This document shows positions 1 through 64,000 of a stretch of DNA of 64,000 nt, piece after piece (the first letter of the stretch is position 1; every line of letters starts with the position of its first letter). The notes under the pieces are model-generated. The model had not been told where the DNA came from, did not search any database, and saw only the letters and a program-made list of their open reading frames with translations. Source of the stretch: Amycolatopsis sp. 195334CR (GTDB lineage: Bacteria; Actinomycetota; Actinomycetes; Mycobacteriales; Pseudonocardiaceae); NCBI RefSeq assembly GCF_017309385.1, contig NZ_JAFJMJ010000001.1, positions 1,178,001 through 1,242,000 of the forward strand. Reading direction: 5' to 3'. Made by a program: the position numbers and the translations under genes.

Positions 1-1122
1 CGCGATGGTCATCTCGGGGGTGACGTCGGCGAACACCGTCGGCCGCACGTAGTAGCCCTGCTCCAGGCCTTCCGGTGCGTCCGGGCCACCGGCGACCAGC
101 GTCGCGCCCTCCTCGATGCCCTGCTGGATGTAGCCGCGCACGCGGTCGCGCTGGGCGGCGGAGACCAGCGGCCCGAGCTTCGTGGCGGCGTCGGACGGGT
201 CGCCGACGGAGAACTTCGCCACCCCGTCCGCGAGCAGGCCGACCACCTCGTCGCGCTGGTCGCGGTGCACGATCATCCTGGTCAGCGCGGTGCAGGTCTG
301 GCCGCTGTTGAGGTAGACGTTGCTCAGCCCGGCCTTGACCGCGGTGGGCAGGTCGGCGTCGGGCAGGATCACGTTCGGCGACTTGCCGCCGAGTTCGAGC
401 GCCACCCGCTTGACCGTCTGCGACGCCACCTCGGAGACCCGCGCCCCGGCGCGCGAGGAGCCGGTGAACGAGACCATGTCCACGTCCGGATGCGCCGCGA
501 TGGCCTCGCCGACCACCGGGCCGGTGCCGCTGACCAGGTTGAACACCCCGGCGGGCAGGCCGATCTCGTCGAAGATCTCGGTGAGCAGGTAGGCCGCGAG
601 CGGGGCCACCTCGCTCGGCTTGAGCACCACCGTGCAGCCGGCGGCGAGCGCGGGTGCGACCTTCGCCACAATCTGGTGCAGCGGGTAGTTCCACGGCGTG
701 ATCGCGCCGACCACGCCGATCGGCTCGCGCACGATCAGCGAGTTGCCGACCTCCTCGCCGCCGACCGGGACCACGGCCGGGTCGCTGTAGGTGGCCGCCA
801 CCACCGCGGGCAGGCCGGCCTGCACCTTCTGCGCGATCTTCACCGGCGCGCCCATGTCCGCGGTGATCGTCTCGGCGATCACCTGGTTGCGCTCCTTCAG
901 CTTGGCCGCGACCTGGCCGAGGTAGGCGCAGCGCTGCTCGGCGGGGGTGGCCGCCCAGCCGGCGAAGGCCCGGTGCGCGGCGGCCACCGCGGCGTCCACG
1001 TCGGCCGCCGTCCCGGCGGGCACCCGGTCGATGACCGCCTCGGTGGCCGGGTTGACCACCTCGATGGTCTCCGCACTGGAGGAGGCGATCCACTTGCCGT
1101 CGACATAGATCACGTCACGCAT
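1..1122 (-). CDS. Aldehyde dehydrogenase, 3' end cut by window start
   Basis: NAD(P)-dependent aldehyde dehydrogenase oxidising an aldehyde to a carboxylate in the cytoplasm. The 374 visible residues cover most of a roughly 475-residue family member; the C-terminus lies outside the window. Visible hallmarks are the PWNYP cofactor/oxyanion motif, the general-base glutamate in LELGGKSP (about Glu243) and the nucleophile in NSGQTCT (about Cys277), spaced 34 residues apart as usual. The ATG at 1122 follows a good AAGGGAG ribosome site. It is the last visible gene of the minus-strand oxoprolinase-type operon but is separated from the gene before it by a 240-bp structured gap, so it may be transcribed partly on its own. 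The substrate cannot be read from sequence. Confidence 0.93.
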
Positions 1123-1178
1123 CGAGCGAACTCCCTTGTTGGTCCGAAGCCTGCCCCGACCTTAGGCGCTTTCTTTCA

Positions 1179-1317
1179 CAAGCGGCGGAGCCGCTTGCGG
1201 TGGGCCGTCAGCCCGCGCTCTGCTGCCGAATTCTCAGGCGTCTTCTCGCGAGGACAGCTTCACCGTGGTGAATCGGCATTCATGAGGTGGAGATCCCGGA
1301 GCGAGAAGACGACTGAG
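1179..1317. repeat. Structured intergenic inverted-repeat element
   Basis: The 240-bp gap at 1123-1362 holds no convincing gene but three nested inverted repeats: 8-bp arms CAAGCGGC/GCCGCTTG at 1179-1197, a 17-bp outer stem (1233-1249 against 1301-1317, one mismatch) and an inner hairpin TTCACC-GT-GGTGAA at 1259-1272. No T-run follows, so a simple intrinsic terminator is unlikely. It may be a REP- or MITE-like dispersed element, or an RNA structure tuning expression of the downstream aldehyde dehydrogenase. Confidence 0.5.
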
Positions 1318-1362
1318 GTTCCGCCACCCGCACCGCCACGCAAACCACGGTCAAACCGCACC

Positions 1363-2307
1363 CTAACCCCGGGCTCGTTCGATGACGGCCCAGGCGGCTG
1401 CGGCGTCCTGGACACCGACGCCCGTGCTGTTGTAATAGACCAGATCATCCGGCGACCGCCGTCCCTTCGCGGTGCCGACGAGCACCTCCCCGAGTTCCTG
1501 GAGTTCCGGCTCGCCCAGTGGCGCGTCCACGATCGGCCCCGCGTGCGAGAGCGCGGTCTCGCGGTGGTCGACCACCACCGCCGCGGCCGCTTCCACCACG
1601 TCCCGCCCGAGTTCCCGCCGGTGCGGTTCGAAGGACCCGACGCTGATCACCGTGCACCCGGTCGCCAGCCACTCCCGCCGGATCACCGGTTCGGTGCTGA
1701 CCGTGCACAACGCGACGATCCCGGCCCCGCGCACGGCGCTCTCCGCGTCGTCCGTGGCGACCACCCGCAGGCCCAGCTCCCTGGACAGCTCGCGGGCGGC
1801 CGTAGTCCGGTGTTCCTCGCTGGGGCTGTGGATCCGGACCGTCTCCAGTGGACGGACAGCGGCGATCGCGCGGACGTGCGCCACGCCCTGCACCCCGCTG
1901 CCCAGCACGGCCAGCTCGGTGACGTCCGGGTTCGCCAGCGCGTCGGCGGCCACCGCGCTGGCCGCCGAGGTGCGGATGGTGGTCACCGCCGCACCGTCCA
2001 GCACCGCCACCGGCACCCCGGTTTCCGGGTCCAGCGCGACGATCAGGCCGTGGATGCTGGGCAGCCCGTGCTCGGTGTTGCCCGGGTTGAAGCTGATGAA
2101 CTTGCACACCGGCCCGGTGTCCGCCGACAACCGGCACGGGTACGCCAGCGCCAGCGCGCCGCCCGGCCCCGGCAGGTGGGTTTTCGCCGGCAGCACGGCG
2201 GTTTTCGCGCCGAGCGCGCGGAAGGCGCGCCGCTGCGACTCGATCGCCGCGCCGACCCCGAGCACGGCGCCGATCTCGTTGGCATCGAAGAACCGCGGTG
2301 CGGTCAT
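1363..2307 (-). CDS. Ornithine cyclodeaminase / mu-crystallin family protein
   Basis: A 314-residue NAD(P)-binding protein of the ornithine cyclodeaminase, mu-crystallin and alanine dehydrogenase (archaeal type) family, which acts on imino or amino acids: deaminating cyclisation of ornithine, ketimine reduction, or N-alkyl amino acid formation. The family core is visible: substrate loop around FISFNPGNTEHGLPSIHGLIV, the segment AAVTTIRTSAASAVAADAL, and the Rossmann motif VLGSGVQGVAHVRA. The ATG start overlaps the stop of the upstream GntR gene by four bases (ATGA), so translation is probably coupled. Neighbours (HyuA/HyuB, DAO-type oxidase) suggest amino acid or cyclic amide catabolism; the exact reaction is unknown. 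Confidence 0.9.
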   Translation of the reverse strand: MTAPRFFDANEIGAVLGVGAAIESQRRAFRALGAKTAVLPAKTHLPGPGGALALAYPCRLSADTGPVCKFISFNPGNTEHGLPSIHGLIVALDPETGVPVAVLDGAAVTTIRTSAASAVAADALANPDVTELAVLGSGVQGVAHVRAIAAVRPLETVRIHSPSEEHRTTAARELSRELGLRVVATDDAESAVRGAGIVALCTVSTEPVIRREWLATGCTVISVGSFEPHRRELGRDVVEAAAAVVVDHRETALSHAGPIVDAPLGEPELQELGEVLVGTAKGRRSPDDLVYYNSTGVGVQDAAAAWAVIERARG

Positions 2308-3002
2308 GGGGTCTCCCTTCGGTGGTACGCGGCGAGCAACTGCCGCTCCGCGTCTCGCAGATAGCGTTCCAGTGCCTGCTCGGCGAGGTCGAACCGGCGT
2401 CGCCGGAGGTGGCCGATGATCTTCTCGTGCCGCGCCAGGTACGGCTCGAAGAACGCCTGCGTGTTCTCGGTCAGCACGAAGAACAACCGCGTCTCGGCGA
2501 GCACCTGGCGCATGGTGCCCGCCACCCGGTCGCTGCCGGACAGCTCGGAAAGCGCCTGGTGCCAATGGATGCTGGCGGTGCCGACGCCCTGCCAGTCCTC
2601 GTCGAGCGCGGCCTGCTTGCCCTCGGCCAGCGCGTTCTGCAGGTCGGTGAGCACCAGGCCGTCGCGATCGGCGGCCTCGCGCACGGCCGCGCACTCCACC
2701 ATGCGCCGGATCCGGTACAGGTCGACGATGTCCGGCGCGGTCAGCTCGCGGACGAACACACCCCGGTTCAGCTCCCGCACGGCCAGCCGTTCGTGCGCCA
2801 GCAACTGGAACGCTTCGCGCAGGGTGTTGCGCGAAACACCGAGCGCCGAACTGATCGCGGGTTCGGCCAGCCGCGTGCCGGGCAGGAACACGCCCTCGGC
2901 GATCCGCTGGCGCAGCACCTGGGCCACCCGCTCGGCGGTGCCCGCACGGGCGAGGGCGCGCCGGTCCCCCGCGAGCACCGCCGACGGATCGCCGCTGGTC
3001 AT
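2304..3002 (-). CDS. GntR family regulator, FCD/FadR type
   Basis: A 232-residue DNA-binding regulator. The N-terminal winged helix covers about residues 20-85 (TAERVAQVLRQRIAEG, then GVSRNTLREAFQLLAHERL); the rest is an all-helical FCD effector domain with the usual metal or ligand histidine segment (IHWHQAL). Such proteins normally repress the catabolic operon they sit in until a small acid binds. It lies inside the operon with ATGA overlaps on both sides, so it is co-expressed with its probable targets. A candidate operator is the 15-bp palindrome at 9185-9199. I chose the ATG at 3002 over longer upstream alternatives because it matches the family N-terminus and gives the overlap. Confidence 0.9.
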   Translation of the reverse strand: MTSGDPSAVLAGDRRALARAGTAERVAQVLRQRIAEGVFLPGTRLAEPAISSALGVSRNTLREAFQLLAHERLAVRELNRGVFVRELTAPDIVDLYRIRRMVECAAVREAADRDGLVLTDLQNALAEGKQAALDEDWQGVGTASIHWHQALSELSGSDRVAGTMRQVLAETRLFFVLTENTQAFFEPYLARHEKIIGHLRRRRFDLAEQALERYLRDAERQLLAAYHRRETP

Positions 3003-3790
3003 CGCACGCCCAGTTCGAATTCGAGCGAGTAGCGGTTGCCCGGCATCGCCCCGGCCGCCTTCGCGCCGTCGACCGGCACCACCGCGCCGTTGATGAACCG
3101 CGATTCGTCGCTGGCCAGGAACAACACCGCCTTCGCCACCTCCCACGCCTCACCGACGCGCGCGGCGGGCGTGCTCGCGGTCAACTGGTGCTGCTTGGCC
3201 TCGAAGTCGTCCGGGGAAGCCAGCGTGCTGCGCAGCATGTCGGTGTCGATCGCGCCCGGGTTGACCGTGTTGACGCGGATCCCGAGGTGCGCGTGCGCCA
3301 CCGCGAGCGACTTCGCCAGCCCGACCAGCGCGTGCTTGGTGGCGTTGTAGACCGGGTCGGCCGGGCGGCCCATCATGCCGCCGTTGGACGAGGTGAGCAC
3401 GATGCTGCCCGCCTTCGCCTCGATCATGTGCGGCAGCACCGCGCGGGTGGCCAGGAAGGCGGTGCGCACGTTCAGCGCGAAGATGTGGTCGAACTCGGCG
3501 AGCGTGGTCTCCGGCAACGGCTTCCCGAGGTGGATGCCGACGTTGCTGAACAGCACGTCGATCCGGCCGTGCTCGCCGAGCACCTGCTCCACAAAGGACT
3601 GTACGGCGTCCTCGTCGGTGGCGTCGACGGTGGTGTGGCTGAAGTTCGGGTGCCCGACCTCTTCGGCGGGCTCGCGGATGTCGCTCGACCGCACGATCGC
3701 GCCCTCGGCGAGGAACTCCTTCACCGCGGCCAGGCCGATCCCCCGCGCCCCGCCGAACACCACGACGACCTTGTCTTCCACACGCCCCAT
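2999..3790 (-). CDS. Short-chain dehydrogenase/reductase
   Basis: Classical SDR oxidoreductase of 263 residues. The cofactor motif GGARGIG is at residues 13-19, the NVG variant of the NNAG motif follows near residue 92, the catalytic serine lies in LTSSNGG and the Tyr-Lys pair in YNATK. An acidic residue after beta-2 (SSDIRE) suggests NAD rather than NADP. It overlaps the GntR gene by four bases and starts one base after the hyuB-like stop, so it is a firm operon member and probably oxidises a hydroxyl intermediate of the pathway. The substrate is unknown. Confidence 0.92.
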   Translation of the reverse strand: MGRVEDKVVVVFGGARGIGLAAVKEFLAEGAIVRSSDIREPAEEVGHPNFSHTTVDATDEDAVQSFVEQVLGEHGRIDVLFSNVGIHLGKPLPETTLAEFDHIFALNVRTAFLATRAVLPHMIEAKAGSIVLTSSNGGMMGRPADPVYNATKHALVGLAKSLAVAHAHLGIRVNTVNPGAIDTDMLRSTLASPDDFEAKQHQLTASTPAARVGEAWEVAKAVLFLASDESRFINGAVVPVDGAKAAGAMPGNRYSLEFELGVR

Positions 3791-3791
3791 G

Positions 3792-5483
3792 TCAGTCCCT
3801 CTCCACGATCTCGTAGTCGGCGGGCAGCCGGACCAGCGCGTCCGGCCTGCCGGTGTACCGGATTTCGACCCCGTAGACGTCACGGGCCGCCTCGATCGAG
3901 ACGTACCCGTCGACCACGTCGGCCAGCACGCGTGCGGGGTCGCGTTCCCTCGGATCGCCGTAACCACCCGCGCCGGGAAGTACCACGTCCACCACGGCGT
4001 CCGGTTCCAGGTGGACCCGTCGTTTGCCGGGCAGCGCGGTGCCGTCGGCCAATCCGAACCGGCCGGGCTCGCCGTCCAGTCCGCCGTGCACGCCGATCGC
4101 CGGTGAGCTGGTGCGGTCGACGTTCCCGTTGACGCTCCAGGAAATGTCACCTCGTGCGGTCACCGTGGTCGACTGGCCGAGACCCCCGCGGTGCTTGCCG
4201 GCGCCACCGGAGTCGGTGCGCAGCACCCGCCGGGTCTGGACCAGTGGTGCCATGGTCTCGATCACCTCGGTCGGCGTGGCCCGCAGCCCACTGGGGAAGC
4301 CGGTGGTGTTCAGCCCGTCCTTGGTGGCCCTGGCCCCGATGCCACCGGTCTGGAAGACGTTCAGCATGAACTCGCGTCCGTCCTGATGGGACTGTCCACG
4401 CCAGATGGTCATCCAGAGCGCGTCCGCGCTGTGCGCCATCCGCCCGTCCAGCGCGCCGATCAGCAGCGACGGCAGGAAGTGCCCGATCAGGTGCCGGGAG
4501 GCGACCGGTGCGGGTGGCAGGCAGTTGAGCACCGACCCGGCGGGCGCGGTCACGTGCACCGGGCGGAACGACCCCGCGTTGTGCGGTACCCCGGGCGAAA
4601 TCGCCGCCTTCACCGCGAAGGACGCGTACGCCCTGGTGTAGTTGAGCACCACGTTGATGCCGTGCTTGCTCTGCGGTGACGAACCGGCGAAGTCGATGTC
4701 GATGTCCTCGCCCCGCACGGTCAGCGCGACCTTCAGGCGCACCTCTTCCTCGCCGAAGCCGTCGGTGCGCAGCTCACTGCGGAAGGTGCCCTCTGGCAGC
4801 GCGGCGATGGCGTCGCGCAACGCCCGTTCCGAGCGGTTCATGATCTCCGCGGCGATCTCGTCGATCGAGTCCAGGCCGAACTCCTCGGCCAGGCGCACCA
4901 GGCTCGCCGCCCCGACGTCGTTGCCCGCGACCTGCGCGTACAGATCGCCGACGGTTTCCTCCGGCGTGCGCACGTTGGCGCGGATGATCGCCTCCAGCTC
5001 GGCGTTCACCTCACCGGCTTTCAGGAACTTCATGATCGGCAGCCGGATGCCCTCTTCGAACACCTCGTTGGCCTCGGCGGAAACCAGGCGGCCACCGATG
5101 TCCGGGGCGTGGCAGCACGAGGCGAACCAGGCGATCACGCGGCCGCGGTGGAAAACCGGGGTGGCCACGGTGATGTCGTTGATCTGACCCGCGGTCTGCC
5201 AGGGGTCGTTGGTCAGCAGGACGTCGCCCGGCTCCAGCTTCTCCGGTGGGAAGGCGGCGACGAAGTGGTGCATCCCGGTGGCCATCGCGTTGATGTGGCC
5301 GGGGGTGCCGCCGACGGACTGCCCGATCATCTCGCCCCGCGAGTCGAACACCGCGCACGCCAGGTCGAGCGATTCGCGGACCACCGACGAGAAGGCCGTG
5401 TTGACCAGGGCGTTCTGCTGTTCGGCGAGGATCGAGTGCAGCCGGTTGCCGACCACGCCGACCAGGATCGGGTCCACGCTCAC
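3792..5483 (-). CDS. Hydantoinase B / oxoprolinase family protein (HyuB type)
   Basis: A 563-residue member of the HydantoinaseB_oxoprolinase family (5-oxoprolinase C-terminal half, N-methylhydantoinase B, acetone or acetophenone carboxylase alpha-type subunits). These proteins pair with HyuA in ATP-dependent opening of cyclic amides or carboxylation. Typical stretches visible are GTPGHINAM, LLTNDPWQTAGQINDI, FASCCHAPDIGG, and near the C-terminus the glycine-rich GGAGKHRGGLGQ and PGAGGYGDP. It overlaps the hyuA-like gene by four bases. Length is normal for a stand-alone subunit. Substrate assignment needs experiment: hydantoin, oxoproline-like amides and ketones are all possible. Confidence 0.93.
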   Translation of the reverse strand: MSVDPILVGVVGNRLHSILAEQQNALVNTAFSSVVRESLDLACAVFDSRGEMIGQSVGGTPGHINAMATGMHHFVAAFPPEKLEPGDVLLTNDPWQTAGQINDITVATPVFHRGRVIAWFASCCHAPDIGGRLVSAEANEVFEEGIRLPIMKFLKAGEVNAELEAIIRANVRTPEETVGDLYAQVAGNDVGAASLVRLAEEFGLDSIDEIAAEIMNRSERALRDAIAALPEGTFRSELRTDGFGEEEVRLKVALTVRGEDIDIDFAGSSPQSKHGINVVLNYTRAYASFAVKAAISPGVPHNAGSFRPVHVTAPAGSVLNCLPPAPVASRHLIGHFLPSLLIGALDGRMAHSADALWMTIWRGQSHQDGREFMLNVFQTGGIGARATKDGLNTTGFPSGLRATPTEVIETMAPLVQTRRVLRTDSGGAGKHRGGLGQSTTVTARGDISWSVNGNVDRTSSPAIGVHGGLDGEPGRFGLADGTALPGKRRVHLEPDAVVDVVLPGAGGYGDPRERDPARVLADVVDGYVSIEAARDVYGVEIRYTGRPDALVRLPADYEIVERD

Positions 5484-7516
5484 GGGATCACCACCAGACT
5501 GGAGTCGGCTCGCACGGTGCAGCTCGCACCCGGCGGGATGACCAAAGTGGACTCGCGTTCCTCGATGATCGCCGGGCCGTCGATCCGGTCGTCCGCGCGC
5601 AACCGGTACCGGTCGTACACCGCGGTGTCGACAAAGCCACCCGGGAAGTAGGCCTGCCTGCTGCCCTTGCGTGCTTCGCCTTCCCCGGCTTCCACGCTCA
5701 GCCGCAGGTTCACCCGGGGCACCGGACCCGAGGAGACCACGCGCCAGTTGAGCACCTCGACACCGACGTCCGGCCCGGTCCGGCGGTACAGCTCGCGGTA
5801 GGCCTCAGTGAAGTCGTCGACGAGCGAGGTGGGCCAGTCCCCCTGGTTCACCGGCACCCGGATTTCGTAGCCCTGCCCCGCGTACCGCATTTCGGCGATC
5901 CGGCTGTGCGTCACCACGTCCACTCCGGACGCTTTCAGCAGCTCTTCGCCCTCGCGTTCCATCTCGGCGAACAACGCGTCCACCTCGGACCAGCTCAGCT
6001 CGTCGACCCCGGCGCGCGACGTCCGCACGAAGTCGAAAGCCAGCGGCGCGGTGAGGAAACCGACCGCGCTCATCACGCCCGCGGCCGGTGGTGCGACCAC
6101 CTGCCGGGCACCCAGCGCCCGCGCCACACCGACGCCGTGCACCGGACCGGCGCCGCCGAAGGTGAACATCGGCAGCCGCGCGGGATCCTTGCCGCGTTCC
6201 ACCGCGTGCACCCGTGCCGCGTTGGCCATGTCCTCGTTGACGTGCGCGTGGATGCCGTACGCCGCTTCGGCCAGCCCGACGCCCAGCGGTTCGGCGATCC
6301 GGCGCTGGATCACCTCGCGCGCGGCATCGAGGTCCAGCGTCATTTCCCCGCCGAGGAAGTAACCGGGGTCGAGATAACCGAGCACCAGGTCCGCGTCAGT
6401 GACCGTGGGATCGGTGCCACCGCGGCCGTAACACACGGGCCCCGGCTCGGAGCCCGCCGAATCCGGGCCCACGGTGAGCAGGCCGAGCGCGTCGATGCGG
6501 GCGATCGAACCACCACCGACGCCGATCTCGATCATGTCGGTCACCGGCACCTTCACCGGCAGTCCCGAACCGGGCAGCAGCCGGTACACCCTGTCCACTT
6601 CGAACTCGTGCGTGACCAGCGGCGCGCCGTCGGAGATCATGCACAACTTCGCCGTGGTACCGCCCATGTCGAAGGCCAGCAGATCGGTCTCCCCCGCCGC
6701 CGCGCCGAACGCCGAGGCGGCCAGCGCCCCACCGGCCGGGCCGGATTCGAGGATGCGGATGGGATACCGGGCGGCGGTGTCCACTGTGGCTATTCCACCG
6801 TTGGACAGCATGATGTGCGGTGCCGGTCCGATGCCCGCCCGGTGCACCCGCTGCTCCAGGTCACGCAGGTAGCGTTCGGTCAGGTCCTGCACGTACACGT
6901 TCGCCGCGGTGGTCGAGGCCCGTTCGAACTCGCGGATCTCCGGCACCACCTCCGACGACAACGCCACGCGCAGCCCCGGCGCCACCTCGGCCAGCACGGA
7001 CCGCACGCGGCGTTCGTGCTCGGGATTGGTGAAGGAGTGCAGGAAGCAGACGGCCACCGCCTCGATGCCGCGCTCGGCCAGCTCGGTGCCGAGCCGGGCG
7101 ACGTACTCCTCGTCGAGCGGGGTCTGCACGCTGCCGTCAGCCAGGATGCGCTCCGGCACATCGAATCGGAGGTGCCGAGGCACCAGCGGTTCCGGCAGTT
7201 CGATCTGGAGGTCGTACAGCTCGTAGCGGTGTTCGCGGCGCATCTCCAGCACGTCGCGGAACCCGGCGGTGGCCAGCAGGGCCAGCTTCGAGCCCTTGCG
7301 CTCGATCAGCGCGTTGGTGACCAGCGTGGTGCCGTGCACCAGTTTGTCCACTTGGGACGGATCGGGGATGGCGCCGCGCAGCAGTTCGCCGACCGCGCGA
7401 GCGGGTTCGTCGTGGGTGGTCAGCGCCTTGCCGATGGCCACCACCCCGGAATCGTCGAGCACGCACAGATCGGTGAACGTGCCACCGATGTCGACGCCAA
7501 CGCGCAGCGTCATCAC
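5480..7516 (-). CDS. Hydantoinase A / oxoprolinase family protein (HyuA type)
   Basis: A 678-residue ATP-binding partner of the HyuB-like subunit. The N-terminal actin-like phosphate motif GVDIGGTFTD (residues 7-16) and the second phosphate region LLAFDMGGTTAKLCMI mark the ASKHA-type nucleotide fold. HGTTLVTNALIERKG and GVGGGSIARID are further family signatures. Together HyuA and HyuB hydrolyse or carboxylate a substrate at the cost of ATP. It begins with ATG and its start overlaps the stop of the ThDP enzyme gene by four bases. No truncation is apparent. Confidence 0.93.
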   Translation of the reverse strand: MMTLRVGVDIGGTFTDLCVLDDSGVVAIGKALTTHDEPARAVGELLRGAIPDPSQVDKLVHGTTLVTNALIERKGSKLALLATAGFRDVLEMRREHRYELYDLQIELPEPLVPRHLRFDVPERILADGSVQTPLDEEYVARLGTELAERGIEAVAVCFLHSFTNPEHERRVRSVLAEVAPGLRVALSSEVVPEIREFERASTTAANVYVQDLTERYLRDLEQRVHRAGIGPAPHIMLSNGGIATVDTAARYPIRILESGPAGGALAASAFGAAAGETDLLAFDMGGTTAKLCMISDGAPLVTHEFEVDRVYRLLPGSGLPVKVPVTDMIEIGVGGGSIARIDALGLLTVGPDSAGSEPGPVCYGRGGTDPTVTDADLVLGYLDPGYFLGGEMTLDLDAAREVIQRRIAEPLGVGLAEAAYGIHAHVNEDMANAARVHAVERGKDPARLPMFTFGGAGPVHGVGVARALGARQVVAPPAAGVMSAVGFLTAPLAFDFVRTSRAGVDELSWSEVDALFAEMEREGEELLKASGVDVVTHSRIAEMRYAGQGYEIRVPVNQGDWPTSLVDDFTEAYRELYRRTGPDVGVEVLNWRVVSSGPVPRVNLRLSVEAGEGEARKGSRQAYFPGGFVDTAVYDRYRLRADDRIDGPAIIEERESTLVIPPGASCTVRADSSLVVIP

Positions 7517-9171
7517 CGCTCCTTCCGGTACCAGCGGGGCGAGGTGTTCAGCGGCGGGCGCATGGCGGCCTCGACCACCAGCACGTTCGGCTCATCGGCC
7601 TGGATGAACGCGCCCAGCTTCCGCCGGAAGGCGCGGCCGAAACCCTTGACCCGTTCGGACCGCACGCCGAACGACTTGGCCATCGCGACGAAGTCGGGGC
7701 CGACCAGGTCGACCCCGCGGTGCGGCAGGCCGCTGTGCTCCTGGTCGAACCGGAGCATGCCGTACCCGCCGTCCTCCACCACGACCACGGTGACCGGCAG
7801 GTTCTCCTGCACGGCGGTGGCCAGATCCCCGACGCCGTAGAGGAATCCGCCGTCGCCGGTGACGCAGACCGCGCGCCCGGCACCGGCCGCGGCGCTGCCG
7901 AGCGAGGCGGGGAAGCCGAAGCCGAGCGTGCCCCAGCCCATCGGGTAGGCGAGCGTGCGCGGCGCCGGGATGCGGTGGAAGCCGCCGATCCAGTAGCCGG
8001 CGATGCACATGTCCGCCACCAGGATCGCGTCCTCGGGCAGCACTTCCTCCAGCGTGCCCAGGAAGTCGGCGGCCTGCGGCTCGTCCTCGCGGATGCGGCG
8101 GCGCACGGCCGCGCTCATCCGGCGCAGGCGGGCGGTGAGCTTCTCCAGCCCCTCCTTGTGCGGGAGTTCGCCGAGCAGCGCGGTGACCACGGTGCGGGCG
8201 TCACCGACCAGGTTCAGGTCCGGCGGGTAGTTCTTCGCCGCGTCCGCCGCGTCGACGTTCACCGTGACCAGCGTCGGCGGCTGCGGCATCAGCCAGTTCT
8301 GCGTCATCAGCCCGTCGAAGTCGGTGCCGACGCCGAGCACCAGGTCGGCCTCGTCCCAGAGCGCGCCGACCTCCGGCGTGTGCACCGAGTTCGGGGCCAG
8401 GCAAGGGTGTTCGGGCGGGAGCAGGCCGCGCGCGGCGAAGGTGGTGAGCACCGGGGCGGCCAGCTTCTCGGCCAGTTCGCCGATGACCGCGCCCGCCCCG
8501 GCCCGCAGCGCACCGCCACCGGCCCAGATCAGCGGGCGCTCGGCGCGCTCGAACAACTCCCGCGCGCGCCCGAGGTCGAGCGGTTCGGGTACCGGCGTGT
8601 GCTCGGCCGGGTCGCGGGCGCGCTTGGCCGTGGCGGACAGGAAGTCGGTGGGAATGCCCAGGTAGACCGGGCCGCTCTGCGGTCGCAGCGCCAGCCGCGC
8701 CGCCGTGTGCGCGGCCCCGGCGATCTCCTCCGGCCCGTTGACGGTGTACTGCCCCTTGGTCAGCGGCGCGAACAACGCGGCCTGGTCGCTGGTCTCGTGC
8801 AGCACCCCGCGCACCGTGCCGGGCCGCCGGAGCGCGGACGAGATGTCGGTGGCGATGACCAGCACCGGGGAGCCGGAGGCCTGCGCCTCGCCGACCGCGG
8901 CGAGCGTGTTCGCCGCCCCCGGTCCGGTGGTCACGATCGCGACGCCGAGCTTGCCGGTCGCCCGGGCGTACCCGTCGGCGGCGTACGCGGCGGTCTGCTC
9001 GTGGCGGACGCCGAGCAGCTGGATCCCGGTGTCCGCGAGGGCTTCCCAGATCGGCAGGTTGTGCACCCCCGGCAAGCCGAAGGCCACCTCCACGCCGAGT
9101 TCACCCAGTGCGTCGGCGAGCTGGTCGGCCCCGGACTTCGGCTTGGCATGGCTGACTACCGGCACCGGCAC
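7513..9171 (-). CDS. Thiamine diphosphate enzyme, acetolactate synthase-like
   Basis: A 552-residue ThDP-dependent protein with the three-domain order of the acetolactate synthase / benzoylformate decarboxylase superfamily: PYR domain with catalytic glutamate (about Glu58 in VRHEQTAAYAADGYAR), central domain, then PP domain with the GDGGF magnesium/ThDP motif. It would decarboxylate or carboligate a 2-oxo acid. There is no small regulatory subunit nearby, so biosynthetic acetolactate synthase is unlikely; a catabolic 2-oxo acid decarboxylase or lyase fits the operon better. The start is GTG at 9171 (a second GTG lies six bases in); the ribosome site is weak, and the palindrome at 9185-9199 lies just upstream. 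Confidence 0.88.
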   Translation of the reverse strand: MPVPVVSHAKPKSGADQLADALGELGVEVAFGLPGVHNLPIWEALADTGIQLLGVRHEQTAAYAADGYARATGKLGVAIVTTGPGAANTLAAVGEAQASGSPVLVIATDISSALRRPGTVRGVLHETSDQAALFAPLTKGQYTVNGPEEIAGAAHTAARLALRPQSGPVYLGIPTDFLSATAKRARDPAEHTPVPEPLDLGRARELFERAERPLIWAGGGALRAGAGAVIGELAEKLAAPVLTTFAARGLLPPEHPCLAPNSVHTPEVGALWDEADLVLGVGTDFDGLMTQNWLMPQPPTLVTVNVDAADAAKNYPPDLNLVGDARTVVTALLGELPHKEGLEKLTARLRRMSAAVRRRIREDEPQAADFLGTLEEVLPEDAILVADMCIAGYWIGGFHRIPAPRTLAYPMGWGTLGFGFPASLGSAAAGAGRAVCVTGDGGFLYGVGDLATAVQENLPVTVVVVEDGGYGMLRFDQEHSGLPHRGVDLVGPDFVAMAKSFGVRSERVKGFGRAFRRKLGAFIQADEPNVLVVEAAMRPPLNTSPRWYRKER

Positions 9172-9184
9172 AGCCTACGAGATC

Positions 9185-9199
9185 GTTCAACGATTGAAC
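9185..9199. promoter_or_regulatory. Candidate GntR operator palindrome
   Basis: A perfect inverted repeat GTTCAA-CGA-TTGAAC sits in the 35-bp gap between the flavoprotein stop and the ThDP enzyme start. Its size and symmetry suit an FCD-type GntR dimer, and a GntR gene lies in the same operon, so it is a plausible operator for an internal promoter. Binding is inferred, not shown. Confidence 0.5.
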
Positions 9200-9206
9200 A
9201 CCCCGG

Positions 9207-10364
9207 TCAGACGATGTTGTGCTCCGCCTTGGTGGTGGTGCCGTTCGCGAACCGGCGCACGTCCAACTCGGAGACGTCGATCTCCGGCTCCCGGCCCAGG
9301 TAGAGGTCCCGCATCACCGCGCCCACCGCCGGTCCCATCTGGAAGCCGTGCCCGGAAAACCCGGTGGCGTAGAGGAACCGCGCCACCCCGGCCGCCTCGC
9401 CGACCACCTGGTTCCGGTCCGGCGTCATCTCGTACAACCCCGCCCACGCCGTGCGGATGCCCGCGTCGAGCACCGACGGCGCCCGCCGCGCGGCGGCCTC
9501 GGCCAGTGCGGGCAGCCACTCCCCCGGCTCGTACCGCGAGTCGAACCCCACGTCGCCCGGCCCGCCCGGTAGGGAGATCGCCAGTCCGTCGCCCTCGGGG
9601 TGGAAGTAGAAGGCCGACGGCATTTCCACGGTCAGCGGTACCGATTCGCGCCGTCCCGGGATAGGGCCGGTGAACACCACCTGCCGCCGTTCCGGGGTGA
9701 CCGGCAGCGGACACCCGGCCAGTTCCCCGATCCGCGCCGACCAGGCCCCGGCCGCGCACAGCACCACCTCGGTCCGGACCACTCCGACGGAGGTCCGGAC
9801 CGCGCGGATCTGCTCACCGTCGCGGTCGATGCCCGTCACTTCGACGCCGGTGCACAGGGTCGCGCCCAGGCCCCGGGCCGCCCGCGCGTACCCCTGCACG
9901 ACCGCGTCCGGGGTGGCGCGCCCGTCGTCGGGCGACCAGACCGCGGCGTGCACCCCATCGATCGAGATCAGCGGGTTGTGCTGCCGGGCTTCGACTGGTT
10001 CGACCACCCGGCTCGGCACACCGAGCGAGTTCTGCAGTGCCACCCCGTGCTCGAACCGCGGCAAGTCGGCCGGGTCGGTGATCAGGTACAGGTAACCGTC
10101 GCGGCGGAAGTCGATCTCCTGCCCGAACCGCGCCGGGAACCGCTCGAACTCGGCGAGCCCGCGCAGCCCCAGTTCGATGTTGACCCGGCTGGTGAACGAC
10201 GAGCGCACCCCGCCCGCCGCCTTCGCCGTCGAACCGGCGCCCAGCGCGCCCCGCTCCAGCAACAGCACGTCCACCCCGGCCTCGGCCAGGTGGAACGCGC
10301 AGCTCACGCCGATCACGCCACCACCGACGATGACCACGCCGGCCTGATCGGGCAGGTTCGCCAT
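9207..10364 (-). CDS. FAD-dependent oxidoreductase, DAO/sarcosine oxidase type
   Basis: A 385-residue flavoprotein of the D-amino acid oxidase / glycine oxidase / sarcosine oxidase beta family, oxidising a C-N bond of an amino or N-methyl amino acid. The FAD dinucleotide fold VVIVGGGVIGVSCAFHLAEA is at the N-terminus, followed by LLLERGALGAGSTAKAAGGVR (the FAD-contact region), and the C-terminal GLYEMTPDRNQVVGE and YATGFSGHGFQMGP segments are typical. The ATG at 10364 is preferred to an in-frame GTG six bases upstream. It heads the minus-strand operon and is divergent from the wax ester synthase gene. With HyuA/HyuB it invites comparison with N-methylhydantoin to sarcosine degradation, but no carbamoylsarcosine amidase is present. 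Confidence 0.9.
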   Translation of the reverse strand: MANLPDQAGVVIVGGGVIGVSCAFHLAEAGVDVLLLERGALGAGSTAKAAGGVRSSFTSRVNIELGLRGLAEFERFPARFGQEIDFRRDGYLYLITDPADLPRFEHGVALQNSLGVPSRVVEPVEARQHNPLISIDGVHAAVWSPDDGRATPDAVVQGYARAARGLGATLCTGVEVTGIDRDGEQIRAVRTSVGVVRTEVVLCAAGAWSARIGELAGCPLPVTPERRQVVFTGPIPGRRESVPLTVEMPSAFYFHPEGDGLAISLPGGPGDVGFDSRYEPGEWLPALAEAAARRAPSVLDAGIRTAWAGLYEMTPDRNQVVGEAAGVARFLYATGFSGHGFQMGPAVGAVMRDLYLGREPEIDVSELDVRRFANGTTTKAEHNIV

Positions 10365-10473
10365 GACCACAGGGTAATTGGCGCTTCAAGGGCTTTCCTC
10401 AGTCCGAACCGTGCGTAGACTCAGCCCTCCGGTGGAACCCAGGATCACCGCTGCTCGACGAAGGGGGCCGGAA

Positions 10474-11838
10474 ATGCCGTTGATGCCCGTTACCGACTCG
10501 ATGTTCCTGATGGTGGAGTCCCGCGAGCATCCGATGCACGTCGGCGGCCTCCAACTGTTCCGCAAGCCCGCGGACGCCGGCCCGGACTACCTCACCGAAA
10601 TCCGCCGCAGGCTGCTCGACCGGTCCGAGGTCCGCCGTGCCTTCCGCCGCCGCCCCGCCCGCCCGGTGAACACCATGGGCTACGCCGCCTGGGCCGAGGA
10701 CGTCGAACTCGAACTGGACTACCACTTCCGGCATTCCGCGCTGCCCCAGCCGGGCCGCATCCGCGAGCTGCTCGAGCTGACCGGCCGCTGGCACAGCACG
10801 CTGCTCGACCGGCACCGTCCACTGTGGGAGGCCCACCTGGTGGAGGGCCTGCAGGACGACCGGTTCGCGATGTACAGCAAGGTGCACCATGCATTGATGG
10901 ACGGCGTGTCCGCACTTCGCACGATGCAGGCGACGCTGAGCGACAGCCCGGACGAGCGCGATTCGCCGCCGCCGTGGAGCGGGCCGAAGGTCAAGGGCGG
11001 GCGCACCCGCCGCGACCCGGTCTCGCTGGTCACCGGCGCGCGGAAGTCGCTCGGCCAGCTGGCGAAGCTGCCGCAGGCCGCGGTGAAGGTGGCCGGGGAG
11101 GCCTTCCGCGAGCACAGCCTGACCCTGCCCACCCAGGCCCCGAAGACCATGCTCAACGTGCCGATCGGCGGTGCCAGGCGGTTCGCCGCGCAGTCCTGGT
11201 CGCTCGACCGCGTGCGCCGGGTGGCCACCGCGGCCGGGGTCTCGCGCAACGACGTGGTGCTGGCGATGTGCTCCGGCGCCCTGCGCGACTACCTGATCGA
11301 GCAGCGGGCGCTGCCGGACACCGCGATGGTCGCGATGGTGCCGGTGTCCATGCGCAAGCGCGGCGAAACCGGCGAGGCCGGGGGCAACGCGGTCGGCGCG
11401 CTGCTGTGCAACCTGGCCACCGACCGCGGCGACCCGGCCGAGCGGCTCAAGCTGATCCACCAGTCCATGCGGGACGGCAAGCGGATCTTCTCCGACCTCA
11501 CCCCGTTGCAGGCGCTGATCCTGTCCGGCATCAACGTGGCCCCGCTGGGCGCGTCCAGCATCCCCGGCTTCGTCAACAACACGCGCCCGCCGTTCAACCT
11601 GGTCATCTCGAACGTGCCGGGGCCGCGCCGGACGATGTACTGGAACGGTGCGCAGCTCGACGGGGTCTACCCGGCCTCGGTGCTGCTCGACGGGCAGGCC
11701 CTGAACATCACCCTGACCAGCAACGGCGACAACCTGGACTTCGGCATCACCGGCTGCCGCCGCAGCGTGCCGCACCTGCAGCGCATCCTGACCCACCTGG
11801 ACACCGCGCTGGCCGAACTGGAGAGCGCCGTCGCCTGA
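10474..11838 (+). CDS. Wax ester synthase / diacylglycerol acyltransferase (WS/DGAT)
   Basis: A 454-residue acyl-CoA-dependent acyltransferase of the WS/DGAT (Tgs) family, which makes wax esters or triacylglycerol for storage in mycobacteria and relatives. The catalytic HHxxxDG motif is present as HHALMDG at residues 138-144, and the C-terminal NVPGP segment (LVISNVPGPRR) is the usual second family mark. The ATG at 10474 is preceded by AAGGGGG; a longer frame upstream is not needed. It is monocistronic by position, with the flavoprotein gene diverging to the left and pqqA 170 bp to the right. Confidence 0.93.
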   Translation: MPLMPVTDSMFLMVESREHPMHVGGLQLFRKPADAGPDYLTEIRRRLLDRSEVRRAFRRRPARPVNTMGYAAWAEDVELELDYHFRHSALPQPGRIRELLELTGRWHSTLLDRHRPLWEAHLVEGLQDDRFAMYSKVHHALMDGVSALRTMQATLSDSPDERDSPPPWSGPKVKGGRTRRDPVSLVTGARKSLGQLAKLPQAAVKVAGEAFREHSLTLPTQAPKTMLNVPIGGARRFAAQSWSLDRVRRVATAAGVSRNDVVLAMCSGALRDYLIEQRALPDTAMVAMVPVSMRKRGETGEAGGNAVGALLCNLATDRGDPAERLKLIHQSMRDGKRIFSDLTPLQALILSGINVAPLGASSIPGFVNNTRPPFNLVISNVPGPRRTMYWNGAQLDGVYPASVLLDGQALNITLTSNGDNLDFGITGCRRSVPHLQRILTHLDTALAELESAVA

Positions 11839-11858
11839 GTCATCCGATCATTCTGTTC

Positions 11859-11970
11859 TCACCCTGGGTGACACCAGCGGGGCTTTACTACTCCATCAGC
11901 GGGACGATGGCTTGGGGCAAGTCAGAAATTAGCCGACTTCCCTAGATTTCGGTCGGGCGGCGCTTCTAGG
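11859..11970. promoter_or_regulatory. Leader region upstream of pqqA with inverted repeats
   Basis: The 170-bp gap before pqqA contains a 13-bp palindrome TCACCC-T-GGGTGA (11859-11871) just after the WS/DGAT stop and a pair CCTAGA/TCTAGG (11941-11946 and 11965-11970). The region should hold the pqq promoter; no clear consensus hexamers were found. Confidence 0.3.
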
Positions 11971-12008
11971 GTCGTCTTGCCCGGTCGTCAGTGATCCGAG
12001 GAGTCAGC

Positions 12009-12104
12009 ATGATCGAAACCGCTACCGAGGTCTGGACCACTCCGGACTTCGTCGAGTACGAGACCCCGATGGAAGTCACGGCCTACGCGGCCCGGATGGA
12101 ATAA
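12009..12104 (+). CDS. pqqA: PQQ precursor peptide PqqA
   Basis: A 31-residue ribosomal peptide that is the backbone of pyrroloquinoline quinone. The decisive EVTAY motif supplies the glutamate (Glu22) and tyrosine (Tyr26) that PqqE joins and that end up as the cofactor; the spacing Glu-x3-Tyr is that of known PqqA. A GAGGAG ribosome site (11997-12002) precedes the ATG. The peptide carries a longer acidic N-terminal leader than the 23-residue enterobacterial form but is otherwise normal. It starts a five-gene operon A-C-D-E-B; too short to be found by ordinary gene callers, it is secured by its neighbours. Confidence 0.93.
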   Translation: MIETATEVWTTPDFVEYETPMEVTAYAARME

Positions 12105-12110
12105 CACGGG

Positions 12111-12124
12111 CGGGCGGGGGCCCG
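12111..12124 (+). other. Small hairpin after pqqA
   Basis: CGGGC-GGGG-GCCCG forms a short stem in the 63-bp gap between pqqA and pqqC. Hairpins here could lower readthrough so that the precursor peptide is made in excess over the enzymes, as proposed for pqq operons in other bacteria. The assignment is weak because the region is G-rich throughout. Confidence 0.3.
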
Positions 12125-12167
12125 CGCGGTCCCCGCTCCTCGTCCCCGACGACCAGGAGGGTCCGCC

Positions 12168-12860
12168 ATGAGCGCGCCGCTGGGCCACGACGAGTTCGCC
12201 GCCGCCCTGCGTGGACTGTCCCACCGCTACTGGGGCACGCACCCGTTCCACCACCGGATGCACGCCGGTGAACTGTCCGAACGCGAACTGCGGGTCTGGG
12301 CCGCGAACCGCTGGTACTACCAGCGCATGATCCCGCAGAAGGACGCCGCGATCATCAGCAACTGCCCGTTGCCCGAGGTGCGGCGGCAGTGGCTCCCCCG
12401 GCTCGTCTACCACGACGGAGCCGCGCCGGGTGAGGGCGGGATCGAGCGCTGGCTGCGGTTGTGCGAGGCGGTCGGCCTCAGCCGCGAGGAGGTCCTCGAC
12501 GAGCGGCACGTCGCGCCGGGGGTCCGGTTCGCGGTGGACGCCTATGTCACCTTCGCCAGGACAAGGCCGTGGGTCGAAGCCGTCGCCTCGGGGCTCACCG
12601 AGATGTTCTCCGGTCATCTGATGAAACGCCGCGTGGCCGACATGCTGGCGAACTACGACTGGATCAACCGCACCGACCTGGCCTACTTCACCAACCGCAT
12701 CGACGCCGTCTCCGGGGAGGGACAGGCCACTGTGGACCTCGTGCTGCGGCACTGCGTGACACGGGAGCAGCAGGACGCCGCGATCGCCGCGCTCTCCTTC
12801 AAGTGCGACGTGCTGTGGTCCCTTTTGGACGCCATCGAGCGCGCGGCGGCGAAGGAATGA
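12168..12860 (+). CDS. pqqC: Pyrroloquinoline-quinone synthase PqqC
   Basis: The cofactor-free oxidase that closes the ring and oxidises AHQQ to PQQ in the last step of the pathway. All of the 230 residues align by eye with the family: GTHPFHHRMHAGEL near the N-terminus, WVANRWYYQ-like segment (WAANRWYYQRMIPQKDAAI), GLTEMFSGHLMKRR and FKCDVLWSLLDA near the end, which include the active-site His, Arg and Tyr residues. A strong AGGAGGG ribosome site precedes the ATG. Its stop overlaps the pqqD start by ATGA. Confidence 0.97.
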   Translation: MSAPLGHDEFAAALRGLSHRYWGTHPFHHRMHAGELSERELRVWAANRWYYQRMIPQKDAAIISNCPLPEVRRQWLPRLVYHDGAAPGEGGIERWLRLCEAVGLSREEVLDERHVAPGVRFAVDAYVTFARTRPWVEAVASGLTEMFSGHLMKRRVADMLANYDWINRTDLAYFTNRIDAVSGEGQATVDLVLRHCVTREQQDAAIAALSFKCDVLWSLLDAIERAAAKE

Positions 12861-13108
12861 TCCCCCGGCTGCGCCGCGGTGTCCGGCTGACCTACGACAA
12901 GGTCCGCGAAACGCACGTGCTGTTGTACCCGGAAGGTGTGCTGGTGCCGAACAAAACCGCCGCCGCCGTGCTCGAGCTGTGCGACGGCGAGACCAGCGTC
13001 GCCGACATCACCGCGGCGCTGGGCAAGCAGTACCGCGGGGTGCGGGAGGCGGACGTCAACGGCGTGCTGTCCCGGCTGGCGGAACGGCGGGTCGTCGAAT
13101 GGACGTGA
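12857..13108 (+). CDS. pqqD: PqqA-binding chaperone PqqD
   Basis: An 83-residue RiPP recognition element that binds PqqA and presents it to PqqE. The family pattern is clear: RLRRGVRLTYDKVRETHVLLYPEG, then VPNKTAAAVLELCDGETSVADI, where the final DG-x-x-x-V-x-x-I is diagnostic. It overlaps pqqC by four bases at its start and the pqqE start by ten bases at its end, which favours coupled translation and near-equal amounts of the three proteins. Confidence 0.95.
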   Translation: MIPRLRRGVRLTYDKVRETHVLLYPEGVLVPNKTAAAVLELCDGETSVADITAALGKQYRGVREADVNGVLSRLAERRVVEWT

Positions 13109-14190
13109 AACCCGCCGAGCCACCGCTGGGCATGCTGGCCGAGCTGACCCACCGCTGCCCGTTGCACTGCTCGTACTGCTCGAACCCGATCGAGCTGATC
13201 ACCAGGGACGGTGAACTCGGCACCGACCAGTGGCTTTCCGTGCTGTCGCAGGCGCGCGAACTCGGTGTGCTGCAGGTGCACATGTCCGGCGGCGAGCCGC
13301 TGGCCAGGCCGGATCTGCCGGAACTGGTCTCGCACGCCAGTGACCTCGGCTGCTACGTGAACCTGGTGACCAGCGGCCTCGGCCTCACGGCCAAGCGGCT
13401 CGACGACCTGGCCGACCGCGGGCTCGCGCACATCCAGCTGTCCGTGCAGGGCGCGGACGCCGAGCGCGCGGACCGGCTGGCCGGCACCAGGGCGCACGAG
13501 CACAAGATCGCCGCGGCCGCGCTGATCAACGAATCCGGGCTGCCGCTGAGCGTGAACGTGGTGCTGCACAAGCAGAACCACGACCAGCTCGCCGGAATCA
13601 TCGCGCTCGCCGAGCGCATGGGCGCCGACCGGCTCGAACTGGCGAACACGCAGTACTACGGCTGGGCGCTGAAGAACCGCACGGCGTTGATGCCGACCAG
13701 GGCGCAGCTGGCCGCCGCCGAGCCGATCGTGCGTGCCGCCACCGAACGCCTGCGCGGCACGATGGAGATCATCTACGTGGTCGCCGACTACTACGAGCCC
13801 TATCCGAAGCCGTGCATGTACGGCTGGGGTGCGCGGCAGCTGACCGTGGCCCCGAACGGTGACGTGCTGCCGTGCCCGGCGGCGACCGCGATCAGCACGC
13901 TCGACCTGGACAACGTGACCCGGAAGTCCCTGCACGACATCTGGTACGGCTCGACCTCGTTCAACGCCTACCGCGGTGAGGACTGGATGAGCGAGACCTG
14001 CCGTTCCTGCGACCGGCGCGGCACCGACCACGGCGGCTGCCGCTGCCAGGCGTTCCTGCTGACCGGGGACGCGGCGGCCACCGATCCGGTCTGCTCGCGT
14101 TCGCCGGATCGTGAGATCGTCGACCTCATCCTGAGCGCGCCACCACCCGCGGTGGAACCGGAGCTGGTCCTGCGGCGGGTGGCGCGATGA
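13099..14190 (+). CDS. pqqE: Radical SAM enzyme PqqE (PqqA cross-linking)
   Basis: A 363-residue radical SAM/SPASM enzyme that forms the carbon-carbon bond between the PqqA glutamate and tyrosine. The CxxxCxxC cluster motif is at Cys20, Cys24 and Cys27 (CPLHCSYC), MSGGEPLARPDL is the SAM-contact loop, and the C-terminal SPASM domain supplies further cysteines (CMYGWGARQL, DVLPCPAA, TCRSCDRRGTDHGGCRC). The ATG at 13099 lies inside the end of pqqD; the stop overlaps pqqB by four bases. Confidence 0.97.
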   Translation: MDVKPAEPPLGMLAELTHRCPLHCSYCSNPIELITRDGELGTDQWLSVLSQARELGVLQVHMSGGEPLARPDLPELVSHASDLGCYVNLVTSGLGLTAKRLDDLADRGLAHIQLSVQGADAERADRLAGTRAHEHKIAAAALINESGLPLSVNVVLHKQNHDQLAGIIALAERMGADRLELANTQYYGWALKNRTALMPTRAQLAAAEPIVRAATERLRGTMEIIYVVADYYEPYPKPCMYGWGARQLTVAPNGDVLPCPAATAISTLDLDNVTRKSLHDIWYGSTSFNAYRGEDWMSETCRSCDRRGTDHGGCRCQAFLLTGDAAATDPVCSRSPDREIVDLILSAPPPAVEPELVLRRVAR

Positions 14191-15041
14191 AGGTACTGCT
14201 GCTCGGGACGGCCGCCGGAGGTGGTTTCCCGCAATGGAACTGCGCCTGCGCACTGTGCACTTCGGACGCTCCACACCGGACTCAGGACTGCGTGGCGGTC
14301 AGCGCGGACGGCCGCGGCTGGTACCTGCTCAACGCCTCACCGGACATCCGCGCGCAGATCCTGGCGTCTCCGGTGCTGCGCGCCGGTCCGGGTCCGCGCG
14401 AAACGCCGTTGCGCGGCGCGCTGGTCACCGATGCCGAACTGGACCACACGCTCGGCCTGGTCATGTTGCGGGAGGCGCCCGCTTTTGGTGTGTGGGGACC
14501 GGATGCCGCCCTGCACGCGATGCGGGACGCACTGCCGGTCGGCCAGTACGGGGACTGGACCTTCACCGCGGTGGAGCCGGAGATCGGCGGTCTTCGCGTG
14601 CGCGTCCTGCCGGTCAGCGACAAGAAGCCGAAGTACGCCCGCGACTCCACTTCGGACGGTCCTTGGGTGGTCGCCTACCGGATCGAGGACCCGGCGACCG
14701 GCGGCGTGTTCGTCTACGCGCCCTGCCTGGCGACCTGGCCGTCCGGCTTCGACGAGTTCACCGAGGGCGCGGATTACGTGTTGCTGGACGGCACCTTCTA
14801 CAGCGCCGACGAGATGTCCGGGGCGACGCGCGCCATCGGTTCCCAAGCACAGCGCGCCATGGGGCACGTCCCGATCTCCGGCGCGGACGGCAGCCTCGCC
14901 CGGCTGCGCCCGGGGCCGCGGTGGGCCTACACCCACCTCAACAACACGAACCCGGTGCTCGACCCGGATTCCGCCGAGCACAAGGAGGTGCTGGCCGCCG
15001 GCGCCGAAGTCCCCCTGGATGGCACCATGTTGGACCTCTAG
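14187..15041 (+). CDS. pqqB: PQQ biosynthesis hydroxylase PqqB
   Basis: A 284-residue metallo-beta-lactamase-fold protein, known to hydroxylate the tyrosine part of the cross-linked intermediate before ring closure. The N-terminal GTAAGGGFPQWNCACALC is a family signature with a cysteine-rich site (Cys19, Cys21, Cys24) and the end carries THLNNTNP. Placement last, after pqqE, differs from the common A-B-C-D-E order. Its TAG stop is embedded in CTAG, which also provides the stop of the convergent aldo/keto reductase gene, so the two genes overlap by four bases. Confidence 0.96.
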   Translation: MKVLLLGTAAGGGFPQWNCACALCTSDAPHRTQDCVAVSADGRGWYLLNASPDIRAQILASPVLRAGPGPRETPLRGALVTDAELDHTLGLVMLREAPAFGVWGPDAALHAMRDALPVGQYGDWTFTAVEPEIGGLRVRVLPVSDKKPKYARDSTSDGPWVVAYRIEDPATGGVFVYAPCLATWPSGFDEFTEGADYVLLDGTFYSADEMSGATRAIGSQAQRAMGHVPISGADGSLARLRPGPRWAYTHLNNTNPVLDPDSAEHKEVLAAGAEVPLDGTMLDL

Positions 15042-16012
15042 GCGACACCCTCCGGATTTGCACCCCCGACCTGGATGGCGTCGGCGGTGCGGCGTTCGAT
15101 CTCGGCCAGGTCCTCGGCGGTCAGGTCGACGTCGGCGGCGGCCAGGCTCTCGGAGATGTTCTTCGGCTTCCGCGCGCCGACGATCGCCACGTGCACGCCG
15201 GGTTGTGCGAGCACCCAGGCGATCGCCAGCTGGCTGACCGAAAGGTCCTTGGTGGCGGCGAACTCCTTGAGCCGGTCCACCACTTCCAGGTTGCGCCGCA
15301 GGCTTTCGCCGCGGAACGCGGACGACTGCGAGCGCCAGTCGTCGCTGTCGAAGGTGCTGTCGGGCGTGAGCGCTCCGGTGAGCAGGCCGCTGCCCAGCGC
15401 GCTGTAGGCGAGCACGCCGATGTTGTGCTCCCGCGCGTAGGGCATCGGGTCCTGCTCGATCGCCCGGCGAAACAGGTGGTACGGCGGCTGGAGCGTCTCC
15501 ACCGGCCGCGTGGCGTCGAAGGCGGCCAGTTGGCGGGTGTCGTAATTGGACACTCCGGCGTGGCGGATCTTCCCCTCGTCCACGAGTTCCTGCAGTGCGC
15601 TCGCGGTCTCCTCGGCGGGGGTGTCCTTATCTGGCCAGTGCACCTGGTAGAGGTCGATGTGGTCGAGACCGAGGTGGCGCAGGCTCTCCTCGACCCCGCT
15701 GCGCAGCGACTTGCGCCCGGCGTCGCGCGAGCGCTCCTCGCCGGGGTAGATGCCACCCTTGGTGGCGATCACCAGGCTGTCGCGGTCACGCTTCAGCTCG
15801 TCGCGCAACGCCTTGCCCAGCAACGCCTCCGACTTGCCGAAGCCGTAACCCTGTGCGGTGTCGAAGAAGTTGACGCCCAGCTCGCGCGCGTGCCGGATGG
15901 CCTCGGCCGCGGTGTCCTCGTCGAAGGCGCCCCAGTCCCCACCGAGCTGCCAGGTCCCGAAGGCGATCCGGGAGACCTCCAGCCCGCTCCTGCCCAAAGT
16001 CGTCGTACGCAT
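15038..16012 (-). CDS. Aldo/keto reductase
   Basis: A 324-residue NADPH-dependent aldo/keto reductase of the (alpha/beta)8 barrel family. The catalytic tetrad can be traced as Asp and Tyr in FFDTAQGYGFGKSE, Lys in VIATKGG and His in YQVHWPD; the C-terminal cofactor segment VAIVGARKPKNISES is typical. The ATG at 16012 was chosen because upstream in-frame sequence belongs to the promoter palindrome and the adjacent divergent gene. It shares a control region with the ArsR-like regulator, so may be one of its targets. It could serve aldehyde detoxification. Confidence 0.92.
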   Translation of the reverse strand: MRTTTLGRSGLEVSRIAFGTWQLGGDWGAFDEDTAAEAIRHARELGVNFFDTAQGYGFGKSEALLGKALRDELKRDRDSLVIATKGGIYPGEERSRDAGRKSLRSGVEESLRHLGLDHIDLYQVHWPDKDTPAEETASALQELVDEGKIRHAGVSNYDTRQLAAFDATRPVETLQPPYHLFRRAIEQDPMPYAREHNIGVLAYSALGSGLLTGALTPDSTFDSDDWRSQSSAFRGESLRRNLEVVDRLKEFAATKDLSVSQLAIAWVLAQPGVHVAIVGARKPKNISESLAAADVDLTAEDLAEIERRTADAIQVGGANPEGVA

Positions 16013-16050
16013 GCGACCAGCGAAACACAGGGGCGCGCGGGGCGCAGGAC

Positions 16051-16091
16051 GCAACCCCCAAAGAACTGTTTGACAGCTCTTTGGGGGTTGC
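16051..16091. promoter_or_regulatory. 41-bp operator-like palindrome between divergent genes
   Basis: Two 19-bp arms (GCAACCCCCAAAGAACTGT and its complement with one mismatch) around a TTG centre lie between the aldo/keto reductase and the ArsR-like gene. The right arm overlaps the likely -35 box of the regulator gene, as expected of an autoregulatory operator. Target of the neighbouring winged-helix protein is inferred. Confidence 0.65.
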
Positions 16092-16099
16092 CCGATACT
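16070..16099 (+). promoter_or_regulatory. Likely sigma70-type promoter of the ArsR-like gene
   Basis: A consensus TTGACA (16070-16075) is followed after 18 bases by GATACT (16094-16099), eight bases before the ATG at 16107, so the transcript would be almost leaderless. The -35 box lies in the palindrome. Confidence 0.5.
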
Positions 16100-16106
16100 C
16101 GGGTCC

Positions 16107-16625
16107 ATGCCGGAGAAGACCTCGCTGGTCGAGTTGCGCGTGCTCGCCCACCCGTTGCGGCTGCGCATCCTGTCGCTGCTCACCGGGGCCGCGATGAGCG
16201 CCGCCGAAGCCGCCCGTGAGCTGCGGGAAACGCAGGCGAACGTGAGCTACCACCTGCGGCGGCTGCACGAGGCCGGGCTGCTCGACGTCGTCGAGGAGGT
16301 CCGCATCCACGGCGGGCTGGCGAAGCGCTACCGGCACATCCCGCGGGACACCCCGCGCTGGGACCACGACGATCACGAGGGCGAGCAGTTGTTCGCTTCC
16401 GCGCTGGCCGGCGAACTGCGCCGTCGCACCACGCACCGCCTGCCGACCGGGCGTTCGGCCGTCACCGACGCCGAAGTCTGGCTCGACCCGGCCGACTGGG
16501 AGCGGGCGGTGCAACTGGCGAACGACCTCGGCGACCTGCTGCACAGCGCCGCCCTGCCGCCGCGCGCGGATGACGCTCGGCGGGTGAGCGCCACCATCGC
16601 GTTGTTCGAGATGGAGCGGTCATGA
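16107..16625 (+). CDS. ArsR-like winged-helix transcriptional regulator
   Basis: A 172-residue regulator with an N-terminal ArsR/HTH_20 winged helix at about residues 5-75 (LRVLAHPLRLRILSLL, then ETQANVSYHLRRLHEAGLLDVVEE, the recognition helix region) and a helical C-terminal part seen in regulators paired with MFS exporters. No metal-binding cysteine pair is visible, so it probably senses an organic ligand or partner. It overlaps the exporter gene by ATGA and faces the aldo/keto reductase across a 41-bp palindrome, which points to control of both units and of itself. Confidence 0.9.
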   Translation: MPEKTSLVELRVLAHPLRLRILSLLTGAAMSAAEAARELRETQANVSYHLRRLHEAGLLDVVEEVRIHGGLAKRYRHIPRDTPRWDHDDHEGEQLFASALAGELRRRTTHRLPTGRSAVTDAEVWLDPADWERAVQLANDLGDLLHSAALPPRADDARRVSATIALFEMERS

Positions 16626-17881
16626 GCCTGCGGGAACCGTTGCAGCATCGCAGTTTCCGCTGGTTGCTAGCGGGGCGCACGGGGGCCGAACTGGCCAACG
16701 CGATCGCGCCGGTGGCGCTGGCGTTCGCGGTGCTCGACCTGACCGGTTCGGTGGTCGACCTCGGCCTGGTGGTCGGGGTGCGGTCGCTGGCGAACGTGAT
16801 CCTGTTGCTGTTCGGCGGGGTGCTGGCGGACCGGTTGCCGCGCGCGTTGATCCTGCAGGGCACGGGCTTGGCCGCGGCGGTCACCCAGGGCCTGATCGCG
16901 GCGAGCGTGATCGGGGGCTTCGCGTCGATCCCGTTGTTGCTGGGGTTGAGCGCTTTGAACGGCGCGGTGAGCGCGATGTCGTTGCCCGCGGCGGCTTCGC
17001 TCACTCCGCAGACGGTGCCGGTCGCGTTGCTCACCCCGGCGAACGCACTGGCGCGCATGGGCGCGAACACCGGGCGCATCCTGGGCGCGGCTCTGGGCGG
17101 GATGCTCGCCGCCGGGATCGGCGCGGGCTGGGCGATCGCGGTGGACGCGGGGATCTTCCTGCTCTCGGCCGCGGGCTACCGGGGCGTGCGGATCGCGGCG
17201 CGGGTGCGTTCCTCGCCGTCGCACCCGCTGAAGGACCTGGTCGAGGGGTGGCGGGAGTTCACCGCGCGGTCGTGGGTGTGGATCGTGGTGGCGCAGTTCA
17301 CCGTGGTGAACGCGGTGATCATGGGGAGCCACGCGGTGATCGGGCCGAAGGTGGCCGACGACACGGTGGGCCGGGCGGCGTGGGGCTTCATCCTGGCGGC
17401 GGAGACGCTGGGGGCTTTTGTCGGCGGGGTGCTGGCCGCGCGGTGGCAGCCGCGGCGGGCCCTGTTTATTGGGGTGGGGATGATCGCGGTGGAAGCGGTG
17501 CCTCTGGTGACGCTGGCTTCGGCGCCCTCGTTGATCCCGCTGCTGGCGACGATGTTCCTGGCGGGGGTTGCCATTGAGCAGTTCGTGGTGGCCTGGGATG
17601 TGTCGCTGCAGGAGAACATCCCCGAAGGCAAACTGGCGCGGGTTTACTCGTACGACATGCTGGGCTCCTTCATCGCCATGCCCATCGGTGAAATCGCGGC
17701 GGGCCCACTCGCCGACCGCTTCGGCGCGGAGGCGACATTGCATGCCGGAGCACTGCTCGTTCTCGTGAGCACCGCTCTCGCTTTGTGCAGCCGCCAGATT
17801 CGCTCTCTCACCCGCCGCTCTTTAAAGCCGGGCGATGTCACCGGCCCCCTCCCACCTACGGACCACACGCACACCCCTTGA
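16622..17881 (+). CDS. MFS exporter
   Basis: A 419-residue major facilitator superfamily membrane protein, similar in layout to EntS-type drug or siderophore exporters. About ten to twelve hydrophobic segments are seen, and the loop-2/3 motif LFGGVLADRLPRALI and its C-terminal repeat matter (IGEIAAGPLADRFG). It is translationally coupled to the ArsR-like regulator. The likely role is efflux of a toxic or signalling compound to which the regulator responds. The last nine bases already belong to the first unit of the 21-bp repeats that follow. Confidence 0.9.
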   Translation: MSLREPLQHRSFRWLLAGRTGAELANAIAPVALAFAVLDLTGSVVDLGLVVGVRSLANVILLLFGGVLADRLPRALILQGTGLAAAVTQGLIAASVIGGFASIPLLLGLSALNGAVSAMSLPAAASLTPQTVPVALLTPANALARMGANTGRILGAALGGMLAAGIGAGWAIAVDAGIFLLSAAGYRGVRIAARVRSSPSHPLKDLVEGWREFTARSWVWIVVAQFTVVNAVIMGSHAVIGPKVADDTVGRAAWGFILAAETLGAFVGGVLAARWQPRRALFIGVGMIAVEAVPLVTLASAPSLIPLLATMFLAGVAIEQFVVAWDVSLQENIPEGKLARVYSYDMLGSFIAMPIGEIAAGPLADRFGAEATLHAGALLVLVSTALALCSRQIRSLTRRSLKPGDVTGPLPPTDHTHTP

Positions 17882-18061
17882 CCTGGCGCCCACCCGATGG
17901 ACGAGGCACCCGCCCCCTTTGCCCGGGCACCGAGTCGGCGGTCGAGGCACGCGCCCCCCTCGATCGAGACGCCGAACCCCTTGGACGAAGCACTCGCCCC
18001 TTTGTTCAAGACACCGCGCCAGCGGACGAGGCACCCCACCCTCGATCGCGACTGCCGGACC
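17873..18061. repeat. Nine degenerate 21-bp tandem repeats
   Basis: Starting inside the MFS stop codon region, nine consecutive 21-bp units can be laid end to end (17873, 17894, 17915, 17936, 17957, 17978, 17999, 18020, 18041). A common core resembles GGACGAGGCACCCGCCCC. Because 21 is divisible by three, several frames read as seven-residue repeats, but none has a ribosome site or codon bias of a real gene. It looks like an old minisatellite, or decayed repetitive coding sequence. Confidence 0.7.
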
Positions 18062-18421
18062 GGTGGCCGCCCCCTTCGACCGCGGCAGCCGGGTCGGTGG
18101 TCGCCGCGACTCCCCCTCTCCCCTCGGACTGGGTGATCATTTCGAGAGCAGTGCTCTCGTTTGTGATCAAGGGTCTCGTTTCAGAGCGGTCGGCACACCG
18201 GGCAGCCGCCCGGCGAAGACAGGTCCGGCGAGAGCAGGTCCGGAGAGGACGGGCCCAGCGTCACGAATGCAACTTAAGAAGCACCGCGTCTCGAAAGCCA
18301 CGTTCGTGACACCCCTGGAGAGCACGAAGCGAGAGCGGTGCTCACCAAAGCGAGCATCGCTCTCGCAACCCGAGCAACCCCGCAACCCGCAACCCTGCAA
18401 CCCCCAGCAGCCCGCCCTAGC
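18062..18421. other. Non-coding stretch with hairpins before the amidase gene
   Basis: No gene is supported here. It contains a perfect palindrome CGAGAGCA-G-TGCTCTCG (18143-18159), a pair GTCACGAA/TTCGTGAC enclosing a GAAAGCCACGTTC segment (18260-18310) that resembles the longer hairpins at 24690 and 61555, and a 13-bp stem with one mismatch (18331-18343 with 18352-18364). MFS and amidase genes converge on this region, so these are plausible bidirectional terminators. Confidence 0.5.
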
Positions 18422-19831
18422 TCACCGCAGCGGAGCGGCGGCTCGATCCGTAGCCCAGGGCTTGACCTCTTCCACCAGCTTCGCCACCGCCAGCACCAAG
18501 TCATCCGAGTGCCGCGGCCCCACGATCTGCAACCCCACCGGCAACCCCGCGGCCGTGAACCCGATCGGCACGCTGATAGCCGGCTGCTGAGTCAAGTTGA
18601 ACGGATAAGTGAACCGCGTCCACTCCGGCCAAGTCCGGTAAGCGCTCCCCGGCGGCACATCGTGCCCAGCCTCGAAGGGCGAGATCGGCATCATCGGCGT
18701 GATCAGCACATCGTGCCGCAGGTGGAACTCACCCATGTGAATCCCCAACGCCGCCCGTACCGCGCTCGCCTCCAGGTAGTCGCTCGCCGAGAAGGTGTGC
18801 CCGTGCTCCCAGACCCGCCGCAGCCCCTGGTCGATCAGCTCCTCCGAACCCGCCGGGAACGTGTCGAGCCACTTCGCCGCCCCCGTCGACCACAGCACAT
18901 CGAAGGCATCCAACGGATCCGCGAACCCCGGGTCCGTCTCCTCGACCCGCAACCCCGCCTCGTTCAGCGCCGCCACCACCGACAGCGTGATCCGCGCGAT
19001 CTCCGGATCCACGTCCACGTAACCCAGATTCGCCGAGTACGCCGCATTCACCCCGCGCACGTCCCGCCGCACGGCCTCCCGGTACGAACTCGCCGGCGGC
19101 GCCAGAGCCGAAGGATCACGGTGATCCGGCAGCGCGAGCACATCCAGCAACAACGCCACGTCGTCCACCGAACGCGCCATCGGACCCGCGTGCCCCAACG
19201 GCCCGAACGGACTCGCCGGGAACAACGGGATCCGCCCGTGCGTCGGCTTGAACCCGACGATTCCGCAGAACGAAGCCGGAATCCGCACCGACCCGCCACC
19301 ATCGGTACCGACCGACAGCTCCCCCATGCCCGCCGCCACGGCCGCCGCGCTGCCACCGCTGGACCCACCCGCGGTCAGCGCGGGGTTCCACGGGTTGCGC
19401 GTGATGCCGTTCAACGTGTTGTCCGTGACGGCCTTCCAGCCCAGCTCCGGCGTGGTCGTCTTGCCGAGCAGCACCAGCCCGTGCTCACGCAGCCGCGCGG
19501 TGACCGGGCTGTCCACCTCCCACGGACCGGCCGGGTCGATGCACCGCGAACCCCGCTGCGTCGGCCAGCCCTGGCTGAGGAACATGTCCTTGATCGACGT
19601 CGGCACCCCGTCCAGCCAGCCGATCGGATGGCCCTCGCGCCACCGCTGCTCGGCCAGCTTCGCCTGCTCCAGCGCGGAGTCGGCGTCGACGAGGCAGTAG
19701 GCGTTGAGCTCGCCGTCCCGCTCGGCGATCGCGTCGAGTGAAGCTTGCGTCGCCTCCACCGGCGACAGCTCCCCGGACCCGTAGGCCGCGACGAGCTCAC
19801 TGGCCGTCAGCAGGGTCCCCGACTCGTTCAT
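18422..19831 (-). CDS. Amidase signature family hydrolase
   Basis: A 469-residue amidase that hydrolyses a C-N amide bond. The Ser-cisSer-Lys triad of the family is intact: Lys81 in TSIKD, cis-Ser157 in GGSSGGS, nucleophile Ser181 in GTDGGGSVRIP, with the normal 24-residue serine spacing. GatA is unlikely because no gatB or gatC is near. The gene starts eight bases after the 2-hydroxyacid dehydrogenase stop, so the two form one unit transcribed from the operator region at 20848. It probably releases ammonia or an amine from an amide substrate of the GntR-regulated pathway. Confidence 0.93.
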   Translation of the reverse strand: MNESGTLLTASELVAAYGSGELSPVEATQASLDAIAERDGELNAYCLVDADSALEQAKLAEQRWREGHPIGWLDGVPTSIKDMFLSQGWPTQRGSRCIDPAGPWEVDSPVTARLREHGLVLLGKTTTPELGWKAVTDNTLNGITRNPWNPALTAGGSSGGSAAAVAAGMGELSVGTDGGGSVRIPASFCGIVGFKPTHGRIPLFPASPFGPLGHAGPMARSVDDVALLLDVLALPDHRDPSALAPPASSYREAVRRDVRGVNAAYSANLGYVDVDPEIARITLSVVAALNEAGLRVEETDPGFADPLDAFDVLWSTGAAKWLDTFPAGSEELIDQGLRRVWEHGHTFSASDYLEASAVRAALGIHMGEFHLRHDVLITPMMPISPFEAGHDVPPGSAYRTWPEWTRFTYPFNLTQQPAISVPIGFTAAGLPVGLQIVGPRHSDDLVLAVAKLVEEVKPWATDRAAAPLR

Positions 19832-19839
19832 GGTCCTCC

Positions 19840-20829
19840 TCAGTTGCTGCCTGACGGCACGTAGCCCAATCCCTTGTCCACGACATTACGAAGCGGCTGC
19901 CCGGTGCGCCACCGCTCGAAGTTCGCGGCGAACACCTCGACCAGCGTGTTCCGCCAGCCGATGAAGTCCCCGGACATGTGCGGTGAGATCAGCACGTTCT
20001 CCATGGTCCACAGTGGACTGTCCGAGGGCAGCGGCTCGGTGTCGAACACGTCGAGCGCGGCACCGGCCGGGCGGCCGTCGCGCAGCGCGGCGACCAGGTC
20101 GCCGGTCACCACCAGCTCGCCCCGGCCGACGTTGACGAACCGCGAACCTGGCTTCATCGCGGCGAAGGCGCGCGCGTCGAACATGCCCTTGGTCTGCTCG
20201 GTCAGCGGCGCCACCGCGATCACGTAGTCGTAGTCGCCGAGGTGCGTGGTCAGCTCGGCCGACGCGTGCACCACGCCGAAGTCGGGATCGGACTCGCGCG
20301 CCGTGCGCCCGGCACCGGCGACGGACAGCCCGGCGGCGCGCAGCAGGCGCGCGATCGACCGGCCGATCGGCCCGGTGCCGACCACCAGCGCCCGGCGGCC
20401 AGCGACCCGCTCGGTCTCGCGGTGCAGCCAGGTCCGCTCCTGCTGCAACCGCCGCGAGCGCGCGAAGTCCTTGGCGAAGGCGAGCACCACGCCCAGCACG
20501 TACTCGGCGATGGCGTCGTCGAAGACACCGCGCGAGTTTGTCAGCACCACGTCGCTGTCGCGCAGCCCGGGGAACAGCACCGGGTCGACGCCCGCGCTCG
20601 CGATGTGCAGCCAGCGCAACCGATCCGCGGCCGCCCACGCACCGGGGACGGCGGTGGACAGGAAGTCGTAGACGAACAGGATGTCAGCGCCGTGTAACGC
20701 CTTCTTTAAACCCGCCTCGTCGGTGTAACGCACCGACGCCACCTGCTCGATGCTGTCCATGTCCGGGGGGTGCTGGTCGCCGCACAGCACCGCCAACACC
20801 GGGGATTCCGTGCCGATCACCGTTGACAC
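19840..20829 (-). CDS. D-isomer-specific 2-hydroxyacid dehydrogenase
   Basis: A 329-residue NAD(P)-linked dehydrogenase interconverting a 2-hydroxy and a 2-oxo acid. The cofactor fold is VVGTGPIGRSIARLLRAAG, the active-site Arg lies in NVGRGELV, the Glu in DVFDTEPLP and the His in ISPHMSG, the usual order in this family. The start is uncertain: GTG at 20829 gives a sensible N-terminus, while the longest frame would begin inside the operator. No ribosome site is seen, so the message may be leaderless. It faces the first isomerase-like gene across the GATTGTCAACAATC site and is probably repressed by the GntR protein. Confidence 0.9.
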   Translation of the reverse strand: MSTVIGTESPVLAVLCGDQHPPDMDSIEQVASVRYTDEAGLKKALHGADILFVYDFLSTAVPGAWAAADRLRWLHIASAGVDPVLFPGLRDSDVVLTNSRGVFDDAIAEYVLGVVLAFAKDFARSRRLQQERTWLHRETERVAGRRALVVGTGPIGRSIARLLRAAGLSVAGAGRTARESDPDFGVVHASAELTTHLGDYDYVIAVAPLTEQTKGMFDARAFAAMKPGSRFVNVGRGELVVTGDLVAALRDGRPAGAALDVFDTEPLPSDSPLWTMENVLISPHMSGDFIGWRNTLVEVFAANFERWRTGQPLRNVVDKGLGYVPSGSN

Positions 20830-20847
20830 GGTATGAGCCGGTCGTAT

Positions 20848-20861
20848 GATTGTCAACAATC
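20848..20861. promoter_or_regulatory. GntR operator candidate 1 (GATTGTCAACAATC)
   Basis: Perfect 14-bp palindrome with a CA centre between the divergent 2-hydroxyacid dehydrogenase and first isomerase-like gene. Two further copies occur at 21675 and 27323, each in a promoter region of this locus. The TTGT-NN-ACAA symmetry fits FCD-type GntR dimers. Confidence 0.75.
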
Positions 20862-20920
20862 CGAGGAGCCACCCCGGAGGCTCTCTGCATTCCTGAAGAC
20901 GTCACCGCGGAGGCTAGGCC

Positions 20921-21661
20921 TTGGATTTCCAGTTGCCTGTGTTCGATGGCCCGCTCGCCCAGCGGGGCATCGGCGTGATCGCGCCGTTCGACCTCGCGCT
21001 CGAGCGCGAGTTGTGGCGCTGGGTGCCGATGGAGGTCTCCCTCCACCTGGCGCGCACCCCGTACGAGCCGGTCCCGGTGAGCATGGAGATGGCGCAACTC
21101 GTCAGTGACAGCAAGCACCTCGCGGCCGCCACCCGTGACGTGCTTCACGTGGAACCAGAGGTTGTCGCGTACCTCTGCACGTCGGGCAGCTTCGTCAACG
21201 GCATCGACTACGAGCGCTCGTTGTGCAAGGCGATCTGCGACGCCGGGGCGCCGGACGCGGTGACCACCTCGGGCGCGCTCGCCGAGGTGCTGCACCGCCT
21301 CGACCTGCACAAAGTCTCGGTGCTGACGCCGTACGACCAGGACCTGACCGGGAAGCTGCACGACTTCCTGGCCGAACTGGACGTGAAAACGGTGTCCAGT
21401 GACCACCTCGGACTCGGTGGCGGCATCTGGAAGGTGAGCTACCGGACCATCGCCGAGCGCATCCTCGCCGCCGACCACTCCGAGGCCGAAGCGGTGTTCG
21501 TCAGCTGCACCAACCTGCCGACCTTCGACCTGATCGAGCCGCTGGAGGCGGCGCTCGGCAAGCCGGTGCTGACCGCGAACCAGCTGACCATGTGGGCCTG
21601 CCTGATGCGGATGGGCCTGCCGCTCGTCGGTCCCGGGAAGTGGTTGCGTGACGTTTCGTAG
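20921..21661 (+). CDS. Asp/Glu racemase / maleate cis-trans isomerase family protein, paralogue 1
   Basis: A 246-residue protein of the superfamily that includes maleate isomerase, arylmalonate decarboxylase and hydantoin/Asp/Glu racemase. Two catalytic-type cysteines are present: Cys86 in LCTSGSF and Cys196 in VSCTNLPTF, as in maleate isomerase where one attacks the double bond. Start is TTG at 20921 with CGGAGG upstream. It lies directly downstream of operator 1 and is followed by a second paralogue. It may isomerise a cis-enedioate or racemise an acid released by the amidase; the substrate is unknown. Confidence 0.85.
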   Translation: MDFQLPVFDGPLAQRGIGVIAPFDLALERELWRWVPMEVSLHLARTPYEPVPVSMEMAQLVSDSKHLAAATRDVLHVEPEVVAYLCTSGSFVNGIDYERSLCKAICDAGAPDAVTTSGALAEVLHRLDLHKVSVLTPYDQDLTGKLHDFLAELDVKTVSSDHLGLGGGIWKVSYRTIAERILAADHSEAEAVFVSCTNLPTFDLIEPLEAALGKPVLTANQLTMWACLMRMGLPLVGPGKWLRDVS

Positions 21662-21674
21662 CGTGGTTCGTTAG

Positions 21675-21688
21675 GATTGTTGACAATC
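21675..21688. promoter_or_regulatory. GntR operator candidate 2 (GATTGTTGACAATC)
   Basis: Perfect 14-bp palindrome with a TG centre in the 45-bp gap between the two isomerase-like genes, just ahead of the second paralogue and the GntR gene. It implies an internal, autoregulated promoter or roadblock. Confidence 0.75.
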
Positions 21689-21706
21689 TGCAGGAGGTGC
21701 TCAGGC

Positions 21707-22438
21707 TTGACCACGATCGGCTTCATCTACCCCGACCACGCGGCCGAGGACGACTACCCGCTCGCCGAGCGCCTCCTCGGGCCGGAGTTCCGGCTCCCGG
21801 TCGAGCACATCTACGGCACGGACCTGCACGCCGTGCCCGAGTTGCTCGACCTCGGCAGCCCCGAACGCCTCAAGGAAGGCGCCGGTCTGCTGGCGAAGCA
21901 CGAACCGGACGCGGTGATCTGGGCGTGCACCAGCGGCAGCTTCGTCTACGGCTGGGAAGGCGCGCGCAAGCAGGCCGACCAGCTCGCCGAGGCCGCCGGA
22001 GTGCCGTCGACCAGCACCTCCTTCGCGTTCGTCGAGGCGGCCAGGGCGCTCGAGGTGCGGAAGGTGGCCGTCGCGGCCAGCTACCCCGACGACGTGGCGC
22101 GGCTGTTCGTCGAATTCCTGGCCGCGGGCGGGGTCGAGGTGCTCGCGATGTCCAGTGCGGACATCGACACCGCGGCCGAGGTCGGCGAGCTGAGCCCGGA
22201 GGTGGTGATCGAGCTGGCGGTCTCGCACGACCACCCGGAGGCCGACGCCGTGCTCGTGCCCGACACCGCGATGCGCACGCTCGGCGTGCTCGGCGCCATC
22301 GAAAACCGGCTCGGAAAGCCGGTTCTGACCGCGAACCAGGTGACCATCTGGGAGGGTCTCCGGCAGGCCGGCGTCTCGGTGGCGTCCGGCGAGCTGGGAG
22401 AACTGTTCACGAGAACGGTCCGGGAAAAGGGAAACTGA
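21707..22438 (+). CDS. Asp/Glu racemase / maleate isomerase family protein, paralogue 2 lacking one cysteine
   Basis: A 243-residue relative of the preceding protein. The first active-site cysteine is kept (Cys74 in ACTSGSF), but the second is replaced: AVLVPDTAMRT stands where paralogue 1 has AVFVSCTNLPT, putting Asp186 at the cysteine position. The C-terminal GKPVLTANQVTIWE is conserved in both. One-cysteine members of this fold include decarboxylases, so a change in chemistry or a pseudo-subunit role is possible. Start is TTG at 21707 with AGGAGGTG upstream. The stop is one base before the GntR start. Confidence 0.82.
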   Translation: MTTIGFIYPDHAAEDDYPLAERLLGPEFRLPVEHIYGTDLHAVPELLDLGSPERLKEGAGLLAKHEPDAVIWACTSGSFVYGWEGARKQADQLAEAAGVPSTSTSFAFVEAARALEVRKVAVAASYPDDVARLFVEFLAAGGVEVLAMSSADIDTAAEVGELSPEVVIELAVSHDHPEADAVLVPDTAMRTLGVLGAIENRLGKPVLTANQVTIWEGLRQAGVSVASGELGELFTRTVREKGN

Positions 22439-22439
22439 C

Positions 22440-23108
22440 ATGCCGCTGGCCGACATCGAACCGGTGAGCCGGGAGTCCACCGCGGGCATCATCGCGCGGC
22501 AGCTCCGCGACGCGATCATGACCGGCGCGCTGCCACCGGGCACGCAGCTGGGCGAGACGGAGCTGGCGTCGCGGTTCCAGGTCTCGCGGGGACCGCTGCG
22601 CGAGGCAATGCAGCGGCTGGTGTCCGAGGGGCTGCTGCGCAGCGAGCGGCACCGCGGGCTCTTCGTGATCGATCTCGAGCCGGACGACGTGTACGACATC
22701 TACGTCGCGCGGGCCGCGATCGAACGGGCGGCGGCGCTGCGGATCATGCGCGGTGACCGGGAGAAGGCCGCCGCCGCGCTGGACGAGATCGTGCGCGCGA
22801 TGGCCGCGGCCGCCGACGAGGACGACCCGACCGCCCTGTCCGACGCCGATCTGCGCTTCCACGAGGTGCTGGTCGCCGAGTCCGGCAGCCGCAGGCTGAT
22901 GCGGATGACGCAGACGCTGCTGATCGAGACGCGCATGTGCCTGTCCATGCTGCAGCAGACCTACCAGCGGGTCGAGGAACGGGTCGACGAGCACAACCAG
23001 CTGATCGACGCCATCCGCGCGGGTGACGAGGAGTCGGTGCTGAAGCAGCTGGAGGCGCACATGGAGGACGCCATCCAGCGGTTGCTGCCGGGGACCTCAT
23101 TGCACTGA
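22440..23108 (+). CDS. GntR family regulator, FCD type (probable master of the locus)
   Basis: A 222-residue regulator: winged helix at about residues 12-78 (STAGIIARQLRDAIMTG, then FQVSRGPLREAMQRLVSEGLL) and an FCD domain with the metal or carboxylate pocket residues in DADLRFHEVLV and EHNQLIDAI. It follows the second isomerase-like gene by one base, so it is autoregulated if operator 2 is its site. Three palindromes of one sequence in five promoters around it make it the best candidate for locus-wide repression, relieved by a pathway acid. Confidence 0.9.
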   Translation: MPLADIEPVSRESTAGIIARQLRDAIMTGALPPGTQLGETELASRFQVSRGPLREAMQRLVSEGLLRSERHRGLFVIDLEPDDVYDIYVARAAIERAAALRIMRGDREKAAAALDEIVRAMAAAADEDDPTALSDADLRFHEVLVAESGSRRLMRMTQTLLIETRMCLSMLQQTYQRVEERVDEHNQLIDAIRAGDEESVLKQLEAHMEDAIQRLLPGTSLH

Positions 23109-23177
23109 CGAAAGTAAGGGGCGGGTGGCGACGGTCGGCCACTGCGCCGGCCCCACCCCGGTTTCTAACGTCGTCAC

Positions 23178-24662
23178 GTGACCAAATCGAAGCTGCTCTG
23201 GTGGTCCGGCGTCGTCCTGCTGGCGCTGTCCGTGCACACCAACTGGGCCAGTCCCCTCGCCGCGTGGTTGTTCGCCGTTCCGCTGCTGTTGTTCACCGCG
23301 CCGCGCGGGCTGCCCAAGGTGCTCGGCGCGCTCGCGATCGGCACGACCGTCTGGCTCGCGGCGACCAGCCTGCTCTTCGTCCCGGCGGCGCTGCTCGCGT
23401 TCGGCGCGCTCACGGTGTTGCAGTGGCTCGCCTTCGTCGCGCACAAGCTGCTTTCCCCGCGCCTGCCCGGTTTTCTCGGCACGCTGGTCTTCCCGGCCAC
23501 GCTCGCGGGCGCCGAGTACCTGTTCGCGCTGGTCATCCGCTTCGGTGACTACGGCGCGCTCGGCTCGACCCAGCACGCCAACCTCCCGCTGCTGCAACTC
23601 GCGTCGGTCACCGGCGTGTACGGGATCACCTTCCTCATGGGCTGGTTCGCTTCGACGGCCGTGTGGGCGTGGGAAACCCGCAACGCGCGCAGGTTCGTGG
23701 TGTACGGACTGGTGCTGGCGGCGGTGTTCGCCGCCGGGGCCGCGCGGCTCACCTTCTTCGCACCCACCGAGAAGTCCGTGCGCGTCGCCGCGGTGAGCCC
23801 GAGCCACACCGCCGACGAACGCTCCGGCGACGCGCTTTCCACAATGGACATCGAGTACTGGCGGGCGGCCGAGGTGGCGACCGCCGAGCCCGGTGCCATC
23901 CGCGCGGCCTTCGCGCCGGTCACCGACGACCTGCTCGAACAAACCCGCACCCAGGCGCGGGCGGGCGCGAAGATCGTGCTCTGGCCGGAAACCCACGCGC
24001 GGGTGCTGGAACGCGACCACCGCGAACTGCTCGACAGCGCGGCTGTGATCGCGCGGGAGACCGGTGCCTACGTCAACCTGGCCTACGCGATGTACACCGG
24101 CGAGGCGCCGAACATCCGCAACCTCAGCACCATGATCACCCCGGCCGGGGAGATCGCCTGGACCTACGACAAGAGCCGGCCGACCCCGATGGAGCCGATG
24201 ACGCCCGGTCCCGGTGAGGTGCCCACTGTGGACACTCCGTACGGCAGGATCGCCGGCGTCATCTGCTACGACGCCGACTTCCCGCACCTCATGCGCCAGG
24301 CCGCGGACAAGGGCGCGGACCTGCTGCTGGTCCCGGCGAATGACTGGGCCGGGTTCTCCGAGCTGCACGCGGAGAAGGCCGTCTTCCGCGACATCGAGTA
24401 CGGCTACTCGATGCTGCGCAACTCCTCACACGGCCTCTCCACGGCGACCGACGCGCAGGGCCGGGTGCTCGCGAGCACGGACTGGTTCCGCACGGACCAG
24501 CAAACCCTCGTCGCGAACCTGCCGCTGCAGCCGCGCACCAGCACGGTCTACAGCACCGTCGGGGACGTCTTCGCCTGGCTGTGCCTGGCGGGTGCGGCGG
24601 CCCTCGCCCTCACCGCCCTGCGCCGCTCCCCGGCAACCGAGGCAGCTCACGCCACACGATGA
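23178..24662 (+). CDS. Apolipoprotein N-acyltransferase-like membrane nitrilase
   Basis: A 494-residue protein with about six N-terminal membrane segments followed by a carbon-nitrogen hydrolase domain, the layout of Lnt, which N-acylates lipoproteins at the outer face of the membrane. The Glu-Lys-Cys triad is present: Glu271 in LWPETHAR, Lys332 in TYDKSRP and Cys363 in VICYDADF. A last hydrophobic segment closes the protein. GTG start at 23178 without a ribosome site suggests a leaderless message. It lacks the GntR palindrome although it lies among regulated genes, so it is probably an independent envelope gene; a membrane-bound amidase/nitrilase of other function cannot be excluded. Confidence 0.85.
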   Translation: MTKSKLLWWSGVVLLALSVHTNWASPLAAWLFAVPLLLFTAPRGLPKVLGALAIGTTVWLAATSLLFVPAALLAFGALTVLQWLAFVAHKLLSPRLPGFLGTLVFPATLAGAEYLFALVIRFGDYGALGSTQHANLPLLQLASVTGVYGITFLMGWFASTAVWAWETRNARRFVVYGLVLAAVFAAGAARLTFFAPTEKSVRVAAVSPSHTADERSGDALSTMDIEYWRAAEVATAEPGAIRAAFAPVTDDLLEQTRTQARAGAKIVLWPETHARVLERDHRELLDSAAVIARETGAYVNLAYAMYTGEAPNIRNLSTMITPAGEIAWTYDKSRPTPMEPMTPGPGEVPTVDTPYGRIAGVICYDADFPHLMRQAADKGADLLLVPANDWAGFSELHAEKAVFRDIEYGYSMLRNSSHGLSTATDAQGRVLASTDWFRTDQQTLVANLPLQPRTSTVYSTVGDVFAWLCLAGAAALALTALRRSPATEAAHATR

Positions 24663-24689
24663 AGGTGGCTTTCCTGCGCAGCGCCAGGC

Positions 24690-24744
24690 GCAGTGAATGT
24701 GTGGCTTTCACAGCGGAATCCGCCGTGAAAGCCACATTCACTGC
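24690..24744. terminator. Long hairpin at convergent gene ends
   Basis: Arms of 22 and 20 bases (core GCAGTGAATGTGGCTTTCAC, the left arm with a two-base GT insertion) enclose a smaller stem GCGGA-A-TCCGC. The element lies between the Lnt-like stop and the convergent dehydrogenase stop, so it can act in both directions. The same core recurs at 61555. Confidence 0.7.
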
Positions 24745-24749
24745 ATCGC

Positions 24750-25804
<1,055 letters not shown>

Positions 25805-25808
<4 letters not shown>

Positions 25809-27268
25809 AGGCTCACCGCGATGTACTTGGTCTCCAGGAACTCGTCGATGCCGAACTTGCCGCCCTCGCGGCCCAGCCCGGAGGCCTTGATGCCGCCGAA
25901 GGGCGCGGCCGGGTTGGACACCAGGCCCTGGTTGAGCCCGACCATGCCGGACTCCAACTGCTCCGAAACCCGCAGCGCGCGCTTGATGTCGCTGGTGTAG
26001 AGGTAGCTGACCAGGCCGTACTCGGTGTCGTTGGCCGCGGCGAGCACCTCCTCTTCGGTGTCGAAGAGGTAGATCGGCGCCACCGGGCCGAAGATCTCCT
26101 CGGTCGCCATGTCCGCGTCCAGCGGCACCTCGGTCAGCACGGTCGCCTGGTAGAAGTTGCCCGGACCGTCCACAGTGGCCCCACCGGTGAGCACCTTGGC
26201 GCCGCGCTCGACGGCGTCGCGGACCAGGCCACCGACCTTGTCCACCGCGGCCTGGTCGATCAGCGGGCCGACCACCACGCCGTCCTCGGTGCCGCGGCCC
26301 ATCGGCAGCGCGGCCATCTTCTCGGTCAGCCTGCGGCCGAACTCGGCGGCCACGCCCTTCTGCACGTAGATCCGGTTGGCCGCGGTGCACGCCTCCCCGA
26401 TGTTGCGCATCTTCGCCATCATCGCGCCTTCGAGCGCGGCGTCCAGGTCGGCGTCGTCGAAGACGATGAACGGCGCGTTGCCGCCCAGCTCCATCGAGGT
26501 CCGCAGCACCTTGTCGGCGCACTGCTCCAGCAACTTCCGGCCGACCGCGGTGGACCCGGTGAAGGACAGCTTGCGCGCCCGGCCGTCGCGGATCAGCGGC
26601 TCCATCACGCCACCGGAGTCGCTGGTGGTCAGCACGTTGAGCACGCCTTCGGGCAGCCCGGCCTCGGCCAGGATCTCGGCCAGCGCCAGCATCGACAGCG
26701 GGGTCTGCGCGGCCGGCTTGATCACCATGGTGCAGCCGGCCGCGATCGCCGGGCCGATCTTGCGCGTGCCCATCGCCATCGGGAAGTTCCACGGGGTGAT
26801 CAGCAACGACACCCCGACCGGCTGCTTGGCCACCAGGAACCGGCCGGATCCGTTGGGCGCCACCGAGTAGTCCCCGCCGATCCGGACCGCCTCCTCGGCG
26901 AACCACCGGAAGAACTCGGCCGCGTAGGCGATCTCGCCACGTGATTCGGCCAGCGGCTTGCCCATCTCCAACGTCATCAGCAGCGCGAGTTCGTCGGTGC
27001 GGTCCACCAGCGCCTGGTACGCGCGCCGCAGGATCTCGCCCCGCTCGCGCGGTGCCGTCTTCGCCCACTCGGCCTGCGCGGCCGCCGCCGCGTCGAGCGC
27101 CGCCATGCCGTCCGCCGGCGAGGCGTCGGCCACCTCGCACAGCGCCTCACCGGTGGACGGATCGAGCACCGGGAAGGTCCGGCCACCTTCCGCGGCGGTC
27201 CACTTCCCGCCGATGAAAAGTTCCTTCGCGACCGTGTCGACGACCCCGGCCTCGCTGATCTCGCCCAT
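25805..27268 (-). CDS. Succinate-semialdehyde dehydrogenase-like aldehyde dehydrogenase
   Basis: A 487-residue aldehyde dehydrogenase of the SSADH (GabD) type. Catalytic Glu260 (MELGGNAP) and Cys294 (GEACTAANR) are 34 residues apart, and TPWNFPMAMGTRKIGPA is the conserved oxyanion/cofactor region. ATG at 27268 is preferred to an upstream in-frame ATG because AGGAGCGG lies eight bases before it. It is divergent from the class-III aminotransferase with operator 3 between them, a classical amino-acid-to-semialdehyde-to-acid pair. It may act on succinate semialdehyde or a homologue. Confidence 0.93.
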
Positions 27269-27322
27269 CACTACCGCTCCTGTCCGCATTCATTGCGCCC
27301 GGTCCGAGGGCCATGCTATGCA

Positions 27323-27336
27323 TATTGTCAACAATC
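27323..27336. promoter_or_regulatory. GntR operator candidate 3 (TATTGTCAACAATC)
   Basis: Third copy of the palindrome, matching the other sites at 13 of 14 positions with its CA centre, in the 102-bp gap between the divergent aldehyde dehydrogenase and aminotransferase genes. Confidence 0.75.
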
Positions 27337-27370
27337 GACAAGAGACCCCGTCCGAAGGAGCACCGCTGCC

Positions 27371-28627
27371 ATGGCCCAGCTCTCCCCCCTGCTCAAGCAG
27401 GCCACCCCGGTCGTCGTTGACCACGGCGAGGGCACCTATCTGTTCGACAGCGAAGGCAGGCGGCACCTGGACTTCACCGCCGGCATCGGCGTCACCAGCA
27501 CCGGTCACTGCCACCCCAAGGTGGTCGCCGCCGCCCAGGAACAGATCGGCAAGCTGATCCACGGGCAGTACACCACCGTGATGCACAAGCCGCTGCTCGA
27601 ACTGACCGAGCGCCTCGGCGGCGTACTGCCGTCCGGACTGGACTCCCTGTTCTTCGCCAACTCCGGCAGCGAGGCGGTCGAGGCGGCGCTGCGGCTGACC
27701 CGGCAGGCGACCGCGCGGCCGAACGTGATCGTGTTCCAGGGCGGGTTCCACGGCCGGACCGTCGCCGCCGCGTCGATGACCACCTCGGGCACCCGGTTCA
27801 GCGCGGGCTTCTCGCCGCTGATGTCCGGCGTGCACGTGGCCCCGTTCCCCTACGCCTACCACTACGGCTGGGACGAGAAGACCGCGACGAAGTTCGCGCT
27901 GCGCGAGCTGGACTACCTGTTCGCCACGGTCACCGCGCCGAACGAGGTCGCCGCGTTCTTCGTCGAGCCGGTCCTCGGTGAGGGCGGGTACGTGCCCGCG
28001 AACACCGAGTTCCTGGCCGGGCTGCGCGAGCGCGCCGACAAGCACGGCATCCTGCTGGTGCTCGACGAGGTGCAGACCGGCTTCGGCCGCACCGGCAAGT
28101 TCTGGGGCCACGACCACTTCGACGTGCGCCCGGACGTCGTGCTGATCGCGAAGGGCCTGGCCAGCGGCTTCCCGCTGTCGGGCATCGCCGCGTCGCAGGA
28201 ACTGATGTCGAAGGCGTGGCCGGGTTCGCAGGGCGGGACCTACGGCGGCAACGCGGTTTCGTGCGCGGCCGCCTGCGCCACGCTCGACGTGATCAAGGAA
28301 GAGGGGCTCGTCGCCAACGCCGCCGAGCGCGGCACGCAGCTGCTCGACGGCGCTCGCTTGATCGGGGACAAGAACGCCGCGATCGGGGACGTGCGTGGGC
28401 TCGGGCTGCTGGTCGGCTCGGAGTTCACCACCGCGGACGGCGAGCCGGACACGGTCACCGCGCAGGCCGCGCAGAAGGCCGCCGCCGAGCGCGGACTGCT
28501 GCTGCTCACCTGCGGTGCCTACATGAACGTGGTCCGGATGATCCCGCCGCTGGTGGTCACCGCCGAGCAGATCGACGAGGCGCTGGGCATCTGGGCCGAG
28601 GTCGTCGACACCGTCACCAAGAACTGA
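27371..28627 (+). CDS. Class-III omega-aminotransferase (GABA-aminotransferase-like)
   Basis: A 418-residue PLP enzyme transferring an amino group from an omega-amino acid or amine. The cofactor lysine is Lys261 in VLIAKGLASGFPLSG, the PLP-nitrogen aspartate is Asp232 in LDEVQTGFGRTG, and NSGSEAVEAALRLTR is the phosphate loop. ATG at 27371 has GAAGGAG upstream. It begins a two-gene unit with the DUF3830 gene, opposite the SSADH-like gene; the pair would convert an omega-amino acid to a dicarboxylate. Ornithine or acetylornithine aminotransferase is less likely because no arginine genes are near. Confidence 0.92.
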   Translation: MAQLSPLLKQATPVVVDHGEGTYLFDSEGRRHLDFTAGIGVTSTGHCHPKVVAAAQEQIGKLIHGQYTTVMHKPLLELTERLGGVLPSGLDSLFFANSGSEAVEAALRLTRQATARPNVIVFQGGFHGRTVAAASMTTSGTRFSAGFSPLMSGVHVAPFPYAYHYGWDEKTATKFALRELDYLFATVTAPNEVAAFFVEPVLGEGGYVPANTEFLAGLRERADKHGILLVLDEVQTGFGRTGKFWGHDHFDVRPDVVLIAKGLASGFPLSGIAASQELMSKAWPGSQGGTYGGNAVSCAAACATLDVIKEEGLVANAAERGTQLLDGARLIGDKNAAIGDVRGLGLLVGSEFTTADGEPDTVTAQAAQKAAAERGLLLLTCGAYMNVVRMIPPLVVTAEQIDEALGIWAEVVDTVTKN

Positions 28628-28640
28628 GGGAGAGCCTTCG

Positions 28641-29144
28641 TTGGCCCGCTACATCACCATCACGCTGGACAAGCGCGGCGTGTCCTGCCGCGCCCGGCTG
28701 CTCGACGCCGAGGCACCGCGCACCTGCGAGGCCGTGTGGAACGCGCTGCCGCAGAGCGGTTCGGCCTACCACGCGAAGTACGCGCGCAACGAGGTCTACA
28801 CGCTCGTGCCGCCGTTCGCCCAGCCCAAGCCGGGCCGGGAGAACCCGACCGTCACGCCGATCCCGGGTGACGTCGTGTACTTCGGCTTCGAGGCATGGGA
28901 GATCGGCAATCCCGCGTACGGCTACGACGAGGGCAGCGAAGCCCACAGCGACCAGGGCGCCACGGACCTCGCCATCTTCTACGGCCGCAACAACCTGCTG
29001 ATCAACGGCGACGCCGGCTGGGTGCCCGGCAACGTGTTCGCCACGATCGAGGAGGGGCTGGCGGAGATGGCGGCGGCGTCGCAGGACCTGTGGCTCCGCG
29101 GCGTCGAGGGCGAGACGCTTTCCTTCGCCCGCGCGGAAAACTGA
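28641..29144 (+). CDS. DUF3830 family protein (cyclophilin-like fold)
   Basis: A 167-residue cytoplasmic protein of the DUF3830 family, whose members have a cyclophilin-like barrel and no settled function. Family stretches visible include the opening ITITLDKRGVSCRARLLD and the central GDVVYFGFEAWEIG, and the late NLLINGDAGWVPGNVFATI. TTG start at 28641 follows GGGAG. It is thirteen bases after the aminotransferase stop and thus in the GntR-regulated set. The genomic link argues for a role with small acids or amides, perhaps as an isomerase/hydrolase or binding protein; that is inference. Confidence 0.8.
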   Translation: MARYITITLDKRGVSCRARLLDAEAPRTCEAVWNALPQSGSAYHAKYARNEVYTLVPPFAQPKPGRENPTVTPIPGDVVYFGFEAWEIGNPAYGYDEGSEAHSDQGATDLAIFYGRNNLLINGDAGWVPGNVFATIEEGLAEMAAASQDLWLRGVEGETLSFARAEN

Positions 29145-29412
29145 ACCTGCCGGGTGGGCGCGAGCCGGGCTTGTGCCCACCCGATCAGGTGATCTCCTCG
29201 CTTTTACTTTGCGCGATAATTCGATCACCCGTCCGGGCCGCTTCACTCCACCAATGCCGCATTCAGGCGGCCATCACGCACAGTGAGCACAACTACCCCG
29301 GGTAGCGTCGCCCCGTTCGGCGACCCCGCCACGAAACCCGAAGGACTTACGTGTTTAGCCTGAGGGGTTGCTTGCCGAGCGGAAGCAACAGACCCGGTGA
29401 CCGAGCGGCTTT
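29145..29412. other. Intergenic stretch with a short palindrome
   Basis: No gene is supported between the DUF3830 stop and the leader of the small peptide gene. A palindrome CTACCC-C-GGGTAG lies at 29293-29305 and a lone -10-like GATAAT occurs near 29214. No clear terminator for the DUF3830 unit was recognised. Confidence 0.4.
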
Positions 29413-29444
29413 TTGACATCGCGCCAATCCGGCTGCGAATCTCG

Positions 29445-29466
29445 GAATCGCTTTCGAAAGCAATTC
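29445..29466. promoter_or_regulatory. 22-bp near-perfect palindrome in the leader of a small gene
   Basis: GCTTTCGAAAGC is a perfect 12-bp palindrome, extended by GAAT/ATTC arms with one mismatch. A TTGACA hexamer precedes it at 29413-29418 and the small open frame begins 36 bases after it. It could be an operator or an RNA hairpin. Confidence 0.45.
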
Positions 29467-29502
29467 ACATTCGATGCGACCTTTTCCGAGGAGTTCCCAC
29501 CC

Positions 29503-29595
29503 ATGCAGATTTTCGCCGCCCACGCCCACCACGCCGACGACCTCATCACCAGCGCGCTGGCCTGCCTCGCGCACCTCGTCGGCTGGCTCGTCTGA
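29503..29595 (+). CDS. Candidate 30-residue peptide
   Basis: A short open frame encoding a histidine-rich N-terminal half (HAHHADD) and a hydrophobic C-terminal half (ALACLAHLVGWLV). It is supported by a strong GAGGAG ribosome site nine bases before the ATG, a TTGACA box and the structured leader. I do not recognise the family. It may be a small membrane peptide, a regulatory leader peptide for the flavoprotein operon 107 bp downstream, or chance. No modification enzyme lies next to it. Confidence 0.45.
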   Translation: MQIFAAHAHHADDLITSALACLAHLVGWLV

Positions 29596-29702
29596 GGCCA
29601 GCGAGAGAACGTGAAAGGTCTTCATAGCGGGATTCGTCCGGCCCGTACTACCCTGCGGTAACCAGGTCTCGGCGCAGAGGTGAGAGGACGGTCGACACCG
29701 CC

Positions 29703-31103
29703 ATGAACGACAGCGGTTCCGGGGGTTTCGCACAGCGCCTCGCCGACATCGTCGGCCAGGCCAACCTGCTCACCGGCGACGCCGTGGGCGAGGACTACGC
29801 CCACGACGAGTGCCTCACCGTGGAGCCGGCGAAACCCGCCTACGTGGTCAAACCGGCGACCGCCGAAGAAACCGCGGAACTGCTCAAGGCCGCGGGCGAG
29901 CACCGGGTTCCGGTGACCGCCCGCGGCTCGGGCAGCGGCCTGTCCGGCGCGGCCAGGCCGCGGCCCGACGGCCTGCTCATCTCCTTCGAGCGGATGAACC
30001 AGGTGCTCGAAATCGACGCCGACAACCACGTCGCGGTGGTGCAACCCGGCGTCACGCTGGCCGAACTCGACGAGAAGACCGCCGCGGCCGGCCTGTCCTA
30101 CACCGTCTACCCCGGTGAGCTGAGCGCGAGCGTCGGCGGCAACGTCGGCACCAACGCGGGCGGCATGCGCGCGGTGAAGTACGGCGTCACCCGGCACAAC
30201 GTGCTGGGCCTGCAGGCCGCGCTGCCCAGCGGTGAGCTGATCCGCACCGGCGGCAAGACCACCAAGACCTCCACCGGCTACGACCTCACCCAGCTGATCA
30301 TCGGCTCCGAGGGCACGCTCGCGCTGGCCACCGAGGTGACCGTCCGGCTGCACCCGCGCCTGGGCCACGGCGCCACCGCGCTCGCCCCGTTCGCCGATCT
30401 CGACCAGGTGATGCGCGCGGTGCCGAAGATCATCGCCAGCGGGCTCGACCCGCACATCCTGGAGTACATCGACAACCTGACCATGGCCGCGATCGTCTAC
30501 AAGGAACAGTTGTCGCTCGGCGTGCCGGACGAGGTCAGGGACTCCTCGCAGGCGTACCTGGTGGTGTCGCTGGAAAACCGCGACAACGACCGGCTGCACG
30601 CCGACATGGAGCAGCTCGGCGAACTGCTGGCCGAACTGGGTGCCGCCGACGTCTACGTGCTGGAGGGACCGGCCGCCCGCAAGCTGATCGAGGCGCGGGA
30701 GAAGGCGTTCTGGACGGCGAAGTCGGTCGGCGCGGACGACGTGATCGACGTGGTCATCCCGCGCGCGGAGATGCCCGCCTTCCTGGCCAAGGTGCGGGAG
30801 CTGGCCACCGCCGCCGAGTCCGGCGCGGTCGGCTGCGGGCACGCCGGGGACGGCAACGTCCACTTGGGAATCTTCCAGAAGGACCCGGCGAAGCGGCGCG
30901 CGCTGCTGCATGAGATCTTCGCGGCGGGCATGGCCGCCGGCGGGTCGATCTCCGGCGAGCACGGCATCGGCCACGCCAAGAAGGAGCACTTCCTCGAACT
31001 GGAGGACCCGGCGAAGATCGAGCTGATGCGGCGGATCAAGCTGTCCTTCGACCCCCTGGGCATCCTCAACCCGGGCGTTCTCTTCGACCAGGAGTCACAG
31101 TGA
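29703..31103 (+). CDS. FAD-linked oxidase, GlcD/D-lactate dehydrogenase type
   Basis: A 466-residue flavoprotein of the VAO/PCMH fold that oxidises a 2-hydroxy acid to a 2-oxo acid. FAD-binding elements are TARGSGSGLSGAARP and SVGGNVGTNAGGMRAVKYG; the C-terminal CGHAGDGNVH and SGEHGIGHAKK are the substrate/metal motifs of glycolate and lactate oxidases. The ATG follows within a short leader. Its stop overlaps the start of the ThDP enzyme gene by GTGA, which suggests that the 2-oxo acid produced is passed to that enzyme for decarboxylation or ligation. No iron-sulfur partner (GlcF) is present. Confidence 0.92.
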   Translation: MNDSGSGGFAQRLADIVGQANLLTGDAVGEDYAHDECLTVEPAKPAYVVKPATAEETAELLKAAGEHRVPVTARGSGSGLSGAARPRPDGLLISFERMNQVLEIDADNHVAVVQPGVTLAELDEKTAAAGLSYTVYPGELSASVGGNVGTNAGGMRAVKYGVTRHNVLGLQAALPSGELIRTGGKTTKTSTGYDLTQLIIGSEGTLALATEVTVRLHPRLGHGATALAPFADLDQVMRAVPKIIASGLDPHILEYIDNLTMAAIVYKEQLSLGVPDEVRDSSQAYLVVSLENRDNDRLHADMEQLGELLAELGAADVYVLEGPAARKLIEAREKAFWTAKSVGADDVIDVVIPRAEMPAFLAKVRELATAAESGAVGCGHAGDGNVHLGIFQKDPAKRRALLHEIFAAGMAAGGSISGEHGIGHAKKEHFLELEDPAKIELMRRIKLSFDPLGILNPGVLFDQESQ

Positions 31104-32659
31104 GCATGAACGGCGCGCAGTCCCTCATCCGCACCCTCGTCGAGGCGGGGGTGGAAGTGTGCTTCGCCAATCCCGGCACCTCGGAGATGCACTTCGTGGC
31201 CGCGCTGGACTCGGTGCCGGAGATGCGCGGCGTGCTCGCGTTGTTCGAGGGCGCGGTGACCGGTGCCGCGGACGGCTACGCCCGCATCGCCGGCCGCCCG
31301 GCGGCGACCCTGCTGCACCTGGGCCCAGGCCTGGCCAACGGCATGGCGAACCTGCACAACGCGAAGCGCGCGCACACGCCGGTGGTCAACATCATCGGTG
31401 ACCACGCGATCGACCACAAGAAGTACGACGCCCCGCTGGAATCCGACATCGAGGCGCTCACCGGCACGCTGAACGGCTGGTCGCGGCGTTCGGACCACAC
31501 CGCCGACGTCGGCGCGGACGCGGCCGCCGCGGTCGCCGCCGCGCAGGACGCGCCGGGCCGGATCGCCAACCTGATCCTGCCCGCCGACGTTTCCTGGGGC
31601 GAGGGCGGGAAAACCTGCCCGCCGGTACCCGCGCGCGTGCCGAAGGAAGTGGACGAGACCACCGTCAAGCAGATCGCCGAAGTGCTGCGCACCGGGGAAT
31701 CCGCGGCGCTGCTGATCGGTGGCGCGGCCTGCCGGGAGACCGGACTGCGGGCGGCGAGCCGGATCGCCGCGGCGACCGGGGCCAAGCCGTTCGCCGAGGT
31801 CTTCCCCGCCCGGATCGAACGCGGTGCCGGGCTGCCGACCATCGAGCGGCTCGGGTACCTGGCCGAGCACGTCGAGTACCAGTTGCAGGGCGTCAAGCAC
31901 CTGATCGTGGCCGGGACCAAGGCGCCGGTCTCGTTCTTCGCCTACCCGGGCAAGGCCAGCGACCTGGTGCCCGAGGGCGCGCAGGTGCACACCCTGGCCG
32001 GGCTGGACGCGGACGTGGTCGGCGCCTTGCAGGACCTCGCCGACCTGGTCGCCGCGGACACCGAACCCGTGCTGCAGGAGGCACACCGGCCCGCGTTGCC
32101 GAGCGGTCCGCTGACCCCGCAGAACTGGGTCGAGGTGATCGGGGCCCTGCTGCCGGACAACGCGATCATCGCCGACGAGGCCAACACCTCCGGTGTGCTG
32201 CTGCCGGGCGCGACCGCCGGTGCGCCCCGGCACGACGTGCTGACGCTGACCGGTGGCGCGATCGGCCAGGGCATCCCGGTGGCCACCGGCGCGGCGATCG
32301 CGGCGCCCGACCGCCCGGTGATCAACCTGCAGTCCGACGGCAGCGCGTTGTACACGATCTCGGCGCTGTGGACGCAGGCGCGGGAGAAGTCCAACGTCAC
32401 CACGGTGTTGTTGAACAACCGGGCCTACGCGATCCTGCGGATGGAGCTGCAGCGGGTCGGCGCGGACGGTTCCGGGCCGAAGGCGGCCGAGTTGCTCGAC
32501 CTGTCGGGGCCGGACATGGACTTCGCGAAGATCGCCGAAGGCATGGGCGTCCCGGCTCGCCGGGCGACGACGGCCGAGGAGCTGGCGGACGCGTTCGCGT
32601 GGGCGCTGGCCGAGCCGGGTCCGCACCTGATCGACACGATCGTGCCCCCGCTGGTCTGA
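31100..32659 (+). CDS. Thiamine diphosphate enzyme, acetolactate synthase / benzoylformate decarboxylase-like
   Basis: A 519-residue ThDP enzyme. The catalytic glutamate is Glu50 in LALFEGAVTGAADGYAR, the PP-domain motif is the variant SDGSALYTISALWTQ followed by NNRAYAI. The protein is shorter than biosynthetic acetolactate synthases and has no partner small subunit, so a catabolic lyase or decarboxylase is more likely. It is coupled to the FAD-linked oxidase gene. The GTG at 31100 gives the overlap; an ATG six bases in is the alternative start. Compare the second ThDP enzyme at 7513. Confidence 0.88.
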   Translation: MSMNGAQSLIRTLVEAGVEVCFANPGTSEMHFVAALDSVPEMRGVLALFEGAVTGAADGYARIAGRPAATLLHLGPGLANGMANLHNAKRAHTPVVNIIGDHAIDHKKYDAPLESDIEALTGTLNGWSRRSDHTADVGADAAAAVAAAQDAPGRIANLILPADVSWGEGGKTCPPVPARVPKEVDETTVKQIAEVLRTGESAALLIGGAACRETGLRAASRIAAATGAKPFAEVFPARIERGAGLPTIERLGYLAEHVEYQLQGVKHLIVAGTKAPVSFFAYPGKASDLVPEGAQVHTLAGLDADVVGALQDLADLVAADTEPVLQEAHRPALPSGPLTPQNWVEVIGALLPDNAIIADEANTSGVLLPGATAGAPRHDVLTLTGGAIGQGIPVATGAAIAAPDRPVINLQSDGSALYTISALWTQAREKSNVTTVLLNNRAYAILRMELQRVGADGSGPKAAELLDLSGPDMDFAKIAEGMGVPARRATTAEELADAFAWALAEPGPHLIDTIVPPLV

Positions 32660-32725
32660 TTTTCTCAGGGTCTTCTCATAAAGATCTTCGGTAACTGACG
32701 GTTTCGCCCGGTTCACTGGAGGTGT

Positions 32726-32742
32726 ACCGGGCGGGACCCGGT
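32726..32742. other. Short hairpin upstream of the PP2C gene
   Basis: ACCGGG-CGGGA-CCCGGT in the 104-bp gap between the ThDP enzyme stop and the phosphatase start. It may be a weak terminator for the former; no T-run follows. Confidence 0.35.
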
Positions 32743-32763
32743 CGTACCGTGAGGAGGCCGGCC

Positions 32764-33495
32764 ATGATGACCACGCTCCAGTTGCCCGTCGGACACCGTC
32801 CGATGTCGGACTCGGTCAGCAAGCGCGGGCCGCGCTCCATCAACGCTGACGCGGTCGCCACCCACACCGACGCCGTCTCGGGCCGCACGGCTTTCGTGGT
32901 GGCCGACGGGGTGGGTGACCACCTGCTGGCCGCCCGCGCCGCCCGGTTGTCGGCCCGCGTCGCCGCGGAGGTTTCGTCCCGGGAGGGCGCCTTCGCCGGT
33001 TTGCTTGCGGCGCAACGGGAACTGCGGTCGCAGTTCGAGCAGGCGCAGGCGGACTGCGTGCTGATCGTGGCGGTGCTGCCGCCGCTGGACTCCCCGGTGG
33101 AGGCGCAGGCGGACATCGCCTGGGTCGGGGACTGCCGGCTGTACCGCTGGAACGGGCGGGTGTTGTCGCAGCTGACGGTGGACCACACGCTGGCGGAGTT
33201 CTGGCGTTCGCAGGACCTGGTGCCCTCGGCGCGCATGGAACACGTGGTGACCGACTCGGTCCGCACCGCGCGCGACTCGGACGTCGGGCGCGCCTACACC
33301 CCGGTGCGCGGCGGTCGCCTCCTGCTCTGCACCGACGGGGTGCACAAGACGCTGAACATGGTGGCGGTGAAGGAACTCCTGTCCGGTGCGGAAGACCCGC
33401 ACTCGGCCGCCGGCAAACTGGTCGGCGCCGCCCACACCCTGGGCAGCGGGGACAACGCCACCGCCGTGGTGGTCGACCTACAACCCCTCCCGTAA
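32764..33495 (+). CDS. PP2C-type serine/threonine protein phosphatase
   Basis: A 243-residue metal-dependent phosphatase, cytoplasmic, without membrane segment. The metal-binding aspartates are visible in VVADGVGDH, IAWVGDCRLYR, LLCTDGVHK and SGDNATAVVV, in the normal PP2C order. ATG at 32764 (or 32767) follows GAGGAGG. The N-terminal RSINADAV replaces the usual RxxNED motif, a common small variation. No kinase partner is adjacent, so the target is unknown; it may act on Ser/Thr kinases or anti-sigma-type systems elsewhere. Confidence 0.9.
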   Translation: MMTTLQLPVGHRPMSDSVSKRGPRSINADAVATHTDAVSGRTAFVVADGVGDHLLAARAARLSARVAAEVSSREGAFAGLLAAQRELRSQFEQAQADCVLIVAVLPPLDSPVEAQADIAWVGDCRLYRWNGRVLSQLTVDHTLAEFWRSQDLVPSARMEHVVTDSVRTARDSDVGRAYTPVRGGRLLLCTDGVHKTLNMVAVKELLSGAEDPHSAAGKLVGAAHTLGSGDNATAVVVDLQPLP

Positions 33496-33577
33496 CCGTC
33501 GCCCATTTCCCAAAAAAGGGGCGCCCTCACCACCTCACCTGGCGGGACCGCTGACGCCGCCCACGCCGTGGTGTCTC

Positions 33578-34465
33578 TCAGCCGAGTGCTTGACTCCCGG
33601 TCGTCGGCTTCTCCTGGCTGGCCGCCCACGAGGCCAGCAGGGCCAGGCCGTCCGCAGCCGCCGTGCCGGTGGGTGCGGTGTAGACGTTCAGCAGCAGCCC
33701 GGGCTCGGCGGACATCTCCATTGACTCGACATCCAGGTCGAGCCGGCCCACTACCGGGTGGTGCAAGCGCTTGCGCCCCGACCGGTGCAGCCGCACGTCC
33801 TGAGAGGCCCACCGCTGCCGAAAAAGTTCACTGCGCGTCGACAGTTCACCGACCAGGGCGATCAGCTCCTCGTCGTGCGGGTTGCGCCCGGCTTCCATGC
33901 GCAGCTTCGCGGCCACATCGCGGGCGACCCGGTCGTAGTCGACGAAGAACGCTGTTGCCGCCTCGGGTTCCAGGTACACAAACCGCGCGGTGTTCAGCGG
34001 TCGTCGCGCGTCGGCCAGCATCGGTGAGTACAGCGCACGGGCGAGGTGGTTCGTGGCCAGCACGTCATAACGGCCATTGCAAAGCCAAGCCGGCGCACCG
34101 GTGATGGCGTCGAGCACCTGTTGAAGCGCCGGACGCACCCTCACGGCGGATCGCCGGGGACCGCTGGGCGCCTTGGATCGCCGCGCCAGGCGGAACAGGT
34201 GATCGCGCTCGGCCTCGTCGAGTTGCAGGGCGGAGGCCAACGCGTCGAGCACCCCGTCGGAGGCGCCGGCGAGGCTGCCGCGCTCCAAACGCACGTAGTA
34301 GTCGACCGACACCCCCGCCAGCAAAGCCACCTCTTCGCGACGCAGCCCTTTCACCCGGCGGTTGGCGCCACCATGTGCGGGCAGTCCGGCCCGCTCGGGC
34401 GCGATCCGCGCGCGACGCGAGCGCAGGAATTCCTTGATCTCGGTGCGCAGATCGATCGTGGTCAC
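33578..34465 (-). CDS. XRE family regulator with MmyB-like ligand domain
   Basis: A 295-residue regulator: an XRE helix-turn-helix at about residues 35-90 (RRVKGLRREEVALLAGVSVDYYVRLERG) and a C-terminal MmyB-like domain rich in hydrophobic pocket residues (PAWLCNGRYDVLATNHLARALY, LLLNVYTAPTGT). Regulators of this kind are common in actinomycetes beside short-chain dehydrogenases, and here the SDR gene lies directly upstream on the same strand, 62 bases away. GTG start at 34465. It probably represses the SDR gene and itself. Confidence 0.9.
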   Translation of the reverse strand: MTTIDLRTEIKEFLRSRRARIAPERAGLPAHGGANRRVKGLRREEVALLAGVSVDYYVRLERGSLAGASDGVLDALASALQLDEAERDHLFRLARRSKAPSGPRRSAVRVRPALQQVLDAITGAPAWLCNGRYDVLATNHLARALYSPMLADARRPLNTARFVYLEPEAATAFFVDYDRVARDVAAKLRMEAGRNPHDEELIALVGELSTRSELFRQRWASQDVRLHRSGRKRLHHPVVGRLDLDVESMEMSAEPGLLLNVYTAPTGTAAADGLALLASWAASQEKPTTGSQALG

Positions 34466-34527
34466 CCCTCCACCGTAGGCCCCGTCCGCGGGCGAAGGGA
34501 GGTTCTGCTGGTACCCCCAAGGAATAC

Positions 34528-35328
34528 CTAGGTACCCGTTGCGGTCGTGGCGATGCCGCCGTCGACCGGGACGATGGCGCCCGTGAGGTAGGAGCCGGCC
34601 CGGCTGGCGAGGAACACGGCGACACCCGCCATGTCGTCGTCGCGGCCGAGCCGACGCAACGGCGCCTTCGCCGCGATCTGGTCGCCGATGGCATCGAGCG
34701 TGGACGCCATCATCTGCGAGGGGAACGGCCCTGGGGCCACCGCGTTCACCGTGACGTGCTGTGGGCCCAATTCCCTGGCCAGCACCCTGGTGAGTTGGTG
34801 GAGTGCCGCTTTGCTGGCGGCGTACGAGTAATTCGGCGCCTCGGCGACGTGAAGGGCGGCGATGCTGCCGATGTTGATGATCCGCGCGGGTTCATCGGCG
34901 GTGCCCGCTCGGCGCAATGCCGGAAGCAACGCCTGCACCAGCCAAAACGGTGACTTGAGGTTGAGGTCCAGCACCGCGTCCCACCCCTCATCCGGAAACG
35001 TCTCCAGCGGCTCGCGCCACATCGCTCCCGCATTGTTGACGAGGATGTCCAGACGCCCCGAGTCGCCCTTGACCAGATCGGCCAGGCGCTGACACTCGTC
35101 ATGCCTGGACAGGTCAGCGGGAATCGCTTGAACGTCACCGAATTTGGACAGCAACCGCTGTGCCTCCTCGCACGCATCCGCCTTCCGCGAGCTGATGATG
35201 ACGCGGGCACCCGCCTGCAGCAGGCCCCGCGCGATCATCAAGCCAATTCCCCTGGTGCCGCCGGTGACAAGTGCGTACTTCCCCCTCAAATCGAAAAGTT
35301 CCGAGTGAGTGAGCTGGTTCTCCGCCAT
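34528..35328 (-). CDS. Short-chain dehydrogenase/reductase
   Basis: Classical SDR of 266 residues. Cofactor motif GGTRGIG near residues 23-29, NNAG in the middle (LVNNAGAMW), catalytic Ser in INIGSIAAL and Tyr-Lys in YSYAASK; SSRKAD after beta-2 suggests NADPH. The C-terminus has the usual YLTGAIVPVDGG. It is the likely target of the MmyB-type regulator gene next to it. The substrate is unknown; gluconate-5-dehydrogenase-like enzymes have this overall look. Confidence 0.92.
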   Translation of the reverse strand: MAENQLTHSELFDLRGKYALVTGGTRGIGLMIARGLLQAGARVIISSRKADACEEAQRLLSKFGDVQAIPADLSRHDECQRLADLVKGDSGRLDILVNNAGAMWREPLETFPDEGWDAVLDLNLKSPFWLVQALLPALRRAGTADEPARIINIGSIAALHVAEAPNYSYAASKAALHQLTRVLARELGPQHVTVNAVAPGPFPSQMMASTLDAIGDQIAAKAPLRRLGRDDDMAGVAVFLASRAGSYLTGAIVPVDGGIATTATGT

Positions 35329-35380
35329 GGGTCTTCCGTCTCCTTCTGTCGTGGAAACAGCGTGACCGTCAGCTTGAGCT

Positions 35381-35394
35381 CAGGGGAGCCCCTG
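35381..35394. promoter_or_regulatory. Small palindrome upstream of the SDR gene
   Basis: CAGGGG-AG-CCCCTG lies 53 bases before the SDR start in the 123-bp gap. It could be the operator of the adjacent MmyB-type regulator; support is only its position and symmetry. Confidence 0.3.
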
Positions 35395-35451
35395 GTGATA
35401 CAGGTACTGCCAGGGCCTCCCGGCCGAGGACTCGAATACCGGAGCGGAGCC

Positions 35452-36582
35452 TCACGCACACCCAGAAGCCGGATCGCAGAACTTGACCTCCGGATACCGA
35501 GCCGAGGGCCCATCCATCAACCCCGCCGAACCCCCGCGGAAATGCTCATCCAAAAACGCCCGCACATACCGGCGCGTAAGCACCGAAGCCCGATCCCCCG
35601 GCACCTCGGCCCCGAAGTCCAACCCCAGCTGCCACCCCAGCAACCCCACATCCGTGAACGAAGCGTGCGTCATCCCCCTGACCACCAGCCACCGCTTCCA
35701 CCCGGCCAACCGCGACCAGGCATCCGCCCACGTCCCAGCCTGCTCACTCGCCCCCGGCGTGTACTGCTCTTCCCGCCCCAGGAACAAGAACGGCCGGGAA
35801 AGCGGCCCGGCCAACGACACGTCCTGCCGTCCGTCGAGGTTCACCCCCGCCTTGATCCGGGGATCCGCCATCATCGAGGGAATACCGGCCGCCCCACCTG
35901 CCGAATGACCCGCCATCCCAATCCGCGCAGGATCCACGAATCGACCCCACCGCGACAACACCGAGTCGATCACAAAAGAAACATCAGCCGCCCGGCCGTC
36001 GTGCAGCTTCTTCCAGAACAAATGCGCCGTGTCCGGCGGACGCGTGATCTCACAGGCCACGCACTCCGCCACACGCCCGTCCGGGAAAGTAGTGGCCACG
36101 CTCTCATAGGTATGATCAAGCACCGCCACCACATAACCGTGACTCGCCAAATCCTCGGCCAACCCGCTCAACGTGGCCCGCGGTTTCGTGAAGCCCGGCG
36201 ACAACACCACAAGCGGCCACCGGCCGACCGGCGGCGCGTCCACCACGGCGTGCGTCCGCGTGCGGCTCAGCACGTCGTACGGCAGAGACGAAATCCCCCC
36301 TTCCTTCAACAACAACTCCGACTCCAGCGGCGTCATGTACTGCTTGCGCTGCCCCACCGGTCGCGAACTCGGGTAGTACAGCGAAACCATCAGCTCACGC
36401 GGCCCCGCCTCCGGCACCCACGTGTCCGGCCGCGACGAATCCACCAGGTGCCACGTCGACGACCCCACCGGCAGCACCCCGGTCGGCGGCAACAACCGCG
36501 GCGAGGCCTCGGCAGCCACCGCCGGCGTCGCCGAAGCAGCCACCACCAGCGCCACCAACCCCCACACGAACGAACGTCTCAT
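35452..36582 (-). CDS. Secreted alpha/beta hydrolase, PAF-acetylhydrolase-like
   Basis: A 376-residue exported hydrolase. The signal peptide (RRSFVWGLVALVVAASATPAVAA, cleaved about residue 24) is followed by an alpha/beta hydrolase domain with nucleophile Ser227 in GHSAGG, an oxyanion loop in VVLSPGFTKPR, aspartate in GVNLDGRQD and histidine in MTHASFTD. The domain is like platelet-activating factor acetylhydrolase or related lipases and polyesterases. Four cysteines may form disulfides outside the cell. It stands alone on the minus strand, 117 bases after the fadB gene. Confidence 0.88.
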   Translation of the reverse strand: MRRSFVWGLVALVVAASATPAVAAEASPRLLPPTGVLPVGSSTWHLVDSSRPDTWVPEAGPRELMVSLYYPSSRPVGQRKQYMTPLESELLLKEGGISSLPYDVLSRTRTHAVVDAPPVGRWPLVVLSPGFTKPRATLSGLAEDLASHGYVVAVLDHTYESVATTFPDGRVAECVACEITRPPDTAHLFWKKLHDGRAADVSFVIDSVLSRWGRFVDPARIGMAGHSAGGAAGIPSMMADPRIKAGVNLDGRQDVSLAGPLSRPFLFLGREEQYTPGASEQAGTWADAWSRLAGWKRWLVVRGMTHASFTDVGLLGWQLGLDFGAEVPGDRASVLTRRYVRAFLDEHFRGGSAGLMDGPSARYPEVKFCDPASGCA

Positions 36583-36655
36583 CCCGAAGCTCCCCTTCCG
36601 CTATTTAACTAGCTACCTAGCACTATAGACCCAGAGAACCCCCGCAACGCAAAAA

Positions 36656-36685
36656 GTGGCCCCGCCGGCGAACCGGCGGGGCCAC
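36656..36685 (-). terminator. Intrinsic terminator of fadB
   Basis: A perfect 13-bp G+C-rich stem (36656-36668 with 36673-36685) with a four-base loop is followed on the minus strand by TTTTT (36651-36655). It lies just past the fadB stop. Confidence 0.9.
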
Positions 36686-36699
36686 TCCCGAACTCAGCC

Positions 36700-38868
36700 T
36701 TACTCGAAGATCTCGCCCTTCTCGGCCTTCGCCACCAGCGACTCCGGCGGCAGGAAGTGGTCGCCGTAGCGCTCGGCCAGCTCACGCGCCCGCGCCACGA
36801 AACCGGCCAGGCCACCCTCGTACTGGTTGATGTACTGGATGACGCCACCGGTCCACGCCGGGAAGCCGATGCCGAAGATGGACCCGATGTTCGCGTCCTG
36901 CACCGAGGTCAGCACGCCCTCGTCGAAGCACTTCACCGTCTCCAGCGCCTCGGCGAAGAGCATGCGCTCCTTGAGGTCCTCGAACGGCACCTCGCCGGAA
37001 CCCGACTTGAACGCGTCGGCCAGCCCCGGCCACAGCCCGGTCCGCTTACCCTCTTCGTCGTACTCGTAGAAGCCCGCACCGGAGGACCGGCCCTTGCGGT
37101 CGAACTCCTCCACCATGCGGTCGATGACCGCCTCGGAGGCGTGTCCCTTCCACGTGCCGCCCTCGGCCTCGACCGCGGCCTTCGTCTCCAGCCGGATCTT
37201 GCGCGGCAGGGTCAGCGTCAGCTCGTCCATCAGCTGCAGCGGCGGCGCCGGGTACCCGGCCTGCGCACCCGCCTGCTCGATCGACGCGGGCGCGACGCCC
37301 TCACCCAGCGCGGCGACGGCCTCGTTGATGAACGTGCCGATCACCCGCGAGGTGAAGAAGCCGCGGCTGTCGTTGACCACGATCGGGGTCTTGCGGATCT
37401 GCAGCGTGTAGTCGAACACCTTGGCCAGCGTGGCCGGCGAGGTCTTCTCCCCGCAGATGATCTCGACCAGCGGCATCTTGTCCACCGGCGAGAAGAAGTG
37501 GATGCCGATGAAGTCCTCGGTCCGCTGCACGCCCTCGGCGAGCGAGGTGATCGGCAGGGTCGAGGTGTTGGAGCCCAGCACCGCGTCCGCGTTGACGATG
37601 CTCTCGATCTCGCCGAACACCTTGTGCTTCAGCTCGACGCTCTCGAACACGGCCTCGATCACGAAGTCGACCCCGGCGAAGTCGGCCGGGTCCGCGGTCG
37701 GCTTGATGCGCGCCAGCAGCTCGTCCGACTTCTCCTGCGTGGTCTTGCCGCGCGAGAGCGCCTTCTGCTCCAGCTTGACCGCGTAGCCCTTGCCCTTCTC
37801 GGCCGCTTCCTGCGAAACGTCCTTGAGCACCACGTCGATCCCGGCCTTCGCCGAGACGTACGCGATGGCCGCGCCCATCATCCCGGCGCCGAGCACGCCG
37901 ACCTTCTTCGCGGTGTACTTCTCGAACCCCTCCGGCCGCGAACCGCCGGAGTTGATGTGCTGCAGGTCGAAGAAGAACGCCTTGGTCATGTTCTTCGCCA
38001 CCTGACCGGTGGCCAGGTGCACGAAGTACCGGGTCTCGACCAGCTGCGCGGTGTCGAAGTCGACCTGCGCGCCCTCGATCGCGGCGGACAGGATGGCCCG
38101 CGGCGCCGGCATGTTCGCGCCCTTGATCTGCTTGCGCAGGTTGGCCGGGAACGCGGGCAGGTTCGCCGCGAACTTCGGGTTCGACGGCGTGCCGCCGGGG
38201 ATCTTGTGGCCCTTGACGTCCCACGGCTGCACGGCCTCGGGATTGGCCTTGATCCACTCCTTGGCCTTCGGCAGCAGCTCGTCCACGCTGCCCACCAGCT
38301 CGTCCACCAGGCCCAGCTCCAGCGCCTTGGCCGGCTTGTGCCGCTGGCCCTGCAGCAGCACGTTCAGCAGCGCGCTCTGGATGCCGAGCAGGCGCACGGT
38401 CCGCACCACGCCGCCGCCACCGGGCAGCAGGCCGAGGGTGACCTCGGGCAGGCCGATCTGACTGCCCTTCACGTCGGCCGCGATGCGGTGGTGCGTGGAC
38501 AGCGCCAGCTCCAGGCCACCGCCGAGGGCGGCCCCGTTGATCGCGGCCACGACCGGGCGGCCGAGCTGCTCGAGCCGGCGCATCTGGCCCTTCATCGCGC
38601 CGCTGCTCTCGGTGATCTCGACCGCGTTCTCCGGCTCCGCCTGGATCAGGTCGTTCAGGTCACCACCGGCGAAGAAGGTCTTCTTCGCCGAGGTGAGCAC
38701 CACGCCGGTGATGTTGTCCTTCTCCGCTTCGAGGCGGTCGACGACAACCCCGAGCGACTCGCGGAAGTCGGCGTTCATCGTGTTCGCCGACTGCTTCGGG
38801 TCGTCCAGCGTGAGCACGACGATGCCGTCGGCGTCCTGCTCCCAGCGGATGGTCTTCGCTTCGGTCAT
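36700..38868 (-). CDS. fadB: Fatty acid oxidation multifunctional enzyme (enoyl-CoA hydratase / 3-hydroxyacyl-CoA dehydrogenase)
   Basis: A 722-residue two-enzyme protein of beta-oxidation. The N-terminal crotonase domain (residues about 1-200) has the oxyanion-hole segment NGAALGGGLELALSTHHRIA; the 3-hydroxyacyl-CoA dehydrogenase domain begins near residue 320 with the NAD fold VGVLGAGMMGAAIAYVSAKAG and contains the catalytic His in GIHFFSPVDKMPLVEI. The ATG at 38868 has GAGGAAGAG upstream. It is seven bases downstream of the thiolase gene, forming the usual fadAB pair controlled from the operator region at 40113. Confidence 0.96.
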   Translation of the reverse strand: MTEAKTIRWEQDADGIVVLTLDDPKQSANTMNADFRESLGVVVDRLEAEKDNITGVVLTSAKKTFFAGGDLNDLIQAEPENAVEITESSGAMKGQMRRLEQLGRPVVAAINGAALGGGLELALSTHHRIAADVKGSQIGLPEVTLGLLPGGGGVVRTVRLLGIQSALLNVLLQGQRHKPAKALELGLVDELVGSVDELLPKAKEWIKANPEAVQPWDVKGHKIPGGTPSNPKFAANLPAFPANLRKQIKGANMPAPRAILSAAIEGAQVDFDTAQLVETRYFVHLATGQVAKNMTKAFFFDLQHINSGGSRPEGFEKYTAKKVGVLGAGMMGAAIAYVSAKAGIDVVLKDVSQEAAEKGKGYAVKLEQKALSRGKTTQEKSDELLARIKPTADPADFAGVDFVIEAVFESVELKHKVFGEIESIVNADAVLGSNTSTLPITSLAEGVQRTEDFIGIHFFSPVDKMPLVEIICGEKTSPATLAKVFDYTLQIRKTPIVVNDSRGFFTSRVIGTFINEAVAALGEGVAPASIEQAGAQAGYPAPPLQLMDELTLTLPRKIRLETKAAVEAEGGTWKGHASEAVIDRMVEEFDRKGRSSGAGFYEYDEEGKRTGLWPGLADAFKSGSGEVPFEDLKERMLFAEALETVKCFDEGVLTSVQDANIGSIFGIGFPAWTGGVIQYINQYEGGLAGFVARARELAERYGDHFLPPESLVAKAEKGEIFE

Positions 38869-38875
38869 CTCTTCC

Positions 38876-40087
38876 TCACACCCGCTCGATGATGGTCGCG
38901 ACGCCCATGCCGCCGCCGATGCACAGGGTGACCAGCGCACGACGGGCCTGACGGCGCTCCAGCTCGTCCACCACGGTGCCGACCAGCATCGCGCCGGTGG
39001 CGCCCAGCGGGTGGCCCATCGCGATGGCGCCGCCGTTGACGTTGACCTTCTCCTCCGGCAGGTTCAGGTCCTTGATCCACTTGAGCACCACCGAGGCGAA
39101 GGCCTCGTTCAGCTCGAACAGGTCGATGTCGTCGACCGTGAGCCCGGCGGTGGCCAGCACCTTCTTGGTGGCCGGGGTGGGGCCGGTCAGCATGATCGTC
39201 GGCTCGGAGCCGACCGCGGCGGTGGCGACGATGCGCGCCCGCGGGGTCAGGCCGTACTGCTTGCCGATCTCCTCGCCGCCGACCAGCACGATCGCGGCGC
39301 CGTCGACGATGCCCGACGAGTTGCCGCCGGTGTGCACGTGGTCGATCTTCTCCACCGAGTGGTACTTCTGCAGCGCCACCGCGTCGAAGCCGCCCATGTC
39401 ACCGATGGTGGTGAAGGCGGGCTTGAGCTTGGCCAAGCCCTCGATCGAGGTGCCGGGGCGGCGGTGCTCGTCGTGGTCGAGGATGGTCACGCCGTTGATG
39501 TCCTTGACCGGCACGACCGACTTCGAGAAGTACCCGCCGGACCAGGCCGCTTCGGCCTTCTCCTGCGAGCGGACGGCGAACGCGTCCACGTCTTCGCGCG
39601 AGAAGCCCTCGATGGTCGCGATCAGGTCGGCGCCGATGCCCTGCGGCACGATGTAGTTGTCGTACGCGGTGGACGGGTCCATGAACAGCGCCCCGCCGTC
39701 CGAGCCCATCGGTACCCGCGACATCGACTCCACACCGCCGCCGATCACCAGGCGGTCCCAGCCGGAGCGCACCTTCTGCGCGGCGATGTTGGTGGCCTCC
39801 AGGCCGGAGGCGCAGAAGCGGTTCAGCTGCACGCCCGCCACGGTCTCGGGCAGGCCGGCCACCAGCGCCGCGGTGCGGGCGATGTCACCGCCCTGCTCAC
39901 CGACGGGCGAGACGACGCCGAGCACGATGTCGTCGATCACCGCGGGGTCGAGGTTCGGGTGGCGCACCTTCAGCTCGTCGATCAGGCCGACCACCAGGTC
40001 GACCGGCTTGGTGCCGTGGAGCGCACCGCCCTTGTTCTTGCCGCGAGGCGTGCGGAGCGCCTCGTAGATGTACGCCTCACTGCTCAC
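38876..40087 (-). CDS. fadA: Acetyl-CoA acyltransferase (thiolase)
   Basis: A 403-residue thiolase that cleaves 3-ketoacyl-CoA. Nucleophile Cys92 in [10 protein letters not shown], the GHPLG histidine segment and the second cysteine in TLCIGGGMG are all present. GTG start at 40087 with GGGAGGA upstream; the longer frame is rejected since it runs through the promoter. It forms an operon with fadB and is divergent from the two-domain TetR regulator. Confidence 0.95.
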
Positions 40088-40112
40088 AACTGGGTCCTCC
40101 CGGTACTGCGTG

Positions 40113-40138
40113 TACTGGTCAGTAGTGCTAATACTGAC
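40113..40138. promoter_or_regulatory. Overlapping palindromes in the fadA promoter region
   Basis: TACTG-GT-CAGTA (40113-40124) overlaps a second inverted repeat GTCAGTA-N7-TACTGAC (40118-40138) between fadA and the divergent TetR-type gene. These are good candidates for the binding site of that regulator. A related site occurs at 41470. Confidence 0.65.
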
Positions 40139-40212
40139 TAACTTATCCCCGACAAACCCCAGGGTGTCAATGGGTTGCGAGCCAATCGACACTCGCTAGA
40201 GAATGTTCACCT

Positions 40213-41409
40213 ATGGAACCTACGCCCGCGCGTGGCAAACGGCCACGCGACCGCAAGAACCAGCTCGCCGGAGTGGCCGCCGAGCTGTTCCGCGCGCGGG
40301 GTTACCACGGGGTGGGCATCAACGACATCGCCGCCGCGGCCGGGGTCACCGGGCCCGCGCTGTACCGGCACTTCGCGGACAAGCAGGCGATCCTCGCGCA
40401 CGTGGTGCTCTCCGGCATCGACGACATGGAGGCCGCGACCGCGCAGGCGGTCTCGGACAGCTCGGTGCCGGGTCCCGAGCAGATCGAGGCGTTGCTCACC
40501 TGCCTGGCCGGGCAGGCCGTGGAACGCCGGGAGATCGCCGCGCTCTGGCGTTGGGAGGGCAGGCACCTGCCCCGCGACGACCGGCGCGAGATCCGGCAGC
40601 GCTCGGGCGAGGTGCTCGCGTCGTGGGCGAAGTCACTCCAGCTGGTCCGCCCGGACCTGACGCCGGAGGACGCGGAACTGCTGTGCTGGGCGGGACTCAG
40701 CGTGTTCGGCAGCGTGTCCGTGCACCACACGAGCGTGGCGAAGCGCCGGTTCGCGCAACTGCTGGTCGAGCTGGCACGGCGCGTGCTGCACACCGAACTG
40801 CCCCCGGCACCGGAGACCGCGCCCGCGCCCGTCCCGCCGGGGATCGGGCAGCCGTCCCGCCGTGAGCAACTGCTCTCCGCCGCGACGGAGCTGTTCTCCC
40901 AGCGGGGTTTCCACGCGGTGAGCATGGAGGAGATCGGCGCCGCGGCCGGGATCACCGGGCCCAGCGTGTACCGGCACTTCGCCGGCAAGTCGGCACTGGT
41001 GGTGGCGATCTGCCGCCGGGCGGCGGACCGGCTGGCCCTCGGCGCCGAGCACGCCTTGCGCGGCAGCGCCCCGCCGGACGAACGCGAGGCGCTCCGCCGG
41101 CTCGCCGAGTCGTACGTGCGGACGCTGACCGGTTCGGCGGAGCTGAGCGTCGCCTTCTCCGGCGACCCGCTGAACCTGCCCGAGCAGGACCAGGCCGAAC
41201 TGCTCCGGGTGCAGCGCGACTACGTGGCGCAGTGGGTGCAGCTGCTCTCGGCGGTCCACCCCTCGTTGAACGCGCGCGAAGCCAAGATCACCGTGCACGC
41301 CGCGCTCACCATCGCGAACGACCTCGCCCGCACGCGGCGGGTCAACGCCAGGCCGAATCTGCCCGCGGAGCTGCACATGATGATGATTTCGGTGCTCGAC
41401 CTGGGCTGA
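40213..41409 (+). CDS. Double TetR-family regulator (two TetR units in one chain)
   Basis: A 398-residue protein made of two complete TetR modules. The first helix-turn-helix is at about residues 14-62 (AAELFRARGYHGVGINDIAAAAGVTGPALYRHF), the second at about 217-265 with nearly the same sequence (ATELFSQRGFHAVSMEEIGAAAGITGPSVYRHF); each is followed by its own ligand-domain-like helices. A proline-rich linker (about residues 198-213) joins them. The mycobacterial regulator Mce3R has the same double design. It lies between fadAB and two acyl-CoA dehydrogenases, so it probably senses acyl-CoA and represses both. Confidence 0.93.
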   Translation: MEPTPARGKRPRDRKNQLAGVAAELFRARGYHGVGINDIAAAAGVTGPALYRHFADKQAILAHVVLSGIDDMEAATAQAVSDSSVPGPEQIEALLTCLAGQAVERREIAALWRWEGRHLPRDDRREIRQRSGEVLASWAKSLQLVRPDLTPEDAELLCWAGLSVFGSVSVHHTSVAKRRFAQLLVELARRVLHTELPPAPETAPAPVPPGIGQPSRREQLLSAATELFSQRGFHAVSMEEIGAAAGITGPSVYRHFAGKSALVVAICRRAADRLALGAEHALRGSAPPDEREALRRLAESYVRTLTGSAELSVAFSGDPLNLPEQDQAELLRVQRDYVAQWVQLLSAVHPSLNAREAKITVHAALTIANDLARTRRVNARPNLPAELHMMMISVLDLG

Positions 41410-41469
41410 ACCTCGTTCCGGGGTGCCAATTCCGACCCCGTCACTGGCGTTCGCCACCGCCCCGGGTTA

Positions 41470-41487
41470 ACCTACTCACGAGTAGGT
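41470..41487. promoter_or_regulatory. Operator-like palindrome upstream of the acyl-CoA dehydrogenases
   Basis: Perfect arms ACCTACTC and GAGTAGGT around an AC centre, 23 bases before the first acyl-CoA dehydrogenase start. It shares the pattern TACTS-NN-SAGTA with the fadA site, supporting a common TetR-type regulator. Confidence 0.65.
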
Positions 41488-41509
41488 AAGCGATGACGGG
41501 AGGGCGGCC

Positions 41510-42835
41510 ATGGGCACGCCGGGGAAGAAGCGCGACGCCATGGGCCTTGGCCTCGCCGCGCTGACCAAGCTCGCGGGGGTCAAGGCGATCGACCGGGCCG
41601 GGCTGCGCAAGCCGATCGAGTCGCTGGTCTCGTCGGCGACCCGCGGCGGGTTCAAGGCCGCCGGTGCCGCCGGGCGCTCGTTCAAGGCGATCCAGCGGCG
41701 TGACGCACCCGAGCGGCTGTCGGCGGCGCCGGACAGCGGGCAGTTCGACCTCACCCCGTCCGAAGAGCAGCAGATGATCGTGGAGACGGTCCGCGAGTTC
41801 GCCGCCGAGCAGCTGCGGCCCGCGGCCGCCGAGGCCGACGCGAAGCTGACCACGCCGGACGGCCTGCTCACGCGCGCCGCCGAACTGGGCGTGACGCTGG
41901 TGGGCATTCCCGAGGAGCTGGGCGGCGTCGGCACCGAGCGCTCGGTGGTGACCGGGGCGCTGGTCGCCGAGGCGCTCGCGCACGGCGACCTCGGGCTGGC
42001 GGTCGCGGTGCTGGCCCCGTCCGCGGTGAGCACGGCGCTGGTTTCCTGGGGTGACGCCGAGCAGCAGGCCACCTATCTTCCGGCGTTCGTCGGGGAGAAC
42101 GTGCCCGCCGCCGCGTTGGCCCTGCAGGAGCGCGCGCCGCTGTACGACCCGTTCAAGCCGGGCACCAAGGCCCGCCGCACCCCGCACGGGTACAAAGTGG
42201 ACGGTGTGAAGTCGCTGGTCCCGCGCGCCGCGCAGGCCGAGCTCTTCGTGGTGTCGGCGGATCTCGAAGGCCGCGGGCCCGCGCTGTTCATCGTGGAATC
42301 TTCGAACGCGGGCGTGAGTATCGAGGGCGAGCCCGCGATGGGCCTGCGTGGCGCGGCCACCGGGAAGCTGCACCTGGACGGGGTCTCGCTGCCCGCGTCG
42401 GCGCTGCTCGGTGGTGGCAAGCCGGAGGTTTTCGCCGAACTGGTGCGGCTTTCGCGGCTCGGCTGGGCCGCGCTCGCGGCGGGTACGGCGAAGGCCGTGC
42501 TGGACTACGTGATCCCGTACGTCAACGAGCGGCAGGCGTTCGGCGAACCGGTCAGCCACCGGCAGGGCGTGGCGTTCCAGGTCGCCGACATCGGCATCGA
42601 GCTGGAGGGCCTGCGCCTGGTCACCCTGCGCGCGGCGGCGCGCGCCGAGCAGGGCAAGCCGTACGCGCGGGAGGTCGCGCTGGCGCGGAAACTGGCCGCG
42701 GACAAGGGCATGAAGATCGGCAGCGCCGGGGTGCAGCTGCTCGGCGGGCACGGCTTCGTCAAGGAGCACCCGGTCGAGCGGTGGTACCGCGACCTGCGGG
42801 CGGCCGGTGTTCTCGAAGGCTCGGTCCTTCTCTGA
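41510..42835 (+). CDS. Acyl-CoA dehydrogenase family protein
   Basis: A 441-residue flavoprotein of the first beta-oxidation step. After a 75-residue N-terminal extension the usual helical N-domain (SEEQQMIVETVREFAAEQLRP), beta-domain and C-terminal helices follow; GLRGAATGKLHLDGV and LLGGHGFVKEHPVERWYRDLRAA are typical, with the catalytic glutamate region as LEGS at the very end. The FAD/substrate loop motif of the N-half is less conserved than in the next gene, so the two may form a mixed complex as some actinobacterial FadE pairs do. The ATG at 41510 lies after GGGAGG. The next gene begins 27 bases later. Confidence 0.9.
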   Translation: MGTPGKKRDAMGLGLAALTKLAGVKAIDRAGLRKPIESLVSSATRGGFKAAGAAGRSFKAIQRRDAPERLSAAPDSGQFDLTPSEEQQMIVETVREFAAEQLRPAAAEADAKLTTPDGLLTRAAELGVTLVGIPEELGGVGTERSVVTGALVAEALAHGDLGLAVAVLAPSAVSTALVSWGDAEQQATYLPAFVGENVPAAALALQERAPLYDPFKPGTKARRTPHGYKVDGVKSLVPRAAQAELFVVSADLEGRGPALFIVESSNAGVSIEGEPAMGLRGAATGKLHLDGVSLPASALLGGGKPEVFAELVRLSRLGWAALAAGTAKAVLDYVIPYVNERQAFGEPVSHRQGVAFQVADIGIELEGLRLVTLRAAARAEQGKPYAREVALARKLAADKGMKIGSAGVQLLGGHGFVKEHPVERWYRDLRAAGVLEGSVLL

Positions 42836-42862
42836 TCTGCTTTGGCGGGAAAGGGTTTCACC

Positions 42863-44077
42863 ATGATCAATCTTGAGGTCCCGGCCAAGGCGCGGGCACT
42901 GGTCAACCAGGCTTATCAGGCGGCGGCGGAGGTCTTCCGGCCCATCTCGCGGAAGTACGACCGCGCCGAGCACGCCTATCCGTCCGAATTGGACATGTTC
43001 GCGGCGCTGCTGGACGGGCTGAACTCCTCGGGCGAGGGCGGCGCGGGCGCGGCGGGCGTGCGGCGTGACGAGAAGGCGGACAAGAAAGCGTCCGGCAACC
43101 GCAACGGCGCGAACCTGAACGTCGCGCTGGGCACGATCGAGATGTGCTGGGGTGACGTCGGCCTGCTGCTGTCGATGCCGAGGCAGGGGCTGGGGAACGC
43201 GGCCATCGCGTCGGTGGCGAACGAGGAGCAGCTGGGCCGGTTCGCCAAGATCTGGGCGGCGATGGCGATCACCGAACCGGACTGCGGCTCGGACTCGGCG
43301 GCGATCAACACCACCGCCCGCCTGGACGGCGACGCCTACGTGCTCAACGGCGAGAAGATCTTCGTGACCTCGGGCGAGCGCGCCGACGCCGTGGTCGTCT
43401 GGGCCACTTTGGACAAGTCGAAGGGCCGCGCGGCGATCAAGAGCTTCGTGGTGGAGAAGGGCACGCCGGGGTTCGAGGTGGTGCGGCTGGAGCACAAGCT
43501 CGGCATCCGCGCGTCGGACACCGCGGTGCTGCGCTTCGACAACTGCCGCGTGCCGAAGGAAAACCTGCTGGGCACGCCGGAGATCGACACCAAGAAGGGG
43601 TTCGCGGGGGTCATGCAGACCTTCGACAACACCCGTCCGCTGGTGGCCGCGATGGCGGTCGGCGTCGCCAGGGCGGCGCTGGAGGAGACGGCCCGGATCC
43701 TGGCGGAAGCCGGCGTCACGGTCGACTACGACAAGCCGGCGCACCACCAGCACGCCGCCGCGGCCACGTACCTGGAGCTGGAGTCGGACTACGAGTCGGC
43801 TTACCTGCTGACGCTGGAATCGGCGTGGATGGCGGACAACCGGAAGCCGAACTCGTTGCAGGCGTCCATGGCCAAGGCGAAGGCGGGGCGGTCGGTCGTC
43901 GACATCACGCTGCGCTGCGTGGAACTGGCGGGGGCGCTGGGCTACACGGAAGAGTCCCTACTGGAAAAGTGGAGCCGCGACGCGAAGATCCTGGACATCT
44001 TCGAGGGGACGCAGCAGATCCAGCAACTGATCGTGGCGCGTCGCCTGCTGGGGAAGTCTTCGTCGGAACTGAAGTAA
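42863..44077 (+). CDS. Acyl-CoA dehydrogenase
   Basis: A 404-residue acyl-CoA dehydrogenase. FAD and substrate motif AMAITEPDCGSDSAAINTTA, the segment DTAVLRFDNCRVPKENLLG, and IFEGTQQIQQLIVARRLLG with the catalytic-region glutamate are all intact. The ATG at 42863 is chosen over an in-frame TTG 21 bases upstream because GGGAAAGGG sits before it. It is cotranscribed with the preceding homologue, presumably repressed through the palindrome at 41470. Confidence 0.94.
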   Translation: MINLEVPAKARALVNQAYQAAAEVFRPISRKYDRAEHAYPSELDMFAALLDGLNSSGEGGAGAAGVRRDEKADKKASGNRNGANLNVALGTIEMCWGDVGLLLSMPRQGLGNAAIASVANEEQLGRFAKIWAAMAITEPDCGSDSAAINTTARLDGDAYVLNGEKIFVTSGERADAVVVWATLDKSKGRAAIKSFVVEKGTPGFEVVRLEHKLGIRASDTAVLRFDNCRVPKENLLGTPEIDTKKGFAGVMQTFDNTRPLVAAMAVGVARAALEETARILAEAGVTVDYDKPAHHQHAAAATYLELESDYESAYLLTLESAWMADNRKPNSLQASMAKAKAGRSVVDITLRCVELAGALGYTEESLLEKWSRDAKILDIFEGTQQIQQLIVARRLLGKSSSELK

Positions 44078-44093
44078 CCGCGCGCGGGGCCGC

Positions 44094-44654
44094 TCACGAG
44101 GCAAGCAGGTCGAAGTGGAAGCCGCCGAGGAAGAGCACGAGGCTGACGATTCGGATGACCTGCACCAGCCGCTCGTGGTCGAACAACCACTCGACGACGA
44201 GCGGCCCCGCGATGAACACCAGCACGCCGGTGAAGTAGACCGCCGGCAGGAAGAGCACGATCAGCAGGACCTGCAGACCGGGGCGCTCCTGCAGGAGGGG
44301 GTTCTGGATCACGCTCACCGCGAGCAGGAGTACCGCGACCACCGACAGCGCGATGACGAAGCCGGCGAACCGGCCGTAACCTGAGCGGCCCTCGACCGGC
44401 TCTTCCCCGCTGGTGTTCTTCCGGTGGAACTGCGCCATGAGCCGGCGCGCGCTCGCCCCCGGGCGCTCGGTGACCCGCCGCATCCGCTCCGGGCCGATGA
44501 TGTCCAGCACCAGCACCAGTCCCGACACGAACATCGCGATCTTGCCGATCCGGCCCCACCAGAGGATCTGCGTGCCCCAGAGCCGCATGTCCTTCAGCGC
44601 CGGGTTCTCCGCGTTCCATTGGCGCCAGGCCTCGACGAGGTCCACCGCGGTCAC
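44094..44654 (-). CDS. Small integral membrane protein of unknown function
   Basis: I do not recognise the family. The 186-residue protein has about five hydrophobic segments: IGKIAMFVSGLVLVLDIIG, the stretch after the polar loop (FAGFVIALSVVAVLLLAVSV), VLLIVLFLPAVYFTGVLVFI, and a last one near VSLVLFLGGFHFDLL. A charged cytoplasmic-type loop (RRVTERPGASARRLMAQFHRK) lies between the first and second. GTG start at 44654 follows GGGGGTGG. It converges with the acyl-CoA dehydrogenase gene, sixteen bases apart, and is divergent from the secreted protein gene. Confidence 0.75.
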   Translation of the reverse strand: MTAVDLVEAWRQWNAENPALKDMRLWGTQILWWGRIGKIAMFVSGLVLVLDIIGPERMRRVTERPGASARRLMAQFHRKNTSGEEPVEGRSGYGRFAGFVIALSVVAVLLLAVSVIQNPLLQERPGLQVLLIVLFLPAVYFTGVLVFIAGPLVVEWLFDHERLVQVIRIVSLVLFLGGFHFDLLAS

Positions 44655-44835
44655 CCATCCACCCCCAGAATGTGTCGCCGTGAAAGCGTACTCAGCCCGG
44701 CAAGCCGTACCGACTTGAGTCGAGCCACCCGCTTTGGTGGCGTTTGTCGCGAAACCGGGTGGCGTCAACCCATCGAGGCGGCGTGGTCGCGCACTGTCGG
44801 AGGGCAGACCACTCTTGCCGAAAGGATGCTCTCCG

Positions 44836-45171
44836 ATGCGCACTTTTCTCGCGCTCACCAGCGCGTTCGTCCTGTTGTTGACGGCGCCCGGCATGGCTTC
44901 CGCCGCTGAAGGCGCGTTCACCTACCGCTACTTCGACGAGAAGGGCGAGCTCCAGGTCGGCGCGTTGGTCGATCCGCCCAGTGGTGAGTGCATCGAAATC
45001 CCCGAGATCGCCGACTGGGACACCGACGCCTTCAGCCCGCGCAACCGCACCGACTCCCGAGCCGTGGTGTTCACCGATGACGAGTGCGAGAGCGAGGACT
45101 ACTTCTCCCTCCGCGCCCACACCGGCCGCGGCTCGGACCGGCTCCTGCTGCGGTCGGTCGTATTCAGTTAG
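44836..45171 (+). CDS. Small secreted protein of unknown function
   Basis: A 111-residue protein with a clear signal peptide (MRTFLALTSAFVLLLTAPGMASA, cleavage after about residue 23). The mature part is acidic, has two cysteines (in SGECIEIPEI and DDECESEDY) that could pair, and no recognised domain. AAAGGATG precedes the ATG at 44836. The stop codon lies in a palindrome GTTAGCGCTAAC that also overlaps the next promoter. Confidence 0.8.
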   Translation: MRTFLALTSAFVLLLTAPGMASAAEGAFTYRYFDEKGELQVGALVDPPSGECIEIPEIADWDTDAFSPRNRTDSRAVVFTDDECESEDYFSLRAHTGRGSDRLLLRSVVFS

Positions 45172-45186
45172 CGCTAACCTGGGGGT

Positions 45187-45852
45187 GTGACCGTCGACAC
45201 CGCCACCATTCCCGAAGCCGTCCGCGCCGACGTCGAGGCGTTGTGGGAGTTCCTCCGGATCGACGACGAGATCGAACCGGTGGACGTGGCGATCGGGCTC
45301 GGCTGCCACGACCCGGGTGTCGCGGTGTACACGGCCGAGTTGTTCCTGCGCGGGGTGTGCCCACTGATCGTGTTCACCGGGGCCAACGCCCCCACCACGA
45401 TCGGGCGGTTCCCGCGCGGGGAGGCGGTGCACTTCCGCGAGATCGCCGTCGAGCACGGGGTGGCGGAGCAGTCGATCCTGGTCGAACCCGCCGCCAAGCA
45501 CACCGCGGACAACATCGACTTCAGCCGCGAACTGCTGCGCGAGCACGGCGTCCAGGTCGGCTCGGTGCTGATCACCTGCCGCCCGTACCACCAGCGCCGC
45601 GCCTACGCCACGGCCGCGAAGCGGTGGCCCGACGTGGAGATCCGCTGCTCCGCCGACCAGCGCCCGCTGCCCGCCTACACCGCCGGCATCGGGGACGCGA
45701 CGCTGGTGATCGACATGCTGGTCGGCGAGGCGCAGCGCCTGACCCGGTACGCCGAACTGGGCCACACCATCACCCAGGAGGTACCCGCCGAGGTGACCAC
45801 CGCCTACCAGCGGCTGGCGGCGGCCGGGTACACCTCGCGCCTGCTCCCGTGA
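45187..45852 (+). CDS. YdcF-like DUF218 family protein
   Basis: A 221-residue protein of the YdcF/ElyC/SanA (DUF218) fold without membrane segment. Family stretches are VDVAIGLGCHDPGVAVYTAELFLRG, VFTGANAPTT, the glutamate-bearing VEPAAKHTADNIDFSRELLREHG and VLITCRPYHQRRA. E. coli YdcF binds S-adenosylmethionine, but no activity is firmly known. GTG start at 45187; a TAACCT box ends six bases upstream, which would fit a leaderless transcript. Its stop is next to the convergent toxin gene. Confidence 0.87.
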   Translation: MTVDTATIPEAVRADVEALWEFLRIDDEIEPVDVAIGLGCHDPGVAVYTAELFLRGVCPLIVFTGANAPTTIGRFPRGEAVHFREIAVEHGVAEQSILVEPAAKHTADNIDFSRELLREHGVQVGSVLITCRPYHQRRAYATAAKRWPDVEIRCSADQRPLPAYTAGIGDATLVIDMLVGEAQRLTRYAELGHTITQEVPAEVTTAYQRLAAAGYTSRLLP

Positions 45853-46143
45853 TCACCGCCCGAGCTGCCGCCTGACCGCCTCATAGACGTTGTCGCGCGT
45901 GCTGATGACGATGACCAGCACCACCAGCTTGCCGTCGTCGATCGTGTAGTAGATTCGGTAGCCACCAACACGAACCCGCATCACCCCGTCGCAACCGCTC
46001 AGCTTGCGGCAGCCGGACGGCCTCGGTTCGGTCGCGAGATCCTCGATCGCGTTTTCCAGGGCCTCCACATCCCGTGGCTGCCCCTTGCTCAGTTTGTCCA
46101 GGAACTTCTCGGCGCAGCCGGTGAGTTCGACCTCGTACGACAC
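45853..46143 (-). CDS. RelE/ParE-type toxin
   Basis: A 96-residue toxin of the RelE superfamily, probably a ribosome-dependent mRNA interferase. The core KFLDKLSKGQPRDVEALENAIEDLA, RKLSGCDGVMRVRVGGYRIYYTIDDGKLVVLVIVISTRDNVY contains the typical RVGGYRIYY motif with the arginines thought to act in catalysis. The GTG start immediately follows the antitoxin stop, so translation is coupled and the antitoxin is made first. It converges with the YdcF-like gene. Confidence 0.88.
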   Translation of the reverse strand: MSYEVELTGCAEKFLDKLSKGQPRDVEALENAIEDLATEPRPSGCRKLSGCDGVMRVRVGGYRIYYTIDDGKLVVLVIVISTRDNVYEAVRRQLGR

Positions 46144-46410
46144 CTAGCCGGCCTGGCTCCTGGTGGTGCGTCGCCGGAACGGCACCCGCGTCTCGGAGCC
46201 GTCGGCGAGCGACGCGAGCACCTTGCTCACCTCTTCGGCGTCGACGAGTTCCTCGAGGTCTTCGAGGAGCTGCGCTTTCTCGGCTGAGACGACAGCCGCG
46301 GTGCGGCGCCCGTGCTTGGTCAGGTAGGTGGTCTCTCCCGCATAGCAGGCACGATTGATCAACTCGGGCAGCTCGGGGCGCGCCTCGGTCACACTCATCT
46401 CGGTGGACAT
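46144..46410 (-). CDS. Phd/YefM-type antitoxin
   Basis: An 88-residue antitoxin. The N-terminal DNA-binding half has the Phd/YefM pattern (MSVTEARPELPELINRACYAGETTYLTKHGRRTAAVVSAEK) and the acidic C-terminal half (LEDLEELVDAEEVSKVLA) should wrap the toxin. Upstream of and adjacent to the RelE-type toxin gene. ATG at 46410 overlaps the palindrome TGTACA-AAA-TGTACA, so repression of its own promoter is likely. Confidence 0.88.
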   Translation of the reverse strand: MSTEMSVTEARPELPELINRACYAGETTYLTKHGRRTAAVVSAEKAQLLEDLEELVDAEEVSKVLASLADGSETRVPFRRRTTRSQAG

Positions 46411-46424
46411 GTACAAAATGTACA
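46410..46424. promoter_or_regulatory. Toxin-antitoxin operator
   Basis: TGTACA-AAA-TGTACA, two identical palindromic half-sites over the antitoxin start codon. Typical of autoregulated Phd/YefM modules; function inferred. Confidence 0.6.
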
Positions 46425-46448
46425 TTTTTGCCAGACCCAGGGCAAGCC

Positions 46449-47501
46449 TCAGAGCTGTTCGGCGTGGAACTCGTCGATGTAGCGCCAGGTGGTGCCGCGT
46501 GCCTTCCGGCCGGTCAGCACGCCGAGGTGCCCGCCGGGCGCGGTCTCGAACCGCACGTCCGGGGCGTTGTCCAGCAGGCCGGTGAGCCGCTGGACCGCCG
46601 CGCGCGGGGCGATGGTGTCGTTCTCCCCGGCCACGATCAGCGTCGGCACCTTCACCCCGGACAGCGAGATGATCCGCCCGTTCAGGTCCACGCTGCCCTC
46701 GGCGAGGTCGTTCGCGCGGAAGAACCGGTGGTACAGCTGCCCGAACGTGCGCCCGGGGTAGGCCGCCATGTTGTCCATGAAGTGGTCGACCGCCTCGATC
46801 TGGGCGAGGTAGTCCCGGTCGTCCAGGTTCTTCAGTATCGCCAGCGGCTTGGTGATCTCCTTGTGCAGCCCGGTCGCCCGGAACACCCTGCTGACCAAAT
46901 AGGACGGTGCGCCGCCGAGCACCCGGTAGAAGGGCGTGAGCAGGTGCCCGCCGGTCAGGTCCACCAGCGGCCGGAACGGGGCCACCAGCGGGATCGCGGT
47001 GAAGTCGAACGGCGAAGCCACCGTCACCACCGACTCGACCGGCAGCTCCGGCTGGTCGGCGGTGGTCAGCAGCGAGAAGATGCCGCCGAGGCACCAGGCG
47101 ACCAGGTGCACGCCCTGCCCGCCGGAGTCCTCGCTCACCCGCCGGATCGCGCGCGGCAGGACCTCCTCGATCCAGTGCTCGATGCCGAGCCGCCGGTCGG
47201 AGAAGGCGACCGTGCCGTAGTCGACCAGATAGGTCCGCCGCCCGGCGTCGACCAGGTGCTCGGCGAGGCTGCACCCGCGACGCAGGTCGAAGCACAACGC
47301 GGGCGCGGCCAGCGGCGGCACCAGCAGCACCGGCGGTCCGTCCGGCGCCTGGCCGCCCGAGGTCAGCCGGTACACCGACCGGTTGGGGCCGTGGTCGATC
47401 AGCACCCTCGGCACCGGGCGCAGGTCGGCGACCCCGCCCTTGAGCACCTTGCCGAGCAGGTTGGAGGTCGCGGCGGCCAGCCGGGCCGGCGGTGCTGCCA
47501 T
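46449..47501 (-). CDS. PhaC-like alpha/beta hydrolase (polyhydroxyalkanoate synthase family)
   Basis: A 350-residue soluble alpha/beta hydrolase. The nucleophile is cysteine, not serine: Cys137 in AWCLGG, as in class III PHA synthases; the rest of the triad is Asp in AGENDTIAP and His in GGHLGVLTG. At 350 residues it equals the class III PhaC size, but there is no phaE, phaA or phaB adjacent. The start at 47501 has AGGGGAGA upstream. It could build or trim polyesters, or act as a thioesterase. An SDR lies 35 bases upstream on the same strand. Confidence 0.85.
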   Translation of the reverse strand: MAAPPARLAAATSNLLGKVLKGGVADLRPVPRVLIDHGPNRSVYRLTSGGQAPDGPPVLLVPPLAAPALCFDLRRGCSLAEHLVDAGRRTYLVDYGTVAFSDRRLGIEHWIEEVLPRAIRRVSEDSGGQGVHLVAWCLGGIFSLLTTADQPELPVESVVTVASPFDFTAIPLVAPFRPLVDLTGGHLLTPFYRVLGGAPSYLVSRVFRATGLHKEITKPLAILKNLDDRDYLAQIEAVDHFMDNMAAYPGRTFGQLYHRFFRANDLAEGSVDLNGRIISLSGVKVPTLIVAGENDTIAPRAAVQRLTGLLDNAPDVRFETAPGGHLGVLTGRKARGTTWRYIDEFHAEQL

Positions 47502-47536
47502 CGAAAGATCTCCCCTGCTCAGACGGACTCCCTCAT

Positions 47537-48394
47537 CTAACCATCCGAACCGACCGACGGAGCACTGCTCGCGGCACGGGATTCGTACTCGGCCCTGGCG
47601 TCGGCGTGCGCGGTGGCGAGCACCTTGTCCGCGCCGAGCGAGCGGGAGATCCACTCGCCCGCCCGCCGCGGCAGCAGGCGGGTGAACCGGCCGACCACAT
47701 CGAGGGATTTCGGCACGTAGACGTCGAATTTCGGCCGCCGCAACGCCTCGGCGATGGCCGCCGCGACCTCCTCCGGGGACACCGACTTGATCATGCGTGC
47801 TTCCGGCAGGCCGCTGGCCAGTTCGGTCCGGACGATGGCGGGCATCACACAGGACACCTCGACGCCGGTGTCCCGCAGTTCGAGATGCACGGCCTCGGAG
47901 AGCCCGACCACGCCGTGCTTGGTGGCGCAGTAGGTGGCCGCGCCGGGGAAGCCCGCCTTGCCTGCCATGGAGGCGACGTTCACGATGTGCCCGGTGCCGC
48001 GCGGGCGCATCCGGCGGGCCGCCTCCCTGGTGCCGTGGATGACCGCGTGGAGGTTGATCTCCAGCTGCCGCCGGGTGGAGGCGTCGTCCTCTTCTTCGAG
48101 CGGGGCGAGCGGCATGATGCCGGCGTTGTTGATCAGCACGTCGATCGGCCCGAGGCGGCGTTCGACCTCGTCGAGGAACTCGGTGAAGTTCTTCGTGTCG
48201 GTGACGTCCAGCGGCAGGGCGAGCGCGTCCAGTTCGCCGGCGGTTTTCTCGGCCCTGACCTGGTCCAGGTCGCCGATGGCGACGCTGGCGCCGAGTCCGT
48301 GGAGCAGTTCGGCGGTCTTGGCGCCGATCCCCTGCGCACCGCCGGTGATCACCACGACCTTGCCGTGCAGTGAACGCGCTCGCCTGGCCATCAT
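47537..48394 (-). CDS. Short-chain dehydrogenase/reductase
   Basis: SDR of 285 residues. Cofactor motif GGAQGIG near residues 18-24, NNAG in LINNAGIMPL, Ser in NVASMAGK, Tyr-Lys in YCATK. The IGDLDQ sequence after beta-2 suggests NAD. A C-terminal extension of about 40 residues (from RFTRLLPRRAGEW) resembles SDRs that sit beside lipid or polyester genes. It is transcribed with the PhaC-like gene, so could supply or use hydroxyacyl units. Two ATG codons are adjacent; the first is used here with AAGGAG upstream. Confidence 0.9.
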   Translation of the reverse strand: MMARRARSLHGKVVVITGGAQGIGAKTAELLHGLGASVAIGDLDQVRAEKTAGELDALALPLDVTDTKNFTEFLDEVERRLGPIDVLINNAGIMPLAPLEEEDDASTRRQLEINLHAVIHGTREAARRMRPRGTGHIVNVASMAGKAGFPGAATYCATKHGVVGLSEAVHLELRDTGVEVSCVMPAIVRTELASGLPEARMIKSVSPEEVAAAIAEALRRPKFDVYVPKSLDVVGRFTRLLPRRAGEWISRSLGADKVLATAHADARAEYESRAASSAPSVGSDG

Positions 48395-48440
48395 CGGGCT
48401 CCTTCACCGTTGAGAGAGCTTGTTGACGTTCTGCCAATCA

Positions 48441-48977
48441 TCACCCCGGGAGGGGCTCGCGTCCATCCCCCACACGTTGTTCGAAGACCTGGCCGGGCCA
48501 GCCGTGGTAGTCGAAGGTGACGGTCTTGCGGAAGCCCTGGCGCTCGTAGTAGCGGACCAGGGTGCCGTCCCCGCCGGCGTAGCAGTCGACGCGCACGAGG
48601 TCGATGCCGCGGCTCTCGGCTTCGGCGAGTGCGTAACGGATGAGCTCGGCGCCGACGCTGCGACCGGTGAAGCCGCGGGCGGTGATGAGGAGGCCGAGGT
48701 AGATCTCGGGCTCGTCGACGGGCGGAACGTGCTCGGGCGGGCCGGGGTCGAGGATGATGGCGCCGGCGGGGATGGCGTCGATCTCGGCCATCACGAGGTT
48801 GCCGGCGGTGGCCATTTTGCGCACGCGCTCGACGCGCTTGGGCACCTGGGACCACGGCTCGGTACCCCATTGCTGCGTGTTGCCCCGCTCATTCATCCAG
48901 GCGACGGCGCCGTCGAACATTTCGAGCAGGTCTTCGGTGTCTTGCTCGCCCCCAGGGCGGAACTTCAGTTCACTCAC
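48441..48977 (-). CDS. GNAT family N-acetyltransferase
   Basis: A 178-residue acetyltransferase. The acetyl-CoA loop is LGLLITARGFTGRSVGAELIRYALAEAE and the last motif is YYERQGFRKTVTF. Both are normal for GNAT. The ligand and target are unknown; proteins of this type often acetylate small amines or N-termini. It stands alone between the SDR and the lipoprotein gene, the latter 21 bases upstream. Confidence 0.9.
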   Translation of the reverse strand: MSELKFRPGGEQDTEDLLEMFDGAVAWMNERGNTQQWGTEPWSQVPKRVERVRKMATAGNLVMAEIDAIPAGAIILDPGPPEHVPPVDEPEIYLGLLITARGFTGRSVGAELIRYALAEAESRGIDLVRVDCYAGGDGTLVRYYERQGFRKTVTFDYHGWPGQVFEQRVGDGREPLPG

Positions 48978-48998
48978 AAGGCAGTGAGCGTACGTGGC

Positions 48999-49493
48999 CT
49001 ATGTCGGTCGCCCGGAGGGCCAGACACAGGGTGACGACGCGAGCAGGTAGAGGTGGCCGGCGCTCGCCTCCAGCGTGAGCCGGACGGCGTCCTCGCGGTT
49101 CTCCACCCAGAGGAACTCGTGCGGCGGTTCGTTGTCGAGCACGCGGAAACCGTTGGCCTCCCACCACGCCTTCATCGTGTCGTAGTACTCCGGGATCCTG
49201 GCCGGTTCGATGCCGAGCACCTCGGTGCTCCGGCTCGCGATCACCCGGCCGGGCGGCCCCTGGTCGTCGGGATCGTCGCACGGATCCGCCTCGAAGCGCT
49301 GCCGCTCGTGCAGCTCGGCACCGGGCGGGAACTGCCGCAGGGCCGCCGCGAGGTGCTCGTCGACCCTCCGATTGGCCTCCTGCTGGGTGATCGTCGTGTC
49401 CACTCCACCGCTCCCTCCGGGGTCGCCACCACACGAGACGCAGCACGCCAGCACCACCGCGGCGATCAGTGACCGTCCCAGATGAAAGCTCAT
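48999..49493 (-). CDS. Putative lipoprotein
   Basis: A 164-residue exported lipoprotein. The N-terminus SFHLGRSLIAAVVLACCVSCGG has a charged start, a hydrophobic stretch and an LAC lipobox (a second cysteine three residues on could also be the lipidated one). The mature part shows no recognised domain; a helical first half (TITQQEANRRVDEHLAAALRQF) and two late cysteines are visible. Its start overlaps the DUF1023 gene stop by ATGA, so the two work together. Confidence 0.8.
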   Translation of the reverse strand: MSFHLGRSLIAAVVLACCVSCGGDPGGSGGVDTTITQQEANRRVDEHLAAALRQFPPGAELHERQRFEADPCDDPDDQGPPGRVIASRSTEVLGIEPARIPEYYDTMKAWWEANGFRVLDNEPPHEFLWVENREDAVRLTLEASAGHLYLLASSPCVWPSGRPT

Positions 49494-51118
49494 CCCGTGG
49501 TCACTCGCGTGTGGTTGCCCGCGATGATGTGCCCCATGTTCCGCAGGGCCTTGTTGCCCTCGCTCCAGTACTCACTGTGCGAATCGATGCTGAGCGGCCA
49601 CGGCGACTGCGCGGGGCTGGAGTCGAAAACCCGTCCGCCGAATTCCGCGTCGGCCGGGTCTTCACCGTGGAAGGGCTGGTCGTTGACCGGGTCCTTGTCC
49701 GCCACGGTGGCCCACACGTGCTCAGGCGGCAGGTTGAGCTGCGACGCGTGGTCGACGGTCGCTCCCGGCCCGGCCACCGAGACCAGTTCATCGACCGGAA
49801 GACCACCCTCGCGTGCGGTGACCGCGGCGGTCACGAACCCGTAGCTGTGCCCGAGCAGGGTGTTGTGCGACGGCTCACCGACGTGCGCGGCGCGCAGTCC
49901 TTCCTGGAAGTCGCCGAGCGACTCCTTGGCACCGTGCGCGTACTTCTGCTCGATGGCATCGGGCACGGAATCGGGTGCGTCGTAGCCGAGCCAGGTGATC
50001 ACCGAGGCCGAGCTGTCCGGCGCCGAGCGGAGCGCGGCGTCCTGCATCTTGTCCGCCCGGTTGAGATCGGCCTCGATCTCGGCCAGGCCGGACCCGGTGC
50101 CGGGTACGTAGGTGGCCACGTGCTGGGCCAGGTCGGGATTGCCCTTCGCGACGATGGCCTGGCCGTCCCCGCCGCCGTCGATGCCCAGCAGGTAGTGCCG
50201 GGACGACGGGTCGGCGCCCTCGGTCGACCCCAGCTTCTGGTCGACCTTGTCGAGCCCCGCGAGTTTGCCGTCGAGCTCCTCGCGCCGCCGCTCCAACTCG
50301 TGGAACTCGTCCATCTCCCGCGGGTCGCTCTCCTGGAGACCGTCCAGCTTCCGCTGCACTTCATCGCGTTCTCGCTGCAGGCCACCACGCTGCTCCGCGA
50401 GCACGACCCGGTTGGCCCGGTCGCGGACGTCCGCGGGCAGGCCATCCATCCGTCCGAGCGCGGCGGGCCGGTCGCGCAGCAGGATCGCCTGCCCGGCCGG
50501 GGACAGCGACGACCACCACGCCGCTTTCTGTGCCGGAGTGGCGTTCTCCGGGGGTTCGGGCAGGGTCAACCCGAGGTCGGCGGTGCCGGCGGCGGCCGCG
50601 GCGGCGACCGTGGCCTCGTCGCCGGTGGCGAACTCGCCGTGCCGGGCACGCCGCAACACCGACGCGAGGTCCTTGTCGATGTCGTCCGCCGTGCGCAGGG
50701 CCTGCGCCAGCGCGTCGGCCATCTGCTGCCGGACCCGCCCCCGGTCCTCCGGGTGCACTCCCGGCGGTGCGCCGGTGTCGACGACCTGCCCGGTCTCGTC
50801 CACCCCGAAGCCGTACCGGTGACCGAGTTCCTCCGCTGCGGCGATGGCTCGTTGCACCGGGGGAATGGCGTCGGCGGCCTGGAGCAGTGCTTTGGCGACC
50901 GCGCTGGAACCGGCGACCAACTCCTTGAGCTGCCGCATCAACGCGCCGTGCGCCGACAGCGCGTTGTCCGCCGAGGGACCTCCCCAGCCGGCCACCGGGT
51001 GCAGTTTGGCGAAATCGTCCCCGGAATGGACCAGCACCTGTTCCCGCTGCCGGACCGTGCCGCCGATTTCGTTCAACGCACCGGCATTCCACTGCTTGAC
51101 CTCGGAAACGGTGGTCAT
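49490..51118 (-). CDS. DUF1023 alpha/beta hydrolase with WXG-like N-terminal helices
   Basis: A 542-residue protein: an N-terminal helical region (about 1-160) like those of ESX/WXG100-associated proteins (VAGWGGPSADNALSAHGALMRQLKELVAG), a coiled-coil stretch (QRERDEVQRKLDGLQESDPREMDEFHELERRREELDGKL) and a C-terminal DUF1023 hydrolase domain with the nucleophile in LLGHSYG and histidine in DSHSEYWSEG. No signal peptide, so export by a type VII route is possible. It is translationally coupled to the lipoprotein downstream and to the 99-residue protein upstream. Enzymatic substrate is unknown. Confidence 0.87.
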   Translation of the reverse strand: MTTVSEVKQWNAGALNEIGGTVRQREQVLVHSGDDFAKLHPVAGWGGPSADNALSAHGALMRQLKELVAGSSAVAKALLQAADAIPPVQRAIAAAEELGHRYGFGVDETGQVVDTGAPPGVHPEDRGRVRQQMADALAQALRTADDIDKDLASVLRRARHGEFATGDEATVAAAAAAGTADLGLTLPEPPENATPAQKAAWWSSLSPAGQAILLRDRPAALGRMDGLPADVRDRANRVVLAEQRGGLQRERDEVQRKLDGLQESDPREMDEFHELERRREELDGKLAGLDKVDQKLGSTEGADPSSRHYLLGIDGGGDGQAIVAKGNPDLAQHVATYVPGTGSGLAEIEADLNRADKMQDAALRSAPDSSASVITWLGYDAPDSVPDAIEQKYAHGAKESLGDFQEGLRAAHVGEPSHNTLLGHSYGFVTAAVTAREGGLPVDELVSVAGPGATVDHASQLNLPPEHVWATVADKDPVNDQPFHGEDPADAEFGGRVFDSSPAQSPWPLSIDSHSEYWSEGNKALRNMGHIIAGNHTRVTTG

Positions 51119-51417
51119 CAGCCGGGGCCGCCGACCGGTAACTCCGCACCGGCGGCGCGATCGCCGTCGGCGTAGGAATCAGCGGCCTCGGCCAAGGCGA
51201 CGGCGTGCCGCTCCGCACCGGTGCACCACGCCGTGAAGGCGGTGGACCAGGAATCGGCGAACGCGGTGGCCGCGCCAGGTGTCTCCCCGCCCGGTACCGC
51301 GGCGGCGATCTCGCGGAAAGGCGAGCCGCAATCACCTCCACCGCAGAGGTCGGCAACCACGTCCTGCCCGGCTTTTCCGGCTGCTCTCAACGCATCCGGC
51401 ACGGTCTGGAACCCCAC
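51118..51417 (-). CDS. Small helical protein, WXG100-like
   Basis: A 99-residue protein with no recognised domain. It is predicted to be mostly helical, with a central W (ADSWSTAFTAWCTGAERHAVALAEAADSY) in the size range and position of ESX small secreted partners. The partner reading is supported only by context: its stop is adjacent to the start of the DUF1023 protein with a WXG-like N-terminus. GTG start at 51417. The 193-bp gap upstream presumably holds the promoter. Confidence 0.7.
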   Translation of the reverse strand: MGFQTVPDALRAAGKAGQDVVADLCGGGDCGSPFREIAAAVPGGETPGAATAFADSWSTAFTAWCTGAERHAVALAEAADSYADGDRAAGAELPVGGPG

Positions 51418-51558
51418 GTCAGCCCTCCCCAGGCAGCCAGGTCACCATTCGTAGCGAGCGAAGCACTCAAAGCGTACATCGACACCCTGTCAATGGGTAG
51501 TCGAATTGCTACGGAAAGCAACAAGATCGATGGCTGCCCAGGCCACTGAATGGTTCAA

Positions 51559-51594
51559 GCCGGCACTACCCACGATTACGTGAGTAATGCCGGC
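51559..51594. terminator. Hairpin after the liu-type operon
   Basis: GCCGGCA and TGCCGGC (51559-51565, 51588-51594) enclose an inner stem ATTAC-GTGA-GTAAT. It lies just past the minus-strand acyl-CoA dehydrogenase stop and lacks a strong T-run, so termination is tentative. Confidence 0.45.
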
Positions 51595-51610
51595 TCGTAA
51601 TCCAATCGGG

Positions 51611-52765
51611 TCAGCGAAGGCCCAACTCGCGGGCGATGAGCATTCGCTGCACCTCGCTCGTTCCCTCCCCGATTTCCAGGATCTTCGCGTCGCGGTAGAA
51701 GCGGCCGACGGGGAATTCGTTCATGAAGCCGTACCCGCCGAAGATCTGGGTGGCGTCCCTCGAGTTGTCCATGGCGGCGTTCGACGACACCAGCTTCGCG
51801 ATCGCCGCCTCCTTCTTGAACGGCTCGCCCCGCAGCATCTTCGAGGCCGCCGCGTAGTACGCCAGCCGGGCGGTGTGGGCCCGCATCTCCATGTCCGCGA
51901 TCTTGAACTGGATCGCCTGGTACGTCCCGATCTTGTGCCCGAACGCCTCCCGCTCACCCACGTACCGCACGCATTCGTCCACGCAACCCTGCGCCAGGCC
52001 AACGCTCACCGCCGCGATCGCCACCCTGCCCTCGTCCAAAATGGACAGGAACTGCGCGTACCCGCGACCACGCGCCCCGAGCAGGTTCTCCTCCGGCACC
52101 CGGCAGTCGTCGAACGACAGCTCGTGCGTGTCCGACGCGTTCCAGCCCACCTTCGAATACTTCGGCGCCACGTTGAAGCCGGGCGTACCCGACGGCACCA
52201 GGATGGCCGAGATCTCCTTGCGGCCACCCTCCTTCTCGCCGGTCACCGCGGTCGCCGTGACCACGCTCGTGATGTTCGTGCCCGAGTTCGTGATGAACGA
52301 CTTGCTGCCGTTGAGCACCCACTCCCCACCGTCCAGCTTCGCGGTGGTCCGCGTCGCGCCGGCGTCCGAGCCGCCGCCGGGCTCGGTCAGGCCGAACGCG
52401 CCCAGCGCCTCCCCCGCGCACAACGCGGGCAGCCAGCGCTCCTTCTGCTCCTGCGTCCCGAAGCGGTAGATCGGCATGGCCCCCAGCGAAACCCCGGCCT
52501 CCAGGGTGATCGCCACCGAGGAATCGACCCGCGCCAACTCCTCCAAAGCCAGGCACAGCGCGAAGTAGTCCCCGCCCATCCCGCCGAACTCCTCGGCGAA
52601 CGGCAGCCCGAACAACCCCATCCGGCCCATCTGCGCGACGAGCTCGTACGGGAACTCCTCCCGTTCGTAGAACCCGCCGATCACCGGCGCCACCTCGCTG
52701 TGCGCGAAGTCCTCGACGGTCTTGCGCAGCGCCTCGTACTCTTCGTCCAGCCGGAAATCGATCAT
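51611..52765 (-). CDS. Acyl-CoA dehydrogenase, isovaleryl-CoA type
   Basis: A 384-residue acyl-CoA dehydrogenase. Substrate/FAD motif [70 protein letters not shown] with the catalytic glutamate. Its place in one operon with methylcrotonyl-CoA-carboxylase-type subunits points to isovaleryl-CoA or related branched-chain substrate. It overlaps the biotin carboxylase gene by ATGA. In Streptomyces the corresponding cluster also has HMG-CoA lyase between these genes; here it is absent. Confidence 0.94.
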
Positions 52766-54753
52766 CGTCCGTCCTCCTGCGGGGTCACCACGGCAAGGGC
52801 TTCGTCCAGCGCGACCTGTTGGCCGGCCTGGACGCGCAGTTCCTCGACCACGCCGTCGATCGGCGCGGTGATCGTGTGTTCCATCTTCATCGCCTCGACC
52901 ACCAGCAGCGGCGTGCCCGCGGTGACCACGTCCCCGCGCGCGACCTTCACCACCAGCACGGTGCCGGGCATCGGGCTGACCACCGGACCGGCCGAAGCCG
53001 CCTCACCGTGGGCCAGCTGCATGATCGGGCGTTCGCCGATCAGGACCGCGTGGCCGTCCCTGGCCAGCCACAGCCCGCCGTCGACCGGCGCGGTCTCGTA
53101 CCGGTGGAACTCCCCGCGGTGGCGCAGTTCGAGCTGCCCGTCCCGCCGGGTCGCCGACACCGCCACGGGTTCGGCGTCGTCCACGGTCACCTTCGCCCGC
53201 GAGGGCGCGCCTTCGACGCGCACCAGCGCCTCGGTCTCGCCGGAGCGCAGGCGGAAGGTCACCCCGCCGCCACCGCCGATCCGCCACCCGGTCGGCACCG
53301 CCCACGGGTCCACAATGGACCCCGAAGGCCAGAGCGCGAGCAGCCGGTCCATCGCGGCGGCGACGAAGAACTCGGCGGGCACGTCGCCCGGGGTCAATGA
53401 CGCCAGCCCGCGTTCGACCAGCCCGGTGTCCAGCTTTCCCGCGCGCACGTCGGCGTCGGCCAGCAAAGCCCGCAGGAAGCGCACGTTCGTGCCGACGCCG
53501 AGCATCGCGGTGTTCGCCAGCGCCAGGTCCAGTCGGTGCAACGCGGCCGCGCGGTCCGGCCCCCAGGCGATCACCTTCGCCAGCATCGGGTCGTAGCTCG
53601 ACCCGACCTCGGTGCCCTCGCGCACGCCGGAGTCCACGCGGACGCCTTCGCCCGACGGCTCCACCACGCGCAGCACGGTGCCGCCGGTCGGGATGAAACC
53701 GCGCGCCGGATCCTCGGCGTAGACCCTGGCCTCCACCGCGTGCCCGGTCAGCCGGACGTCCTCCTGCCGCACGCCCAGCGGCTCACCGGCGGCCACCCGC
53801 ACCTGCCACTCGACCAGGTCCAGCCCGGTGACCTGCTCGGTGACCGGGTGCTCCACCTGTAGCCGGGTGTTCATCTCCATGAAGAAGAACTCGTCGGCAC
53901 TGACAGCCGACACGATGAACTCGACCGTGCCCGCGCCGGAGTAACCGACCGCACGCGCGGCCTCGACCGCCGACGCGCCCATGCGCTCACGGGTGGCCTC
54001 GTCCAGCAGCACCGACGGCGCCTCTTCGATGATCTTCTGGTGCCGCCGCTGCAGGCTGCATTCGCGCTCGCCCAGGTGGATCACGTTGCCGTGGCCGTCG
54101 GCGAGCACCTGGATCTCGATGTGCCGCGGGGTGGTGACGAACCGCTCCAGCAACAGCGTGTCGTCCCCGAAGGAAGCCTTGGCCTCGCGGCGCGCGGACT
54201 CCACCGCACTGTCCAGTTCGGACGGCTCCGAGACCAGGCGCATGCCCTTGCCCCCACCACCGGCGGACGGCTTGAGCAACAGCGGGTACCCGACTTCCGC
54301 CGCGGCGGCGGCGAAACCACCCGCCGGAATGTCCAAATCGGATGCACCAGGAACCACCGGCACGCCGGCCGCCGAGACCGTGCGCTTGGCCTGGATCTTG
54401 TCGCCCATCGCCTCGATCGCGCCGACCGGCGGACCGATGAACACCAGCCCGGCCTCGGCGCAGGCGGTGGCGAACGCGGCGTTCTCGGCGAGGAAGCCGT
54501 AACCCGGGTGCACGGCCTGCGCCCCGGTTTCCCTTGCCGCCGCGATGATCGCCGGGACGGACAGGTAGCTGCGCGTCGCCTCGGCGGGGCCGATCCGCAC
54601 CGCGACGTCGGCTTCGAGCACGTGCCGCGCGTCCGCGTCGGCATCGCTGTAGACCGCGACCGAGCGAATGCCCATGCGGCGCAGCGTGCCGATCACCCGG
54701 ACGGCGATCTCCCCGCGGTTGGCGACCAGAACCGTGTCGAACAAGGTGATCAC
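52762..54753 (-). CDS. Acyl-CoA carboxylase biotinylated alpha subunit (biotin carboxylase plus BCCP)
   Basis: A 663-residue fusion: ATP-grasp biotin carboxylase (residues about 1-450; [15 protein letters not shown] loop, [13 protein letters not shown]) and a C-terminal biotin carrier with EAMKMEHT near residue 630 where biotin is attached to the lysine. It carboxylates biotin using bicarbonate and ATP for the carboxyltransferase encoded next to it. GTG start at 54753 overlaps the beta-subunit stop by GTGA. Likely 3-methylcrotonyl-CoA; acetyl- or propionyl-CoA activity cannot be excluded. Confidence 0.95.
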
Positions 54754-56363
54754 ATCCGGAAAACGCCGTAGGAAACATCTTCGAGCGGTGCGTTGGCCGC
54801 CGCCGACAGGGCGAGGCCGACCACCGTGCGGGTGTCCGCCGGGTCGATCACGCCGTCGTCCCAGAGCCGCGCGGTGGAGTAGTACGGGCTGCCCTGCTCC
54901 TCGTACTGCTCGCGGATCGGGTCCTTGAAGGCCTCTTCGTCCTCAGTGGACCATTCGCCACCGCGGCCCTCGATGGCGTCCCGGCGGACCGTGGACAGCA
55001 CCGACGCCGCCTGCTCGCCGCCCATCACCGAAATGCGCGCGTTCGGCCACATCCACAGGAACCGCGGGGAATACGCCCGCCCGCACATCGAGTAGTTCCC
55101 GGCGCCGAACGAGCCGCCGATGATCACCGTCAGCTTCGGCACCCGCGCGCAGGCCACCGCGGTGACCATCTTCGCGCCGTGCTTGGCGATACCGCCCGCC
55201 TCGTACGCGCGGCCGACCATGAAGCCGGTGATGTTCTGCAGGAACAGCAACGGGATCGAACGCTTGTCGCACAGCTCGATGAAGTGCGCGCCCTTCATCG
55301 CCGACTCGGCGAACAGCACGCCGTTGTTGGCGATGATGCCGACCGGGTGGCCGTGCACGTGCGCGAACCCGGTGACCAGCGTGGTGCCGTACTCCTTCTT
55401 GAACTCCGCGAACCGGCTGCCGTCGACGATCCTGGCGATCACCTCGCGGACGTCGTACGGGGTGCGCGAGTCGGTCGGGACCACGCCGTAGAGTTGCTCC
55501 GGGTCGACCTTGGGCGGCTCGACCGGGCGCACGTCCCACGGGCGCGGGGCGCGCGGGCCGAGGGTGGACACGATCGAGCGCACGATGCGCAGCGCGTGCG
55601 CGTCGTCGGTGGCCAGGTGGTCGGTGACGCCGGACTGGCGGGCGTGCACGTCGCCGCCGCCCAGCTCCTCGGCGGTGACCACCTCGCCGGTCGCCGCCTT
55701 CACCAGCGGCGGGCCGCCGAGGAAGATGGTGCCCTGGTTCCGCACGATCACCGCTTCGTCGCTCATCGCGGGCACGTAGGCGCCGCCCGCGGTGCACGAG
55801 CCGAGCACGGCGGCGATCTGCGGGATGCCGCGCGCGGACATGGTGGCCTGGTTGTAGAAGATGCGGCCGAAGTGCTCGCGGTCCGGGAAGACCTCGTCCT
55901 GGCGCGGCAGGAAGGCGCCGCCGGAGTCGACCAGGTACAGGCACGGGAGGTTGTTGTGCAGCGCGACCTCTTGCGCGCGCAGGTGCTTCTTCACCGTCAT
56001 CGGGTAGTAGGTGCCACCCTTGACCGTGGCGTCGTTGGCGACGATCACGCATTCGCGGCCGGACACCCGGCCGACGCCGGTGATGATGCCCGCGGCGGGT
56101 GCCTCGTCGTCGTAGAGGCCGGTGGCCGCCAGCGGGGACAGCTCGAGGAACGGGGAGCCGGGGTCGAGCAGCGCGTCCACGCGATCGCGGGGCAGCAGCT
56201 TGCCGCGTTCCACATGGCGGATACGAGCCTTCTCCGGGCCACCCAGCCGGGTCTGGCTCAGCCGCTTGCGCAGGTCCTCGGCCAGCTCGGCGTGACCGGT
56301 GGCGTATCGGGCGTAGTCCTCGCTCCGCGGCTCGGCGGAACTGCTCAGCACCGGGGTGTCCAT
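54750..56363 (-). CDS. Acyl-CoA carboxylase beta subunit, methylcrotonyl-CoA type
   Basis: A 537-residue carboxyltransferase, the size of the methylcrotonyl-CoA enzyme (LiuB/MccB). Both crotonase-like halves show the oxyanion-hole and CoA segments: [27 protein letters not shown] in the first, [28 protein letters not shown] and [25 protein letters not shown] in the second; the last is close to MccB rather than PccB. It starts the operon of three genes, and its promoter contains two GTTAGCG-type palindromes at 56380 and 56408, probably bound by the TetR regulator at 60417. Confidence 0.95.
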
Positions 56364-56379
56364 GGCTCCTCGCGACAGG

Positions 56380-56395
56380 GTTAGCGGTCGTTAAC
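56380..56395. promoter_or_regulatory. TetR operator-like site 1 in the carboxylase promoter
   Basis: GTTAGCGGTCGTTAAC, an imperfect palindrome 17 bases before the carboxylase start, matches 14 of 16 positions of the perfect site upstream of the TetR gene at 60380. Confidence 0.7.
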
Positions 56396-56407
56396 ACCAA
56401 GCTCGAT

Positions 56408-56423
56408 GTTAGCGACCACTAAC
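56408..56423. promoter_or_regulatory. TetR operator-like site 2 in the carboxylase promoter
   Basis: GTTAGCGACCACTAAC, second copy 28 bases from site 1. Paired imperfect sites here and one perfect site at the regulator gene is the pattern expected of TetR control. Confidence 0.7.
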
Positions 56424-56424
56424 C

Positions 56425-57259
56425 TCACTGTCCAGCGCGTGGCCGCTCGCTGAACAGCTTCCAGTAGAAACCGTTCATCCGCGCGGCGGCGGGCGCGTGC
56501 CGGGTGATGATCGAACCGACTTCGGCGGGCACGTCACCCGGTAGGTGACCGTCGGCGCAGCGGCGCACGAACTCGTTGCGCTCGGGGACGCCCTCGATCC
56601 CGCAGACCGCCCTGACCAGCCAGTTGACCAGTCGCATGGCGGCGTACTCCGCGTCGTCGTCCGGCGTTGCGCCGGACGACGGTGACGATCTCGCCCAACT
56701 GCCGTTCGAGCGTGCCCGCCGTGCCCACCGGATCCTCAGCCAGCCAGTCGGTGAGCGCGTGCGGGACGTACTCGCTCACCAGCACGAGGCTCGACGACGC
56801 CCGCGCCAGCCCGTCGAAGCGGGCGCGCACCGCGGGCGAGCCACCCAGCTGGGCAACAGCCGCGTCGAGATCGGCGAACTCGTCGGCGAGCGGCGGCCGG
56901 CCGGGCAGCACGCGCCAGTGGTGGAGCAGCGGGAACGCGGCGGTCTCGCCCGCGAGCACGGCCTCGGTGACGGTCAGGTTCGCGGACAGCTCGCGCCAGG
57001 CGTTGAGGCCGGGGCTGCCGATGCCGTACTGGCACAGCATCGGCAGGTCGAACAGGTTCGCGGTGGAGTGCGGGTGCGCCAGTTCCAGGTCGGTCAGCGG
57101 GACGCGCTTGGCGAAGACCGGCTCCCCGTCGAGATCGAGGACGGCCGAACCACCACCCACACCGAAGCCGACGGCCCGCCCCGCGTCCAGCAGCGCGACG
57201 AGGTCGTCGTCACCAAGGGACGCGAGGCGGGCCGATACGCGGTCATGTCGGGAAAGCAC
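56425..57259 (-). pseudogene. Decayed kinase-like gene with internal loss and frameshift
   Basis: The first part (57259 to about 56690, GTG start) reads as the N-terminal half of an aminoglycoside-phosphotransferase/protein-kinase-like protein (FGVGGGSAVLDLDGEPVFAKRVPLTDLE carries the nucleotide loop and lysine). The reading frame then breaks near 56660-56690; in another frame the sequence DDDAEYAAMRLVNWLVRAVCG follows, which looks like the family's C-terminal end. The catalytic HxD loop and DFG-type segment expected between them are missing, so both a deletion and a frameshift are likely. Not expected to be an active kinase. Confidence 0.7.
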
Positions 57260-57277
57260 TCCCGCGAGTATGGTGAA

Positions 57278-59302
<2,025 letters not shown>

Positions 59303-59359
59303 TCAGACACACGTCCGACCAGGAAACGCAAACCCAGATGGAGCAAGGAAGGTCAAGCT

Positions 59360-59370
59360 CGAAATTTTCG
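59360..59370. promoter_or_regulatory. Second xylanase box CGAAATTTTCG
   Basis: Perfect 11-bp palindrome with the same GAAANTTTC core, 118 bases upstream of the xylanase start. Position suggests a distal operator. Confidence 0.5.
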
Positions 59371-59388
59371 ATACCTGGACAACAAAAA

Positions 59389-59428
59389 GCCGGAGGGGTC
59401 AGTCGTGCAGGCGACTGACCCCTCCGGC
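59389..59428 (-). terminator. Intrinsic terminator of the SGNH lipase gene
   Basis: Perfect 17-bp stem (59389-59405 with 59412-59428), six-base loop, followed on the minus strand by TTTTT (59384-59388). It lies 20 bases past the lipase stop. Confidence 0.92.
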
Positions 59429-59448
59429 GATCCGGTGAGCTGGACGAC

Positions 59449-60252
59449 TCAGCCGGCAGCCGAGTTCAACGCGGCCAGGTAACCGAGCTTCTGCCCGTTC
59501 GCGGTCGGGTGGTACGACTCCTCGACCGGCCAGGTCAGGCTGTGCAGCCAGCGGTCGGCCGCGCAGATCTCGTGCCCGGTGAACACCCCGCGCACGTCGA
59601 CGAAGGTGAAGCCGGCGCTCGAAGCCCGCGCGGAGGTGACCGAGGCGAGCGTGTCGGCACCGGAGTTGATCGCGGCCCGCTTGGTGTCGCTGAGGCCGAC
59701 GTTGCAGGAGCCCGGCACCTTGTAGAAGCGCGGGTAGCCGAGCACGTACACCTTCGCGTTCGGCGCCTTCTGCTTGATCTTGGTGTAGACGCCGTTCAGC
59801 AGGCCCGGCAGCGTGCCGTTCACATAGGCCTTGGCCTCGGCAACCCGGTCGACGCAGGCCTGGTCGGAGCCGAGGGTGCAGTCGGTCATCACGTCGACGA
59901 ACCCGGCGTCGTTGCCGCCGACCGAGACGGTGACGACGTTCGTGCCGGAGGTGACCTTGTCCAACTGGCTCAGCACGTCCGGCGTCCGCGCGCCGGAGCA
60001 GGCCAGGAAGTTCAGCGAAGCGCCGTTCGCACTGGCCCACAGCTTCGGATAGGCGTTCGCGCTGCGCTTGCAGGAACCCGAATCGCCGTAGCTGCCGGCG
60101 CCGAGCCCGGAGGAGTAGGAGTCGCCGAGCGCCGCGTAGCTGGTCGCGGCCGAGGCGGGAACGGTGAAGCCGAGCAGCGCGAGACCGGCGACGATGGCCA
60201 CGGTCAGCGCTCTCAAAACGGGCAGGGTCGTTTTCTGGTCGGACGAGACCAT
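59449..60252 (-). CDS. Secreted SGNH-family lipase/esterase
   Basis: A 267-residue exported hydrolase like Streptomyces rimosus and S. coelicolor SGNH lipases. Signal peptide to about residue 36 (LTVAIVAGLALLGFTVPASAA). Nucleophile Ser45 in ALGDSYSSGLG, oxyanion-hole glycine and asparagine in VGGNDAGF, and catalytic His in ESYHPTANG at the end. Six cysteines could form three disulfide bonds, as in the crystallised relatives. ATG at 60252 with AAGGAG. It is divergent from the TetR gene; the perfect GTTAGCG palindrome lies between them but closer to the latter. Confidence 0.93.
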   Translation of the reverse strand: MVSSDQKTTLPVLRALTVAIVAGLALLGFTVPASAATSYAALGDSYSSGLGAGSYGDSGSCKRSANAYPKLWASANGASLNFLACSGARTPDVLSQLDKVTSGTNVVTVSVGGNDAGFVDVMTDCTLGSDQACVDRVAEAKAYVNGTLPGLLNGVYTKIKQKAPNAKVYVLGYPRFYKVPGSCNVGLSDTKRAAINSGADTLASVTSARASSAGFTFVDVRGVFTGHEICAADRWLHSLTWPVEESYHPTANGQKLGYLAALNSAAG

Positions 60253-60379
60253 CGTCACTCCTTCGTGAGCCCCCAACGTGAAAGAACAAGTACCACGTGG
60301 GAAAAACACGGGGAAGCACGCTTTTGTGACGTAACCCGAGTGGCCCAGCCCAAAAGTCGCGCGCCCGGTTTGCCCCGTT

Positions 60380-60395
60380 GTTAGCGATCGCTAAC
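60380..60395. promoter_or_regulatory. Perfect TetR operator GTTAGCGATCGCTAAC
   Basis: Perfect 16-bp palindrome 22 bases before the TetR gene start. The same sequence in diverged form lies twice at 56380-56423 before the carboxylase operon. Autoregulation inferred. Confidence 0.75.
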
Positions 60396-60416
60396 CTGCT
60401 GCTCTACGATGGGCTG

Positions 60417-61004
60417 ATGCCAGCGCACCCGACCCCGCTCGTGCACGGCGAAAAGGCCAGCAGGCGCGAGCAGATCCTGGCCGCCGCCGCCGAGTTGTTC
60501 GCCAGGCACGGCTTCCACGGCGTGGGGATCGACGACATCGGCGCCGCCGTGGGCATCTCCGGCCCCGCGCTGTACCGCCACTTCCGCAGCAAGGACGCGA
60601 TGCTCGGCGAGATGCTGGGCTCGATCAGCCGGTACCTGCTCGAGGGCGGCAAGGAGCTCGCCGAGCAGCGCACCGGGGCGCCCCTGCTCGACGCGCTGGT
60701 GAAGTTCCACGTGGACTTCGCGCTCACCCAGCCGGCGCTGATCACCGTCCAGGAGCGGAACCTGGCCAACCTCACCGACACCGACCGCAAACAGGTTCGC
60801 GCGCTCCAACGCCAGTACGTGGAACTGTGGGTGGCAGCGATCAGGGCAACCGTGCCCGAGGTCGGTGAAACCCACGCCCGGTCCTCGGCACACGCCGTGT
60901 TCGGCCTGATCAACTCGACCCCGCACAACCGCTATCTGGCTGACGAGGAACTGGCCGAGCTGCTCGAACGGCTGGCGCTGGGCGCACTCCGCGCCGCGCG
61001 GTGA
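60417..61004 (+). CDS. TetR family regulator
   Basis: A 195-residue one-domain TetR repressor. The helix-turn-helix is at about residues 14-60 (AAELFARHGFHGVGIDDIGAAVGISGPALYRHFRSK), almost identical in style to the two headpieces of the double regulator at 40213. The ligand domain has LTQPALITVQERNLANL. It is inferred to control the liu-type carboxylase operon because the same palindrome is found there; the effector may be an acyl-CoA. Translation overlaps the next gene by GTGA. Confidence 0.92.
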   Translation: MPAHPTPLVHGEKASRREQILAAAAELFARHGFHGVGIDDIGAAVGISGPALYRHFRSKDAMLGEMLGSISRYLLEGGKELAEQRTGAPLLDALVKFHVDFALTQPALITVQERNLANLTDTDRKQVRALQRQYVELWVAAIRATVPEVGETHARSSAHAVFGLINSTPHNRYLADEELAELLERLALGALRAAR

Positions 61005-61549
61005 CAGACGCTCACCGGGGAGTGGTCCCCAATGCGGCCGTGCTGGTGTTTGATAGGCACGTGCAGCCCGACAGGAGCGACGACGAGCACCAGCGGCTCG
61101 TGGAAAAGGCGCAGCGCGCGCTGGTGGCGATGCGGTTCGGCGAGGACGCGGACGCGCTGGACCAGCTGGCGCCCGCGAGCGCCGGCATGCCCGAGACCCG
61201 GGAGCTGATGCTGCTGCTCTTCGGTGAGTGCAGCACGATGGTGGCCACCCTCGGGGACGGCGGTACCGCGCCGGTCAAGGTGCAGGTGTTCGACGAGGCC
61301 GGGGAAGAGGTCTCCATCGACCAGGCCGACCCGCCGGTCCGCACGGCCGTGCGGACCCTGCTCGCCGAGGTGCACGGGAACAGCGAAGCCGCGCAGGAGC
61401 AACTGGAGATCGCGCTGTCCAGCGCGGCCCCGGAGGAGGTCGACAGCCTGGTGCTGCAGGCACTGCGCTGGACGATCCGGCTGTCCACCGAGTGCCTTGA
61501 CCGGGACCTCCCGGTCACCGACTGGATCTCCGACGCCCTGTCGGACTGA
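61001..61549 (+). CDS. Hypothetical helical protein next to the TetR gene
   Basis: I do not recognise this 182-residue protein. It is acidic and mostly helical by appearance (DEHQRLVEKAQRALVAMRFGEDADAL, EAAQEQLEIALSSAAPEEVDSLVLQALRWTI), with a short polar middle (GTAPVKVQVFDEAGEEVSID). No signal peptide or membrane segment. The GTG at 61001 overlaps the TetR stop; an alternative GTG at 61061 follows a GATAGG box and could give a shorter, leaderless product. Coupling to the TetR gene suggests partner or effector function. Confidence 0.72.
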   Translation: MTDAHRGVVPNAAVLVFDRHVQPDRSDDEHQRLVEKAQRALVAMRFGEDADALDQLAPASAGMPETRELMLLLFGECSTMVATLGDGGTAPVKVQVFDEAGEEVSIDQADPPVRTAVRTLLAEVHGNSEAAQEQLEIALSSAAPEEVDSLVLQALRWTIRLSTECLDRDLPVTDWISDALSD

Positions 61550-61554
61550 CCACC

Positions 61555-61617
61555 CCCGTGCAGTGAATGTGGCTTTCACTGCATCAGGCGCAGTGAAAGC
61601 CACATTCACTGCACGGG
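61555..61617. terminator. Perfect 28-bp inverted repeat at convergent gene ends
   Basis: Two perfect 28-base arms around a 7-base loop end exactly at the metX stop and start five bases after the TetR-adjacent gene. It carries the core GCAGTGAATGTGGCTTTCAC also found at 24690. Bidirectional terminator. Confidence 0.8.
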
Positions 61618-62703
61618 CTAGGTCAGGAGCGGCTTGAGCAGCGCGGCGATCTGGGCGGTTTCGATCAGGAACGAGTCGTGCCCGTACGGGGAGTGGATCA
61701 CCGCGGCCTCCCCCGCGCCCCGGATGCCCGCCGCCAGTTCCACCGACTGCGCGAGCGGGTAGAGCCGGTCGCTGTCCACCCCGGCGACCACCGTGCGCGC
61801 GGTGACCCGCGCGAGCGCCGCGGCGATGCCACCCCGGTCGCGTCCCACATCGTGCGAATTCATCGAGCGGGTCAGCACCACGTAGCTGCCCGCGTCGAAG
61901 CGCCGCACCAGCTTCACCGCGTGGTGGTCCAAATAGGACTCCACGGCGAACCGGCCGTCGCCCTGTCCGGTTCGTCCGAAACGTTGCGCCAGTTCGGGTT
62001 CGCTGCGGTAGGTCACGTGGGCGATCCGCCGGGCGATGCCGAGGCCGTGGTCGGGGCTCTCCCCGGTGCCGTAGTAGTCACCGCCGTGCCAGTGCGGATC
62101 GCCGGTGATCGCGTGCAGCTGCGGCGCGGCCCACGCGATCTGGTCCGCCGACGCGGCCGCCGGGGCGGCAAGCACCAGCAGCGCCGCCACCCGCGACGGG
62201 TGCCCCACCGCCCACTCCAGCGCCCGCATGCCGCCCATCGACCCGCCCAGCACCGCCGCCCACCTGACGATGCCCAGCTCGTCGGCCAGGAAGGTCTCGG
62301 CCAGCACCTGGTCGCGGATGGTCAGCGCCGGGAAGCGGCTGCCCAGCGCCCGCCCCGACGCGTCCACTGAGGACGGTCCGGTGGAACCCTGGCAGCCGCC
62401 CAGCACGTTCGGCGCCACCACGAAGAACTCGTCGGTGTCGAGCGGACGGCCCGGCCCCACCAGCGCGTCCCACCAGCCGGCGCTGGGGTGGCCGTCCTCG
62501 GCGGGACCGGCGACGTGGCTGTCCCCGGTGAGCGCGTGTTCGATCAGGACCGCGTTCGACGCGTCGGCGTTCAGCGTGCCCCAGGTCTCGTAGGCCAGCG
62601 AGAACCCGGGCAGTTCGGCACCGCCCTCCAGCCGGACCGCGTCGCGACGGGTGACCCAGCGACGACGGCCCGGCGGATCACCCGGGCGCCAGGCACCGGT
62701 CAC
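61618..62703 (-). CDS. metX: Homoserine O-acetyltransferase MetX
   Basis: A 361-residue acetyltransferase that makes O-acetylhomoserine from homoserine and acetyl-CoA for methionine synthesis. The alpha/beta hydrolase fold carries Ser155 in GGSMGGMR, Asp in VAGVDSDRLYP and His in YGHDSFL; the N-terminal ALTGDSHVAGP is a MetX signature. Starts with GTG at 62703, overlapping the metY stop by GTGA. Together the two genes form a complete direct-sulfhydrylation pair. Confidence 0.96.
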   Translation of the reverse strand: MTGAWRPGDPPGRRRWVTRRDAVRLEGGAELPGFSLAYETWGTLNADASNAVLIEHALTGDSHVAGPAEDGHPSAGWWDALVGPGRPLDTDEFFVVAPNVLGGCQGSTGPSSVDASGRALGSRFPALTIRDQVLAETFLADELGIVRWAAVLGGSMGGMRALEWAVGHPSRVAALLVLAAPAAASADQIAWAAPQLHAITGDPHWHGGDYYGTGESPDHGLGIARRIAHVTYRSEPELAQRFGRTGQGDGRFAVESYLDHHAVKLVRRFDAGSYVVLTRSMNSHDVGRDRGGIAAALARVTARTVVAGVDSDRLYPLAQSVELAAGIRGAGEAAVIHSPYGHDSFLIETAQIAALLKPLLT

Positions 62704-63998
62704 AGAGCCGCCTTGGCCGCCCTGAACCCGGCTTCCAGATCGGCCTTCAGGTCCTCGATGCCCTCCAGCCCGACGGCCAGGCGCACCAGGCCGGGCGTCA
62801 CCCCGGAAGCGAGCTGCTCCGCCGGCGAGAGCTGGCTGTGCGTGGTGCTCGCCGGGTGCACGATCAGGCTGCGCACGTCCCCGATGTTCACCAGCTGGCT
62901 GTGCAGTTCGGTCCCGTCGACGAACTTGCGGCCCGCCTCGACCCCGCCACGCAGGTCGAACGACAGCACCGCGCCCGCACCGCCGGGCAGGTACTTCTGG
63001 GCCGCCTGGTGGTGCGGTGACGACGGCAGGCTGGCGTAGTAGACCTTCTCCACCTCGTCCCGCGCCTCCAGCCACTCGGCGAGCGCCTTGGCGTTCGACA
63101 CGTGCCGCTCGATGCGCAGCGAGAGCGTCTCGATCCCTTGCAGGATCAGGAAGCTGTTCAGCGGCGAGATCGCCGCGCCGGTGTCGCGCAGCAACTGCAC
63201 GCGGGCCTTCGCGGCGTAGGCCCCCGGGCCGAGCGCCTCCCAGTACTTGAGGCCGTTGTAGCTCGGGTCCGGCTCGCTGAACCCGGGGAACTTCGCCGGG
63301 TCCGCGCCGAAGTCGAAGGTGCCGGCGTCGACCAGCAGGCCGGCGATCGTGGTGCCGTGGCCGCCGAGGTACTTGGTCGCCGAGTGGATCACCACGTCGG
63401 CGCCGTGCTCGATCGGGCGCAGCAGGTACGGCGTGGGAATGGTGTTGTCCACCACCAGCGGTACGCCCGCCTCGTGCGCGGCGTCCGCGACGGCCCGGAT
63501 GTCGAGCACGTTGCTGCCCGGGTTCGCCAGCGTCTCGGCGAAGAACAGCTTGGTGTTCGGCCGGACCGCCGCCTTCCACTGCTCGATGTCGTCCTGGTCG
63601 TCGACGAAGGTGACTTCGATGCCGAGCTTGGGCAGCGTGTAGTGGAACAGGTTGTAGGTACCGCCGTAGAGCGACGGGCTGGAGACGAAGTGGTCGCCGG
63701 AGTTCGCCAGGTTCAGGATCGCCGCGTTGGTGGCCGCGGTGCCCGACGCGAAGGCCAGCGCCGCCACCCCGCCTTCGAGCGCGGCCACGCGCTGTTCGAG
63801 CACGTCCTGGGTGGGGTTGTTGATCCGGGTGTAGATGTTGCCCGGCTCGGCGAGGCTGAACAGGTCGGCGCCGTGCTGGCTGTCGCGGAAGACGTACGAC
63901 GTGGTCTGGTAGATCGGCGTGGCCCGCGCCCCGGTGGCCGGATCGGGGGCGGCGCCGGAGTGGATCTGCTTGGTTTCGAAGGACCAGCCGTCGGTCAT
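62700..63998 (-). CDS. metY: O-acetylhomoserine sulfhydrylase MetY
   Basis: A 432-residue PLP enzyme joining sulfide to O-acetylhomoserine to give homocysteine. Lys209 in [11 protein letters not shown] binds PLP, and the N-terminal pattern [12 protein letters not shown] is typical. Size and C-terminus ([29 protein letters not shown]) are normal for MetY. The ATG is at 63998, two bases from the window end, so any riboswitch or promoter upstream cannot be seen. It is transcribed ahead of metX. Confidence 0.96.
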
Positions 63999-64000
63999 CG

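Follow-up and report, generated by a model that had tools for sequence, protein, structure and literature searches.

A GntR-controlled gene set with a DUF3830 protein in Amycolatopsis, probably for ectoine or 5-hydroxyectoine breakdown

What does a locus break down that gathers eight enzyme genes, one of them for a DUF3830 protein, around a single GntR gene? Our study examined this question in a 64 000 nt stretch of the genome of Amycolatopsis sp. 195334CR (the window). The eight enzyme genes and one FCD-type GntR gene form five units (amidase/2HADH; isoA; isoB-GntR; tartrate-DH/SSADH; aminotransferase-DUF3830) that share the palindrome ATTGTYRACAAT, with three palindrome sites for all five (Table 1). 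A preliminary description had proposed this grouping of an enzyme set in five units around one GntR gene, and it was borne out, as each enzyme was found as an open frame above the Pfam cut-off (ORF by ORF: Amidase, 2-Hacid_dh, Amdase twice, FCD plus GntR, Iso_dh, Aldedh, Aminotran_3 and DUF3830). Because the listed ORF starts of 2HADH (20859) and isoB (21677) overlap palindrome sites, the true starts, read by eye, are probably the GTG codons given in Table 1 for 2HADH and TTG 21707 for isoB. The earlier list had left out a Lnt-like gene lying inside the locus. This gene was seen in 1 of 80 close loci (the closest 80 of 334) and in 0 of 41 wider relatives, a distribution that marks it as a passenger.

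Table 1. Features of the locus, with positions in the window
Feature	Position	Strand	Basis
Amidase-signature enzyme, proposed N-acetyl hydrolase	18422..19831	-	Pfam Amidase 347 bits; nearest solved structure an aryl acylamidase
2HADH, D-2-hydroxyacid dehydrogenase family	19840..20859	-	Start probably GTG 20829 or 20820 (by eye)
Palindrome ATTGTCAACAAT, putative operator 2HADH/isoA	20849..20860	.	Exact match; occurrence in genome and relatives
isoA, AMDase/EutA-like, Cys86 and Cys196 both present	20921..21661	+	Family models
Palindrome ATTGTTGACAAT, putative operator isoA/isoB	21676..21687	.	Exact match; occurrence in genome and relatives
isoB, AMDase/EutA-like paralogue, Cys then Asp instead of second Cys	21707..22438	+	Family models
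GntR regulator, FCD domain	22440..23108	+	GntR and FCD models; co-presence with palindrome
Lnt-like gene	23178..24662		
TTC, tartrate/D-malate-type beta-decarboxylating dehydrogenase	24750..25808	-	Tartrate dehydrogenase equivalog model TIGR02089, 515.6 bits (cut-off 470.4); 3flk
SSADH-like aldehyde dehydrogenase	25805..27289	-	Family models; nearest structures
Palindrome ATTGTCAACAAT, putative operator SSADH/AT3	27324..27335	.	Exact match; 88/88 gaps of relatives
AT3, class-III aminotransferase	27371..28627	+	Family models; nearest solved structures GABA aminotransferases
DUF3830 protein, proposed ring-opening enzyme, predicted cyclophilin-like fold near McbB/KslB	28641..29144	+	PF12903 model, 222.9 bits (gathering cut-off 26)

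A shared palindrome and a conserved core

The claim that a common palindrome links the units was upheld by its distribution, as ATTGTYRACAAT has three exact copies in the whole 9.93-Mb genome, every one inside the locus. The pattern ATTGTNNACAAT was likewise found genome-wide at 3 places, all in the locus, and its reversed pattern at none, while TTGTNNACAA gave 38 sites against 27 for the reversed control. Among those 38, only the locus's three read TTGTCAACAA or TTGTTGACAA. In relatives, TTGT(CA/TG/CG)ACAA was counted between gene pairs no more than about 580 bases apart in 122 sequences with hits, the window included. It was present in 88/88 SSADH/aminotransferase gaps, 62/72 2HADH/isoA gaps and 54/86 isoA/isoB gaps, at a density of 205 sites per 58.8 kb of gaps versus 42 in the other 2.3 Mb. 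Of 89 GntR-bearing loci, 88 have the palindrome, and none of the 10 loci from a genus that lacks GntR has it; by these counts the site and the regulator go together across loci. A rough ORF call around three TTGTCGACAA and two TTGTTAACAA genome sites placed no ectoine gene beside any of them. One TTGTCGACAA site (L204) is located within a helicase-like frame, and a ProP-like carrier (32 % identity) is encoded downstream of it.

Conservation of the genes together had been set beforehand as a check on the earlier description, and it was found. Of 150 genomes sampled from the window's family, 86 carry DUF3830; isoA (E<=1e-30) was found in 85 of these 86 and in 0 of the remaining 64. A search for DUF3830 on plasmids gave no match, while the family search also picked out Haloferax volcanii and Deinobacterium chartae as carriers of DUF3830. 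In the close set (the closest 80 of 334 loci, genes counted within a 10-kb flank, some loci ending at contig ends) we counted amidase in 48, 2HADH in 55, isoA in 52, isoB in 61 and GntR in 64. The wider set comprised 42 fetched loci, of which 41 had any hit and 37 had long-form DUF3830, the other 5 falling outside the 37; the class-level table excluded short-form and distant DUF3830 and kept 54 long-form among 64 genomes with any match. Amidase and 2HADH were each found in 34 of the 37 wider loci with long-form DUF3830, compared to 19 for AT3, 15 for SSADH and 3 for TTC. The enzymes listed earlier are all present, but the core is narrower than that list: from these distributions, it consists of amidase, 2HADH, isoA, isoB and DUF3830, with the aminotransferase, SSADH and tartrate-type dehydrogenase as partners. 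An FAD oxidase and a ThDP enzyme encoded downstream (29703-32659) were set aside as pathway members on two grounds: they have no exact palindrome, and among 41 wider relatives the oxidase was found in 1 and the ThDP enzyme in 0, against 59 and 71 of the closest 80 of 334 loci.

Linkage to ectoine genes

Ectoine and hydroxyectoine are salt-protection compounds that bacteria both make and consume. The substrate of the locus is probably one of these, ectoine or 5-hydroxyectoine, because transporter and ectoine biosynthesis genes adjoin the locus in relatives. The ectoine transporter gene ehuB lies <6 kb from DUF3830 in 20/20 DUF3830-bearing genomes of one genus (g51), which we take to be Streptomyces-like, and EhuB is linked to locus genes also in another relative (L209). 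The EhuB proteins adjoining DUF3830 in relatives scored above cut-off and kept the ectoine-contact residues, at the positions that we presume for EhuB (23 rows compared, two repeats counted once). In two loci (L169 and L172) ectABCD was followed directly by DUF3830 as the last gene in the row, an arrangement confined to these 2 of 123 loci, both from one genus. Within the window's family, an EctD-type hydroxylase was found in 85 of 86 DUF3830 genomes versus 18 of 64 others, and EhuB was missing from 16 of the 86. Co-occurrence tests that treated genomes as independent and ignored phylogeny gave P = 6e-18, 3e-31 and, for EctD, 1e-22; with one genome per genus, co-occurrence with DUF3830 gave P = 4e-5 for EhuB and P = 9e-5 for EctD. 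The class sample also held 21 EhuB genomes without DUF3830, of which 18 were fetched (19 loci).

The window's own genome carries ectABCD, and no EhuB was found in it above cut-off, nor in any of the closest 80 of 334 loci. The former absence suits an alternative in which a different compound is degraded (amides of GABA or beta-alanine, pantothenate, maleamate etc.) and the cargo of the Ehu-type transporter is another one, and judging by its families the enzyme set by itself could fit such routes. We regard this as unlikely given the above-cut-off EhuB with its contact residues, the ectABCD linkage and the co-occurrence of EctD. Two such routes were considered and dropped. Pantothenate breakdown (amidase, beta-alanine aminotransferase and a tartrate-type dehydrogenase for dimethylmalate), on which a literature search found nothing, gives isoA/isoB and EhuB no role, and the maleamate/pyridine routes known for these families leave the same proteins without one.

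The ectABCD-DUF3830 order also bears on a second alternative, in which the core remodels cell-made ectoine or hydroxyectoine into another solute or a signal, with no feeding involved. Were breakdown the only task, a gene within an ectABCD operon would be unexpected, as it would set up a futile cycle, and the near-constant EctD match and the resemblance of DUF3830's predicted fold to that of ring-forming enzymes agree with remodelling. However, a solute importer adjoins the core, GABA-AT-like, SSADH-like and tartrate-type enzymes share the operator in close relatives, and a regulator is encoded locally, all of which point to breakdown and make remodelling highly improbable.

Our preferred reading, which we consider likely, is of a regulon under GntR(FCD) control that breaks down ectoine and/or 5-hydroxyectoine without canonical EutB, EutD and EutE; this degree of confidence applies to the substrate class and the regulon only. 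Counting against it are the EhuB absences in the window's genome, the close loci and 16 of the 86 DUF3830 genomes, the rarity of ectABCD-DUF3830, the low share of wider loci with AT3, SSADH or TTC, the modest EutA-model scores of isoA and isoB, and the EutB-family homologues described below. The catabolic part of the preliminary description stood, whereas its substrate, given as unknown, with a dicarboxylate reached from an amide or an amino acid, changes to probably ectoine or 5-hydroxyectoine through gene linkage in relatives. The canonical enzymes were sought by family models: EutD/DoeA (TIGR02993) was above cut-off in 0/150 family genomes, and EutE deacetylase (TIGR02994) and EutB dehydratase (TIGR02991) each in 0/100, with EutB-family homologues under the TIGR02991 cut-off in 98/100. 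In the window's genome a single distant M24 protein is encoded away from the locus (TIGR02993 222 bits, cut-off 613), and in one relative (L143) an M24 protein scoring 416.5 bits with that model lies beside 2HADH, DUF3830 and AT3.

Possible routes and comparison with known systems

The route itself is proposed far more tentatively than the substrate. isoA/isoB and DUF3830 would dehydrate and open the tetrahydropyrimidine ring to give 4-acetamido-2-oxobutyrate, which could arise from N-gamma-acetyl-diaminobutyrate in loci with an ELFV-type amino-acid dehydrogenase beside DUF3830. 2HADH would reduce this to (R)-4-acetamido-2-hydroxybutyrate, the amidase would remove acetate to yield (R)-4-amino-2-hydroxybutyrate (2-hydroxy-GABA), AT3 and the SSADH-like enzyme would convert that to D-malate, and TTC would produce pyruvate and CO2. 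If so, and we put it forward as a speculative possibility, this would be a second, EutD-independent 5-hydroxyectoine pathway with no PLP enzyme in the ring conversion, in which a Pictet-Spenglerase-fold DUF3830 protein works in the ring-opening direction with the Cys/Cys and Cys/Asp pair isoA/isoB. Under the same tentative reading, the window's family and the Streptomyces-like genus would break down ectoine mainly in this way, and the pathway would have been overlooked because surveys used EutD as query.

In the AMDase/maleate isomerase superfamily two cysteines denote the isomerase/racemase type, a rule that isoA fits (both kept in 86/86) and isoB fails (first Cys in 91/96, Asp at the second position in 95/96). 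With the EutA model TIGR02990 (cut-off 318), isoA scored 97.5 and isoB 106.3 bits; by this model they are related to EutA, not orthologous. The predicted DUF3830 fold resembles, by structure comparison, McbB and KslB, enzymes that build amine rings; a predicted fold held in common is no proof of function.

AT3 scored 424.5 bits with an acetylornithine-type model, more than with GABA (375.5) and diaminobutyrate (268.2) aminotransferase models. As acetylornithine-type is the class reported for canonical Atf, this score counts against the proposed route and suits a rival with the same substrate that differs in route only: the canonical order with enzymes replaced, DUF3830 standing for EutD, the amidase for EutE, AT3 as Atf, SSADH as Ssd and isoA/isoB taking EutA's part for hydroxyectoine, with L-aspartate as product. 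An aminotransferase of the acetylornithine type is described as completing the canonical route together with an SSADH-related enzyme (PMC5924519), and the kinship of isoA and isoB with EutA and the EutD and EutE counts agree. This order, however, has no role for 2HADH, a member of the core, or for TTC, and AT3 scores lower with diaminobutyrate than with GABA models, its nearest solved relatives being GABA aminotransferases. We consider it conceivable, though doubtful.

If the preferred reading is true, a EutD-free gene set found in over half of the sampled family genomes would fill a gap in Gram-positive ectoine consumption. A 2018 review, from EutD searches, restricted ectoine consumers to Proteobacteria (PMC5924519), and a 2026 survey described Gram-positive consumers as previously not shown and predicted some by EutD plus EutB BLAST (PMC13188858). 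It would also give DUF3830, which has a solved structure and no function, and the EutA-like pair a testable role, and would make the GntR operator and its inducer testable together. The earlier view of one catabolic locus around the GntR gene, and of a good place to seek DUF3830's function, is supported. Literature searches found no paper that names DUF3830 and none that combines ectoine with several of the locus's enzymes.

Among known systems, the solved structure 3kop, a protein of Arthrobacter sp. FB24, has a title naming a fold only and no function. McbB and KslB, Pictet-Spenglerases, share 20 and 16 % identity with DUF3830, a comparison made on its predicted fold only; they have longer chains and hold tryptophan in solved complexes, whereas the DUF3830 gene belongs to a cluster for small solutes. 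The clusters that PMC13188858 predicted in Bacillota and Actinomycetota from EutD and EutB also represent predicted Gram-positive ectoine use, some with EhuABCD, BCCT or MFS-type carriers; its Bacilli have pucR-eutBCD-atf-abgB-thrA-adh, and its text on these clusters says nothing of the DUF3830 genes. The canonical ectoine/5-hydroxyectoine cluster of Sinorhizobium, Ruegeria and Halomonas comprises ehuABCD or uehABC, eutABCDE, ssd, atf and enuR, and its Atf is reported as an acetylornithine-type aminotransferase (PMC5924519). In common with it, the present locus has EutA-related proteins, a class-III aminotransferase, an SSADH-like enzyme and a GntR-superfamily regulator, and in relatives the ectoine transporter. 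The regulator differs, being FCD-GntR with no aminotransferase domain and not a MocR/GabR-type protein such as EnuR, and the sampled family genomes lack EutB, EutD and EutE above cut-off. Judged by its gene content, the locus probably employs enzymes that for the most part are not those of the textbook route, having in place of the canonical ones DUF3830, an amidase, 2HADH, two EutA-like paralogues and a tartrate-type dehydrogenase.

Gene content and conservation of the locus

A profile search of the window revealed ten gene-sized frames above the Pfam cut-offs at 18422–29144, of which nine belong together as one group. The tenth, an apolipoprotein-N-acyltransferase-like gene inside an otherwise conserved locus, was present in 1/80 close relatives (the best 80 of 334) and 0/41 wider relatives and, judged by sequence comparison, is a passenger.

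Frames of the locus in the window
Feature	Position	Strand	Basis
Amidase	within 18422–29144	-	Pfam cut-off passed
D-2-hydroxyacid dehydrogenase (2HADH)	within 18422–29144	-	Pfam cut-off passed
isoA (AMDase/EutA-like)	within 18422–29144	+	Pfam cut-off passed
isoB (AMDase/EutA-like)	within 18422–29144	+	Pfam cut-off passed
GntR regulator with FCD domain	within 18422–29144	+	Pfam cut-off passed
Tartrate-type dehydrogenase (TTC)	within 18422–29144	-	Pfam cut-off passed
SSADH-like enzyme	within 18422–29144	-	Pfam cut-off passed
Class-III aminotransferase (AT3)	within 18422–29144	+	Pfam cut-off passed
DUF3830	within 18422–29144	+	Pfam cut-off passed
Apolipoprotein-N-acyltransferase-like gene	23178–24662		Tenth frame

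DUF3830 was present in 86/150 sampled Pseudonocardiaceae genomes, and isoA (E<=1e-30) in 85 of these 86 and 0 of the 64 others. The closest named relatives (best 80 of 334) were Amycolatopsis, Prauserella, Saccharomonospora and their kin; the 10-kb flanks of these 80 loci, some cut by contig ends, contained AT3 in 79, SSADH in 76, GntR in 64, TTC in 63, isoB in 61, 2HADH in 55, isoA in 52 and amidase in 48. Among 42 wider loci fetched, 37 carried long-form DUF3830, with amidase, 2HADH and isoB in 34 each, isoA in 33 and all four together in 32, while GntR was found in 24, AT3 in 19, SSADH in 15 and TTC in 3. Because of these counts, we define the core as DUF3830, amidase, 2HADH, isoA and isoB. 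A shorter, distant DUF3830 subfamily occurs at L157:9388–10357 and in genomes of one genus (g252), with tandem triplets in some genomes. Adjoining the locus, window positions 29703–32659 encode a GlcD-like FAD oxidase (adjoining in 59/80 close loci, best 80 of 334, and 1/41 wider loci) and a ThDP enzyme (PRK07586, 783 bits; 71/80 and 0/41, respectively).

A shared palindrome and the GntR regulator

The three exact copies of ATTGTNNACAAT in the window are the sole copies in the 9.93-Mb genome, in which the reversed control pattern does not occur. The looser TTGTNNACAA has 38 genome sites versus 27 for its reversed control, and among the 38 only the three locus sites have CA or TG centres. Across 122 sequences with matches, the window included, TTGT(CA/TG/CG)ACAA was found in 88/88 SSADH/AT3 gaps, 62/72 2HADH/isoA gaps and 54/86 isoA/isoB gaps, such that 58.8 kb of gap held 205 sites and 42 lay elsewhere; 207 sites gave the consensus ATTGTYRACAAT. 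The site was present in 88/89 loci having both GntR and DUF3830. In ten loci of another genus (g51), GntR was not found within the 20 kb fetched and even TTGTNNACAA was absent (0/10); nine of the ten share an IclR-like gene (Pfam IclR_C run on one). By association, the palindrome is taken as the putative operator of the locus GntR.

Linkage to ectoine uptake and biosynthesis

Importer genes for ectoine/hydroxyectoine are divergent from DUF3830 in the relative L147, where EhuB scored 269.9 bits (cut-off 190.9) and EhuA 354.7 bits (cut-off 345.4), and L209 combines EhuBCDA, the entire core, GntR, TTC, SSADH and AT3. In g51, EhuB lay <=6 kb from DUF3830 in 20/20 DUF3830-bearing genomes. An alignment of 21 distinct rows, all of them EhuB proteins and 8 of them not adjoining DUF3830, kept Glu and Arg in 21/21 and aromatic box positions in 21, 21 and 19, residues which we take to be the ectoine contacts of S. 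meliloti EhuB.

EhuB over cut-off and DUF3830 occurred together in 70 of 150 genomes (DUF3830 only 16, EhuB only 8, neither 56), in 23 of the genomes sampled one per genus (7, 2 and 14, respectively; P 4e-5) and, for long-form DUF3830, in 43 of 394 class genomes (11, 21 and 319). Genome counts of this kind, other than the one-per-genus versions, come from non-independent samples. No EhuB over cut-off was found in the window's own genome, which counts against the ectoine reading, and therefore either its importer is not identified by EhuB or the locus serves home-made ectoine; the ectABCD of this genome lies near C1:1796590. At L204:3723 (G000:C1:4586722), a frame resembling a helicase contains a TTGTCGACAA site with a ProP-like carrier (32% identity) downstream; this carrier may be the importer of the organism.

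Among the loci fetched from genomes with EhuB and without DUF3830, the twelve of g51 (L219–L230) show EhuBCDA either by itself or next to isoB, 2HADH or both. Their 16–20 kb of fetched sequence also lacks isoA and amidase; isoB remains in 10 and 2HADH in 7, and 2 loci retain none of the five core genes. From this joint loss, it is as if DUF3830, isoA and amidase shared one stretch of the route, and these loci represent a natural experiment on the mutual dependence of the core genes.

In L169 and L172, DUF3830 lies 21 and 27 bases, respectively, downstream of ectA-ectB-ectC-ectD, with the rest of the core adjoining, an order seen in 2/123 loci searched (two genomes, single genus). EctA, B, C and D were over cut-off in L169, and EctC and EctD in L172. 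EctD hydroxylase was found in 85/86 DUF3830 genomes versus 18/64 others at E<=1e-60, and in 80/86 versus 17/64 over cut-off; with one genome per genus, 28 had both, 2 DUF3830 only, 6 EctD only and 10 neither. A breakdown gene within an operon for ectABCD would risk futile cycling, which counts against the breakdown reading. EhuBCDA adjoins ectABC(D) in 4/19 loci fetched from genomes with EhuB and without DUF3830. In several genomes of the family, that of the window among them (G000:C1:1779812–1780732), EutB-like threonine-dehydratase-family genes, below cut-off, are located ~3–17 kb away from ectD.

Predicted route and the canonical ectoine system

Any route from the probable substrate, ectoine or 5-hydroxyectoine, must account for 2HADH, which stands in the core often without an aminotransferase. 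As a beta-hydroxy alpha-amino acid, 5-hydroxyectoine would yield an enamine on losing water, and hydrolysis of this enamine would give a 2-oxo acid without a transaminase. 4-Acetamido-2-oxobutyrate could then pass through (R)-2-hydroxy-GABA and D-malate to pyruvate, with 2HADH, amidase, AT3, SSADH and TTC as fitting enzymes, a route inferred as a whole from family chemistry. The acetylornithine-type score of AT3 fits the alternative, in which the canonical order is retained with replaced enzymes and ends in L-aspartate.

In the route to pyruvate, N-gamma-acetyl-diaminobutyrate from ectoine could join at 4-acetamido-2-oxobutyrate where an ELFV-type dehydrogenase accompanies DUF3830, as in 5/37 wider loci (Pfam run on one). 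These two genes adjoin in L150, L151, L152, L153 and L184, with ProP, BCCT or Ehu carriers; isoA and isoB were not found in L153 (a short contig) or L184. According to a 2018 review (PMC5924519), the Halomonas hydrolase forms the gamma isomer, which the Halomonas deacetylase seems not to use.

As far as the accessible text of that review and of a 2026 survey (PMC13188858) extends, ectoine consumers were sought by EutD (and EutB) searches and this gene set is not mentioned; the word DUF3830 was not found in the literature searched. Three canonical enzymes were not over cut-off in any of the genomes searched (EutD 0/150, EutE 0/100, EutB 0/100, with EutB homologues below cut-off in 98/100). L143 encodes a EutD-like protein (416.5 bits; cut-off 613) together with 2HADH, DUF3830 and AT3, and weaker M24 relatives occur in 4/150 family genomes, including the window's; therefore, on sequence similarity, some relatives may also open ectoine by the known way. 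Between the EutD-like peptidase and DUF3830, L143:6881–8134 codes for a PLP enzyme of class I that resembles MocR aminotransferase domains, MppQ and GntC.

The locus resembles the canonical ectoine system in predicted purpose and in shared enzyme classes, but it tested negative for EutB, EutD, EutE, EutA (by model) and EnuR, and it is therefore best regarded as a variant, rather than a member, of that system.
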